A program made the position numbers and the translations under genes. 44,864 nt of DNA, taken from NCBI GenBank assembly GCA_005879795.1, contig VBKJ01000160.1, forward strand, positions 1-44,864, read 5' to 3'. Below are positions 1 through 44,864 of this stretch, one piece after another (the stretch's first letter is position 1; the number at the start of each line of letters is the position of its first letter). This DNA is from Deltaproteobacteria bacterium. GTDB taxonomy: Bacteria > Desulfobacterota > Binatia > DP-6. The notes below the pieces were generated by a model. That model did no database searches and was not told the origin of the DNA. It saw nothing but the letters and a program-made list of their open reading frames with translations.

Positions 1-1284
1 CGCCAGCTCGAGGTAGTCATTGTGCGCGTGGTCCCAGATGCCTCCCTCGACGGGCGGCGCCTGGTAGGGGCGGAAGGCAGGGAGCCACGAGCCGAGGCCC
101 GTGCCGAGCAGCGGATGGTCGCGTACGATCGCGCTTCCCTGGGCGGCGACGGCGAGGCGGCTCGCGAGGCTGACGTCATAGGCCTCGGCGGTGAGCGCGG
201 GGCTTGCCTCGGCGGCGAGCCAGAGCGCCACCGCGAGGCCGCTCGCAGCCCCGAGGGCGAGCCCGGCAGCCGTCAGTCCCCGACTCATCGTGCGCTTCGG
301 ACCCGAGCGCATGCTCCAGCCGATCCCGGTGCTCGCGACGCCGAGGCCGATGAGCAGCGCGGCCGTTCCACCCCGCGAGCCGCTCCCGGCGTGTGCGACT
401 CCCATCATCAGCAGGGCCGTGCAGGTGAGCAGCGGCGCCCAGAGACGTCGCTGATGGACGACCAGCGCTGAGACCCAGGACTGCCGCGCGTGCATGCCTT
501 TTGCCCGCGCGGCAGCGATGGTCTCGCGAACGCGGCCGTACGCGAGCCCGACGATCGCCACGGCGTAGACCAGGGCGGCGGGCATCAGCGTCTCGAGCCA
601 GGCGGCGAAGTGGTTCGGGTTCACGAAGGGGCCCGACACGCGCCCGGCGAGGGTGGGCGCTCCCGTGATCCAGAGGACCCGGCCGTTGCCGGTCGCCTCC
701 GACAGGAGCCCCAAGCCGGCGAGAAGAGCGCCGGCGGCGAGCAAGGTGAGCAGCAGCCGATCGAAGACCACCGCGCGTGCATCTTCTCCCTCGACCGCCG
801 CGCGCCAGGGATAGGCAACGGTGACGAGAAACGCCCCGAGCCCGATCGACAGCCGGCTGAGCTCCGCCCAGACACCGTAGGAGTCGATGGCGAGGGGTCG
901 CCAGACCGTCCAACCCCCGCTACCCGGCCAGCCGGGGAGCATCTCGGCGTACAGGCGTGCCGTGGCGGGGGCGACCAGCCCGAGCATCGCCGGCGGCAGG
1001 GACAGGGTCGTCGCCACGGCGAGCGCGACCAGGCCGGCGAGCGCGACGATGCCCGGGGGATGGGGCGCCACGGCGCGCCGCCGCCGTGCGCGGATCGTGA
1101 CCGCGAGCAACACGAGTACCACTGCCGAGGAGACGGCCACTGCCCAGGGTTGGCGCCCGCCCAGACAGAGCGGCAGCCCGACCACGAGCGCCTGAAGCGC
1201 CAGGAGCACCTTGCGGTCGACGTCGTCCACGACCCCGGACGGCGGCCGCGACCGCGGACTCCTGCTGACCACGGCAGAGCTCAT
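1..1284 (-). CDS. O-antigen ligase-family polysaccharide polymerase (partial, C-terminus off left edge)
   Basis: The reading frame is open from an ATG at 1284 to the window edge (428 codons), so the C-terminus is missing. It encodes a polytopic inner-membrane protein with many Ala/Leu/Val-rich segments. Two signatures fit the Wzy/WaaL/O-antigen ligase family: GPFVNPNHFA near residue 210, and GTGLGSW followed by DHAHNDYLELA in the last visible residues, the periplasmic loop that contains the catalytic region in this family. Such proteins polymerise or transfer lipid-linked glycan repeat units on the periplasmic face. The start overlaps the stop of the upstream co-polymerase gene (ATGA, 1281-1284), indicating translational coupling in the polysaccharide operon. 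Whether it is a polymerase or a ligase cannot be decided from sequence alone; operon context favours a polymerase. Confidence 0.85.
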   Translation of the reverse strand, partial: MSSAVVSRSPRSRPPSGVVDDVDRKVLLALQALVVGLPLCLGGRQPWAVAVSSAVVLVLLAVTIRARRRRAVAPHPPGIVALAGLVALAVATTLSLPPAMLGLVAPATARLYAEMLPGWPGSGGWTVWRPLAIDSYGVWAELSRLSIGLGAFLVTVAYPWRAAVEGEDARAVVFDRLLLTLLAAGALLAGLGLLSEATGNGRVLWITGAPTLAGRVSGPFVNPNHFAAWLETLMPAALVYAVAIVGLAYGRVRETIAAARAKGMHARQSWVSALVVHQRRLWAPLLTCTALLMMGVAHAGSGSRGGTAALLIGLGVASTGIGWSMRSGPKRTMSRGLTAAGLALGAASGLAVALWLAAEASPALTAEAYDVSLASRLAVAAQGSAIVRDHPLLGTGLGSWLPAFRPYQAPPVEGGIWDHAHNDYLELA

Positions 1285-3665
1285 GCGGGCACCTCGCCCG
1301 GTGGTGGCTCGTAGTAGCCGTCGTAGAGGTACAGGTCCCCCCAGGTCAGATCCACGTCGTTCATGACCACGCCCAGGATGGGAGCGCCGGCCATCAACAG
1401 CCGATCGCGCGCCTCGCGGACCAGCCCGCCCGGGGTGCCGTGCCCCTTCACCACGAGCACCACGGCGTCGACCTCCCTCGCGAGCACCACGGCATCCGTC
1501 ACCGGCAGCACGGGCGGCGTATCGATGATCAGGAAGTCGTATCGAGCCTTCAGGTCCTCGAGGGCCCGGCGCATCCGCGCGGAGCTCACGAGCTCGGCGG
1601 GGTTCTTGGGCGGCGGCCCCGCCGGGATGAAGAAGAGCCCGGGCCTGTCGAGGACGTGAATCACGCTCTCGAGCTCCTGCTGTCCCGCAAGAAAGCTCGA
1701 CAGCCCCCGGGCGGCGTCCACCCCGAGCGTCCGATGGCACCGCGGGTGGCGTAGGTCCGCGTCGAGCAGGAGCACGCGCGAGCCGGCGTCGGCGAGCGCG
1801 GTGGCCAGGTTGAGGCTCGCCACCGTCTTGCCTTCCGCCGCCAGCGCGCTGGTCACGAGGACGACCTTGGGCGGAGCGCCTCGGGCCGTGAAGAGGACGG
1901 CGGTGCGCAGGCTGCGGAAGGCCTCGGCGACCTGCGACCATGGCTCTTGCACCACGACCAGCTCGCCGAGGCCGTCGAGCCTCTCCGTCGTCCCCGCCCC
2001 GTTGCTCGCCGCCGCTCCGTCTCCGTTGCTCGAGGCCAGCAGCCGGAGGGCCTGGAGGCCCCGCGCCGTCCCCCGCCGGGCCTGGTCGAAGTTGGGAATG
2101 GTTGCGAGCGTCGGCAGCAGGAGCAGCTCCTCGACCTCCTGGGGGCTCTTGACGCTCTGGTCGAAGTACTCGCAGGCGAAGGCTGCTCCGACGGCGAGCA
2201 CGAGCCCGGCGAGTGCTCCGAGGACGAGGTTGAGCGGGACGTTCGGCTTGCTCGGTCGGCGCGGCACCTCGGCCCGCTCGATGACCCGAACGTTGGAGGC
2301 GACGAGCTCGGCGTTCACCGCCGTTTCGTTCCGCTGCTTGAGCAGCGACGCGTGCAGGGCGTGGGCGCCCTCCACGTTGTTCTTGAGAAGCTGGTAGCGC
2401 GCTCCGAGGTCACGGAGCTGGATCGCCGTTGCGCCCAGACGGGCGAGCTTGCGCCGGAGATCCTCCTCGTGGAGCCGCGCGGCGTCGTAACGGGCGCGGA
2501 TCGCCTCGACCTCCTGCGTGACCTCGGCCCGCAGCTGGTCCTCGATCTCCGCCTGCTGGCGCCGCAGCTCCAGCGTCTGCGGGTGCTTCGGGCCGAGCCG
2601 CCCCTCCAGACCCGCGCGCTGCGCCCGCAGCTCCAGCAGGGCGAGGTGCAGCTTCTGGATGCCCGGACGATCGAGGAAGAAGGCGAGCAGGTCGCCGTAT
2701 TGCTTCTTGGCGAGGGAGTCGTTCTGGGTCTGGAGCTCGACCCGCGTCCCTTCCGCCCTCGTGAGCAAGCTCGAGACGTCGGTGATCCGCTGGGCCACGG
2801 TCTTCTGCTCTTCGTTGACAGCGACGTTCGGGTGCTCGGCTGCAAAGCGGCTCAGGGCCGCCTCGCCGCGCTCCACCTGCTGCCGCGACTCGTCGAGCTG
2901 GCGCCCGAGGAACTCCTGGGCCGTGACGTCGTTGGCGCGGCGCGCCTCTTCGTTGGCCTCCAGGTACGCCTGGGTGTGTGCCGCCGCGAGAAAGGCCGAC
3001 AGGGAGGGGTCCGGGGTCGTGAACCGCACCTCCACGACGTCGCTCCCGCGCACCTCCTCGACCGCGAGATAGCGCATGTAGCGGTCGATGAGCGCCGGAT
3101 CGATCGACGTCCGAGTCGCCGCCTCCGGTGCGGAGGATCGGGCCGGGGCGGTCTCGAAACCGCGCGGACGGACGGGCCGCGGCATGCTCTCGCCCAGCGA
3201 GAGCAGCCCGTGCCGCCGAGGGCGAGGGTCGAGGAAGGCATCGTTCGCCGCAAGCCCGCGCCCGCGGATGACGCGCTCCGCAAGATCCCGGCTCCGCAAC
3301 GCCGCCACCTGCATGCCGACGAAGGTCGCGGCGCCGTTCGCGTCGCGGTCGCTCTCGCCCAGGCGCAGCACGTTGCCCTCGAGGCGCAGCTGGATGGGTG
3401 ACTGGCGCGCGACCTCCAGACGCGTCGACGCGGTGTAGAGGCGGGGTGTGAGGAGCGTGAGGACGGCCGTCGATACCACGGTCACGGCGAAGCACGTGAC
3501 CGCGAGCCAGCGGTGCTTGTGGAGGACCGAGAGGTGCGCGCGCAGGTGGCGGGGCTGCTCGCTGAACTCGGCGTCGAAGATCGGCGGAGGGAGATATCCG
3601 CCCCCAGGGGGGAGCTGTTCCGGGGCCGAAGCGCCGCGCAGGGGGACTGGAGTTCGGGCGATCAC
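1281..3665 (-). CDS. Wzc-like polysaccharide co-polymerase with bacterial tyrosine kinase domain
   Basis: This 794-residue inner-membrane protein matches the Wzc/ExoP layout. It has a short cytoplasmic N-terminus, TM1 at about 52-72, a Wzz-type periplasmic region with a long coiled coil (about 220-440), a PxxP-like stretch (RRPSKPNVP) before TM2 (about 475-497), and a C-terminal BY-kinase. The kinase shows a Walker A-type loop (SALAAEGKT), Walker A' (VLLLDADLRHP) and Walker B (FLIIDTPP). The C-terminal Tyr cluster is Tyr779, 781, 784 and 785, the usual autophosphorylation tail. The family controls chain length and export of capsular or exopolysaccharide together with a Wza-type exporter, encoded just upstream with a 15-bp gap. 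Fused membrane and kinase domains are the Gram-negative arrangement. Confidence 0.95.
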   Translation of the reverse strand: MIARTPVPLRGASAPEQLPPGGGYLPPPIFDAEFSEQPRHLRAHLSVLHKHRWLAVTCFAVTVVSTAVLTLLTPRLYTASTRLEVARQSPIQLRLEGNVLRLGESDRDANGAATFVGMQVAALRSRDLAERVIRGRGLAANDAFLDPRPRRHGLLSLGESMPRPVRPRGFETAPARSSAPEAATRTSIDPALIDRYMRYLAVEEVRGSDVVEVRFTTPDPSLSAFLAAAHTQAYLEANEEARRANDVTAQEFLGRQLDESRQQVERGEAALSRFAAEHPNVAVNEEQKTVAQRITDVSSLLTRAEGTRVELQTQNDSLAKKQYGDLLAFFLDRPGIQKLHLALLELRAQRAGLEGRLGPKHPQTLELRRQQAEIEDQLRAEVTQEVEAIRARYDAARLHEEDLRRKLARLGATAIQLRDLGARYQLLKNNVEGAHALHASLLKQRNETAVNAELVASNVRVIERAEVPRRPSKPNVPLNLVLGALAGLVLAVGAAFACEYFDQSVKSPQEVEELLLLPTLATIPNFDQARRGTARGLQALRLLASSNGDGAAASNGAGTTERLDGLGELVVVQEPWSQVAEAFRSLRTAVLFTARGAPPKVVLVTSALAAEGKTVASLNLATALADAGSRVLLLDADLRHPRCHRTLGVDAARGLSSFLAGQQELESVIHVLDRPGLFFIPAGPPPKNPAELVSSARMRRALEDLKARYDFLIIDTPPVLPVTDAVVLAREVDAVVLVVKGHGTPGGLVREARDRLLMAGAPILGVVMNDVDLTWGDLYLYDGYYEPPPGEVPA

Positions 3666-3680
3666 TGGACCTCCCTCCCC

Positions 3681-4877
3681 CTAGAAGAGCGGCACGCTGC
3701 CGCCCACGTAGACCAGGCCGCGGGCGAGGCTGTAGACGCCCCACGGGAGGAGGCGGATGGTGGAGGCGGGGACGCGTACGACGTCACCGTCGGTGATGGG
3801 CACGTCCCCCGCACGACCCTCGGCCACGGCTCCGAGGTCGATGGTGAAAGAGCGTTCCTCGCCCGGGGCGAGCACCCGCTTCACCGTGGCGTGGCTACGG
3901 TCGGCGGGGAACAGGTACCCGCCTGCCGCCGCGATCGCGCCGCTCAACGTGAGCCCGCGGGTGACGGGGTACGAGCCGGGCTTCTCGATCCAGCCGTCGA
4001 CGAGAACGCTGCCGGCGGGGGCGACCGTGATGACGTCGCCCGGGCGCACGCGCGGGTTGAGCCCGCCGCCGTGGTCGGCCGTCGTGTGGAGCAGAACCTC
4101 GAGATCGACGCGGATCGGCGCCGGGCCCTGGGCGCCATCCTCCGCCGGGGACGGCGCCGTGCCTGCCGCGGGCACGAACTCGACCACACGCCCCGCCTCC
4201 TTGTTCGGTCCCCCGGCCGCCCAGATCACATCTGCAAGCGTCGCCCGGGGCCGCGTCAGGGGATACGGCCCTGGCCGCTCCACGCTGCCCACCACGGCGA
4301 CGACCCGGCTCCGGTACTCCGCGATCTGCACGTTCACCTGGGGCGCACGCAGGATCCCTCCCTTCACGAGCCGCCGCGCGATCTCGGCCTCCAGCTCGGT
4401 CGGGGTGAGCCCCTCGGCGTGCACGGGGCCGATCAGGGGCAGACTCACATCCCCGCTGGCGCTCACCCGCAGGCCCAGGGAGGTCGGCGCCCCCGCCACC
4501 GCCGAGGGCCCGAGGGTCCCCGGGGTCGGCCGGGGCACCGCGCCCGATCCTTGCCCCTCGAGCAGGTCCGGGATGCGGATGTCGAGGAGGTCGTCGGGCC
4601 CGATCCGATAGCCGTCGTCCCGCTCCTTCGTGCGCTCGGCCGCAAGGGCCTCGAGACGGGCGCGGTCGCGGGAACTCATCACGTCGCCCGGAGCGACGGC
4701 CGGCGATCCTGGTGCTCCCGCGGCGGCAGTCTTCGCCCGCGGCTTCGGTCCCGGGGCGCAGCCGCCGCCGAGCGGCCCGAGGAGCAGCACCGTAGCGACC
4801 GTGGTGGCCAACCCCCGCATCGGGCGGGATGCCCGCTCTCGCGGGCGCCGCTTCCCTTTCCTCTCGACGCTCAGCAT
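3681..4877 (-). CDS. Wza-like polysaccharide export lipoprotein (Poly_export + SLBB)
   Basis: The 398-residue product is an outer-membrane polysaccharide exporter. From the ATG at 4877 it has a basic n-region, a hydrophobic core and a lipobox-like GGGC (Cys40), so it is probably lipidated. The Poly_export domain begins at YRIGPDDLLDIRIPDL, followed by two SLBB-type segments (VVGSVERPGPYPLTR and VDGWIEKPGSYPVTR) and a hydrophobic C-terminus. A weak GAGG lies ahead of 4877; a second in-frame ATG at 4820, directly ahead of the hydrophobic core, is also possible but has no visible ribosome site. It sits between the Cys-rich exported peptide and the Wzc-like gene in the same operon and should form the export channel partner of that protein. 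Confidence 0.93.
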   Translation of the reverse strand: MLSVERKGKRRPRERASRPMRGLATTVATVLLLGPLGGGCAPGPKPRAKTAAAGAPGSPAVAPGDVMSSRDRARLEALAAERTKERDDGYRIGPDDLLDIRIPDLLEGQGSGAVPRPTPGTLGPSAVAGAPTSLGLRVSASGDVSLPLIGPVHAEGLTPTELEAEIARRLVKGGILRAPQVNVQIAEYRSRVVAVVGSVERPGPYPLTRPRATLADVIWAAGGPNKEAGRVVEFVPAAGTAPSPAEDGAQGPAPIRVDLEVLLHTTADHGGGLNPRVRPGDVITVAPAGSVLVDGWIEKPGSYPVTRGLTLSGAIAAAGGYLFPADRSHATVKRVLAPGEERSFTIDLGAVAEGRAGDVPITDGDVVRVPASTIRLLPWGVYSLARGLVYVGGSVPLF

Positions 4878-4894
4878 GCTCTGCGCCTCACGGC

Positions 4895-5197
4895 TCACGA
4901 GGGAGATCGAGTCGGGCACTGGGGGTAGTGCATGCACTGGATCTTCCCGCTCCTCCCCTGGCAGCAGGCACGCTCGACGGTGCTCGCCGGTCGGCCGCGC
5001 TCGGTCGGGCAGGTCTTGATGTCGGTCCGCACGAGCACCGTCCCGCGCCGACACCGGAGCGATGGGGAGACGTCTGCCCGCACGGGCGGCACCAGCCCCA
5101 GGCAAAGGAGAAGGAAGAGCATCGCCCCAGCGGGCCACCGCCCCCCTCCGAGGGGTGCTCTCACGCTCGTCTCTCCGGGCTGCATGGCTGGACGCAT
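4895..5197 (-). CDS. Small exported six-cysteine protein of the polysaccharide operon
   Basis: A product of up to 100 residues with no recognised family. A hydrophobic signal segment (MLFLLLCLGLVPPVRA) is followed by a mature part of about 60 residues with six cysteines, including one CC pair, ending PQCPTRSPS. Six Cys in a short exported chain suggests three disulfides in the periplasm or outside the cell. The ATG at 5197 lies 3 bp after the stop of the upstream gene and abuts AGGAG; a second in-frame ATG at 5185 lies at a more usual distance from that AGGAG. The Wza-like gene starts 17 bp downstream. That it is translated is inferred from packing, ribosome site and signal peptide; its function is unknown. 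Confidence 0.65.
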   Translation of the reverse strand: MRPAMQPGETSVRAPLGGGRWPAGAMLFLLLCLGLVPPVRADVSPSLRCRRGTVLVRTDIKTCPTERGRPASTVERACCQGRSGKIQCMHYPQCPTRSPS

Positions 5198-5200
5198 CTC

Positions 5201-5455
5201 CTAGGGCTTCAGCGCGGGGATATCTTCCCGAGAGCCAGCGGGCTCGCCGCCGGTGCGCTCCCCGCGCGCGCGCAGCGCGCGCCACTTCTCCGGCTTCTCG
5301 GCGAGGATTCCGAGGAAGCGGCGGTAGAGGTCGCAGCGCCGGTAGTGCTCGCTCAGGCAGAAGCGGTTCAGATGCACGGTGGGTGGAATGCGCATTGACT
5401 CGGTGTCCGCACGACAGATGGGGGCGACGCTGCTGTAGAGGCAGGGACACTTCAC
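5201..5455 (-). CDS. Small Cys-rich protein, first gene of the polysaccharide operon
   Basis: An 84-residue cytoplasmic-type protein that starts with GTG and opens MKCPCLYSS. Five cysteines fall in an ordered pattern: CPC near the N-terminus, then ICRAD, then FCLSEHYRRCDLY. This C-x-C...C...C...C layout, with a YRRCDLYRRF-like end, recalls a small Cys-containing module seen in many proteobacteria that is probably metal-binding; I cannot name a characterised member. It is the first gene after the sigma-54-like promoter (about 67 nt leader) and is followed at 3 bp by the exported six-Cys gene. The C-terminal 30 residues are charged and probably disordered. A role in sensing or regulation of the operon is only a guess. 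Confidence 0.7.
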   Translation of the reverse strand: MKCPCLYSSVAPICRADTESMRIPPTVHLNRFCLSEHYRRCDLYRRFLGILAEKPEKWRALRARGERTGGEPAGSREDIPALKP

Positions 5456-5532
5456 GGCGGACTTCTCGGCTCGAGGCTGGGTCGCGGCGGTTTTCTTCCT
5501 CTCGATTTCTACGCGATGACGCGGAGGTGACT

Positions 5533-5548
5533 TGCAACGACCATGCCG
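5533..5548 (-). promoter_or_regulatory. Candidate sigma-54 (-24/-12) promoter of the polysaccharide operon
   Basis: On the minus strand the sequence reads CGGCATGGTCGTTGCAA. It keeps the GG-N10-GC spacing (GG at 5547-5546, GC at 5535-5534) and a good TTGCA -12 box, with a C for T before the GG. The predicted start is near 5522, about 67 nt ahead of the first GTG. The adjacent gene for a sigma-54 activator supports the call; it rests on one motif match. Confidence 0.55.
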
Positions 5549-5892
5549 CGGCGCTCCCGTCGGGACACCAACGCCTCGCCGGGGACCAAGGTCTCATCTC
5601 GTCGCGCGGGACCGGATCAGCCCGACCGCGCTAGTGCCAAGCTGCGATGTCCCCGAGCCCGAGTCCCGGTAAGACAACGTACCGCGGAGGTTTGCCTCGA
5701 CTCGAAACGCCGCCGTCCAGCGGGCGATCTGCTGGGAGCAGGAAAGGCACCGCCGCGGTGCGATTGCGCATGGGCGACGGTCCAGCGATTTCAGGCCCTC
5801 GGGCCCGGACAAACGCACCTCCCGGGTACGTTCAGCCGAGCTGCGTCCGGGCGATTCCCGACGGCCGAGAGGCCAGGGCGAGCAAGGTAGGA

Positions 5893-5920
5893 GTTACAGT
5901 AAGAGTAGGTAAACGTTACA
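5893..5920. promoter_or_regulatory. Cluster of GTAA/TTAC half-sites, possible activator binding site
   Basis: GTTACA occurs at 5893-5898 and again at 5915-5920, 22 bp apart (two helical turns). TTACAGTAA (5894-5902) and GTAAACGTTAC (5909-5919) are each near-palindromic. The cluster is more AT-rich than its surroundings and lies about 360-385 bp upstream of the candidate -12 element, a normal distance for an enhancer-type sigma-54 activator site. Confidence 0.4.
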
Positions 5921-5988
5921 AGTCTATGGGCTCATGGGGACGTCATTGCAGCCGAATGCACACGGCGCCGATGGGTCCGCTCGGGCGC

Positions 5989-7211
<1,223 letters not shown>

Positions 7212-7233
<22 letters not shown>

Positions 7234-7541
7234 ATGAGCACGGCCAGGACCAGGGCGCCGATCCCGGCCAGCAGGATGAGGAGGCGCCTGGACCGCCCCC
7301 TCTGCTCCTTCACCACCACCAGCGGCGTCGCCAGGCCCGCCCTCTCCTCCTCCGTGACGCGCGTCTCGTACAGGCGCTCGAGGGCGTCCTTCACTTCCAG
7401 CGACGCCTTGTCGCCCCAGGCGACGAGCCCCAGCACCTCGTCCACGTCCGCGGCCGTGAGCCCCATCTCGTGGAGGGACGCGACATCGGCATTTCCCCCT
7501 TCGAGGTATGCCACGGCCCGCCGCACTCGCTCAGTCGGCAC
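7212..7541 (-). CDS. Small C-terminally anchored membrane protein, unknown function
   Basis: A 109-residue product of no recognised family. Residues 1-75 are soluble and charged, with predicted helices. A basic stretch (KEQRGRSRR) then precedes a single hydrophobic segment (LLILLAGIGALVLAVLIW) and a short RARHP end. It should be a tail-anchored inner-membrane protein with its bulk in the cytoplasm. Its start lies inside the end of the upstream reductase gene (11-bp overlap) and its end overlaps the annotated start of the sigma-54 activator, so the three may be co-transcribed. A link to the activator is possible but untested. Confidence 0.65.
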
Positions 7542-8025
7542 TGCTCGGATGTCCTTCGGTCGCCCTCTCCGCGAGCAGCTCGAAGACCGGATAGCCCGCG
7601 GCGACGGGTGCGAAGCGCTCGACCGGCGAGCCTGCAGGGATCGGGAAGTAGCGCCGCACGGTCGTCTTGAAGCGATCCAGGTAGGCCTTCAGCACCGCGG
7701 GCTTCTCCTGGTCGGAGAGGGCCCGCAACCGGCACTCCTCGCGCCGCATGCCCCTGCGCAGCGTGACCTGCCCGCTGGCGCGCGCGTTCCGGACCCACTG
7801 CGTCTCCCCGCGCCCCGCGACCAGGAAGCGTCGGCCGCCGTGCTCGAGCACGTCCACCGGCGTCGAGTAGGGCCGCCCGCTCTTCCGCCCGCGCACCTCG
7901 AGCAGGTAGTTGTGGGGGAGGCCGAGTCCCAAGCCCACGAGGAGCCCGAACACCCGGTTGAACAGGCGCTCGACGGGGGAAGGCGCGGCGAAGCCGGGCG
8001 ACGCAGGGGCCATGGCGTCCGGCAT
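7531..8025 (-). CDS. Deazaflavin (F420)-dependent nitroreductase-family protein
   Basis: The 164-residue protein matches the small split-barrel DUF385/Ddn family. It contains the family core LEVRGRKSGRPYSTPVDV and, after a short gap, GRRFLVAGRGETQWVRNAR. Members bind deazaflavin F420 or related flavins and reduce quinones or nitro compounds, often at the membrane. A hydrophobic N-terminal stretch (VFGLLVGLGLGL) could dock it to the membrane. The ATG at 8025 is used here; a second in-frame ATG lies four codons in. The family assignment is firm, but the cofactor is not proven: some members use heme or FMN, and no F420 biosynthesis gene is in the window. Confidence 0.85.
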   Translation of the reverse strand: MPDAMAPASPGFAAPSPVERLFNRVFGLLVGLGLGLPHNYLLEVRGRKSGRPYSTPVDVLEHGGRRFLVAGRGETQWVRNARASGQVTLRRGMRREECRLRALSDQEKPAVLKAYLDRFKTTVRRYFPIPAGSPVERFAPVAAGYPVFELLAERATEGHPSSAD

Positions 8026-8092
8026 CAGTCCCGAAACGGGCCGTCGCCGTCAAGGCCCGCGTGACCCGGCTGTCGTAACCCGGCGGCCCGCT

Positions 8093-8106
8093 GCCGTGTA
8101 CACGGC
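8093..8106. promoter_or_regulatory. 14-bp perfect palindrome ahead of the small secreted protein gene
   Basis: GCCGTGTACACGGC is a perfect inverted repeat, ending 4 bp before the AAGGAGG ribosome site (8111-8117) of the gene at 8128. It could be an operator for a dimeric repressor or a leader hairpin that limits access to the ribosome site. Confidence 0.4.
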
Positions 8107-8127
8107 GCCCAAGGAGGATCCCTGACG

Positions 8128-8403
8128 ATGAAGCGAATCGCCGTGTCCCTGTTGGCCGTCGGCCTGATCGCCGCCCCGGTGCTCGCCGCCGAGACGGCGC
8201 CCGCGGCGACGGCCCCCGCTGCCCCCGCGACCAAGGCCGCGGATGCCACCCGCAAGAAGGCGCCGGACAGCGCCAAGGTCGCGCCCGCCACGTCGGAGTC
8301 GAAGAACCTGGCCATGGCGAAGAGGCCCGCGACCCACCGTCGCGGGCACAAGCGTCACAGCCTCACGAAGCCGAAGGCCGCCCACGCCCCGGCGACGAAG
8401 TAG
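8128..8403 (+). CDS. Small secreted Ala/Lys-rich protein
   Basis: A 91-residue product preceded by a near-perfect ribosome site (AAGGAGG, 8111-8117). A clean Sec signal (MKRIAVSLLAVGLIAAPVLA, cleavage after AxA) is followed by a low-complexity chain of Ala, Pro, Thr and Lys with a basic, His-containing end. The mature part has no predicted fold and a high positive charge; small proteins of this kind are common in proteobacterial envelopes but rarely characterised. It is monocistronic: a palindrome lies upstream and a strong hairpin directly downstream. Binding to anionic polymers or DNA is a guess from charge only. Confidence 0.8.
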   Translation: MKRIAVSLLAVGLIAAPVLAAETAPAATAPAAPATKAADATRKKAPDSAKVAPATSESKNLAMAKRPATHRRGHKRHSLTKPKAAHAPATK

Positions 8404-8414
8404 CGACCCAGGGC

Positions 8415-8445
8415 ACCCGGTGAGGCGCCCCGCGCCTCCCCGGGT
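8415..8445 (+). terminator. Strong GC hairpin after the small secreted protein gene
   Basis: ACCCGG-T-GAGGCGC, loop CCC, GCGCCTC-C-CCGGGT forms a 13-bp stem with one mismatch, starting 11 bp after the stop codon. No T-tract follows, so it may act as a rho-assisted terminator or mRNA stabiliser. Confidence 0.55.
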
Positions 8446-8449
8446 CCCG

Positions 8450-10510
8450 TTGCTGCCAACTCCAAATGATATAGGACCATCCGGCACGAACCGGTTCGTC
8501 CACCTCGCCTTCCTCGCCGCCGCCCTGGTGCTCGCGAGCCCTGGGCGCGCCCCTGCCTGCCGCGACTTCGCGCAGGCACCGGGCGCGCGCTGGCGCCTCG
8601 TGTCGCGCCACGGCGTCGACTGGCTCGTCACACCCTGCGGCGACCTGTTCTTCTCGGTCGGCCTCAACACGCTCGACGGCGGTGCACCCGCGCCCGAAGT
8701 CGGGGGGCGCACCGCCTATTACTGGGGCTCCTTCTACCCGAGCCTCGATGCCTGGTCGGCGACCACGCGCGCCCGTGCAACGGCGTGGGGCTTCAACACC
8801 GCGGGCGCCACGTCGCTCTCGCCCGACGTCCTGGCGCTCCCCGCCATCCCCGACCTGGAGCTCGGCCGCAGCGCGCGCTTCCACTGGGTCGATCCCTTCG
8901 ACCCCGCGACCGACGAGCGCATGCGCGTCGCCGCCCGCCGCCTGGTCGCGCCGTACGAGCACAGCCCCTTCCGCATCGGCTACTTCTCCGACAACGAGGT
9001 GGGCTGGTGGAACGGCGCGCTCTTCGCCTTCTACCTGGAGAAGGCCGAGATGAATCACACCAAGCAGCGGCTCGTGGCGCTCCTGCGCGAAGCCTACGGC
9101 GACGACTGGGAGCGCTTCGCCGCCGACTTCATCCCGCCGCCCGGTGTCGCCTCCTTCGCGGACCTCCTGCGGCACGAGGGGGCGGCGCCCCATCTGCGGC
9201 CGGGTGGCAGCGGCATCCAGGTCGTCCGCCGCTGGACCGGCATCGTCGCCGAGCGCTACTACCATCTCGCCCACGACGCGCTCCGTGCCGCCGATCCCGA
9301 CGCGCTCCTCTTCGGCGACCGGCTCCCCATCTATTACGACCCGGCGGCGGTGCGCGCCATGGCGCCCTGGGTCGACGCCATCGCCACCAATTACAACGTC
9401 GACAGCCCCGACGGCTGGATCGCGCGCTACTATTTCGACGGCCTCCGCGCGCTCAGCGGCGGCAAGCCGATCCTCGTCTCGGAGTGGTTCTTCGCCGCGA
9501 ACGAGAACCGCACCGGGAACCGCAACAACGGCCACCTGATGACCGTCGCGACGCAGGCCGAGCGGGCGCGCGGCGCGGCCGCCGCCGCGGCGCGCTTCGG
9601 GCGCGAGCCGGAGATCATCGGCGCGCACTGGTTCCAGTACTACGACCATCCGCGCGGCGGGCGCGACGACGGGGAGGACTACAACTTCGGGCTGGTCGAC
9701 GTCGACGACCGGCCCTACGGGCGGCTGGTCAGCGCGCTCGGCGAGGTGAACGCCCGCCTGGCGGCGCTCCACCGCGACGCCCGCCCCGCGCCGCCGCCGC
9801 GCGCGGAGCTTCCCGAGGCCGCGATCGACCCGCGCGACCGCTCCCTCGCCGATTGGCCGAAGGAGCGGGCCCTCGTCGCCCTCGAAGCGCCTGCGCCCGA
9901 GGTCGTCTTCGGTGACCTGTACGTCGCCTGGGACCGCGAGGGTCTCTCGCTCGCCACCATCGCCATGGACTACTACGCGCCCGAGCTGCTCGCCGCCGAC
10001 CAGGACCTCCCGCTCGCCGAGTGCTTCCACGTCGACTGGGGGATCGACGCCGGGCACGGGCCGCGTCGCTTCGCGCTCTACGTCGTCCCGCCGCGCGTCG
10101 TCCCGTCGCCCGCGGCCAGGTACGAGATGCGGCCCGTCCTCTGCCGGATGGACGGCGACCGGTGCACGCCGGTCCCCGCTGCGGTCGTGACCTACTTCGG
10201 CGCCGACCAGCCGCGCATCACCGCGGAGGTGCGCATCCCGTGGAAGGCGCTCGGCGTGGAGGGGTCGCCGCCCCGCGCGCTTCGCATGGAGCTCGCCGCG
10301 ACCGCCTTCCACCGCGCGCGCTGGATGTCGACCAGCGGGCAGCCGCCGGCCGCGACGCTGGCCCGCCCCGCGGGCTGGCGGCGCGTGACGCTTCAGCCCC
10401 GCTTCGCCCCGAAGCGGTCCCAGTGCGTCACCCGCTCCACCGGGCGCCGGCGCCCGACGCGGAACGGGCGGACGGGTCGGCCCATCGGCACGAGGGCCAC
10501 GATCTCGTAG
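8450..10510 (+). CDS. Secreted glycoside-hydrolase-like protein (agarase-type barrel) with C-terminal CBM9-like domain
   Basis: A hydrophobic signal (FVHLAFLAAALVLA) precedes a TIM-barrel-like region that opens with WLVTPCGDLFFSVGLNTLDG and AWGFNTAGA, the style of GH50/GH86 agarase-like and related enzymes. Likely acid/base and nucleophile glutamates are Glu183 (FSDNEVGWW) and Glu345 (LVSEWFF), numbered from the TTG at 8450. After about residue 460, a region with DLYVAWDREGLSLATIAMD and VDWGIDAG resembles CBM9/DOMON-type sugar-binding folds. The start is unclear: no in-frame ATG or ribosome site lies near the signal peptide, and the TTG at 8450 is the nearest conventional candidate; an extended -10 (TGATATAGG) at about 8468 would place it further in. 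The last about 118 bp overlap the convergent nitroreductase gene. The substrate is unknown. Confidence 0.75.
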   Translation: MLPTPNDIGPSGTNRFVHLAFLAAALVLASPGRAPACRDFAQAPGARWRLVSRHGVDWLVTPCGDLFFSVGLNTLDGGAPAPEVGGRTAYYWGSFYPSLDAWSATTRARATAWGFNTAGATSLSPDVLALPAIPDLELGRSARFHWVDPFDPATDERMRVAARRLVAPYEHSPFRIGYFSDNEVGWWNGALFAFYLEKAEMNHTKQRLVALLREAYGDDWERFAADFIPPPGVASFADLLRHEGAAPHLRPGGSGIQVVRRWTGIVAERYYHLAHDALRAADPDALLFGDRLPIYYDPAAVRAMAPWVDAIATNYNVDSPDGWIARYYFDGLRALSGGKPILVSEWFFAANENRTGNRNNGHLMTVATQAERARGAAAAAARFGREPEIIGAHWFQYYDHPRGGRDDGEDYNFGLVDVDDRPYGRLVSALGEVNARLAALHRDARPAPPPRAELPEAAIDPRDRSLADWPKERALVALEAPAPEVVFGDLYVAWDREGLSLATIAMDYYAPELLAADQDLPLAECFHVDWGIDAGHGPRRFALYVVPPRVVPSPAARYEMRPVLCRMDGDRCTPVPAAVVTYFGADQPRITAEVRIPWKALGVEGSPPRALRMELAATAFHRARWMSTSGQPPAATLARPAGWRRVTLQPRFAPKRSQCVTRSTGRRRPTRNGRTGRPIGTRATIS

Positions 10511-11052
10511 CGCTCGGGGATGCCGCAGATCGTCCGCACCTCGTCCTGGTAGACGCGGTAGACGGTCGTCAGCGTCGTGCCGATGCCGAGCCCGCGGGCG
10601 GCGAGCATCAGGTTCTGCACCGCGGGGTAGACCGACGCGAAGGGCGTGCCCACGTCGAGCGGCCCCTCGGCGTCCTCGAGCGTCATCGAGATATTGGGCA
10701 TGAGGACCAGCACCAGCGCGGGCGCCTCGCCCAGGTGCTCGGCCAGGTGGCGGGACGCGGCTCGCATGCGCGCGAAGCTCGCCTCCTCCTCGGGCGTGCG
10801 CGCCGGGGCCCGCGCCCGGAGCAACGCCGGCTCGTAGCGATCGTAGGCGCGGCGGTAGACCTGGCCGAGTGCGCGGCGCGTCACAGCGTCGGTCACCACC
10901 AGGAACTGCCACGGCTGGATGTTGCCGCCGCTCGGCGCCTGGGTCGCGGCGCGGATGCAGGTCATGATGTCGGCGGCGGAGATCGGCTCGCCGGTGAAGC
11001 GGCGCACGGCCCGCGTCGTGGAGAGCGCCTCGAAGAGGTCCATCAGCATCAC
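10393..11052 (-). CDS. Nitroreductase family protein
   Basis: The 219-residue FMN-dependent oxidoreductase has the family start TTRAVRRFTGEPIS and the FMN-site motif ATQAPSGGNIQPWQFLVV. Further matches are LMLAARGLGIGTTLT and a C-terminal PVERVTHWDRFG, which corresponds to the usual family end. Members reduce nitro groups, quinones or enones with NAD(P)H. The GTG at 11052 overlaps the stop of the preceding enoyl-CoA hydratase fragment (GTGA); ATG codons at 11049 and 11043 are alternatives, with AAGGGA a few bases ahead. It follows an acyl-CoA dehydrogenase-type gene, so a shared catabolic role is plausible. The 3' end runs into the convergent glycosidase-like gene. Confidence 0.9.
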   Translation of the reverse strand: MMLMDLFEALSTTRAVRRFTGEPISAADIMTCIRAATQAPSGGNIQPWQFLVVTDAVTRRALGQVYRRAYDRYEPALLRARAPARTPEEEASFARMRAASRHLAEHLGEAPALVLVLMPNISMTLEDAEGPLDVGTPFASVYPAVQNLMLAARGLGIGTTLTTVYRVYQDEVRTICGIPERYEIVALVPMGRPVRPFRVGRRRPVERVTHWDRFGAKRG

Positions 11053-11195
11053 CGTCCCTTGAACACAGGCGGCCGCTTCTCACGCAGCGCCGCCAGCGCC
11101 TCACGGTGGTCCTCGCTGTGGAAGGTCAGCAGCTCGAGCGCCGTCGAGGTGTCGAAGGCGACGTTGAGCGCATCCGTGAAGTCCTCGCTCCTCAC
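11049..11195 (-). pseudogene. C-terminal remnant of an enoyl-CoA hydratase
   Basis: Only 48 codons remain. TALELLTFHSEDHREALAAL and REKRPPVFKGR match the conserved C-terminal helix and tail of crotonase-fold enoyl-CoA hydratases, which are normally about 260 residues. The oxyanion-hole and catalytic regions are absent; upstream sequence is the acyl-CoA dehydrogenase gene in another frame. The piece is joined to its neighbours by GTGA overlaps on both sides (11192-11195 and 11049-11052), so it may still be translated as a short peptide. A deletion that removed about 80% of an ancestral gene is the simplest explanation. Confidence 0.7.
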
Positions 11196-12412
11196 AGCAT
11201 CGCGGTGTCGGCCTCGAGGCCGAGCAGGATGCGGCCGGCGAGCTCGAGGGTCGCGGGCGCCACCATCATGTGCTGCGTCGCCACGTGGATGTCGCGGAAG
11301 CAGCGCTGGAGCGGGCTCGCCGCGTAGACCGCCGTGCCGCCGCCCGCGCCGTACGCGAGATCGACGGCGCGCGCCGAGGCGAGAGTGGCGTGGGTCGCCG
11401 CGAGCCGCAGGCGCGCCCGCTCCCGGACCTCGATCGCGCCCCTCGCCTGCGCGCGTTCCCACGCCGCGTCCACCGTCTCCAGGAGGAAGGCGCGCGCCGC
11501 ACCGAGCATCGCCTCCGCCCGGGCGACCTCGGCCTGGATGACCGGCCGCTCCGCGAGGAGACGGCGGCTGCCGCTCGGCGTCTTGCCCCGCGCGAGCGCG
11601 ATCAGCTCACCCTGCGCGCGGCGGGCGATGCCGAGCGCGACGGCGGCGATGCCGAGGGCCAGGAGGCCGAAGACGGGAAAGGCGTAGAGCGGCCCGCCGA
11701 AGCACGGCCGGTCGGTCAGGAGCGAGAGCGAGCGGGCGGCGGGCACGAAGCGATCCTCGACCGCGATGTCGTGGCTGCCCGTGCCGCGCAGCCCGGCCAC
11801 GTCCCAGGTGTCGATGATGCGGACCGCGGCGGCGGGAAAGAGCATGAGGCGGTTGTCGGGCGTGCCGCTCGAAAGGAGCCGGGGCTGCCCGCCGTCGAGC
11901 ACGACGCTGCCGCCCATGAGCCAGCCGCAGTGCTCGCAGCCGCTCGCGAACGGCCAGCGGCCGGTCACGCGGTAACCGCCGTCGACCACCGTCGCCCTCC
12001 CGAGGGGCGCGAAGGCGCCGCCGGTCACGACGTCCGGGTCGCTCCCGTAGATCTCCCGGGCCGCGTCCTCGGCGAGGTAGGCGCTCGCCACGCCGCTCGT
12101 GGCGCCGATCATCGCCGACCAGCCGGCGGCACCGTCGGCCGCGGCGATGGTCTCGATCGCCTGGATCATCGTCGACGGGTCGACCTCGCCCCCACCGAGC
12201 GCGCGCGGCACGCACATGCGGAAGATGCCGCCGGAGGCGAGCGCGTGCACCAGCTCGGCCGAGAGCCGGCGCTGGCGCTCGGTCGCCTCGGCCGCGGCCC
12301 GGATGCGCGGGGCGAGCGCGGCGGCGGCCTCGAGGGGGGACTGCTGCTCGTCGCGGCTGCGTGCCTCGCGCACGGGCGCGGACCATAGCCCGACTGCCGA
12401 GGCGGATGCCAC
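11192..12412 (-). CDS. Acyl-CoA dehydrogenase-fold flavin oxidoreductase (HsaA/DszC-like)
   Basis: A 406-residue member of the acyl-CoA dehydrogenase superfamily. The N-terminal helical domain contains GIFRMCVPRALGGGEVDPSTM. The beta domain has GGYRVTGRWPFASGCEHCGW and TWDVAGLRGTGSHDIAVED, and the C-terminal helical bundle ends with GGGTAVYAASPLQRCFRDIH and VATQHMMVAP. GRWPFASG and the RCFRDIH...QH end are typical of the group D flavin monooxygenases (HsaA, HpaB-like, DszC), not classical acyl-CoA dehydrogenases. It probably hydroxylates an aromatic or heteroatom substrate using reduced flavin from a partner reductase; the adjacent nitroreductase-type gene could serve but this is unproven. 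The start is a GTG at 12412. Confidence 0.85.
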   Translation of the reverse strand: MASASAVGLWSAPVREARSRDEQQSPLEAAAALAPRIRAAAEATERQRRLSAELVHALASGGIFRMCVPRALGGGEVDPSTMIQAIETIAAADGAAGWSAMIGATSGVASAYLAEDAAREIYGSDPDVVTGGAFAPLGRATVVDGGYRVTGRWPFASGCEHCGWLMGGSVVLDGGQPRLLSSGTPDNRLMLFPAAAVRIIDTWDVAGLRGTGSHDIAVEDRFVPAARSLSLLTDRPCFGGPLYAFPVFGLLALGIAAVALGIARRAQGELIALARGKTPSGSRRLLAERPVIQAEVARAEAMLGAARAFLLETVDAAWERAQARGAIEVRERARLRLAATHATLASARAVDLAYGAGGGTAVYAASPLQRCFRDIHVATQHMMVAPATLELAGRILLGLEADTAML

Positions 12413-12453
12413 CGCCCATTGGATCCGCCGCGCAAAGCGGCTAGGAGGTCGCC

Positions 12454-12789
12454 ATGAGTCTCACCGCCAAGCAGTGCACGCCCTGTCGGGGCGGCGTCCC
12501 GCCGCTCTCCCGCGCCGAGGCGGAGCGTCTCCTCCGGGAGACGCCGGGCTGGACCCTCGCCGCCGATGCGACCCGCATCGAGCGCACCTTCACGACGGAC
12601 GACTTCGCCTCCGCGCTGCGGCTGGTCGAGAAGATCGCCGAGGTCGCCGAGGTGGAGGGCCATCACCCCGACGTGAGCTTCGGCTGGGGCTACTGCCGCG
12701 TCGTCTTCTACACCCACAAGATCAAGGGGCTGCACGAGAACGACTTCATCATGGCCGCGAAGGTGAACGAGCTGGCCGCCGTGTCTTGA
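12454..12789 (+). CDS. phhB: Pterin-4a-carbinolamine dehydratase
   Basis: The 111-residue protein belongs to the PCD/DCoH family, which dehydrates 4a-hydroxytetrahydrobiopterin to recycle the pterin cofactor of aromatic amino acid hydroxylases. The catalytic histidine motif appears as EVEGHHPDVSFGWGYCRVVF, followed by a downstream threonine-histidine (YTHK) and GLHENDFIMAAKVNEL. The start has a good ribosome site (AGGAGG, 8 bp upstream of ATG 12454). The gene is divergent from the flavin oxidoreductase with only 41 bp between starts. No phenylalanine hydroxylase is in the window, so it may act in pterin repair or molybdopterin-related metabolism. Confidence 0.93.
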   Translation: MSLTAKQCTPCRGGVPPLSRAEAERLLRETPGWTLAADATRIERTFTTDDFASALRLVEKIAEVAEVEGHHPDVSFGWGYCRVVFYTHKIKGLHENDFIMAAKVNELAAVS

Positions 12790-12830
12790 GCCGGCCTACG
12801 TCAGCGGCGCGGTCTTGCGGAGCTGCTCGG

Positions 12831-12977
12831 TCAGCGGCACCCCGCCGCGGCCAGGCGGCGGGCGAACGCCGCCTCGAACGGTGGGGCGCCGGGCAGCGGC
12901 GCCGCGGCGCGCTCGTCAGCCAGGCGGCAGCCGGCGGCGACGGCCGCCAGGAGGACACTCGCAACGAGAGCGCGCAT
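12831..12977 (-). CDS. Very small predicted lipoprotein, possibly frameshifted
   Basis: A 48-codon ORF starts MRALVASVLLAAVAAGC, a textbook lipoprotein signal with lipobox VAAGC. The mature part is short (APPFEAAFARRLAAAGCR, then TGA). In the next frame, after the C-run at about 12840-12843, the sequence reads GVPLTEQLRKTAPLT followed by TAG at 12798-12796, which looks like a natural continuation of FARRLAAAG. So either the product ends at 12831, or the original gene ended at 12796 and one base has been lost or gained. It lies directly downstream of tRNA-Cys on the same strand. Confidence 0.45.
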   Translation of the reverse strand: MRALVASVLLAAVAAGCRLADERAAAPLPGAPPFEAAFARRLAAAGCR

Positions 12978-12988
12978 CGGCGCGTGAG

Positions 12989-13061
12989 AGGCGGCGACCG
13001 GATTCGAACCGGTGCATGGAGGTTTTGCAGACCTCTCCCTTAGCCACTTGGGTACGCCGCC
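12989..13061 (-). tRNA. tRNA-Cys (GCA)
   Basis: The 73-nt cloverleaf has acceptor GGCGGCG/CGCCGCC and anticodon stem GAGGT/ACCTC, with loop CTGCAAA giving anticodon GCA. The T arm is ACCGG-TTCGAAT-CCGGT. The discriminator is U, as expected for tRNA-Cys. The 3' CCA is not encoded. Confidence 0.97.
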
Positions 13062-13072
13062 GTGCGAACGGC

Positions 13073-13101
13073 CTCATACTGGCGGGAGACGGGAGTGTCA
13101 A
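13073..13101 (-). promoter_or_regulatory. Sigma-70 promoter of tRNA-Cys
   Basis: On the minus strand: -35 TTGACA (13101-13096), 17-bp spacer, -10 TATGAG (13078-13073), ending 11 bp before the tRNA 5' end at 13061. Confidence 0.8.
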
Positions 13102-13147
13102 CGCGACCGGCGCGCGCGCCGGGACGGGGTGAGCGAAATGACGCCAG

Positions 13148-13303
13148 CTAACGTGGGGTGCCCGGCGGCGGCTGCGGCGCCGCCTGCTCGGCCGCCTGCC
13201 GGCGCTTCTCTTCCTTCTTCTGCCGTTTCTCGAGGGCCTTCATGCGGCGCTCGGCCTCGCGCCGCTCGCGCACGTTGCTCTTGAACGCTCGTCCACCTGC
13301 CAT
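13148..13303 (-). CDS. Small highly charged helical protein (51 aa)
   Basis: This ORF starts at an ATG with an ideal ribosome site (GGGAGGTGATCCC ahead of ATG 13303). The product opens MAGGRAFKSNVRERREAERR and continues with a Lys/Glu/Arg-rich helix (MKALEKRQKKEEKRRQ) and a Pro-rich end. About 30 residues should form a single charged helix or coiled coil. Short proteins of this style are widespread in high-GC environmental bacteria without a known role; nucleic acid or ribosome binding is plausible from charge only. It lies between the small membrane protein gene and tRNA-Cys, all on the minus strand. Confidence 0.65.
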   Translation of the reverse strand: MAGGRAFKSNVRERREAERRMKALEKRQKKEEKRRQAAEQAAPQPPPGTPR

Positions 13304-13307
13304 GGGA

Positions 13308-13565
13308 TCACCTCCCGGCACGGATTGCCTGCCACGCCGCCCCGCGCACCGAGCGGTCGACCCTAGCCTCGGGTCTGCGCGAGGTCAAGGCATGCACGGA
13401 GCGCACCGGGGTGTTGGCCTCGTCCTCGGCCTCGGCGGGCACGAACTCGAAGCGACCCGTGAAGCGGTTCACCACGAAGTCGTGTCCCGCGGCGTAGAAG
13501 CCTCCGTGCACGAGCGCGGCGAGCACGAGGAAGAGCCCGAGGAGGACAGCTGCCCTGGCGGTCAT
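13308..13565 (-). CDS. Small single-pass membrane or exported protein, unknown
   Basis: An 85-residue product with a strong ribosome site (AAAGGAGCG ahead of ATG 13565). A hydrophobic N-terminus (AAVLLGLFLVLAALVHGGFY) works as signal anchor, followed by FVVNRFTGRFEFVPAEAEDE, a short segment of the kind seen in small periplasmic-facing proteins. The last 35 residues are basic and probably disordered. The gene overlaps the tail of the preceding TfoX-like ORF by about 200 bp in another frame; the good ribosome site argues that this frame is the genuine one here. Confidence 0.65.
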   Translation of the reverse strand: MTARAAVLLGLFLVLAALVHGGFYAAGHDFVVNRFTGRFEFVPAEAEDEANTPVRSVHALTSRRPEARVDRSVRGAAWQAIRAGR

Positions 13566-13941
13566 GCGAACGCTCCTTTCTCGTCCCGAGACCCCGGCGG
13601 GGCGGCGCCACGACGCCGATGCGCGCGTCGCCGTCGGCGATGAGCCCGGCGACCAGGTCCGCGACCGCCTCGAACTCGGGATGGCGCGCCGGGAGATAGA
13701 GCCACTTGCCGAGCACGGGATGGACGCGCAGCGCCGGGACCGCGCGCCGCAGCGCCGTGTGATGCTCGCGCGCGGTCGGCACGAGGATGCCGTGCCACGG
13801 CGGCCGCCCGGCCGCGCTCACCCACACCAGGCGATCGTCCGCGTAGTAGGCCCAGCAGCCGAACATGCGCCGCAGCCGAAGCGCACGGCGCACGGCGATG
13901 GGCTCGAGGAGGCCCTCGTACGGGTCGCGCGGGGCAGGCAC
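13363..13941 (-). CDS. TfoX-like/uncharacterised conserved protein with read-through tail
   Basis: The first about 120 residues look like a conserved family. MFGCWAYYADDRLVWV resembles the N-terminal TfoX module, and GILVPTAREHHTALRRAVP, HPEFEAVADLVAGLI and GDARIGVVAP match a group of small bacterial proteins that usually end soon after the GDxRIGxVP motif. Here the ORF runs on for a further about 70 Arg-rich residues, antiparallel in character to nothing known, inside the next gene's frame, so a stop has probably been lost by a frameshift near 13570. The GTG start at 13941 directly follows the stop of the GFA gene and has GGAGG 6-7 bp ahead. Function unknown. Confidence 0.65.
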   Translation of the reverse strand: MPAPRDPYEGLLEPIAVRRALRLRRMFGCWAYYADDRLVWVSAAGRPPWHGILVPTAREHHTALRRAVPALRVHPVLGKWLYLPARHPEFEAVADLVAGLIADGDARIGVVAPPRRGLGTRKERSHDRQGSCPPRALPRARRARARRLLRRGTRLRGEPLHGSLRVRARRGRGRGQHPGALRACLDLAQTRG

Positions 13942-14313
13942 CTAGACCTCCAGCGTGCCGATGCTCGCCTCCCAGTGCCGCCCGTCGAACGGCCGGGGCG
14001 TCAGCGTGGCGAGGTCCACGCCGTCGAGGCAGCGCACGTTCACGTCGATTGAATCGGGGTGCGAGCGCGGCACGTAGAAGCTCGCCACGCCGCAGTGGCG
14101 GCAGAAGTGGTGGCGCGCCGTCATGGTGCCGAACTGGTAGGTCGCGAGGTCCGCCTCGCCGGCCAGCAGGCGGAAGCGGTCGGGCGGCACGATCAGGTGA
14201 AGGTAGGCCTTGCGCGTGCAGATGGAGCAGTTGCACTCGCTCACGCGGGTCAGGTCGGCCGTCACCTCGAGGCGGACGCGCCCGCAGTGGCAGCCGCCCG
14301 TGTAGGTCCGCAC
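13942..14313 (-). CDS. GFA/CENP-V-family zinc protein (glutathione-dependent formaldehyde-activating enzyme-like)
   Basis: The 123-residue protein has the family zinc ligands: GGCHCGRVRLEV at the N-terminus, CNCSICTRKAYLH in the middle, and HHFCRHCGVASFYVPRS with the sequence DSIDVNVRCLDG near the C-terminus. The beta-tent fold of this family binds two zinc ions; the founding member speeds glutathione-formaldehyde adduct formation, though most relatives are uncharacterised. A GTG at 14313 fits the family N-terminus; the frame stays open far upstream without other support. The TfoX-like gene follows without a gap. The divergent NDH-2-like gene starts 15 bp away, leaving no room for two separate promoters. 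Confidence 0.88.
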   Translation of the reverse strand: MRTYTGGCHCGRVRLEVTADLTRVSECNCSICTRKAYLHLIVPPDRFRLLAGEADLATYQFGTMTARHHFCRHCGVASFYVPRSHPDSIDVNVRCLDGVDLATLTPRPFDGRHWEASIGTLEV

Positions 14314-14328
14314 GGCACGTGATGCTAG

Positions 14329-15648
14329 ATGAGGGCGTCCCGCGAGAGCAAGTGGATGGGAGCGCCCGCGTCTCCGCCCGTCGTCGTGCTGGGCGCCGGC
14401 TTCGCCGGGCTGCGCGCCGTGCGCCGGCTCGGGCGCGCCGGCGTCGGCACCCTCTGGGTCGACGCGCACAACTACCACTGCTTCCTGCCCCTCCTCTACC
14501 AGGTGGCGACCGCCGGCCTCGAGCCCCAGGAGATCGCCTACCCCGCGCGCAGCATCCTCCGCCGCCTGCGCGCGGTCGACTTCCGCCTGGCGCGCGTGGT
14601 CGGGGGCGACCCCGCGGGCCGCACCCTCGTGACCGCGGGCGGCGAGCGCATCGCCTACTCGCATCTCATCGTGTGCACCGGCGGAGCGGCGGAGGACTTC
14701 GGCATCCCCGGCGTGCGCGAGCACGCCTTCCACCTCTACCAGCTGGACGACGCGCGGGCGCTGCGCAACCACGTGTTGCGCACGCTCGAGCGCGCCGCCG
14801 TGTGCACCGACTCCGCGGCCCGCGCCGCGCTCCTCACCTTCCTCATCGTGGGCGCCGGCGCGACCGGGGTCGAGATGGCAGGCGCGCTCGCCGAATTCCG
14901 CCGCCACGTGGTGCCGCGCGACTATCGCACGGTGGATCCCGCCGAGCTTCGCCTGGTCGTCCTCGAGGCAGGCGAGCACGTCCTCCCGCCCTACCCGGCG
15001 GCGCTCCGCGCGCGTGCCCGCCGCGACCTCGAGGCCTTCGGCGTCGAGGTGCTGACCGGCCGGCGCGTCGAGCGCGTGGCCGGGGATCACGTCGAGCTCT
15101 CGGGCGGGGAGCGCCTGGCGACCAGGACGGTCATCTGGGCGGCGGGCATCCGCGCGGCGCCGGTCGCGGCGCGGCTCGGGCTGCCGACCGGGCGGAGCGG
15201 GCGGCTGTGCGTCGCGCCGACGCTCCAGGTCCCCGGCTTCCCGGCGGTGTTCGCCGCCGGGGACGTGGCGCTGGTCGAGGGCGCTGAGCGCCTGCCGCAG
15301 GTGGCGCAGGTGGCGATCCAGCAGGGCGAGCTCGCGGCCGAGAACGTGCGGCGTGCGCGCCGCGGCGAGCCGCTCCTCCCCTTCCGCTATGCCGACAAGG
15401 GCTCGATGGCGACCATCGGGCGGAGCCGTGCCGTCGCGGTCGTGAACGGCGTGCGTCTCACGGGCCGCCTCGCCTGGTGGGCCTGGCTCGTCGTCCACCT
15501 CGTCATGCTGATCGGCTTCCGCAATCGCCTGGTCGTGCTGGTGGACTGGGCGTGGAACTACTTCACCTACGACCGCGGCCTGCGCGCCATCGTCGGCGCG
15601 GAGGACGAGGCGGGCGGGCCCGGGACGAGATCGCCCGGACCCGCCTGA
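14329..15648 (+). CDS. Type II NADH dehydrogenase-like FAD/NAD(P)-dependent oxidoreductase
   Basis: The 439-residue flavoprotein has an FAD-binding motif VVVLGAGFAGLRAVRRL, an NAD(P)-binding motif FLIVGAGATGVEMAGALAE, and the FAD-closing motif FPAVFAAGDVA. The C-terminal region GSMATIGRSRAVAVV plus a hydrophobic, membrane-binding end (LAWWAWLVVHLVMLIGFRN, then WAWNYFTYDR) is characteristic of NDH-2. It should transfer electrons from NADH to quinone at the inner membrane without pumping protons. The ATG at 14329 is used; a second in-frame ATG lies at 14356, closer to the usual N-terminal length. Confidence 0.92.
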   Translation: MRASRESKWMGAPASPPVVVLGAGFAGLRAVRRLGRAGVGTLWVDAHNYHCFLPLLYQVATAGLEPQEIAYPARSILRRLRAVDFRLARVVGGDPAGRTLVTAGGERIAYSHLIVCTGGAAEDFGIPGVREHAFHLYQLDDARALRNHVLRTLERAAVCTDSAARAALLTFLIVGAGATGVEMAGALAEFRRHVVPRDYRTVDPAELRLVVLEAGEHVLPPYPAALRARARRDLEAFGVEVLTGRRVERVAGDHVELSGGERLATRTVIWAAGIRAAPVAARLGLPTGRSGRLCVAPTLQVPGFPAVFAAGDVALVEGAERLPQVAQVAIQQGELAAENVRRARRGEPLLPFRYADKGSMATIGRSRAVAVVNGVRLTGRLAWWAWLVVHLVMLIGFRNRLVVLVDWAWNYFTYDRGLRAIVGAEDEAGGPGTRSPGPA

Positions 15649-15682
15649 CCGTCGAGCCCGCGGCCAGGGCGCGGCTCGGACA

Positions 15683-15756
<74 letters not shown>

Positions 15757-15778
15757 GCACGACGCTGAGCGAGAGGCA

Positions 15779-15806
15779 AGTATCCGGTGCATCGTCGGTT
15801 TGTCAA
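15779..15806 (-). promoter_or_regulatory. Sigma-70 promoter of initiator tRNA
   Basis: On the minus strand: -35 TTGACA (15806-15801), 16-bp spacer, -10 GATACT (15784-15779), 22 bp before the tRNA 5' end. Both tRNA genes in the window thus share consensus -35 boxes. Confidence 0.8.
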
Positions 15807-15884
15807 GGTTGCCTCGGCTCGCGACGCACGGCGGCACCCGGGCCTCTGGAGGAGCGGGCAGCGAGCGCTGCGGGTCGAATTTCA

Positions 15885-15907
15885 CGCCCGCCCGCTGGTT
15901 GCGGGCG
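15885..15907 (-). terminator. Hairpin after the phosphoesterase gene
   Basis: CGCCCGC and GCGGGCG (15885-15891 and 15901-15907) form a perfect 7-bp stem with a 9-nt loop, about 25 bp past the stop codon. The following bases on the minus strand, TGAAATT, are AT-rich but not a T-tract. Confidence 0.45.
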
Positions 15908-15931
15908 AGAGCAGGCGACCGCGCTCCTCGG

Positions 15932-17254
15932 CTATCCAGATGCGCACTCTGCGAAGTGCGCGGGGTCGATGGTCGCGGCCGGCAGCGAGGGCGGCTTCAG
16001 CAACTGAGGCCCCGTGAAGTCGAAGAACTCGAGCATCGGGTCGGCGTTCGCGTCGCGGGCGGTGAGCGCCGGGAGGTCGAAGCGCGTCTCGATGAAGCGC
16101 AGGATCGAGGTGTGGTCGTGGGGCGTGTGGGAGACGGAGTGGGGGCGCGAGAAGGGCGACACGACCGCCGCCGGCACCCGGATGCCGTAGCGGTCGAAGG
16201 CCCCCGGCACGTCGCTGGCCTCGAGCATCGGCGGGATGCCGTCCGGCACACAGGCCGGCGGCGGCGGCACGTGGTCGAAGAAGCCGCCGTGCTCGTCGTA
16301 GGTGAGGAAGAGGGCCGCGCGGGGCCACTGCGGGCTCGCGAGCAGCGCCCGGACCACCCGGGAGACGAACTCCTGGCCCACTTGGATGTTGGCGGGCGGG
16401 TGCTCGTCGTTCTCGACGTTCTTCGGGCCGAGGAAGATGGGGTCGACGAACGACACCTGCGGGAGCGTCCCCGCCGCCGCATCGCTGAAGTACTGGTCTA
16501 TCGGCACGACGTTCACCTGGCGGGTATTGCGCACGTACGCGAATATGTCGGCGAAGGCGACCTGCGAGAAGTACACCTTCCAGGTGACGGGTGGAACCGC
16601 CTCGTCGAGCAGGTTGAATATGGTCCGCTGCGAGAACTCGGTGGGGCTGCTCGGCAGATCGTTCTGGATGTGGCCGAACGACGTGCCGGCGAGCAGGTAG
16701 AAGCGGTTCGGGAACGTCTGGGTCAGCGTCGAGCAGAAGAAGCGGTCCCCGATCGCGAACGTCTTGTAGAGCCCGTAGTAGAAGGGCAAGTCGCGCTTGT
16801 CGTAGAAGCCCATCGTGCGGCTGCCGGTCGGGTCGCAGGGATCGACGTTGGCGGCCGTGAAGCCGTCCATCGCGCCGTTGTCCCACTCGCGGTGCGTGCC
16901 GTTCCAGGAATGATCGAGGTCAGCGCACTCGCAGTAGCGGGTCTGATGGAAGGCCGTGATCGGCCGACCGTTCGGGCTGGTCGGATCCGGGTTCGACGCG
17001 TTCTTCGGCTCCGCCTCGGCCTGGGGCTGCCCCTCTCGGTGGAGCTGCCCCAAGTAATGATCGAAGGCCCGGTTTTCCTGCATGATCACGACGACGTTGT
17101 CGATCGGGATCTGCGCCCCGTGGAGAGTCCCGGGTGGCAGCGTGACGGCCGGAAGATCGCCCGGCCCGAACGGGCACGGCGGCGGAGATTCCGCACCCAA
17201 CGGCCCGGCGACCAGCAGGAGGGCGAGGACCAGTGGACGAAGCACAGACACCAC
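15932..17254 (-). CDS. Secreted phosphoesterase (phospholipase C/acid phosphatase AcpA family)
   Basis: The 440-residue protein has a Sec-type signal (VLRPLVLALLLVAGPLGA) and the full motif set of the PF04185 phosphoesterase family. These are the catalytic VVIMQENRAFDHYLG, the aromatic-rich MGFYDKRDLPFYYGL region, FLTYDEHGGFFDHVPPP, and HTPHDHTSILRFIETRF near the end. The family hydrolyses phospholipid or other phosphate esters outside the cytoplasm; a role in phosphate scavenging is typical. No twin-arginine motif is present, unlike many phospholipase C members. The start lies in a run of GTG codons (17254, 17251, 17245). A TTGACA box at 17282-17277 lies very close to them, which would suit one of the later starts. 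Confidence 0.92.
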   Translation of the reverse strand: MVSVLRPLVLALLLVAGPLGAESPPPCPFGPGDLPAVTLPPGTLHGAQIPIDNVVVIMQENRAFDHYLGQLHREGQPQAEAEPKNASNPDPTSPNGRPITAFHQTRYCECADLDHSWNGTHREWDNGAMDGFTAANVDPCDPTGSRTMGFYDKRDLPFYYGLYKTFAIGDRFFCSTLTQTFPNRFYLLAGTSFGHIQNDLPSSPTEFSQRTIFNLLDEAVPPVTWKVYFSQVAFADIFAYVRNTRQVNVVPIDQYFSDAAAGTLPQVSFVDPIFLGPKNVENDEHPPANIQVGQEFVSRVVRALLASPQWPRAALFLTYDEHGGFFDHVPPPPACVPDGIPPMLEASDVPGAFDRYGIRVPAAVVSPFSRPHSVSHTPHDHTSILRFIETRFDLPALTARDANADPMLEFFDFTGPQLLKPPSLPAATIDPAHFAECASG

Positions 17255-17305
17255 CCTAGGTGGGGCATCTGAACGCTGTCAATCCCGCATTCGGGGTGCC
17301 GCGAT

Positions 17306-17321
17306 GTGTCCGCGCTGACAC
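17306..17321. promoter_or_regulatory. GTGTC-N6-GACAC inverted repeat in divergent promoter region
   Basis: A perfect inverted repeat between the divergent phosphoesterase and kinase genes. A second copy with wider spacing (GTGTC-N13-GACAC, 17429-17451) ends against the kinase start codon. Same half-sites in one 197-bp intergenic region suggest a dimeric regulator. Confidence 0.4.
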
Positions 17322-17451
17322 GTGTGCCACGCTCCAGCGCCCCTGCGCGGCGCGGCGCCGTTGGAAAACCGAGGCCGCCCCTCGGCTCGCGCGCGGCGCG
17401 GAACGTGCAGAGCGCCGGTTGGCGCCGTGTGTCGCGGGCGGCGCATGACAC

Positions 17452-18591
17452 ATGAACGGTCGATCGCAGCCGGGTGTGAGCCGGGTCACGCTCCTCGTGG
17501 TGAGCGAGCGCGCGGATCTCCTCGGGTCCCTGCGCGCGGTGCTCGAGGCCGAAGGCCACCGCGCGCTCGCGGCCGAGAGCGCGCGGGCCGCCTTCACGCT
17601 TCTCGATGCCGAGGCGGCAGCCGTGCTGATCGTCGAGCAACGCCTGTGCGCCGTCTACGGTGACGTCCTCGCCCGCCGCCTGCGCGAGCGCGATGCGGCC
17701 GCCCAGGTCGTCGTCGCGGCTGCCGACCGGGAGGAGGCGCCGCCGCGCGACCTTCTTCGCCGCCTCGGCCTCCACAGCTACCACGCCATGGCGGACGGGC
17801 CGGAGCGTCTCCTCGTGCTGGTGGACGCGGCCGTCACCGCGCACCGGGAGCTCACGCGCTTCCAGCTCGCGGAGCGGCTCAAGACCGAGCTGCTGGGCGG
17901 CGTGTCCCACGAGTTCCGCACCCCGCTCAACGTGATCGTCGGCTACGTCGACCTGCTGCGCGACGGCGCCTTCGGCGCGTGCGACCCCGCGACCGGACCG
18001 GTCCTCGACAAAGTGCGCGGCAACGCCGCCTACCTCCTCGAGCTGGCGGAGGAGTTCCTCGACCTCTCCCGGCTCGAGGCCGACACCACGTCGGGGCGCC
18101 GCGAGACGGTGGATCCCATCCCGCTCCTGCGCGAGCTCGCCGACTGGTTCTCGATCCTCGTGCGCGACAAGCACCTCGCCTTCGAGGCCGACATCCCCCC
18201 CGGTCTGCCCCCGCTCGCGGCCGAGGCCGCGAAGCTGCGCGTCGTCGTGCAGAATCTCCTCTCGAACGCCGCGAAGTTCACGGCCGAGGGGCACATCCAC
18301 CTCACCGCCGCCGCGCTCGCAGACGGCGGCGTCGCCATCCGGGTGAGCGACACGGGGCCCGGGATCGCGCCGGAGCACCACGAGGCCGTGTTCGGCATGT
18401 TCCGCCAGCTCCGTCCGGCGGACGGACGGCGCAAGGGCGTGGGCCTGGGGCTCGCGCTGGCCCGCCGCTTCGCGCGCCTGATGGGCGGCGACATCACCCT
18501 CGAGAGCGCCGTCGGGCAGGGCGCCACCTTCACCGTCACGCTTCCGGCGGCGGCGGACGCTCCGGCCGGGCCGGCTGGCCACATTGCTTGA
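17452..18591 (+). CDS. Histidine kinase with degenerate N-terminal receiver domain
   Basis: The 379-residue cytoplasmic protein begins with a receiver-like fold (about 12-125), then a HisKA domain with H-box GVSHEFRTPLNVIVGY. The ATPase domain shows N box QNLLSNAAKFT, G1 DTGPGIAPEHHE and G2 GVGLGLALARRF. No transmembrane segment is present. The receiver lacks the key residues: the beta-1 acidic pair is SE, the phospho-acceptor position reads VLIVEQR with Glu for Asp, and the beta-5 Lys is replaced. It therefore cannot be phosphorylated in the usual way and may act as a protein-binding or constitutively 'on'-like module. No response regulator gene is adjacent. The ATG at 17452 immediately follows a GACAC half-site. 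Confidence 0.9.
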   Translation: MNGRSQPGVSRVTLLVVSERADLLGSLRAVLEAEGHRALAAESARAAFTLLDAEAAAVLIVEQRLCAVYGDVLARRLRERDAAAQVVVAAADREEAPPRDLLRRLGLHSYHAMADGPERLLVLVDAAVTAHRELTRFQLAERLKTELLGGVSHEFRTPLNVIVGYVDLLRDGAFGACDPATGPVLDKVRGNAAYLLELAEEFLDLSRLEADTTSGRRETVDPIPLLRELADWFSILVRDKHLAFEADIPPGLPPLAAEAAKLRVVVQNLLSNAAKFTAEGHIHLTAAALADGGVAIRVSDTGPGIAPEHHEAVFGMFRQLRPADGRRKGVGLGLALARRFARLMGGDITLESAVGQGATFTVTLPAAADAPAGPAGHIA

Positions 18592-18607
18592 GGCGGGCGG
18601 CAAGCCT

Positions 18608-18623
18608 GTGCCGCTGGCGGCAC
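18608..18623 (+). terminator. Short hairpin after the histidine kinase gene
   Basis: GTGCCGC-TG-GCGGCAC is a perfect palindromic stem 17 bp after the stop codon. A second weaker stem follows (CACGC/GCGTG, 18621-18640). No T-tract. Confidence 0.35.
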
Positions 18624-18785
18624 GCGTGCGTCGCAGCGTGCGCCAAGTGACACGCCACGGCGCACACCTCACGCCTTTTCCGCGCTGAAATTCAAGCACT
18701 TCCACCGAGGCGTGGAGCGGCGCGAAACATGCACGTCACGGGGCCCCATGTGTACGGGGGCGGCAGGCGTGGGGAGGAGATGCGC

Positions 18786-19682
18786 ATGCGTACGTGGTTC
18801 GGCGGCACGCTGCTGGCGCTGATCGCGCTCGGCGCGGCGCCCCGGGCGTACGGCTTCTGCGGCTGTGACAAGCCTCCGCCTCCGCTCGCCAACGTGCGAC
18901 CGTTCGTCGGCTACCCCGATCAGACGATCACGCTTTTTGACGACCGCCTGGTCCCTGGATCCCGCTACACGGTCCAGTTCACCTCGAGAGGCGGTGTCAG
19001 CGACTGGAGCCGCGGCAAGGCCGTCACGAAGCGCGACTTCGCGGACGGTGAGCTTCGCAGCCAGCTCCGGGTCGCCGTGCCTGCCGTCTCGCTCGGCCCC
19101 TCCCGGATCAGCGTCTACCGCCGCGACTCTCTCGTGTATGCGCTCGACGACGACCAGTTCACGGTGACCTCGGAGCCGATCGTCCTGCACGATTTCGAGG
19201 AGACGATCACGCGCGACGACTATCAGACCGGTGTGGGCGCGGACGGCACCGTCTATCTCGCGTTCGATCTGAAGGCGATGACCGAGGCGACGACCTACAG
19301 CGGGATGGCCCTCGGATACCCGTTCCGCTTCGAGGGACGAAACGTCGCGATCTTCAACGCCCAGGGCTTCCTCGGGGAAGTGCTCGATCCGGACTCACGC
19401 GGTCTCTTCCGGATCAAGCCGGGCGGGCCCTGGACGAGCAGCGCGCTGGACTACTGGCGCCACGAGTTCCGGACCTACAAGGAAGACCATCGCAAGCGCG
19501 ATGCACGGCGCACGCTCGACGGCGAGTGGCACGTGGATGGCACGCCCCACGTCGACAACTATCACTTGGTGGTGGCGATCTCCGGCACGCTCGCAAACGG
19601 TGAGAAACCGCAGCCCGGGCCGACCCCGCCGTTTCGCCTCGTGCTGACCTCGACGCCGGCGGCGAGCAACAACCTTCAGTAG
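18786..19682 (+). CDS. Secreted protein of unknown function
   Basis: About 298 residues from the ATG at 18786, chosen because GGAGGAG lies 6 bp ahead; ATG codons at 18780 and 18729 are in frame. A signal peptide (WFGGTLLALIALGAAPRAYG) is followed by CGCDKPPPP and a chain rich in beta-type sequence. Two Ig- or lectin-like halves are suggested: one around QTITLFDDRLVPGSRYTVQF, the other around GVGADGTVYLAFDLKAM. I recognise no family. Base composition is less GC-biased than the genes to the left. It precedes lnt by 19 bp on the same strand and may share its transcript; a link to lipoprotein maturation is not evident because no lipobox is present. Confidence 0.75.
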   Translation: MRTWFGGTLLALIALGAAPRAYGFCGCDKPPPPLANVRPFVGYPDQTITLFDDRLVPGSRYTVQFTSRGGVSDWSRGKAVTKRDFADGELRSQLRVAVPAVSLGPSRISVYRRDSLVYALDDDQFTVTSEPIVLHDFEETITRDDYQTGVGADGTVYLAFDLKAMTEATTYSGMALGYPFRFEGRNVAIFNAQGFLGEVLDPDSRGLFRIKPGGPWTSSALDYWRHEFRTYKEDHRKRDARRTLDGEWHVDGTPHVDNYHLVVAISGTLANGEKPQPGPTPPFRLVLTSTPAASNNLQ

Positions 19683-19701
19683 CGGCGCCGCGGAAGCGCG
19701 G

Positions 19702-21192
19702 ATGCGACTCGCGGCAGTACTGATGGGCGGCATCTGCTACGCCCTCGCCCTACCGCCTTTCGACTTGGCAGCGTTTGGCTGGCTCACCCTCGTCCCGCTG
19801 CTGCTCGCGATCCGGAGCGAGCCAGCGGGATCCGCCTTCTGCTATGGCGCACTGCTAGGGTACACCTCCGGCTGGGCCGTCACGTGGTGCTTCGCGGACG
19901 CGGCCGCTCGCTACTTCCAGCTGTCGCTTCCACTCGCTGTGGTCGGTCTTTCCCTTTGGTACCTGGTCGTGTGTGGTGTACCGTTCGGGCTCTTCGCCGC
20001 GGCGAGTGCGGTCATTCTGCGCTCATATCGTTTCAGAAGCGCTGGTGTCTTGATACCGGCCCTCTGGGTCGCCACGGAAGTACTTCGCGGTCGCTGGATG
20101 GGGCAGCCCTGGGGGCTGCTCGGCTACACGCAGCACGGCCATCTCGGTCTCATCCAATTGGCCGCTTTGACGGGTGTGTATGGGGTCTCGTTTCTGCTGG
20201 CACTCGGCAGTGTAGCGCTCGCCGAAGCCATCGTGCGCCTCTGCAGGGGAAGGGGTCGCGCCCTGCACTCCATTCTTGCTCCGGCCGCGGTCATAACGGC
20301 ATGCTGGGCAGGCGGCGCACTCTTCGCGCATACGAGCCCGGCGGGCGGCTTCGGCGAGCACGAGGTGGCGATCGTGCAGACCAACCTCGAACCGGCCTTC
20401 CACTGGACACGCTCATACACGGACGCGCAGGTGAGCGCTCACCTGCGCGCGACCGACGGGCTGTCTAGCACGGCGCACCCCGCCTTGATCGTGTGGCCGG
20501 AGAATTCCGTGCCCCGCTATCTTGAGACCGAGCCCGGGCTCGCCGCGCAGCTCGCCGGCGTGGCCGTCCGCCACCGCGCGGATCTGCTCTTCGGCGGGCC
20601 CCGGTCCGATGGGAGACGAATATTCAATACCGCCCGCCTCATCACCGCCTCCGGGGAGAACGGCGGCTATTACGACAAGCAACGCCTCCTGCTTTTCGCG
20701 GAAGAGAAGCGGCTTATTCTCTCCTCAACCCCAACGCCGAATGAAAGCCCGAAGGAGTTCACTCCTGGCGCGCGCTCCGGCGTGCTGCAAAGTTTCGTCG
20801 CCTTAGGGGTGTCGATCTGCCATGAGATCGTTCACGGCGACCTCATTGCGCAGGCGGTGCGGGATGGTGCCGAGCTGCTGGTCAACATCGCCAACGACGG
20901 GTGGCTCGACTTAGGCTACGAATTCGCCGGTCGGCAGCACCTCGCGATGGCGGTCTTCCGTGCGGTGGAGACGCGACGGTACCTGGTCCGTGCCGCGACC
21001 ACAGGCAACTCCGCCGTGGTTGACCCCTACGGCCGGCTGGTCGGCTCGTTGCCCCCGGGCACGACAGGTGTTCTCATCACGAAGGTCGGAGGCCGATCAA
21101 CACTCACACCGTATGTTCGTCTCGGTGATCTCTTCGCGTTCGTGTGTGTCGGAGTCGCTGTGACTGCCCTTCTGAGACTCAGAGAAGGCTAG
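19702..21192 (+). CDS. lnt: Apolipoprotein N-acyltransferase
   Basis: The 496-residue inner-membrane enzyme adds the third acyl chain to the N-terminal Cys of lipoproteins. The N-terminal half has about six hydrophobic segments, beginning CYALALPPFDLAAFGWLTLV. The C-terminal nitrilase domain carries the catalytic triad: Glu267 (IVWPENSVPRY), Lys326 (YYDKQRLLLFAE) and Cys373 (SICHEIVHG). NIANDGWL and the RAVETRRYLVRAATTGNSAVV end are typical of Lnt. The family's usual CYE is CHE here. Synonymous codon choice looks less GC-rich than in most genes of the window. It supplies the envelope lipoprotein pathway used by proteins such as the Wza-like exporter. Confidence 0.95.
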   Translation: MRLAAVLMGGICYALALPPFDLAAFGWLTLVPLLLAIRSEPAGSAFCYGALLGYTSGWAVTWCFADAAARYFQLSLPLAVVGLSLWYLVVCGVPFGLFAAASAVILRSYRFRSAGVLIPALWVATEVLRGRWMGQPWGLLGYTQHGHLGLIQLAALTGVYGVSFLLALGSVALAEAIVRLCRGRGRALHSILAPAAVITACWAGGALFAHTSPAGGFGEHEVAIVQTNLEPAFHWTRSYTDAQVSAHLRATDGLSSTAHPALIVWPENSVPRYLETEPGLAAQLAGVAVRHRADLLFGGPRSDGRRIFNTARLITASGENGGYYDKQRLLLFAEEKRLILSSTPTPNESPKEFTPGARSGVLQSFVALGVSICHEIVHGDLIAQAVRDGAELLVNIANDGWLDLGYEFAGRQHLAMAVFRAVETRRYLVRAATTGNSAVVDPYGRLVGSLPPGTTGVLITKVGGRSTLTPYVRLGDLFAFVCVGVAVTALLRLREG

Positions 21193-21196
21193 CCAG

Positions 21197-21215
21197 CCCG
21201 ATCAAACTGATCGGG
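21197..21215 (+). terminator. Hairpin immediately after lnt
   Basis: CCCGATCA-AAC-TGATCGGG is a perfect 8-bp stem starting 5 bp after the stop codon. The next bases (TATCT) are only weakly T-rich. Confidence 0.5.
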
Positions 21216-21628
21216 TATCTCGACCTCGACCCGCAGCCCGCTCGGCGCGATCACGAAGCAAGGGAAGACGGTTCCGTTTGCTGGTGGGAGGCGGCGTGGG
21301 TCGGCGGGAGGAGGCCCGGCCCACTCCGGGCATTCCCATCGCGCACCCGCGCGCATCGCGGGCACGGATCGTCGCTGTCGCCGTGCGGAAACTCACAGTT
21401 TTCGCGTGGCACTTCCTTACCAAAGGTCGGGAGTACATGAGGGTGTGCCCAAAACGACGAAGCAGCTCCGCGTTGGGACCCGCAGGATGGATACGCCGCT
21501 CCGGTCCAAACCTCCAGTTCGCCGGCCGACGGCTGGGTGCATGCTCCGACTTCGTGGGCGGTCGCGCCGGCCGAGCAGTGGAAGGGGGCCGCTCGGCTGC
21601 GCTACACTTCGCGGCGCGCAGGCGCTAA
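21216..21628. other. Intergenic region before the large histidine kinase
   Basis: About 410 bp with no supported gene. Possible ORFs (for example plus-strand 21278-21628) lack a ribosome site, a plausible amino acid pattern or a recognisable family. The composition is slightly lower in GC than flanking genes, and it should hold the kinase promoter, but no clear -35/-10 pair stands out. Confidence 0.5.
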
Positions 21629-24178
21629 ATGGCGGAGACCTTTCCCAGCACGCCGCGGGCCACCACCACAGTCCGTCTCTGCGCCGTCGCCATTGGTCTC
21701 GCGGGTGTCGTCCTCGCCACGCGCACGACGCTCACGAGCAGCGCCTGGGTGGGCCGTACCTTTCCCGGCTTCCTCCTCCTTGTGAACCGTGTCGTGCCAT
21801 CGATCGGTCTGGCCGGCTGGTCGGGCAGCACGGTGGACGATCTCTATCAGAGCCAGGTCGTTGCGGTGAATGGGGAGCGCATGACTTCGGCGCGCCAGGT
21901 GTACGCTGCCGTCGGCGCGTCGCCGCCGGGGACACCGATACGCTACCGCCTCCGGACCAGGGGCGTCGATCGCGAGGTCACCCTTGTGTCGCAAGTCTTC
22001 ACAAGTCGCGACTGGCTCTTGCTCTTCGGCGCGTATCTGCTCAACAGCTTCATTTATCTAACCTGTGGGTTGGTAGTATGGGTCCTGCGACCACACTCCG
22101 CGCTCGCGCGCAGCTTCCTCGCCTTCGGCGCCACCTGGGCCGCGTTCTTCCTTACCGCGATGGACGTGTACGGTCCCGGGACGCTTACGCGGCTGCACGC
22201 CGCGATCGAACCGCTCGCGGCGGCCGCCGCACTGCAGATGGTCATGCTTTTCCCGCAGCCGCATCGCTATGCTCGCTGGCGTTTCGCGGGGTACGTGCCG
22301 GCCCTCGTCCTTACCTTCGCATACCAGCTCTTCCTGGATCGGCCTGATCTCTTCTCGACTATTTTAATGTTCAACATGCTTTACCTCGGCCTGGTCGGTG
22401 TGTTCCTAGGGATTCGTTTTTTCTCCGAGTACTGGAGCGGGCGCTCTCAGCTCGCACGCCAACGGGTCCGGGTGACGACTCTTGGCACGCTGTTCGGGTT
22501 TGGCCTACCAGGCCTGGTCCTCCTCGTTTCGGCCGTCCAGTGGGGGCGGGTTGCGATGAACATCGCCGCCTTCACGCCCTTCCTCTTCGCGCTGTCGCTC
22601 GCCTACGCCATCGTCAAACACGACCTCTTCGAGATCGACGCGATGGTGAAGCGCGGCGCCTACTACCTCGTGCTCACGGGCGCCGTCGGAGCGGCCTACG
22701 TCGGCTCGGTCGTTGTCCTGAACCTGGTCCTCGAGGCCAACGCCGTCACCGACTCGGTCTTCTTCCCCCTCCTCTTCACTCTCGCCGTCCTCCTCGTCTT
22801 CAACCCGCTCCGCACCCGCCTCCAGGCGTTCGTCGACCGCGTTTTCTTCCGCACCGCCTACGACGGCGCACGCGAGCTGGCGGCGGTCGGCGGCCAGCTC
22901 GCCTCGGCGCTCCAACGGGAGCGCATCGTCGCCCTCGTGCGTGCGGCCGTCGCGCATGCGATTCCCAACGCCGCCACCCACCTGTTCGTGCGCGAGCCCG
23001 ACGGCCGCCTCGCCGAGACCGGCGACGGCCGGGGCGTACCGCGGGTGCTCCGCCGCACGCTCGGCGAGGGCCGCCTCACCACCGTGTACGACCCCGCCGA
23101 GCTCTATCCCGACCCGGCGACGCACGAGGCGGTACGTGCGGCCCTCACCACGCTCGGGGCGGAGGTCGCCGTGCCGCTCCGCCTGCGCGGCGAGCTGGTG
23201 GGCGTCCTCACCGCGGGCAGCAAGCTGAGCGGCCTCTTCTACACCGCGGGCGACGCCGAGTTCCTGCGCGCTCTCGCCCAGCAGGCGGCGATCGCGCTCG
23301 AGAACGCGCGCACCTACGAGGCGGTGGTCGAGCTGAACGCGCGGCTGGAAGATCGCGTGCGCGAGCGCACCGCGCAGCTCGAGCAGGCGAACCGCGAGCT
23401 CGCCCAGGCCTATGGCGAGCTCAAGAGCGCGGAGACCCGGCTCGTCCACTCCGAGAAGATGGCCTCGCTCGGCCGCCTGGTCGCCGGCGTCGCGCACGAG
23501 ATCAACAACCCGGTGAGCTTCATCTCGACCAGCATCGCGCCCCTCACCCGGCACCTGCGGCAGGCGGCGGCCATCGCCCCCCCGCAAACCCAGGGGGCGC
23601 TGCGCGAGGCGGAGGAGCTGGCTGGCATCATGGCGCGCGGCGCCGCGCGGACGGCGGCGATCGTGAAGGACCTGCGGAGCTTCTCCCGTCTCGGCGAGGC
23701 GGCGCGCAAGGCCGCCGACCTGCACGAGGGCCTCGAGGTGACGCTCCGCCTCCTCGAGCCGCGCTGGCGCGAGCGCATCGCGATCCACCGCGACTACGGC
23801 ACGCTGCCCCCGGTCGAGTGCGATCCGGGCCAGCTGAACCAGGTGTTCATGAACCTGCTCGCCAACGCCTGCGATGCGATCGCCGGCACCGGCGACATCT
23901 GGATCACGACCCGCGCCGACGGCGCCGGCGTGAGCGTCGCGATCCGCGATGACGGGGCGGGCATCCCGCCCGACGTCCTCGGTCGCATCTTCGACCCGTT
24001 CTTCACCACCAAGGACGTGGGCGGCGGGACCGGGCTCGGGCTCGCTGTCAGCCACTCGGTCGTCGCCGCCCACGGCGGGCGGATCGACGTCGAGAGCACG
24101 TCCGGCGCCGGGAGCACCTTCCGCATCACGCTGCCGGTCGGTGCGGCGGGCGCGCGTGTGGCGCAGGCGTCGGGCTAG
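21629..24178 (+). CDS. Membrane histidine kinase with PDZ-like, multi-TM, GAF and kinase domains
   Basis: The 849-residue protein has TM1 near residues 11-27, then a PDZ-like extracytoplasmic segment (QSQVVAVNGERM, VGASPPGTPIRYRL), and a block of seven or more hydrophobic helices (about 130-430). A GAF domain with a short coiled coil (about 440-610) follows. HisKA H-box is GVAHEINNPVSFI; the ATPase has N box NLLANACDAIAG, G1 DDGAGIPPDVLGRI and G2 GGTGLGLAVSHS. HEINNP is the NtrB/HPK4 group, often paired with NtrC-like activators; the only such activator in the window is 14 kb away. Composition changes from mixed to strongly GC-biased codons around 22560. No response regulator is adjacent. murJ follows by about 50 bp. 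Confidence 0.9.
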   Translation: MAETFPSTPRATTTVRLCAVAIGLAGVVLATRTTLTSSAWVGRTFPGFLLLVNRVVPSIGLAGWSGSTVDDLYQSQVVAVNGERMTSARQVYAAVGASPPGTPIRYRLRTRGVDREVTLVSQVFTSRDWLLLFGAYLLNSFIYLTCGLVVWVLRPHSALARSFLAFGATWAAFFLTAMDVYGPGTLTRLHAAIEPLAAAAALQMVMLFPQPHRYARWRFAGYVPALVLTFAYQLFLDRPDLFSTILMFNMLYLGLVGVFLGIRFFSEYWSGRSQLARQRVRVTTLGTLFGFGLPGLVLLVSAVQWGRVAMNIAAFTPFLFALSLAYAIVKHDLFEIDAMVKRGAYYLVLTGAVGAAYVGSVVVLNLVLEANAVTDSVFFPLLFTLAVLLVFNPLRTRLQAFVDRVFFRTAYDGARELAAVGGQLASALQRERIVALVRAAVAHAIPNAATHLFVREPDGRLAETGDGRGVPRVLRRTLGEGRLTTVYDPAELYPDPATHEAVRAALTTLGAEVAVPLRLRGELVGVLTAGSKLSGLFYTAGDAEFLRALAQQAAIALENARTYEAVVELNARLEDRVRERTAQLEQANRELAQAYGELKSAETRLVHSEKMASLGRLVAGVAHEINNPVSFISTSIAPLTRHLRQAAAIAPPQTQGALREAEELAGIMARGAARTAAIVKDLRSFSRLGEAARKAADLHEGLEVTLRLLEPRWRERIAIHRDYGTLPPVECDPGQLNQVFMNLLANACDAIAGTGDIWITTRADGAGVSVAIRDDGAGIPPDVLGRIFDPFFTTKDVGGGTGLGLAVSHSVVAAHGGRIDVESTSGAGSTFRITLPVGAAGARVAQASG

Positions 24179-24225
24179 CGCGCTTGCGGCCGCACGGGCC
24201 TTCGCGTATCGAGCCCGGGGGCGCG

Positions 24226-25878
24226 ATGGGAGCGGAGGAGAGGGCGGCGGCGCTGTCGCCCGTCGAGACCGGCGGGAGTGCGCAGCTCGCGCGGCGCGCG
24301 GGGGTGGTGAGCGCGGCCGTGTTCGCGAGCCGCATCCTCGGGCTCGTGCGCGAGCAGGTGTTCGCCGTCTTCTTCGGCGCGGGCCGCGAGCTCGACGCCT
24401 TCATCACCGCCTTTCGCATCCCGAACCTGCTCCGCGACCTGTTCGCCGAGGGGGCGCTCTCGGCGGCCTTCGTCACCACCTTCACCTGGCGGCTCGAGCA
24501 CGAGGGCGAGGCCGCGGCCTGGCGGCTCGCCAACCTGGTCGTGAATGCGCTCGCGATGGTGGTGGGCGCCCTCACCCTCGCCGGCATCTGGCTCGCGCCC
24601 GCGCTGGTCACCGCCATCGCGCCCGGCTTCGCCGCCATCCCTGGCAAGGCCGAGCTGACCGTCGAGCTGACGCGCATCATGTTCCCGTTCCTGCTCCTGG
24701 TCGCCCTCGCGGCGGTGGCGATGGGCGTCCTCAACACGCGCCACGTCTTCGGCGTGCCGGCGGCGGCCTCGGCCTTCTTCAACCTGGGCTCGATCGTGGG
24801 CGGGCTCGGGTGCGCGGCGTGGCTCGCGCCCGGCTACCTGGCGGGTATCCTCGGCCGCGGGCCGGCGCCCGACCCGGGGCTCGCGACGCGCGCCATGACG
24901 GGGATGGCGATCGGCACGCTCGCGGGCGGCCTCCTCCAGCTCCTCGCGCAGGTGCCGTCGCTCTGGCGGGTCGGCTTCCGCTACCGGCCGCTCGTCGCCC
25001 TGCGCGACCCGGGGCTGCGGCAGGTGATGCGGCTCATGGGGCCCGCCACCATCGGCGCGGCCGCCGTGCAGGTGAACGTGTTCGTCAACAACAACTTCGC
25101 CTCCTACCTCGGGAACGGCCCGGTCTCGTGGCTGAACGTCGCCTTCCGCTTCATGCAGCTCCCGATCGGCGTCTTCGGCGTGGCGATCGGGACGGTGACG
25201 CTGCCGCTCGTGTCGCGCCACGGGGCGCGCGGCGACACGCGGGCCTTCCGCACCACGGTCGGGCAGGCGCTCGAGCTGGTGGCGCTCCTCTGCCTGCCCG
25301 CTGCCGCCGGGCTCGCGCTGATGGGTGTCCCCGTGATCGGCCTCATCTACGAGCACGGGCGCTTCGCCCCGCCCGACACGGACGCGGCGGCCCGGGCGCT
25401 GGCGGGCTACGCGCTCGGCCTCGCGGGCTACGCCGGCATCAAGGTCCTGGCGCCGGCCTTCTACGCGCTCGACGACGCGCGCACGCCGATGCGGGTGAGC
25501 GTCCTCTCGATGGTCACCAACTACGTCCTCAACTGGCTCTTCGTGCGGCGGCTCGGCTTCGGGCACGTGGGGCTCGCGCTCGCCACCTCTGCCGTCGCGC
25601 TCGGCAACTTCGGCATCCTCTTGGTCGTGCTCCGCCGCCGGGTCGGGGGCTTCGGGCGGGCGGCGGCCATCGGCCGCATCGCGCTCGCGACCGCGGTCAT
25701 GGCCGCGGTCGCCTGGGGCGTGGACACCGGCCTGGCGGGCGCGCTCCCGGCGGCGCGGACGCTTCAGCATGGGCTGCGACTGGCGGCGGTGATCCCGGTC
25801 GCGGTCGCGGTCTTCTGGGGCGCGTGTCGCGCGCTCGGCGTGGCGGTGCCGGGGCGCCGCCGCCTGCGCGGGGCCTGA
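24226..25878 (+). CDS. murJ: Lipid II flippase MurJ
   Basis: About 550 residues from the ATG at 24226; an upstream in-frame start at 24184 is less likely. Fourteen hydrophobic segments are expected. MurJ-family signatures include SRILGLVREQVFAVFFGAG, FRIPNLLRDLFAEGALS and AAFVTTFTW at the N-terminus, plus IYEHGRFAPPDTDAAA further on. The conserved acidic and basic residues in these segments fit lipid II transport across the inner membrane for peptidoglycan synthesis. It lies about 48 bp after the large kinase gene on the same strand. The last 182 bp overlap the convergent rluB-type ORF. Confidence 0.95.
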   Translation: MGAEERAAALSPVETGGSAQLARRAGVVSAAVFASRILGLVREQVFAVFFGAGRELDAFITAFRIPNLLRDLFAEGALSAAFVTTFTWRLEHEGEAAAWRLANLVVNALAMVVGALTLAGIWLAPALVTAIAPGFAAIPGKAELTVELTRIMFPFLLLVALAAVAMGVLNTRHVFGVPAAASAFFNLGSIVGGLGCAAWLAPGYLAGILGRGPAPDPGLATRAMTGMAIGTLAGGLLQLLAQVPSLWRVGFRYRPLVALRDPGLRQVMRLMGPATIGAAAVQVNVFVNNNFASYLGNGPVSWLNVAFRFMQLPIGVFGVAIGTVTLPLVSRHGARGDTRAFRTTVGQALELVALLCLPAAAGLALMGVPVIGLIYEHGRFAPPDTDAAARALAGYALGLAGYAGIKVLAPAFYALDDARTPMRVSVLSMVTNYVLNWLFVRRLGFGHVGLALATSAVALGNFGILLVVLRRRVGGFGRAAAIGRIALATAVMAAVAWGVDTGLAGALPAARTLQHGLRLAAVIPVAVAVFWGACRALGVAVPGRRRLRGA

Positions 25879-26596
25879 GGCCCGCCGCGGCGCGCAGCGC
25901 GGCGAGCTCGCGCGGGGTCACGTCCCGCCACGCGCCGGGCGGCAACGTGCCGAGCGCGATCGGCCCGAGCCGCAGCCGCGCCAGCTTGTCGACCTGATGC
26001 CCGACCGCCTCGCACATGCGCCGGACGAGGTGGGTCCGCCCCTCGAACACGGTCACCTCGAGCCAGGTCTTGGTCGGGAGCCGCCCGAGCACGCGCACGC
26101 GCGCGGGCGCGGTCTTGCCGTCCTCCAGGCGCACGCCGCGCCTGAGGCGCGTGATCGCATCTTCGGGCGGCGCGCCGCGCACCTTCACGCGGTAGACCCG
26201 CGCCAGGGCGCGCCGGGGATGGAGGAGGCTCGCGGCCAGCGCGCCATCGTCGGTGAGCAGGAGCAGGCCGCTCGAGCTCACGTCGAGACGGCCGACCGGA
26301 TAGAGCCGCCGCCCCGCGCCCGCGACCAGCGCCGCCACCGTCGGCCGCCCCTCGGGGTCCGCGAGCGTGCTCACCACCCCGCGCGGCTTGTGCAGCACGA
26401 CGGTGCGGGGCGGGCCCGGCGCTGGGATGCGCTCGCCGTCGAGCGCGATCGTATCGCGCGCGGGATCGGCGCGCGTGCCGAGCGCGCGCACCACGGCGCC
26501 GTTCACCGTGACCCGGCCGGCCAGGATGAGTGCCTCGGCATGGCGCCGCGAGGTGACGCCCGCAGCGCTCAGGATCTTCTGCAGGCGCTCCGCCAG
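25697..26596 (-). CDS. RluB/RsuA-type pseudouridine synthase, start codon unclear (CTG?)
   Basis: The protein begins with an S4 RNA-binding domain (LAERLQKILSAAGVTSRRHA) and continues with a pseudouridine synthase core. VVLHKPRGVVST precedes the catalytic aspartate motif LYPVGRLDVSSSGLLLLT, followed by KTWLEVTVFEGRTHLVRRMC and a conserved RLGPIALG. It modifies a uridine in rRNA. No ATG, GTG or TTG exists upstream of the S4 domain: the frame runs back to TAG (26602-26600), the scpB stop, with CCG then CTG (26596). A start at GTG 26506 would delete most of S4. The C-terminal about 70 residues after ELAALRAA are Arg/Pro-rich and antisense to murJ; the functional protein may end earlier. Confidence 0.82.
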   Translation of the reverse strand: MAERLQKILSAAGVTSRRHAEALILAGRVTVNGAVVRALGTRADPARDTIALDGERIPAPGPPRTVVLHKPRGVVSTLADPEGRPTVAALVAGAGRRLYPVGRLDVSSSGLLLLTDDGALAASLLHPRRALARVYRVKVRGAPPEDAITRLRRGVRLEDGKTAPARVRVLGRLPTKTWLEVTVFEGRTHLVRRMCEAVGHQVDKLARLRLGPIALGTLPPGAWRDVTPRELAALRAAAGLRPRAGGGAPAPPRRARDTRPRRPRPRPGSPPPVAAHAEASAPPGARPPGRCPRPRRPRP

Positions 26597-26599
26597 CGG

Positions 26600-27310
26600 C
26601 TACACGTCTTCGCCCGGCGCGGGCGGCGACGCGAGCCTGACCTCCACCCCCCCGGGGCCCACCTCGGGCTCCCTCGCCGCGAGCAGCGTGGCACCCTGGC
26701 CCAGGTCACGGAGCGGCGGCAGCGCCTTCAGGTCGGGCAGGCCGAAGACCTCCAGGAACTCGCGCGTCGTGGCGTAGAGGAGCGGGCGCCCGGGGGCTTC
26801 CTTGCGGCCGACGATGCGCACCAGGCGCCGCTCGATGAGCGTGGTGAGCACCGCCTCGGCGTCCACGCCGCGCACCGCCTCGATCTCGATGCGCGTGCAC
26901 GGCTGGCGGTAGGCGACGACGGCGAGCGTCTCGAGCATCGGGCGCGAGAGCCGCGGTGGCCGCTCGCGCAGGAGCCGGCGTATCCACGGGGCGTGCTCCG
27001 CCGGCGTGCGCAGCTGCCAGCCGCCCGCCACCTGCACGAGCCGGAGCCCGCGCCCCTCGCGCTCGCAGCTCGCCACCAGGTGCTCGAGTGCGCGCAGGAC
27101 CTCGGCGCGGCTCGGCCCGTCGAGCGCCTCGACCAGCTCGGAAATGGGAACCGGCCGCCCCGCGGCGAAGAGCAGGCTCTCCACCAGCGCGGGCAGGCGC
27201 CCGAGATCCTCGGCGCCCGTCACGCCGCCGTCTCCGTCCGGCGCCGCCTGGGCGCCGCTGCCGTTGCGGCTCCCGTTCTCGCTACCGATCACCAACCCTG
27301 GCGTCTCCAT
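26600..27310 (-). CDS. scpB: Segregation and condensation protein B
   Basis: The 236-residue protein has two winged-helix domains typical of ScpB: VESLLFAAGRPVPISEL, then a segment ending PRLSRPMLETLAVVAYRQP, and IEAVRGVDAEAVLTTLIERR with GRPLLYATTREFLEVFG. It pairs with ScpA and SMC in chromosome condensation. The N-terminal 35 residues are low-complexity, so an internal start is possible. Its 5' end overlaps the scpA stop by 29 bp. The stop TAG is followed after one codon by the in-frame rluB-type ORF. scpA-scpB-rluB order is widely conserved. Confidence 0.95.
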   Translation of the reverse strand: METPGLVIGSENGSRNGSGAQAAPDGDGGVTGAEDLGRLPALVESLLFAAGRPVPISELVEALDGPSRAEVLRALEHLVASCEREGRGLRLVQVAGGWQLRTPAEHAPWIRRLLRERPPRLSRPMLETLAVVAYRQPCTRIEIEAVRGVDAEAVLTTLIERRLVRIVGRKEAPGRPLLYATTREFLEVFGLPDLKALPPLRDLGQGATLLAAREPEVGPGGVEVRLASPPAPGEDV

Positions 27311-28100
27311 GTCGCCCCTCCCCTCCCCTCCGGTCCTCGATCTCTCCCAGGTCGCGCACGCGCTCCGCCGCCTCCTCGACCGTCCCCACCGCCAGCTCGA
27401 GCGCGATCGGCCCGAAGCGCTCCGCCTGTCGAGCGCGCAGGACGCCCAACCGGATCAGCTCGAGGAGCGCCAGGAAGACGACGATCACCTCGGCGCGGTC
27501 GGCGTCGGACGCGAACAGGCTCGCGAACTCACGCTTCGGGCTCGGCACGAACCGGGCCAGGATACGCGACACGCACTCGCGCATCGAGAGCCGCTCGCGC
27601 TGGACGTCGTGCGCGCCGGGCGGGCGGGTGCGCCGGAGGACGTCGCGCAGCGCGTCGAGCAGGTCGGCCAGGCTCGCATCGCGCACCGGCGGCGTCTCGT
27701 CGTCGCCGCCGGGCAGCAGCGCCTCGCCTGGGGCCGCGAACACGTCGCGATAGAGGACGCTCCGCTCGCCGAGCGCGACGGCGACTTCGCGGAAGCGCTG
27801 GTACTCGACCAGCTGCTGCACCAGCTCGGCGCGCGGGTCCTCCTCGGCCTCCTCGTCCTCGCCCGTCGAGGGCAGCAGCATCCGGCTCTTGATGTACATG
27901 AGGGTCGCCGCCATGACGAGGTATTCGCCCGCGCCATCCAGGTTCAGCTCGGGCAGCTCCTCCAGCATGGCGAGATACTGGTCCGTGATGTTGGCGATCG
28001 GGATGTCGGTGATCTGGACCTCGTTCTTCTTGATCAGGTGGAGGAGGAGGTCGAGCGGGCCCTCGAAGATGGGGAGCCGCACGGTGCAGGACGGGTTCAC
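27282..28100 (-). CDS. scpA: Segregation and condensation protein A
   Basis: From a GTG at 28100 (overlapping the trpS stop as GTGA) the 272-residue kleisin opens with VRLPIFEGPLDLLLHLIKKN, the hallmark of ScpA, followed by NITDQYLAMLEEL and EYLVMAATLMYIKSRMLLP. An acidic linker (EDEEAEEDP) leads to the C-terminal winged-helix part (AEVIVVFLALLELIRLGVL). It bridges the SMC heads and ScpB. The tail beyond ERVRDLGEIEDRR is low-complexity and overlaps scpB. Confidence 0.95.
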   Translation of the reverse strand: MNPSCTVRLPIFEGPLDLLLHLIKKNEVQITDIPIANITDQYLAMLEELPELNLDGAGEYLVMAATLMYIKSRMLLPSTGEDEEAEEDPRAELVQQLVEYQRFREVAVALGERSVLYRDVFAAPGEALLPGGDDETPPVRDASLADLLDALRDVLRRTRPPGAHDVQRERLSMRECVSRILARFVPSPKREFASLFASDADRAEVIVVFLALLELIRLGVLRARQAERFGPIALELAVGTVEEAAERVRDLGEIEDRRGGEGRHGDARVGDR

Positions 28101-29074
28101 AGGCCGACCGCCTTGCGCACCTGCGCCATGGTCTCGGCCGCCACGGCGCGGGCCGTCGCGTTGCCCGCCTCGAGCGCGGCGCGGGCGTCGGCGGGCTCGA
28201 GGCGCGCGCGCCGGGCGCGGATCGGCTCCAGCTCCGCCTGCACGTGCTTGATCATGATCTGCTTGCACTCGAGGCAGCCGATGCCCGCCGTGCGGCAGCC
28301 CTCCTCCTGGTAGCGCAGCTCCTCGGGCGTGCAGTAGTGGCGGTGGAAGGACTGGAAGGCCGGGCAGTCGTTCGGGTCGCCGGGGTCGGTGCGCCGCGCG
28401 CGGCGCGGGTCCGTGATCATGCGCGAGAGCTTCTGCTCGACGTCCTTCGCCGTGTCGGTCAGGAAGACGGCGTTGCCGTAGCTCTTGCTCATCTTGCGGC
28501 CGTCGGTGCCGGCGATCCGGGGCGTGTCGGTGAGCAGCGTCCGCGGCTCGGGGAAGATGTCGCCGTAGGTCGCATTGAACCGCCGCGCGATCTCGCGCGT
28601 CAGCTCGATGTGCGGCGCCTGGTCGATGCCGACCGGGACGCCCCAGGCCCGGTACATGAGGACGTCGGCCGCCTGGAGCACCGGGTAGCCCAGGAACCCG
28701 TAGGTCGACAGGTCGCGGTCCTGGAGCTCGGCGCGCTGCTCTTTGTAGGTGGGGTTGCGCTCGAGCCAGGGCACGGGGGTGAGCATGCCGAGGAGTAGGT
28801 AGAGCTCGGCGTGCTCCTTCACCGCCGACTGCCGGAAGAGCGTGGCGCGCGCGGGATCGAGGCCCACCGCGAGCCAGTCGAGGACCATCTCGACGGTGTT
28901 CTCCTCGAGCGCCTCGGGCGACGCCCAGTCGGTCGTCAGCGCGTGCCAGTCGGCGACGAAGAAGAAGCAGCGGTGCTCGTCCTGGAGGCGGAGCCAGTTC
29001 TTGAGCGCCCCGTGGTAGTTCCCGAGGTGCTGGCGTCCGGTGGGGCGCGCGCCGCTCACGATGATGCGCGCCAT
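28097..29074 (-). CDS. trpS: Tryptophanyl-tRNA synthetase
   Basis: The 325-residue class I synthetase charges tRNA-Trp. The HIGH-equivalent motif is in SGARPTGRQHLGNYHGAL and the KMSKS loop is intact (GTDGRKMSKSYGN). GVPVGIDQAPHIELTREIARR is the conserved active-site region. Near the C-terminus CRTAGIGCLECK adds a Cys-containing insertion seen in some bacterial TrpS. The start at 29074 has the usual family N-terminus. The stop overlaps the scpA GTG by four bases; the M50 protease gene ends 2 bp upstream of the start, so the genes are co-transcribed. Confidence 0.97.
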   Translation of the reverse strand: MARIIVSGARPTGRQHLGNYHGALKNWLRLQDEHRCFFFVADWHALTTDWASPEALEENTVEMVLDWLAVGLDPARATLFRQSAVKEHAELYLLLGMLTPVPWLERNPTYKEQRAELQDRDLSTYGFLGYPVLQAADVLMYRAWGVPVGIDQAPHIELTREIARRFNATYGDIFPEPRTLLTDTPRIAGTDGRKMSKSYGNAVFLTDTAKDVEQKLSRMITDPRRARRTDPGDPNDCPAFQSFHRHYCTPEELRYQEEGCRTAGIGCLECKQIMIKHVQAELEPIRARRARLEPADARAALEAGNATARAVAAETMAQVRKAVGL

Positions 29075-29076
29075 CG

Positions 29077-29736
29077 CTAGCGGACCATCCGGAGCAGGAA
29101 GGCCATCAGGGGACGGACGAGCCGGACGACCACGTTGCTGTTCATGACGACGAGCAGAACGATCACCAGGCCGACGCCCTCCATCCGCGCGAGCGCGCGG
29201 GCCGCACCCGCCGGCAGAAACGCCGTCAGCACCCGCCCGCCGTCGAGCGGCGGCACGGGGAGCAGGTTGAACACGGCGAGGACGCAGTTGACGGCGAGCG
29301 ACGCCAGGGCCGCGTGGTGGAGCACGACCGTGGCCGCCGTCGCCTCCTCCGGCGGGGGCAGCAGCCGCAGCACGAACGCGCTCGCGGTGGCCAGCAGCAG
29401 GTTGGTCGCCGGGCCCGCCAGCGCCACGAGGACGGCGTCCCGGCGCGGGCGGCGAAGGCGTGCGAAGTTCACCGGCACGGGGCGCGCGTATCCGAAGACG
29501 AACCCCGGCGTCCCGAGCAGCCGCGGCAGCAGCAGGAGCAGGCCCGGCAGGATGACCGTCCCGAAGGGGTCGATGTGGGGGATCGGGTTCAGCGTGAGCC
29601 GGCCCGCGCGCGCCGCGGTCGGGTCGCCGAAGGCGTAGGCGACAGCGCCGTGGGCCACCTCGTGGAAGACGATGGCGGCCAGGATCAGCACGGCGACGAC
29701 CGCCACCTCGGCGATCACCTGGGCACCCGGCAGCAT
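29077..29736 (-). CDS. M50-family site-2 protease-like membrane protein
   Basis: The 219-residue polytopic protein carries the zinc motif HEVAHG in the first membrane helix (IVFHEVAHGAVAYAFGDP) and the second metal-ligand motif FNLLPVPPLDGGRVL. TLNPIPHIDPFGTVILPG is conserved in the short YwhC/rip-type group. These intramembrane metalloproteases cleave membrane-bound regulators or remnants; no substrate is evident here. It is the promoter-proximal member of a block with trpS, scpA, scpB and rluB, an arrangement frequent in many bacteria. Confidence 0.93.
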   Translation of the reverse strand: MLPGAQVIAEVAVVAVLILAAIVFHEVAHGAVAYAFGDPTAARAGRLTLNPIPHIDPFGTVILPGLLLLLPRLLGTPGFVFGYARPVPVNFARLRRPRRDAVLVALAGPATNLLLATASAFVLRLLPPPEEATAATVVLHHAALASLAVNCVLAVFNLLPVPPLDGGRVLTAFLPAGAARALARMEGVGLVIVLLVVMNSNVVVRLVRPLMAFLLRMVR

Positions 29737-29806
29737 CGCAGGAGTCTACCGGCCGGTCGGGGGGCGCGCAAATAAACTACTCCGGGGCCCGTCCGGCGCT
29801 CGCGCG

Positions 29807-30179
29807 TCAGGACGCGATGATCGGGCGCTCGGTCCCGAGCCAGAGCGCCGAGCACGCGAGGTCGATGAAGCGCTCCTCGTCCTCGAGGAGCGCGCGGGCC
29901 GGCCTCCTGGGCCTCGGGGGTGCCGAGCGCCGCCTCGAGGTCGTCGCGGCTCTCCCACCAGAGCTCCGCCACGCCGTCGTACGGCTCCTGCGCACCACGG
30001 CTCTCCCGCAGGGCGGCGTTGATCGGATCGTCCAGCGTGTGCAGCTGCACGTAGTGCCGGATGCGGAGCGCCTGCGCGTGCTGCCGGACGAGCGGGCCGT
30101 GCGTCTCGTACCAGTATTTCTGGAACTGCTCGCGGCTCAAGGTGGGCAGGCGGCGGAGGGGGAAGACGAGCTTCAACAT
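29807..30179 (-). pseudogene. EthD-domain protein interrupted by a frameshift
   Basis: From ATG 30179 (ribosome site GGGAGG just upstream) the frame reads MLKLVFPLRRLPTLSREQF and continues through YWYETHGPLVRQHAQAL to LGTPEAQEAG, a good EthD/dimeric alpha-beta barrel N-terminus. It then degenerates into Arg/Pro-rich sequence. In the adjacent frame the natural ending ARALLEDEERFIDLACSALW, LGTERPIIAS and a TGA at 29807 appears. One extra base within the GGGCC run near 29895-29900 joins the two. Either the gene is broken or the read has an error. Intact members are about 110-125 residues, matching the restored length. Confidence 0.7.
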
Positions 30180-30204
30180 GGCGCCTCCCCTCCCGTCGGG
30201 CGGA

Positions 30205-31758
30205 TCACCGCCGCTCCTCCGCATCCCGGCAGCCGGCGCCCTGGCACGTCTTCAGGCGAGCGAGGCGATCGGCGAGCCGGCGCAGGAGCCGACGGCGAGC
30301 GGTGGCGGCGACGTTGTGCAGCTCGGCGGGGTCGCGGCGGAGATCGTACAGCTCCCGCTCGCCGGTCTCGTACTCGACGTACAGATGACGGCGCGTGCGG
30401 ATGCCGTGGTACTCCGGGCTGAAGTTCAAGGCGGCGGCGCGGCGCCGGCGCGCGCGCGGGCCCGGCGCATCGGCGTCCAGCGGCTCGAGCGGCGCGTCGC
30501 TGCGCGCCGTGGGCGCGGTGACGCTCTCCTGCCAGCGCTCGACGAGGTACGCGCGCCGCCAACGGCGCGACGCTGGCGCCCGACGGTGCAGGAGAGGCGC
30601 CAGCGAGCGTCCGTCCACGAAGGGAGGGAACGCGACGTCTGCCAGGTCGGCGAACGTCGGTGCGAGGTCGACGTTTCCGGCGAGGTCGGACACGGTCGTC
30701 CGGGACGCGACGCCCGGTCCGCGCACCATCAGCGGGACGTGGATGTCCTCCTCGTAGGCAGTCTGCTTGCCGCTCGGCAGGCGATGCTGCCCCAGGTGGA
30801 AGCCGTTGTCGGAGGTGAAGACGATGTATGTGTCTCTCAGCTGGCCGTTCGTGCGGAGGGTCGCGACGAGCGTCGCGATCGCCTCGTCGACCGCCTGCAG
30901 CGACCGGAGCCGGCGGCGATAGAGAGCGTCCACCTGCCGCTCGACGTCGGGCGTCATGAGGGGAGCTCCCCGGAGCCACTGCGGCTTGTCGCTCACGTCG
31001 GTCTCGTTCCAGCTCGGGGTCCGCGGGGCCCGCGCGCGGGGGAAGAGCTTGGCGTGTCGAGGAGCGGGCGTGGCAGGCTGGTGGGGCGCGTACAGGGCGA
31101 GGTAGACGAAGAAGGGACGGCCCTCGCGCGCCGCTGCGGTGATGAACTCGGCGGCCTTGCGGGCGTACACGTCCGTCCCGTAGTCGCCGGCGCCGGCGCC
31201 GTACGCCACCTGCGTCCCGTTCTCGTTCAGCGTGTAGTTGAACTCGCTGTAGGGATCCCCATGCGAGGGGCTGTCCCACTCGTCCCACCCCGGCGGCACG
31301 TACGCGACCCCCGCCGTGTTCGGATACCCGTTCAGGTATTTCCCGATGAGCGCCGTGCGGTACCCCGCGTCGTGCAGCCACGTCGCCACGGTGGACTGCT
31401 CGATGCCGAGCGCGTGGGCGGTCTCGAATCCCCCGTTCGTCCCGCCATTCGTCTGGACGCCCGTGTTGTGGGAGTACTGCCCGCGCAGGCACGTCGCTCG
31501 CGAGGGGCAGCAGAGCGACACGCTCACGAAGAAGTTCCTGAAGCTGGCGCCGCGGGCGGCAATCAGCGCCTTCAGCCTCGGCATCACGGACACCTCGGCG
31601 CGGTCGAGATCGTCGGTCAGGATGAACAGGATGTTCCGCGGCTTCGGAGGCGACGTCCCCGAGTGTGCCGCACCACCGGCCAGCACGAACACGACGGCGG
31701 CGAGCAGAGCCACGACGGGACACACACGCACCGACGGTCCGTCCGTCCTCCAGCCCAT
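30205..31758 (-). CDS. Secreted arylsulfatase-like sulfatase
   Basis: From ATG 31758 the product is about 517 residues with signal peptide VCPVVALLAAVVFVLAGGA. The sulfatase motif for formylglycine formation is intact: CCPSRATCLRG, in which the first Cys is the residue converted to formylglycine, followed by GQYSHNTGV. RNILFILTDDLD gives the N-terminal metal ligands, and IVFTSDNGFHLGQHRLPSGK the second metal-binding region. GKYLNGYP is also conserved. It should cleave sulfate esters in the periplasm or outside the cell; the required maturation enzyme is not in the window. A ribosome site is not clear at 31758, and the ORF extends upstream to 31890. The protein ends with Cys-containing CQGAGCRDAEERR. 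Confidence 0.93.
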   Translation of the reverse strand: MGWRTDGPSVRVCPVVALLAAVVFVLAGGAAHSGTSPPKPRNILFILTDDLDRAEVSVMPRLKALIAARGASFRNFFVSVSLCCPSRATCLRGQYSHNTGVQTNGGTNGGFETAHALGIEQSTVATWLHDAGYRTALIGKYLNGYPNTAGVAYVPPGWDEWDSPSHGDPYSEFNYTLNENGTQVAYGAGAGDYGTDVYARKAAEFITAAAREGRPFFVYLALYAPHQPATPAPRHAKLFPRARAPRTPSWNETDVSDKPQWLRGAPLMTPDVERQVDALYRRRLRSLQAVDEAIATLVATLRTNGQLRDTYIVFTSDNGFHLGQHRLPSGKQTAYEEDIHVPLMVRGPGVASRTTVSDLAGNVDLAPTFADLADVAFPPFVDGRSLAPLLHRRAPASRRWRRAYLVERWQESVTAPTARSDAPLEPLDADAPGPRARRRRAAALNFSPEYHGIRTRRHLYVEYETGERELYDLRRDPAELHNVAATARRRLLRRLADRLARLKTCQGAGCRDAEERR

Positions 31759-31770
31759 GGTCGATCGACC
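31759..31770. promoter_or_regulatory. 12-bp palindrome adjoining the sulfatase start
   Basis: GGTCGATCGACC is a perfect palindrome directly next to the ATG at 31758-31756. A regulator bound here would block transcription or translation start. It may also be chance in GC-rich DNA. Confidence 0.25.
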
Positions 31771-31922
31771 CGGGTCGTACTCGCCCAGTCGCCACGATGC
31801 AAGGAATCGAGCGGCGCCCGGGAAGCAGGGCCGTTCGCCCGCTGTTCGGCTCTCGGCCTGACCCCACGCACCAAGGCGGGTGTTCCACATGCTGACCTAT
31901 CCCAAGCCTTCTGCCCCGCCTC

Positions 31923-32315
31923 TCACCCGTGCGCGGCCACCGCGCCGGCCCCGGTGATCGCCGGGTCGTTCGTCAGCAAGGCGAGGCCGAGACGCCGGGC
32001 GGTGCCCACGATCAGACGGTCGAACGGATCGCGGAGCGCCGCCAGCGCGCGCGCCTCGTCCACGTCCTCCGGCGTGAGCGGCTCGATCGGTATGCCCGGA
32101 CGGATCGAAAGCTGCTCGCGGAGTTCGCGATACGAGAGTCGTATCCGCCCCCGCTCCTCGAGCAGGACCATCTCCATGAGGACGACGGTCGGAACTCGGA
32201 GGCTCCACCGCGCCGCCTCCGCCTCGGCAAACGCGTGCCGGGCACGGCGGCTGAGGCGGCGGAGCTGCCCCGAGTGATACCACACGAGCACGTGCGTATC
32301 TGCGACGAGGTTCAT
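31923..32315 (-). CDS. PIN-domain toxin (VapC family)
   Basis: A 130-residue PIN ribonuclease. Its acidic cluster is visible: the first Asp in LVADTHVLVWYHSG, Glu in TVVLMEMVLLEERGR, and the paired Asp in LRDPFDRLIVGTARR, followed by LALLTNDPAI. WY after DTHVL is typical of the subfamily annotated as type II toxin-antitoxin PIN proteins. It should cleave RNA when freed from its antitoxin. The start overlaps the stop of the antitoxin gene (ATGA, 32312-32315), the normal antitoxin-first order. Confidence 0.92.
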   Translation of the reverse strand: MNLVADTHVLVWYHSGQLRRLSRRARHAFAEAEAARWSLRVPTVVLMEMVLLEERGRIRLSYRELREQLSIRPGIPIEPLTPEDVDEARALAALRDPFDRLIVGTARRLGLALLTNDPAITGAGAVAAHG

Positions 32316-32626
32316 CCGCGCCGGCGGCGCCGAGTCGGCCGCTTCGGAGGCTTCCCCGCGATGAGGCGCGCGGTCCGGTCCAGAGACGCCGCGATCTCGT
32401 TGCGGATCTCCTCCTGAGCCCGCTCGACGTCCTTCCAGGCCCCCACGATCTCTACCAGTCCTTCAAGCGGCCGCCGTACGACCGCGTCCCGGGCCCCGGC
32501 CGCGGCCGCCAGGATCGCCTCGCAGCGGCCGCGCCTGCCGATGAGGATGGGAGCGTGGCCGCCCGCCACCTTCCGCACCAGCTCGGGCAGCCGGCGCCGC
32601 GCCTCTCCGATCGGCAGGACGGTCAT
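32312..32626 (-). CDS. Phd/YefM-type antitoxin
   Basis: From ATG 32626 (AGGA 9 bp ahead) the product is about 104 residues. It starts TVLPIGEARRRLPELVRKVA, the DNA-binding Phd/YefM fold, and continues ILIGRRGRCEAILAAAA. The C-terminal part is charged and ends in a run of Arg (KRPTRRRRRG), the likely toxin-binding region. The pair with the downstream PIN toxin forms a standard type II module and should repress its own promoter. A TTGACC box lies at 32661-32656, but no good -10 is seen. Confidence 0.85.
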   Translation of the reverse strand: MTVLPIGEARRRLPELVRKVAGGHAPILIGRRGRCEAILAAAAGARDAVVRRPLEGLVEIVGAWKDVERAQEEIRNEIAASLDRTARLIAGKPPKRPTRRRRRG

Positions 32627-32688
32627 GCACATCCATCCTGTACAAAACCGTCGCCGGTCAACGCGCGGGCCACCGGGCCCCCCGCGCC

Positions 32689-33579
32689 TCACGCCCGCGG
32701 GTGGTGCCGCCGGTGCACCTCGCGCAGCCGGCTTGGTGCCACGTGCGTGTAGACCTGCGTCGTGCCGATGTCGGCGTGTCCGAGGAGCGTCTGCACGATG
32801 CGGAGGTCAGCGCCGCCGGTGAGGAGGTGCGTCGCGAACGTGTGCCGCAGCGTGTGCGGCGAGACGCGGCGCCCGAGGCCGGCGGCGAGCGCGCGGCGGC
32901 CGACGAGCTTCCACACCGCCTGGCGCGTGAGCGGCCGCCCGCCGGGCCCGAGGAAAACGAACGGGCTCGGCCGGCCGCGGAGCAGCCGCGGCCGCTCCTG
33001 CTGGACGTACGCCTCGAGCGCCGCGCGCGCGTGCCGCCCGAGCGGCACCACGCGCTCCTTGCCGCCCTTGCCGAGGACGGTCACGAAGCCCGCGGCGAGG
33101 TTCACCTGCGCCCCGCGCAGCCGGGTCGCCTCCGAGACCCGGAGGCCGCAGGCATAGAGCAGCTCGAGCAGCGCCCGGTCGCGGAGCCCGCGACACCGGT
33201 GGTCCGGCTGGGTCAGGAGCGAGCCGACCTCGCCCGTGCCGAGCGCGCGCGGGAGGCGGGCGGGCGGGCGGCGGACGCGCACGTGGCGGAGCACGTCGTC
33301 GGCCAGCACGCCGCGCTGGGCGAGGAAGCGCGTCAGGCCGCGCACCGCAGCGAGCGCCCGCGCCTGGCTCCGGGCGGAGAGGCCGTGCTCCGCGAGCCCC
33401 GCCAGATGGGCGCGGACCTCGGTCGCGCCGATGCGGGCAGGGCTCCGCACGCCGCGCGCGAGGAGCGAGCGCGTGAAGGCCGCGAGGTCGCGCGCATAGG
33501 CCTCGACGGTCTTGCGGGCGAGCCCCCGCTCGGTCGCGACGTGGTCCAGGTAGGCGTCGACCGCCTGGTCGAGGCTCAC
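32689..33579 (-). CDS. Xer-type tyrosine recombinase
   Basis: The 296-residue integrase has the XerC/XerD layout: an N-terminal SAM-like core-binding domain (VDAYLDHVATERGLARKTVE) and a catalytic domain. Active-site residues are visible: Arg in YACGLRVSEATRLRG, Lys in GKGGKERVVPLG, His and Arg in SPHTLRHTFATHLLTGG, His in LLGHADIGTTQVY, and the nucleophilic Tyr in VYTHV. It should resolve chromosome dimers at dif together with a partner. It overlaps the end of glnD (GTGA, 33576-33579), suggesting coupled expression. XerC versus XerD cannot be decided from sequence. Confidence 0.93.
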   Translation of the reverse strand: MSLDQAVDAYLDHVATERGLARKTVEAYARDLAAFTRSLLARGVRSPARIGATEVRAHLAGLAEHGLSARSQARALAAVRGLTRFLAQRGVLADDVLRHVRVRRPPARLPRALGTGEVGSLLTQPDHRCRGLRDRALLELLYACGLRVSEATRLRGAQVNLAAGFVTVLGKGGKERVVPLGRHARAALEAYVQQERPRLLRGRPSPFVFLGPGGRPLTRQAVWKLVGRRALAAGLGRRVSPHTLRHTFATHLLTGGADLRIVQTLLGHADIGTTQVYTHVAPSRLREVHRRHHPRA

Positions 33580-36386
33580 GCGCCCGCCGCCTGCGCCGCG
33601 GCCGGCACCGGCTCGTTCTCGAGCGCCCGCATGAGCTCCTGGCGGACGGTCTCGAGGCGCGCGGGGTCCTCGATCTTCCGCCCCTCGTGGTCGGTCACGT
33701 AGAAGACGTCGAGCACCTGCTCGACCATGGTGGTGATCTTGGCGAGGTGGATCTCGAGCCAGAGGTGGTAGAGCGTGTTCGTGATGGTGAAGAGGAGCCC
33801 GACCCGATCGCCGGTGTAGACGTCGACGACCGTGTACTCGCGCGACACCTCGTTGTGGATCTCGACGTTGGTCGGGACCCGGCGCCGCCGCCGCGCGAGG
33901 ATCGAGGGCCGCGCCGAGCGCTCGACCAGCTCCTCGACGTTCACCTCGCCCGCCAGCACCCGCCGGAGGGCCCCCTCGACGCGCTCCCAGCGCTCCGCGT
34001 CGGGCGCGCCGTCGCCCTCGTCGTGCGAGATGCGGAAGGCGTCGAGCGCCACCCCGTCGCGGCTGGTGGTGATGCGCGCGGCCAGGATGTTCATGCCGTG
34101 CGCGGCGAGCGCGCCGGACAGCATCGCGAAGAGACCCGGGCGGTCGCGCGTGCAGACCGCGAACTCGCTGTAGTCGCGCTCGGGGAAGTGGGCGAGCTGG
34201 GTGGCCACCGGGGGCCGCTCGCCGGCCGCCTCGGCCGCGGCGAAGCGGCGGCGGAGGTCGACGTGCTGGGGGATCGTGTCCTCGGGGGTGCCGAGGAAGT
34301 AGCCGTCGGGCATGCTGGCCGCGAACGCTTCCACCTCGGCGCGGGCCGCGGCGGGCGCCGCCGCCGCGATGCGCGCCCGCACCCGCATCGCCCGGGCGGC
34401 GCGGTCCTCGGGCTCGACCGCCCCCTTCTCGAGGAACTCACGCGCGCGGAGGTAGAGGTCCGCGAGCAGCGTGTCGCGCCAGTTGTTCCACACGCCCGGC
34501 CCCACGGCACGCATGTCGGCGTAGGTCAGGATGTAGAGCCGCTGGAGGTTGTCGACGCTGCCGACCGTCCGGCAGAAGTCGACGATCAGCTGGTCGTCGT
34601 CCACGTCGCGGTGCTGGGCCAGGTGCGACATGAGGAGGTGGTGCTGGACCAGGAACTCGCACGCCGCCCTCTCGTCCTCGTTGAGCCCGAGGCGCGCCGC
34701 GATGTCCCCCATCATGCGCGCACCGCGGCCCGCGTGGTCGTGCCCATGCCCCTTGCCGACGTCGTGGAACATCATGCCCAGGAAGAGGAGCTCCGGCCGC
34801 GGCAGCTCGTTCATCACCTGCGTCAGGTGCGGGAGCGTGCGCGCGAACTCGCCGGCCCGCAGGCGCTCCACCTCGCGCACCCCCATCAGCGAATGGTGAT
34901 CGACGGTGTAGACGTGGAACGGGTCCTTCGCGATCAGGCAGTCGATGTGCCCGAACTCCGGGACGACCTCCTTCAGCACACCGAGCTTGTGCATCTCGAA
35001 GAGCGTCTCGTAGACGTGGCCCTTGGCCCGGAGGATGCCGAGGAACGCGTCCGCGACCGCCGGCGTCGCCCGCTCGGGGGCGAGCAGCGGGAGGCACTCG
35101 CGGATGAGCTCCCGCGTGGCCGCCGAGAGCGTGACGCCGTGGCGCTGCGCCTCGGCGAAGACGTGCACGAGCGCGGCGGGCTCCTCCACGAAGACCTCGC
35201 GGCCGGCGACCGAGAGCGTGCGCCCCTGGATGCGCATGCCGTCGCGAACCACGCGGCTCGTCGGGTGCGTGCCGCGGTAGGGCTCGGCCGGCTGCAGGCA
35301 GCGCGCGATGACGGCCTCGCCGAAGCGCGCCACCGTGGTCGCGTGCTCGTAGTACGCGCGCATGAACGCCTCGACGCCGGCGCGGTCCTCGCCAAAGGCG
35401 AGCGTCGGCGCGATCCGCTCCTGGAGGTCGAAGGTGAGCTGGTCCTGGTGGCCGTTGGCGGCCAGGTGGAGCGCGTTGCGGACGCGCCACAGGAAGTCGA
35501 GCGCCGTCTCCAGCTCGGCGACGGCCGCCTCGCCGATCACCCCGAGCGTCACCAGCTCCCGGAAGCTCCGCACCTTGAAGCGGACCTTGGCCATCCAGAG
35601 CGCGGTGTGCAGGTCGCGCAGCCCGCCCTGCCCGTCCTTCAGCTGCGGCTGGAGAAGGTAGACCGAGTTGCCCGAGCGCGCGTGGCGGTCGTTGTTCTCG
35701 GCGAGCTTCTCCTTGAAGAAGTGCGTCGGGTTCTGGCCCCAGACCTCCTCCAGCATGCGGCGGTCGAAGTCGGCGTAGAGCGCTTCGTCGCCCGCGAGGT
35801 AGCGCGCGTCCAAGAGCGCCGTCTTGACCTTGAGATCGCGCCCCGAGAGCCGCTCGCACTCGCGGATGTTGCGCAGCGCGTTGCCCACCTGGAGCCCCGC
35901 GTCCCAGAGCGCGTAGAGGATCACCTCGGCGACCGTCTCGACGTACGGGTTCACCTTCCAAGGGTAGAGGAAGAGGAGGTCGATGTCGGAGGCGGGGTTG
36001 AGCTCGCCCCGCCCGTAGCCGCCCTGGGCGATGACCGTGCACTGCTGGTTGAGGCGCGCGAAGCGCGACATGAAGTGCGCCCTCGCGTTGGTGCAGAGGA
36101 AGCGCACCAGGCGGTCGACCGCGTCCGTGTAGGCGGCCACCAGCTCGAGCCCGCCCGCCCCCGTCTCGTGACGCGCACGCACCTCGGCCCGCACCCGCCC
36201 GAGGTACTCGCGGGCGACGGCGCCGGCGCGCGCCACGTCCTCCAGCGCCTCGGGCAGCAGCGCCGCGCTGGCGAACGGCGTGAAGCTGGGCGGCCGGGCG
36301 AGGATCACCGAGCGACGATAGCCTGCTTGCACGCGAGGCTCCAGGGCTGCGCGCTCAGGACGCTGTCCCCGGATCGTTCGCCGCAT
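33576..36386 (-). CDS. glnD: [Protein-PII] uridylyltransferase/uridylyl-removing enzyme
   Basis: A product of up to 936 residues with all four GlnD parts. The nucleotidyltransferase domain has GGYGRGELNPASDIDLLFLY. A PII-UR helical linker includes YLLQPQLKDGQGGLRDLHT. The HD domain shows FLGMMFHDVGKGHGHDH with distal HHLLMSHLAQHRD. Two C-terminal ACT domains follow (FAVCTRDRPGLFAMLSGAL and VVDVYTGDRVGLLFTITNT). It senses glutamine and modifies PII proteins to control nitrogen assimilation. The start is uncertain: 36386 is the longest form, but VILARPPSF at 36308 begins the conserved part. It follows the amidase gene by 25 bp and overlaps the Xer gene. No PII gene is nearby. Confidence 0.96.
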   Translation of the reverse strand: MRRTIRGQRPERAALEPRVQAGYRRSVILARPPSFTPFASAALLPEALEDVARAGAVAREYLGRVRAEVRARHETGAGGLELVAAYTDAVDRLVRFLCTNARAHFMSRFARLNQQCTVIAQGGYGRGELNPASDIDLLFLYPWKVNPYVETVAEVILYALWDAGLQVGNALRNIRECERLSGRDLKVKTALLDARYLAGDEALYADFDRRMLEEVWGQNPTHFFKEKLAENNDRHARSGNSVYLLQPQLKDGQGGLRDLHTALWMAKVRFKVRSFRELVTLGVIGEAAVAELETALDFLWRVRNALHLAANGHQDQLTFDLQERIAPTLAFGEDRAGVEAFMRAYYEHATTVARFGEAVIARCLQPAEPYRGTHPTSRVVRDGMRIQGRTLSVAGREVFVEEPAALVHVFAEAQRHGVTLSAATRELIRECLPLLAPERATPAVADAFLGILRAKGHVYETLFEMHKLGVLKEVVPEFGHIDCLIAKDPFHVYTVDHHSLMGVREVERLRAGEFARTLPHLTQVMNELPRPELLFLGMMFHDVGKGHGHDHAGRGARMMGDIAARLGLNEDERAACEFLVQHHLLMSHLAQHRDVDDDQLIVDFCRTVGSVDNLQRLYILTYADMRAVGPGVWNNWRDTLLADLYLRAREFLEKGAVEPEDRAARAMRVRARIAAAAPAAARAEVEAFAASMPDGYFLGTPEDTIPQHVDLRRRFAAAEAAGERPPVATQLAHFPERDYSEFAVCTRDRPGLFAMLSGALAAHGMNILAARITTSRDGVALDAFRISHDEGDGAPDAERWERVEGALRRVLAGEVNVEELVERSARPSILARRRRRVPTNVEIHNEVSREYTVVDVYTGDRVGLLFTITNTLYHLWLEIHLAKITTMVEQVLDVFYVTDHEGRKIEDPARLETVRQELMRALENEPVPAAAQAAGA

Positions 36387-36411
36387 CCGCCATGCCTACC
36401 CGGACAGCCTC

Positions 36412-37566
36412 CTATAGCGTCCGCGCGCGTCGCGCGTCGGCGAGGAAGCGGGCGACGCCGGTCTCGATGCCCTCGGCCACCGCGTCGCGATAGGCGGGGG
36501 CGGCGAGCCGCCGTCCCTCGGTGGGGTTGGTGAGGAAGGAGGTCTCCACCAGCACGCACGGCATGTAGGCCCCCACGAGCACGTAGAACGGGCCCCGCTT
36601 CACCCCCAGGTCGGCGACGCCGCGGTAGCGCGCGCCGACATGGTCGACCAGGCCGCGCTGCACGGCGGTGGCGAGGGCGATCGACTCCTCCATCTTCGCC
36701 GCCTGCACCAGGTCGCTCACGATGTAGCGCAGCTCGGCGCCACCGCGCGCGGGCGTCGGGAGGCTGAGCCCGTTCTCCATCGCGGCGAGCCGGATGGTGC
36801 CGCGGTCGTGCGCGTTGTCGAGGTAGTAGGTCTCCACCCCGTGGCGCTGCCGGCGCGGGCTCGCGTTGGCGTGGATGGAGACGAAGAGATCCGCGCCCTC
36901 GGCGTTGGCGCGCTCGGTGCGGGCGGCGAGGGGGAGCGTCGTGTCGGCGCTGCGGGTGAGCACGACGTCCGCGTGGAGGCTCTCGCGGAGCAGCACGGCG
37001 AGACGCTTCGCGATGGCGAGCGTCACGTCCTTCTCGACCGCGTAGCCGCGCGCGCCGGGGTCGTGCCCGCCGTGGCCGGGGTCGAGGACGATCCGCGGGC
37101 GCGGGTGAAGCGGGGGGGCACGGACGGTGGGCGCGGGCGCGGCGGGCGCCGGGCGCTCGGCCAGCGCGGCGAACGCGAACGCGAGCGCGAGCCGGCGCCC
37201 GTCACCCTGCACCCGGTAGGTCGCCGGCGACTCGAGGTCGAGCACGACGCGGACCTGGCCGCGCTCTCCCACACCGACCCGCGCCCGCCCGACCGGCGCC
37301 GACGCCCGCACGGCGCGGAGCGCCCCGCGACCGAGGCGGGTCCCGCGCGGGAGATCGACGTACACGCGCGCCGGCGTCCCGTCCGCAGCGGCAACGTCGC
37401 GGACCGTGGCCCGGACCGGGGCCGAGAGCAGCAGGACCGCGGTCGCACCCCCGGGGGCCGGCGTCACCTCCAAGCGCCGCAGCTCGGCCGCGTCACCGTG
37501 CGCCGCAGCCAGGGCGAGGCTCGCACCGAGCGGCGCGGTCCACCACCACCACCACCCCTTCCGCAC
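36412..37566 (-). CDS. N-acetylmuramoyl-L-alanine amidase (AMIN + Amidase_3)
   Basis: The 384-residue periplasmic enzyme has a signal region (WWWWTAPLGASLALAAAHG), an AMIN domain (about 35-130: VYVDLPRGTRL, VRVVLDLESPATYRV) and an Amidase_3 zinc domain. Ligands appear in IVLDPGHGGHDPGARG (His), a downstream Glu (YAVEKDVTLAI), DLFVSIHANAS (His) and the catalytic Glu in PCVLVETSFLTNP. AmiC-type enzymes cleave cross-links between daughter cells during division. The AMIN domain normally targets the septal wall. The gene is divergent from the histidine kinase at 37735 and leads the glnD-xer block. Confidence 0.94.
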   Translation of the reverse strand: MRKGWWWWWTAPLGASLALAAAHGDAAELRRLEVTPAPGGATAVLLLSAPVRATVRDVAAADGTPARVYVDLPRGTRLGRGALRAVRASAPVGRARVGVGERGQVRVVLDLESPATYRVQGDGRRLALAFAFAALAERPAPAAPAPTVRAPPLHPRPRIVLDPGHGGHDPGARGYAVEKDVTLAIAKRLAVLLRESLHADVVLTRSADTTLPLAARTERANAEGADLFVSIHANASPRRQRHGVETYYLDNAHDRGTIRLAAMENGLSLPTPARGGAELRYIVSDLVQAAKMEESIALATAVQRGLVDHVGARYRGVADLGVKRGPFYVLVGAYMPCVLVETSFLTNPTEGRRLAAPAYRDAVAEGIETGVARFLADARRARTL

Positions 37567-37734
37567 GGGCAGCGAGGATAGGGAAGCCGGGGGAGGGAAT
37601 CAAGGAGCCCCCGGGAGCCAGCTGGCACGCCCCCTCCCGGAGGTACGCCCCGGCACCTTGAGGCGACCACTTCATGCGCATGTACGCTCTGCGCGTCCGG
37701 TGTGGTAGGTAATCTCCAGTCTTGGAGCACGGCC

Positions 37735-39123
37735 ATGCGCATCAACTCGTCGAGATTGCTGTTCGGCGCGTTCGCTACTGTCGTCGCGAGCTTTGTAGCC
37801 GCCGGCGTCCTGGAGCAGTACGCGTCACGCGACGTCGACCTCGCCTCGGACGCCATCGTCTCGAACGCCGCGCCCAGCATCGAGCATCTCGCCGCGCTGC
37901 GAAGCGAGGTATGGCAGAGCGAGTTCCTGCTCGGGGACTGGCTCGAAAAGCATGCGAGCGGACGAAAGGCCGACGACGCCGCGGTCGAGGCCTCGCTCCA
38001 GCGACTGACCGACGACGAACGGCGCTACCTCCTCCTGCCGCGCTTGCCGGACGAGGAGGGGCTGCGTGAGGAGCTCCAGGCCGCGTCGCTCGCCTACCAG
38101 CGCGCCGCCCAGCGGGCAATGGACCAGGTGGAGCTCGGCAGCTACGCCCGAGCACGGCGGACCCTGGACGAGGACGTTCGGCACACGGCCGACACGATCG
38201 TCGAGATCGCCTACCGCGGCATCCGCTTCAACGCCGAGCGGGGCGGCGCGCTCGCCCGCGACATCAAGGCGATCCGGCACCGGGCGATCGTCCTGGGTTG
38301 GGCGCTCGACGCGATGTGCGGGGTGTTCGCCGTCTTCGCGGCCGCACTCCTGTGGCGGGTCCTTCGGCGCGCGCAACTCCTGACTGCGGAGAACGAACGG
38401 CTCCTCAAGCGGCGCGCCGACGAGCTCGAGTCGTTCAGCGGCCGCGTGGCGCACGACATCCTGAGCCCGCTCCAGGTGGTGCAGTTCTCGCTCTCCGCCG
38501 CCGCGCGCTCCGCCGACCAGAAGGCAACCGCGTCGCTCGCGCGGGGTCAGCGCGCGCTCAAACGCGTCGAGGCGCTGACGGACGGGCTCCTCGCGTTCGC
38601 GCGGGCGGCGGCCAAGCCCGAGCCGGGCGCGCGCGCGGACGTCCGCGAAGTGGTCGAGGAAGTCGTCGATGAGCTGCGCGAGGATGCGTGCCAGGGCCGT
38701 GTGTCTCTCCTCGTGCAACCCCTTCCCAACGAGGCGGTCGCCTGCGAGCCGGGCATCCTGACGAGCCTCGTGTCGAACCTCGCGCGAAACGCCCTCAAGT
38801 ACATGGGCGAGAGCCTCCCGCGGGAGGTCGAGATCCGCGTCGTGGACCGCGGCGCTCGCCTGCGATTCGAGGTCGAGGACACGGGCCCCGGCGTCGCTCC
38901 CGAGCTCCTGGGGAGGATTTTCGAGCCGTACGTGCGCGGCGGGAACTACGGCGTCGCGGGCCTCGGCCTCGGCCTCGCGACCGTGCGCAGACTCGCGGAA
39001 GCGCACGGCGGCGAGGCAGGCGTGAGCTCGAAGCCCGGCGCGGGTTCGGTCTTCTGGTTCGAGCTGCCGAAGGCGAAGGCCGAGGCAAGGCCGGTCGAGC
39101 CGGCGGAGCCCATGCTGCACTGA
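37735..39123 (+). CDS. Membrane sensor histidine kinase (orphan)
   Basis: About 462 residues from ATG 37735 (an in-frame start at 37702 is less likely). TM1 (LLFGAFATVVASFVAAGVL) and TM2 (GWALDAMCGVFAVFAAALLW) flank a periplasmic helical region of about 160 residues, like a four-helix sensor. The kinase follows a short coiled coil: H-box GRVAHDILSPLQVV, N box SNLARNALKYM, G1 DTGPGVAPELLG and G2 GLGLGLATVRR. H-D-I-L-S-P is less common than HEFRTP. There is no PAS or HAMP domain and no adjacent response regulator. It is divergent from the amidase gene across about 170 bp. Confidence 0.9.
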   Translation: MRINSSRLLFGAFATVVASFVAAGVLEQYASRDVDLASDAIVSNAAPSIEHLAALRSEVWQSEFLLGDWLEKHASGRKADDAAVEASLQRLTDDERRYLLLPRLPDEEGLREELQAASLAYQRAAQRAMDQVELGSYARARRTLDEDVRHTADTIVEIAYRGIRFNAERGGALARDIKAIRHRAIVLGWALDAMCGVFAVFAAALLWRVLRRAQLLTAENERLLKRRADELESFSGRVAHDILSPLQVVQFSLSAAARSADQKATASLARGQRALKRVEALTDGLLAFARAAAKPEPGARADVREVVEEVVDELREDACQGRVSLLVQPLPNEAVACEPGILTSLVSNLARNALKYMGESLPREVEIRVVDRGARLRFEVEDTGPGVAPELLGRIFEPYVRGGNYGVAGLGLGLATVRRLAEAHGGEAGVSSKPGAGSVFWFELPKAKAEARPVEPAEPMLH

Positions 39124-39153
39124 TCTGCGACCGGCTCGAACGCCGCGAGCCCC

Positions 39154-41691
39154 TCATCGCCCCGCCATCTCCACGAGCCGCGCCAGCACCGCCAGCGCCT
39201 CGAGCGGCGTCAGCCGCTCCGGGTCTATGCCGGCCAGCTCCCGCCGGATGCGCTCCTCGTCCGCCGAGAACAGCGACAATTGCGCCGCCGCCGGCTCCGG
39301 CCCGCGCCCGACCGGCCCCTGCCCCGTCTCGAGCCCTTCCAGCAGCGCTCGCGCCCGCGCCACCACCGGCTCCGGCACGCCCGCGAGGCGCGCCACCTCG
39401 ACCCCGTAGCTCCGCGGCGCCGGGCCGGGCACGATCTGGCGCAGGAACACGATCTCGCCCTTCCACTCCGCGACCGCCACCGAGAGGTTCCGCACCCGCG
39501 GCTTCTCCGCCCCGAGCGCGGTCAGCTCGTGGTAGTGCGTCGCGAACAGCGTCCGCGGCCGCTCGAGCGCGTCGTGCAGGTGCTCGGCCACGGCCCACGC
39601 GATCGAGATGCCGTCGAAGGTGCTCGTGCCACGCCCGATCTCGTCGAGGACGACGAGGCTCCGCGGCGTGAGCCCGGCCAGGATGTTTGCCGTCTCGCGC
39701 ATCTCGACCATGAAGGTCGACTCGCCGCCCACCAGGTTGTCGCTCGCGCCGACGCGCGTGAAGATGCGGTCGACGAGCCCGATCTCCGCCTCTGCCGCGG
39801 GGACGAAGCTGCCCGTCTGCGCGAGCAGCGTGATGAGCGCGACCTGCCGGAGGTAGGTCGACTTGCCGCCCATGTTGGGGCCGGTGATGACGAGGAGCTG
39901 CTCCGCCTCGGGATCGAGGCGCGTGTCGTTGGGCACGAAGCCGCCGCCCGCGACCGCCTCGACCACCGGATGGCGGCCGGCGCGGATGGTGAGGGTGGGC
40001 GCGCGGGTGATGGCGGGCCGCACGTAGCCCCGCCGGTGCGCCACCTCGGCCAGGGCGGCGAGCGCGTCGAGCGCCGCGAGCGCGTCCGCCGTGCGCGCGA
40101 GCGTCGGGTGGTGCGCCGCCACGGTGTCGAGTAACGCCTCGAAGAGGTGCACCTCGAGCGCCCGCAGGCGCTCCTCGGCGCCGAGCACGCGCGCCTCGTG
40201 CTGGCGGAGGGTCGGGGTCACGAAGCGCTCGGCGCCGACCAGCGTCTGCCGCCGCTCGTAGTCGGGGGGGACGAGTGGCAGGTTCGGGCGCGTTACCTCG
40301 ACGTAGTAGCCGAAGACCTTGTTGTGGCGGACTTTGAGCGACGCGATGCCCGTGCGCTGGCGCTCCGCCGCCTCGAAGCGCGCGAGCCAGCCCCTCGCGT
40401 CCCGCGCCGTCTCGCGCAGCTCGTCGACTTCCCGGTCGCGCCCGGGTCGGATGAAGCCCGGGAGGCGCGCATGCGGCGGCGGCGCATCGACGAGCGTCGC
40501 GGCGATCTCCGCCGCCACCCCGGGGAGCGGATCGAGCGCGCCGGCGAGGGTACCCAGCAGCTCGGCCCGGGCGCCGGCCAGGGCCGCCTGCGCCTCGCCC
40601 ACCCGCCCGAGCGCGACCGCCAGGTGCGCCACGTCCCGCGGACCGGCGCTGCGCGCACCGACCCGCCCCGCGAGCCGCTCGAGGTCGCCGATGCGGCCGA
40701 GCCCCGCCCCGAGCGCCCCGCGCAGCTCGAGGCGCTCCACCAGCTCCTCTACCGCGTCGAGCCGCCGGCCGATCGCGGCGGGATCGAGCAGCGGATAGAT
40801 GAGCCACTCGCGCAGCCGCCGCGCGCCCATCGGCGTGGCCGTCTGGTCCAGCACCCAGAGGAGCGAGCCGCGCCGCTCGCCGCCGAGCGTCTGCAGCAGC
40901 TCGAGGTTCCGGCGCGTCGCCGCGTCGAGCTGGAGAAAGCCGGCCGGGGCGTACGCCTCCGGCGGCCGGAGGTGGGCCGGCCGCCGCCGGCAGGCGGCGT
41001 CGACGTAGGCCAGCACGCCGCCCGCGGCACGTGCGGGCAGCCGCGGCAGGTCGCCCTCGACCGGGGTGGGCTCGGGCAGCGGCGCCGTCGCCCACGGCCG
41101 GCCCGCCCGGCAGGCGGCGTCGATCGCCGGCGGCAGGTCGGGCGCGAGCAGCAGCTCGCGCGGCGCCAGGCGCTCGAGCTCGTCGCGCGCGAGCTCCCAG
41201 CCATGCACCTCGGTGGCGCGGAAGGCGCCGCTCGCGAAGTCGATCACGGCGATGCCGAAGCGCTCCTCCTCGGCGGCGAGCGCGGCGAGGAGGCTCGGCG
41301 CGTCCGGCTCGAGGCTCTCCTCCTCGAGGATCGTGCCGGGCGTGATGACGCGCACCACCTCGCGCTCCATGAGCCCGCGCCCGCGCGCCGGCGTCTGCTC
41401 GCAGACCGCGACCGTGTGGCCCTTGGCGAGGAGCCGCGTGACGTAGGGCTGCGCCGCGTGCGCCGGGAAGCCGCACAGGGGAACCTCGTCCGGGTCGCCG
41501 CGGTTCCGCGCCGTGAGCGTCAGATCGAGGTCCCGCGCGGCCACCTCGGCGTCCGCGAAGAACATCTCGTAGAAGTCGCCGAGGCGGAAGAGGAGGATCG
41601 CCTGGCGGTGCTGCGCCTTGATGCGGAGATACTGCGCGAGGAGCGCCCCCTGGCGTCCTCCCGACCCCCGCTCCTCGACCGCCTCCGCCAT
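39154..41691 (-). CDS. mutS: DNA mismatch repair protein MutS
   Basis: From ATG 41691 the product is about 845 residues. The mismatch-recognition Phe-x-Glu motif is present (FRLGDFYEMFFADAEV). The connector, lever and clamp regions are visible (TRRNLELLQTL, RHNKVFGYYVEVTRPN). The ATPase has Walker A VITGPNMGGKSTYLRQ, the ABC signature-like ESTFMVEMRETANIL, and Walker B LVVLDEIGRGTSTFDG. LFATHYHELTAL and a C-terminal dimerisation helix complete the protein. It recognises mismatches and starts repair with MutL, which is not in the window. The in-frame upstream extension to 41751 is not supported by family length. Confidence 0.97.
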   Translation of the reverse strand: MAEAVEERGSGGRQGALLAQYLRIKAQHRQAILLFRLGDFYEMFFADAEVAARDLDLTLTARNRGDPDEVPLCGFPAHAAQPYVTRLLAKGHTVAVCEQTPARGRGLMEREVVRVITPGTILEEESLEPDAPSLLAALAAEEERFGIAVIDFASGAFRATEVHGWELARDELERLAPRELLLAPDLPPAIDAACRAGRPWATAPLPEPTPVEGDLPRLPARAAGGVLAYVDAACRRRPAHLRPPEAYAPAGFLQLDAATRRNLELLQTLGGERRGSLLWVLDQTATPMGARRLREWLIYPLLDPAAIGRRLDAVEELVERLELRGALGAGLGRIGDLERLAGRVGARSAGPRDVAHLAVALGRVGEAQAALAGARAELLGTLAGALDPLPGVAAEIAATLVDAPPPHARLPGFIRPGRDREVDELRETARDARGWLARFEAAERQRTGIASLKVRHNKVFGYYVEVTRPNLPLVPPDYERRQTLVGAERFVTPTLRQHEARVLGAEERLRALEVHLFEALLDTVAAHHPTLARTADALAALDALAALAEVAHRRGYVRPAITRAPTLTIRAGRHPVVEAVAGGGFVPNDTRLDPEAEQLLVITGPNMGGKSTYLRQVALITLLAQTGSFVPAAEAEIGLVDRIFTRVGASDNLVGGESTFMVEMRETANILAGLTPRSLVVLDEIGRGTSTFDGISIAWAVAEHLHDALERPRTLFATHYHELTALGAEKPRVRNLSVAVAEWKGEIVFLRQIVPGPAPRSYGVEVARLAGVPEPVVARARALLEGLETGQGPVGRGPEPAAAQLSLFSADEERIRRELAGIDPERLTPLEALAVLARLVEMAGR

Positions 41692-41741
41692 GGGTCCAGG
41701 AGATATACCGGAAGCGCCGCTCGCTCTGCCAGCGGCCGCCA

Positions 41742-41758
41742 CGACCCGCAACGGGTCG
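41742..41758 (-). terminator. Hairpin after the S53 peptidase gene
   Basis: CGACCCG and CGGGTCG (41742-41748 and 41752-41758), a perfect 7-bp stem with loop CAA, about 36 bp past the stop codon, between the peptidase and mutS. No T-tract. Confidence 0.45.
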
Positions 41759-41793
41759 GGCCGGCCGCCGTCAGGCAGTCCGGGGGCAGCGTG

Positions 41794-43686
41794 CTACTTG
41801 CAGACCCTCCCCTGGCGGCTGCGCTTGCAGCTCTTCGAGCAGCAGTCGGCGTTCCCGGTGCAGGTGGAACCGGACACGAGGCACGCGGCGAGCGTCGTCG
41901 TCGTGGTGCTGCTCGTCGATGCCGTGGTCGTGGTGGTGCTCGGCGCGGTCGTGGTCGTCGTGGTGGTGATGGGTGGTGCCGTCGTCGTCGTGGTGGTCGG
42001 CGGGGCCGTGGTGGTGGTGGTGGTCGAGGTCGTCGTCGTGCTGGTCGGAGCCACCGCGGCGAGCAGGTTCCGCGCATCGAAGCTCCCGAGGCCCGTCACC
42101 ATGTCGTAGCCGACGCCCGCGCTGTAGTCGCCGTTCGAGCCCGACGTGATGTCATGGAGGGCGGCAGTCCCGCAGCGGCCGTAGAGGAGCGCGCCCGGGT
42201 TCCCGAGCGCCCCGCCGTGCTGCTGGACGAGCTCGGCAGCGAGGCCCGCCCATTGCGGCGCCGCGTCCGACGTGCCGCCGACGATGTACCAGGAGCCGCC
42301 CTCGAGGACGTAGTTGCCCGGCGAGGTGTTGGCCTCGAGCGCGACGTCGGGGACGAGCCGCATCGTGCCGGCCGGGACGCCGCAGCCCTGCTGGAAGGCC
42401 GGGCGCGCGAACACCTGGCTCACGCCCCCGCCCGAGCCGCTCCACCCGGTCTCCGAGCCGTAGCCGCCGCAACCCGGGCTCGAGGGCGTCAGGCCGCTGC
42501 CGCAGGCGGGCGTCGTGCCCCCGACGCCCATCACGTGCGGCGAGTTCGCCGGGTTGTCGACGCCGAGGATGTTGCTGCAGTCGCGGCTCCCGCTGTCCCC
42601 CGACGCTGCGAACCACGACTGCCCGATCGCATTGCCGTTCGCGAAGATGTTGTCGTCGGTCTGCTGCGTGGCCGACGACACGCCCGCCTCGCACGCGCCC
42701 CAGCTGGTGGACACCACGTGACCGGGATTGTCGGTCACGATGCGGTTGTACATCGTCGTGAAGGCGGCGAGGGAGGTCGAGGCCGCCATGTAGTTGAGGA
42801 TGCGGGCGGCCGGCGCCGTGCCGTGGGCGTACTCCACGTCGAGCGCGATCTCGAGCGAGTTGTTACTGCTGAACGCGCAGCCCGGGGACCCCGACGGGCC
42901 GGTGCAGACCTGGCCGCTGCCTGCCGGGAGCTGGGGGAGACCCCACTGGCTGTTGAAGGCCGAGGTGTCGGTGTCTTTCCACGCGTAGGCGCCGGCGATG
43001 ACGATGGTCTGGCCGGCGCCCGCCAGGGCCGCCGTGTTGTCGTAGAAGGTGAAGAGGTCGTTCGGGCTCAGGTGGCAGCAGTTCGACCCGAGCGCCGCCC
43101 GCGGGGCGACGGCGGGCTCGACCGACCGCACGTGGGGATGCCGCTCGCTCAGGTCGTCGAGCCCGATCACTCCCACGACGTAGCTCGCCATCGCGTCGGG
43201 GAACGAGGGCTCGTCGAGTGCCGCATAGTGCAGCTTGCCGGCCCGCTGCACGCGGTGGATCTCCACCCCGAAGGCCCGCTCGAGCGCCGCGACGCTGCCC
43301 ACCGCGCCGACCAGCAGCCGGTTCGGGAAGCGCGTCGTGACCCGCAGCCCGACATCGCGGAGATGGCCGACCACCGCCTCCTCCTCGGCCGGGGTGGGCG
43401 CGTAGAGGGCGTCGAACTCCGCCTGGCTCAGGAACGCGTGGTAGCGAGGCGAGGCAGGGTCCTGGACGTCGGCGAGGAAGGCCTCGAGCGCCGCGCGGTC
43501 GCGCACATCGAGGCTCACCACCACGTGATGGCGCTCGGCGGTGGGCGCGCGACCGAGATCGACCACGTCCCTCAGGTGGGGCGAGAGCGAGGATGACCTG
43601 CCAGGCGCCCCCGCTGCGGGGGCGGCCGCCATGCCGATCGCCAGCGCGATCAGCGAGAGCGAGCGAGCAATCGTCGGTAGCTGCAT
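41794..43686 (-). CDS. Secreted S53 (sedolisin/kumamolisin-type) peptidase with Thr-rich linker and C-terminal knottin
   Basis: The 630-residue preproprotein starts at ATG 43686 with GGAGG 4 bp ahead. A signal peptide is followed by the S53 prodomain (HHVVVSLDVRDRAALEAFL, FPNRLLVGAVGSV). Catalytic residues are Glu279 and Asp283 (NSLEIALDVEY), Asp364 (AASGDSGS) and Ser473 (GGTSDAAPQWAG). A calcium site follows (HDITSGSNGDYSAGVGYDMV). After residue about 540 comes a Thr-rich linker of TTTT/APP repeats, then a six-Cys end, CLVSGSTCTGNADCC with SKSCKRSRQGRVCK, spaced C-x6-C-x5-CC-x3-C-x8-C like an inhibitor cystine knot. The enzyme class works at low pH and autoprocesses; here it should be secreted and anchored or targeted by the tail. 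Confidence 0.94.
   Translation of the reverse strand: MQLPTIARSLSLIALAIGMAAAPAAGAPGRSSSLSPHLRDVVDLGRAPTAERHHVVVSLDVRDRAALEAFLADVQDPASPRYHAFLSQAEFDALYAPTPAEEEAVVGHLRDVGLRVTTRFPNRLLVGAVGSVAALERAFGVEIHRVQRAGKLHYAALDEPSFPDAMASYVVGVIGLDDLSERHPHVRSVEPAVAPRAALGSNCCHLSPNDLFTFYDNTAALAGAGQTIVIAGAYAWKDTDTSAFNSQWGLPQLPAGSGQVCTGPSGSPGCAFSSNNSLEIALDVEYAHGTAPAARILNYMAASTSLAAFTTMYNRIVTDNPGHVVSTSWGACEAGVSSATQQTDDNIFANGNAIGQSWFAASGDSGSRDCSNILGVDNPANSPHVMGVGGTTPACGSGLTPSSPGCGGYGSETGWSGSGGGVSQVFARPAFQQGCGVPAGTMRLVPDVALEANTSPGNYVLEGGSWYIVGGTSDAAPQWAGLAAELVQQHGGALGNPGALLYGRCGTAALHDITSGSNGDYSAGVGYDMVTGLGSFDARNLLAAVAPTSTTTTSTTTTTTAPPTTTTTTAPPITTTTTTTAPSTTTTTASTSSTTTTTLAACLVSGSTCTGNADCCSKSCKRSRQGRVCK
41876..42060 (-). 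repeat. Threonine-codon repeat array (linker)
   Basis: A degenerate ACC/ACG/ACA repeat with CCG-CCG interruptions encodes the Thr/Pro linker of the S53 peptidase. It is in-frame, so length changes by slippage would alter the linker without breaking the protein. Confidence 0.85.
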
Positions 43687-44032
43687 CGATCCTCCAGACT
43701 CCCGAGACGGTGGCTGATCCACCCCGCGGCCCGCCGAGGCAAGTTCCGTCTCGGCAGGGAGCATCCGCAGAGAGAGCAAGGATCGTGCTCGGCTCGGCCA
43801 TGGCGCCGGGCAGGAGTCCCGGGCGAGGCGAGCGCACGGCGTGTGCCGTCGGCGCCCGCCTGTGTCGCCCGCGACCCAGCCGGGGCGGCACCGACGCCCC
43901 CGGACGGTCACGGAGCGCGGAAGTCCGGCCGGCGCCACTGGTGGAGGCTCGAGGCCCGAGTCGGTGCCTGCTACCGGTGCTGCGGCGCGAACCGAGGCCG
44001 CACCTCGGGGGCCGGGGACGCAGGACGGGCGG
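43687..44032. other. 346-bp intergenic region upstream of the S53 peptidase
   Basis: No gene is supported. ORFs on both strands are Arg/Pro-rich shadows without ribosome sites. It should hold the peptidase promoter, but no clear -35/-10 pair or sigma-54 element is seen. Confidence 0.5.
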
Positions 44033-44296
44033 CTACCCGCCCAGCGCCGCCTTCACCTTGCGCAGGGTCTCGAGGTCCTTGTTGAGGCCGTCGACGTGCT
44101 GCTGCATCTCGACGATGCTCGAGCCGAGCTGGGCGGCCGAGCCGAGCGCGCCGCCCTGCTCGCCCGCCTTCTTCATGACGTCGCCGAGCTGCGCCTCGAC
44201 GCTCCGCGGCCCGAGGGCTCCGCACAGGTAGCCGGCGCCGAAAATACCCGCTACCGCGAGCATGCGAAGCCCGCGGCCGATCCGTTTCTGGAGCAT
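44033..44296 (-). CDS. Small exported or membrane-anchored coiled-coil protein (87 aa)
   Basis: The ATG at 44296 has a GGGGGACGGG purine run just upstream. The hydrophobic N-terminus (MLAVAGIFGAGYLCGALG, ending SVEAQ) acts as signal or anchor. The mature part is a predicted helix (QLGDVMKKAGEQGG, SSIVEMQQHVDGLNKDLETL). No family is recognised. It lies 20 bp after the VWA gene on the same strand, so the two are probably co-transcribed; functional coupling is inferred only from that. Confidence 0.75.
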   Translation of the reverse strand: MLQKRIGRGLRMLAVAGIFGAGYLCGALGPRSVEAQLGDVMKKAGEQGGALGSAAQLGSSIVEMQQHVDGLNKDLETLRKVKAALGG

Positions 44297-44316
44297 CCCG
44301 TCCCCCTTCGCGCGCC

Positions 44317-44864
44317 TCACACGCGCTTGCGCTTCTTCGCCATGTAGTCGACGAGCAGGTACTCGCCGAGGCGGTCCGGACGCGTGTAGAGCGCGCGGCC
44401 CTTGTTGATGCGCGTCATGCGCTCGACGAAGGCGCGCAGGCTCGGGCTGTCGTCGAGCATGAAGGTGTTGATGACGATGCCGCGGCGGGTGACACGCTCG
44501 ACCTCCTTGAGCGTCTCCTGCGCGGCACGCATGGAGATGCCGCCGAACGACAGCGGCCACTCGCAGTAGAGCCGGCCGCGCAGGAAGTAGGCCGTCGGCT
44601 GGCCGTCGGTGATGATGATGATGTGCTGGTTGTTGCTCGGGTGGCGGACGAGGAGGTCGGCGGCGAGGCGCAGCCCGTCCTGCAGGTTGGTGAACGGGTC
44701 GCCCATGTTCCAGCTCGCCTCGGGGAGGTCGCGCAGCCGGAGCTCCACGGCGCGCGTGAAGAAGCCCACGATCGCGAAGTAGTCGCGCGGATAGCGGGCG
44801 CGGATCAGGCTCTCCATCGCCATCGCGACCTTCTTGGCAGCGGCGAAGCGCCCCTCCCACGACA
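44317..44864 (-). CDS. VWA-domain protein (partial, N-terminus off right edge)
   Basis: The visible about 182 residues are the C-terminal part of a VWA domain: SWEGRFAAAKKVAMAMESLI, then NMGDPFTNLQDGLRLAADLL, HIIIITDGQPTAYFLRGRLY and TRRGIVINTFMLDDSPSLRA. The MIDAS Thr in DPFTNLQ and Asp in ITDGQPT are present; the first DxSxS motif should lie beyond the edge. The sequence style (CEWPLSFGG, TRINKGRALYTRPDRLGEYL, DYMAKKR) is that of VWA proteins that partner MoxR-type AAA+ ATPases. The ATPase gene may lie further to the right. The frame reaches the window edge without a stop. Confidence 0.9.
   Translation of the reverse strand, partial: SWEGRFAAAKKVAMAMESLIRARYPRDYFAIVGFFTRAVELRLRDLPEASWNMGDPFTNLQDGLRLAADLLVRHPSNNQHIIIITDGQPTAYFLRGRLYCEWPLSFGGISMRAAQETLKEVERVTRRGIVINTFMLDDSPSLRAFVERMTRINKGRALYTRPDRLGEYLLVDYMAKKRKRV

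What the first reader, a model, noticed from the sequence alone, without database searches (positions are those of the whole stretch)
41794..42060. Knottin-like six-Cys tail on a secreted acid protease, joined by a Thr-rich linker
The spacing C-x6-C-x5-CC-x3-C-x8-C matches inhibitor-cystine-knot peptides known mainly from animal venoms and plants. On a bacterial exported protease it may serve as targeting, stability or cell-surface module. The repeat-coded linker could vary in length.
Basis: partly seen in the sequence, partly recalled or inferred. Interest (0 to 1): 0.6.

Follow-up and report, generated by a model that had tools for sequence, protein, structure and literature searches.

The report
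Bacterial protease with knottin-like tail
A secreted bacterial acid protease ends in a tiny six-cysteine domain that is predicted to fold like the cystine-knot peptides of spider venoms and plants, and the same unnamed domain sits on some thirty other exported proteins across this bacterial class, so it looks like a general bacterial add-on module, not a one-off.

Summary
Confirmed and extended. The gene (minus strand, 41794-43686, 630 aa) encodes a signal peptide, a pro-kumamolisin domain, a sedolisin (S53) catalytic domain with its catalytic residues, a 57-residue Thr-rich linker and a terminal C-x6-C-x5-CC-x3-C-x8-C module. AlphaFold2 folds the tail with high confidence (pLDDT 91). 19 of its 22 PDB matches are cystine-knot peptides. 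About 31 proteins in about 20 genomes of the same class carry the module: alone on short lipoproteins, in tandem, just after signal peptides, or (20 of about 31) ending within 3 residues of the stop. In about 380 sampled genomes from the rest of the phylum none matched at E<=0.001. No Pfam or NCBIfam model reaches its cut-off on it. A 7-module array shows purifying selection (dN 0.15, dS 1.5). The sedolisin C-terminal slot is exchangeable: a 73% identical own-genome paralog has only a short Thr tail; a 66% identical relative has a dockerin-like tail. Best reading: a class-specific knottin module on exported proteins, probably for surface or substrate attachment; the fold is well supported, the function inferred. 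New variant of a known kind.

The parts
41794..43686 (-). CDS of the exported sedolisin-type protease with knottin-like tail, 630 aa
   Evidence: ORF; GGAGG 4 nt before the ATG; Pfam Pro-kuma_activ; kumamolisin match E 2.4e-35
43691..43695 (-). GGAGG ribosome-binding site
   Evidence: read directly
43606..43686 (-). Sec-type signal peptide, MQLPTIARSLSLIALAIGMAAAPAAGA, probable cleavage after AGA
   Evidence: sequence inspection; no signal-peptide predictor was available
43153..43566 (-). pro-kumamolisin activation domain
   Evidence: PF09286 E 8.7e-26
42079..43068 (-). sedolisin (S53) catalytic domain with Glu/Asp pair (SLEIALD), oxyanion Asp (SGDSGS), Ser (GGTSD)
   Evidence: phmmer against kumamolisin 1t1e/1t1g, catalytic residues aligned
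41884..42054 (-). 57-residue Thr-rich linker coded by an imperfect 27/57-bp tandem repeat
   Evidence: translation; Tandem Repeats Finder score 166
41797..41883 (-). six-Cys knottin-like module C-x6-C-x5-CC-x3-C-x8-C plus terminal Lys (tail net charge +5)
   Evidence: pattern unique, 0/100 shuffles; AF2 pLDDT 91.1; Foldseek; profile match
39154..41691 (-). mutS, downstream on the same strand; context only, not part of the system
   Evidence: Pfam MutS I-V

Best explanation
The tail is a true knottin-type (inhibitor cystine knot) mini-domain. It belongs to a previously unnamed module family of this bacterial class, carried by exported proteins. Most likely mechanism: the protease is exported through Sec, the pro-domain is removed, and the disulfides form outside the cytoplasm. 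The catalytic domain then hangs on a long, flexible, probably glycosylated Thr linker from a protease- and acid-resistant cap. The cap's variable, here strongly basic, hairpin loop attaches the enzyme to a surface or polymer: the cell's own envelope, a neighbour's, or an anionic substrate. Shown: the sequence pattern, its sharing by many proteins, purifying selection on a related array, and the swappable tail slot. Predicted: the fold. Inferred: disulfide pairing, glycosylation, and the attachment function. Likelihoods: knottin fold about 0.9; general exported module about 0.9; attachment as main role about 0.45.
For: Fold: AF2 mean pLDDT 91.1 with a C-terminal hairpin. Of 22 Foldseek PDB matches, 19 are cystine-knot peptides and 2 colipases; examples: SOTI-III TM 0.78, rmsd 1.4-1.5; 5fzv rmsd 0.5 over 29 columns. 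Four of the five best viral matches are baculovirus conotoxin-like proteins. A profile of the modules finds animal ICK toxins at E 1.7e-5. Family: profile hits in 17 of 148 class genomes at E<=0.001 (25 at 0.01), including genomes not used to build it, such as G051, G011 and G012; none in the sampled rest of the phylum. Modularity: terminal placement, tandem arrays, Thr- or Pro-rich spacers. Tail exchange on the same sedolisin. Selection: dN 0.147, dS 1.53 over a 7-module array with all module Cys kept. Scaffold Gly 38/46 and Ser 37/46 kept while loops vary and charge runs from -4 to +4; the window tail and the L007 tail are among the most basic. DsbA-like proteins are encoded.
Against: No binding partner or ligand is known. 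No coordinates could be inspected, so the C1-C4, C2-C5, C3-C6 pairing is inferred. Foldseek E-values are all above 0.2, as expected for 32 residues. The modules have few aromatics and no Trp, unlike typical carbohydrate-binding modules of fungal enzymes. Close sedolisin relatives do without the tail. Module alignments were seeded by the Cys pattern, so Cys invariance within them is by construction.
Confidence: 0.55

Rival explanations
1. Stability cap: the knot only protects the protein end (and the linker) from exoproteases, acid and heat outside the cell, with no ligand.
For: 20 of about 31 proteins end within 3 residues of the last Cys, and 5 more carry the module just behind the signal peptide or TAT-like segment (and L167). 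Cystine knots are known for thermal and proteolytic stability (PMC3795654). Surface loops are not conserved.
Against: Tandem arrays, internal modules and stand-alone lipoproteins go beyond what an end cap needs. Close relatives of the protease do without it.
Confidence: 0.25
2. Protease inhibitor: the tail inhibits the host protease in cis, or foreign trypsin-like proteases, as plant knottin inhibitors do.
For: The best global match by TM-score is SOTI-III, a spinach knottin trypsin inhibitor. The tail has Lys/Arg residues in its loops.
Against: Nearly all other carriers are not recognisable proteases. The enzyme already has a Pro-kuma inhibitory pro-domain. Loops are not conserved as a reactive site would be.
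Confidence: 0.08
3. Released bioactive peptide: the tail is cut off and acts as an antimicrobial or signalling peptide.
For: Single-module size and basic charge of the window tail (+5); resemblance to animal peptides.
Against: No conserved cleavage site before the module. Most modules are neutral or acidic. Short lipoproteins keep the module tethered.
Confidence: 0.08
4. Chance or mere Cys-rich filler without a defined fold.
For: Six Cys dominate the score; some raw pattern matches in the class are chance (control counts).
Against: 0 of 100 shuffles; dN/dS about 0.1 in a related array and conserved Gly/Ser; AF2 confidence.
Confidence: 0.04

Closest known systems
Inhibitor cystine knot (knottin) peptides: spider, scorpion, cone-snail and nemertean toxins; plant SOTI/Mirabilis trypsin inhibitors
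   Same: Cys order and spacing within the published ICK consensus (PMC4942781); predicted fold; profile similarity E 1.7e-5
   Different: Bacterial; a domain of larger exported proteins with linkers and tandem copies; no Pfam toxin model reaches its cut-off; common descent is not shown and convergence is likely
Sedolisins / kumamolisin (peptidase family S53)
   Same: Pro-domain and catalytic domain with the catalytic residues
   Different: The Thr linker and knottin tail are absent from the kumamolisin chain and from nearly all homologs found here
Fungal cellulases with a CBM1 carbohydrate-binding module (from general knowledge)
   Same: Secreted hydrolase, Thr/Ser/Pro-rich linker and a tiny disulfide-rich terminal module
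   Different: Different Cys pattern and no conserved aromatic binding face in these modules
Aphid RlpA proteins with fused knottin domains (PMC9116674)
   Same: A knottin fused to a larger domain of bacterial origin
   Different: Eukaryotic genes; there the knottin is the eukaryotic part; here everything is bacterial

Membership tests
Inhibitor cystine knot (knottin) scaffold | Six Cys spaced C-x3-7-C-x3-8-C-x0-7-C-x1-4-C-x4-13-C (PMC4942781) | tested here: met
   6, 5, 0, 3, 8
Inhibitor cystine knot (knottin) scaffold | Compact fold with beta-hairpin matching solved knottins | tested here: met
   AF2 pLDDT 91.1; Foldseek matches almost all ICK peptides, TM up to 0.78; prediction only
Inhibitor cystine knot (knottin) scaffold | Disulfides C1-C4, C2-C5, C3-C6 with the third threading the ring | not testable with these tools
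   no coordinates returned; implied by superposition on knottins
Venom ICK toxin families (Pfam Omega-toxin, Toxin_27, Toxin_29) | score above the curated family cut-off | tested here: not met
   18.8, 18.5 and 17.6 bits against 22, 25 and 25
Sedolisin, peptidase family S53 | Glu-Asp-Ser catalytic residues plus oxyanion Asp, and a pro-kumamolisin domain | tested here: met
C-terminal sorting signals (PEP-CTERM type: motif, TM helix, basic end; exosortase) | transmembrane helix at the C-terminus and an exosortase in the genome | tested here: not met
   protein ends one residue after the last Cys; no exosortase match
Fungal CBM1 | conserved aromatic face on the small disulfide module | tested here: not met
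   30 of 46 modules have no aromatic residue, none has Trp

The most novel reading that the evidence does not exclude
A bacterial class has its own knottin family used as a general, exchangeable display module on exported proteins: variable loops on a fixed knot, single or in arrays, tethered by lipid anchors or Thr/Pro stalks. It would be a bacterial counterpart of the venom ICK scaffold, arisen independently of eukaryotic knottins.
Probability: 0.5. Interest if true: 0.75.

Novelty: new variant of a known kind. Interest (0 to 1): 0.6.

Why it matters
Knottins are described as a scaffold of multiple eukaryotic kingdoms (PMC9116674), and the literature searches made here found no bacterial family. 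A class-wide bacterial family on enzymes, lipoproteins and repeat proteins would widen the known range of the fold, give a place to test whether it arose more than once, and offer naturally linker-mounted knottins as stable binding scaffolds. It also gives a testable role to tails that automatic annotation leaves blank.

Tried and rejected
(1) First own-genome search used the wrong strand; its second hit (L002) is a Val-rich antisense artefact. (2) Single-sequence search of relatives with the tail gave mostly weak hits; only L007, L016 and L020 had the six-Cys spacing, and L009 held other Cys-rich repeats. (3) Bare Cys-pattern scan of the class is noisy: outside the proteins listed, many matches lie in Leu/Gln-rich frames, and control counts are high in some genomes; it was used only as a source of candidates. 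Weak candidates L031, L043 and L072 were left out. (4) Join of the truncated G002 sedolisin (C250 end) and the truncated Thr-linker tail (C63 end): both break off at the linker and would fit, but the contig ends do not overlap, so not claimed. (5) Tail in plasmids: nothing better than E 8. Viral contigs could not be searched with so short a query. (6) VKOR absent, DsbA-like present. (7) Literature: no bacterial knottin family found; the Streptomyces clavuligerus peptide paper mentions knottins only in its reference list.

Full report
WHAT IS THERE. The finding's coordinates hold the 3' end of a minus-strand gene. The coding sequence runs from ATG 43684-43686, preceded by GGAGG, to a stop at 41794-41796. 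The 630-residue product begins with a Sec-type signal peptide (by inspection). It continues with a pro-kumamolisin domain (PF09286, E 8.7e-26) and a sedolisin catalytic domain (kumamolisin 1t1e, E 2.4e-35; the Glu/Asp pair, the oxyanion Asp and the Ser all align). Then come 57 mostly Thr residues and the six-Cys end, CLVSGSTCTGNADCCSKSCKRSRQGRVCK. The Cys pattern is the only match in the window, and none of 100 shuffles produced one. The linker DNA is an imperfect 27/57-bp tandem repeat. Downstream lies mutS, upstream a vWA-like fragment; nothing suggests a dedicated operon.

IS IT A KNOTTIN. The spacing 6-5-0-3-8 lies inside the published ICK consensus (PMC4942781). The tail alone finds an atracotoxin (1axh) at E 0.0021 in the PDB by sequence. 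A profile of 23 related bacterial modules finds animal ICK peptides at E 1.7e-5, and one of 46 modules at 5e-5. AlphaFold2 with 46 modules gives pLDDT 91.1 and a C-terminal hairpin. Foldseek returns 22 PDB matches: 19 cystine-knot peptides, two colipase chains and one unrelated protein. The best superpositions are spinach trypsin inhibitor SOTI-III (TM 0.78, rmsd 1.4-1.5 A) and a spitting-spider peptide (rmsd 0.5 A over 29 columns). Against viral models, four of the five best are baculovirus conotoxin-like proteins. A three-module array of another protein (L067, 5 sequences, pLDDT 82) repeats much the same secondary structure in each module and again matches mostly knottins. No Foldseek E-value is below 0.2, as is normal for a chain of this length. 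Disulfide pairing could not be read because no coordinates are returned. These similarities show a shared scaffold; they do not show common descent with animal toxins.

IS IT SHARED. A Cys-pattern scan of the class, retrieval and a profile search show the module on about 31 proteins of about 20 genomes. At E<=0.001 it is found in 17 of 148 class genomes (25 at 0.01). In a sample of 395 genomes of the phylum only two matched at E<=0.001, both of this class. Carriers include five tandem copies (L059), three (L067, L084, L107, L110), and arrays of seven looser copies (L090, L093). Others are N-terminal modules behind the signal peptide followed by Thr linkers and an Lcl_C domain (L064; L065 alike) or an unnamed domain (L060), and a PqqD-type protein with a TAT-like segment (L070). 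Short lipoproteins of about 75 residues carry a single module on a Pro/Thr stalk (L074, L075, L096; also L088, L167). In 20 of about 31 proteins the chain stops within three residues of the last Cys (and L167). Pfam and NCBIfam have no family that reaches its cut-off on the module.

IS IT UNDER SELECTION. Between two genomes the seven-module array has dN 0.147 and dS 1.53 with every module Cys kept; other pairs also have dN well below dS. Beyond Cys, a Gly in loop 1 (38/46) and a Ser after the CC pair (37/46) are kept, while loop residues and net charge (-4 to +4) vary. The window tail (+5 over 32 residues) and its closest relative L007 (+4), also on a Thr linker, are among the most basic. Cys invariance in these alignments is by construction, because the Cys pattern seeded them.

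WHAT THE TAIL SLOT TELLS. The own-genome paralog L141 (73% identical sedolisin) ends in a short Thr tail with a single Cys. The 66% identical relative L142 carries a Thr linker and two D-x-D-G-[DN]-G repeats (Dockerin_1 14.9 bits, below cut-off). More distant homologs end directly, or carry dockerin-like or Pro/Thr-linked beta domains. The 56% identical enzyme on contig L027, titled Halobacteriales MAG, has no tail. So the tail is not needed for catalysis. It occupies a slot used in relatives by modules that typically attach proteins to something.

HOW IT MOST LIKELY WORKS. Sec export, activation by removal of the pro-domain, oxidation by DsbA-like proteins (present; VKOR absent), and a catalytic domain swinging on a long Thr linker from a small knotted cap. 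I think attachment through the variable loop surface is the most likely function (about 0.45), pure stabilisation of the chain end next (0.25); inhibition or release as a peptide is unlikely (0.08 each). A conserved aromatic binding face as in fungal CBM1 is absent, so a polysaccharide-stacking mechanism is not favoured; the basic hairpin of this tail would suit an anionic surface. Classical C-terminal sorting does not fit: the protein has no terminal helix and no exosortase was found.

NOVELTY AND LIMITS. The fold is known; its use as a recurrent module of exported proteins in a bacterial class was not found in nine literature searches of open-licence full text, which miss most subscription journals. 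PMC9116674 describes knottins as found in multiple eukaryotic kingdoms. Distribution outside this phylum was not tested except in plasmids. The organism's name is withheld and was not determined.

Noticed in passing
L074, L075, L088, L096, L167 (genomes G100, G075, G087, G032, G096): A family of short lipoproteins with lipobox followed by CGG-x-DL-[LV]-[IV], a Pro/Thr stalk and one six-Cys module; relatives L168 and L169 carry a shorter four-Cys end and L170, L171, L173 no Cys end, so the stalk's cap is itself exchangeable.
   Followed up: partly
L142 (G002:C581), L123, L133, L156: Sedolisins whose C-terminal slot carries dockerin-like or D-x-N-G-D-G-type repeats instead of a knottin.
   Followed up: partly
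L070 5108-5641 (G140): A PqqD-domain protein with a TAT-like segment and a terminal six-Cys module (just under the Pfam UPF0506 cut-off), which might be a modified-peptide precursor or chaperone fusion.
   Followed up: no
L090 (G030) and L093 (G062): Orthologous proteins with arrays of seven six-Cys repeats, many directly abutting (the last Cys of one next to the first of the next), several with altered spacing.
   Followed up: partly
L145 (G002:C250 end) and L062 (G002:C63 end): A sedolisin cut off at the contig end and a Thr-linker plus six-Cys tail cut off at another contig end; the assembly may break in the Thr repeat, which would hide such tails in other draft genomes.
   Followed up: partly
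L069 207-476 minus (G000:C32): A second six-Cys module in the window's own genome in an 89-residue open frame without an evident start; possibly a gene fragment.
   Followed up: partly
window 44033-44230, minus: Small putative exported protein (MLQKRIGRGLRMLAVAGIFGAGYLCGALG...) upstream of the protease, function unknown.
   Followed up: no
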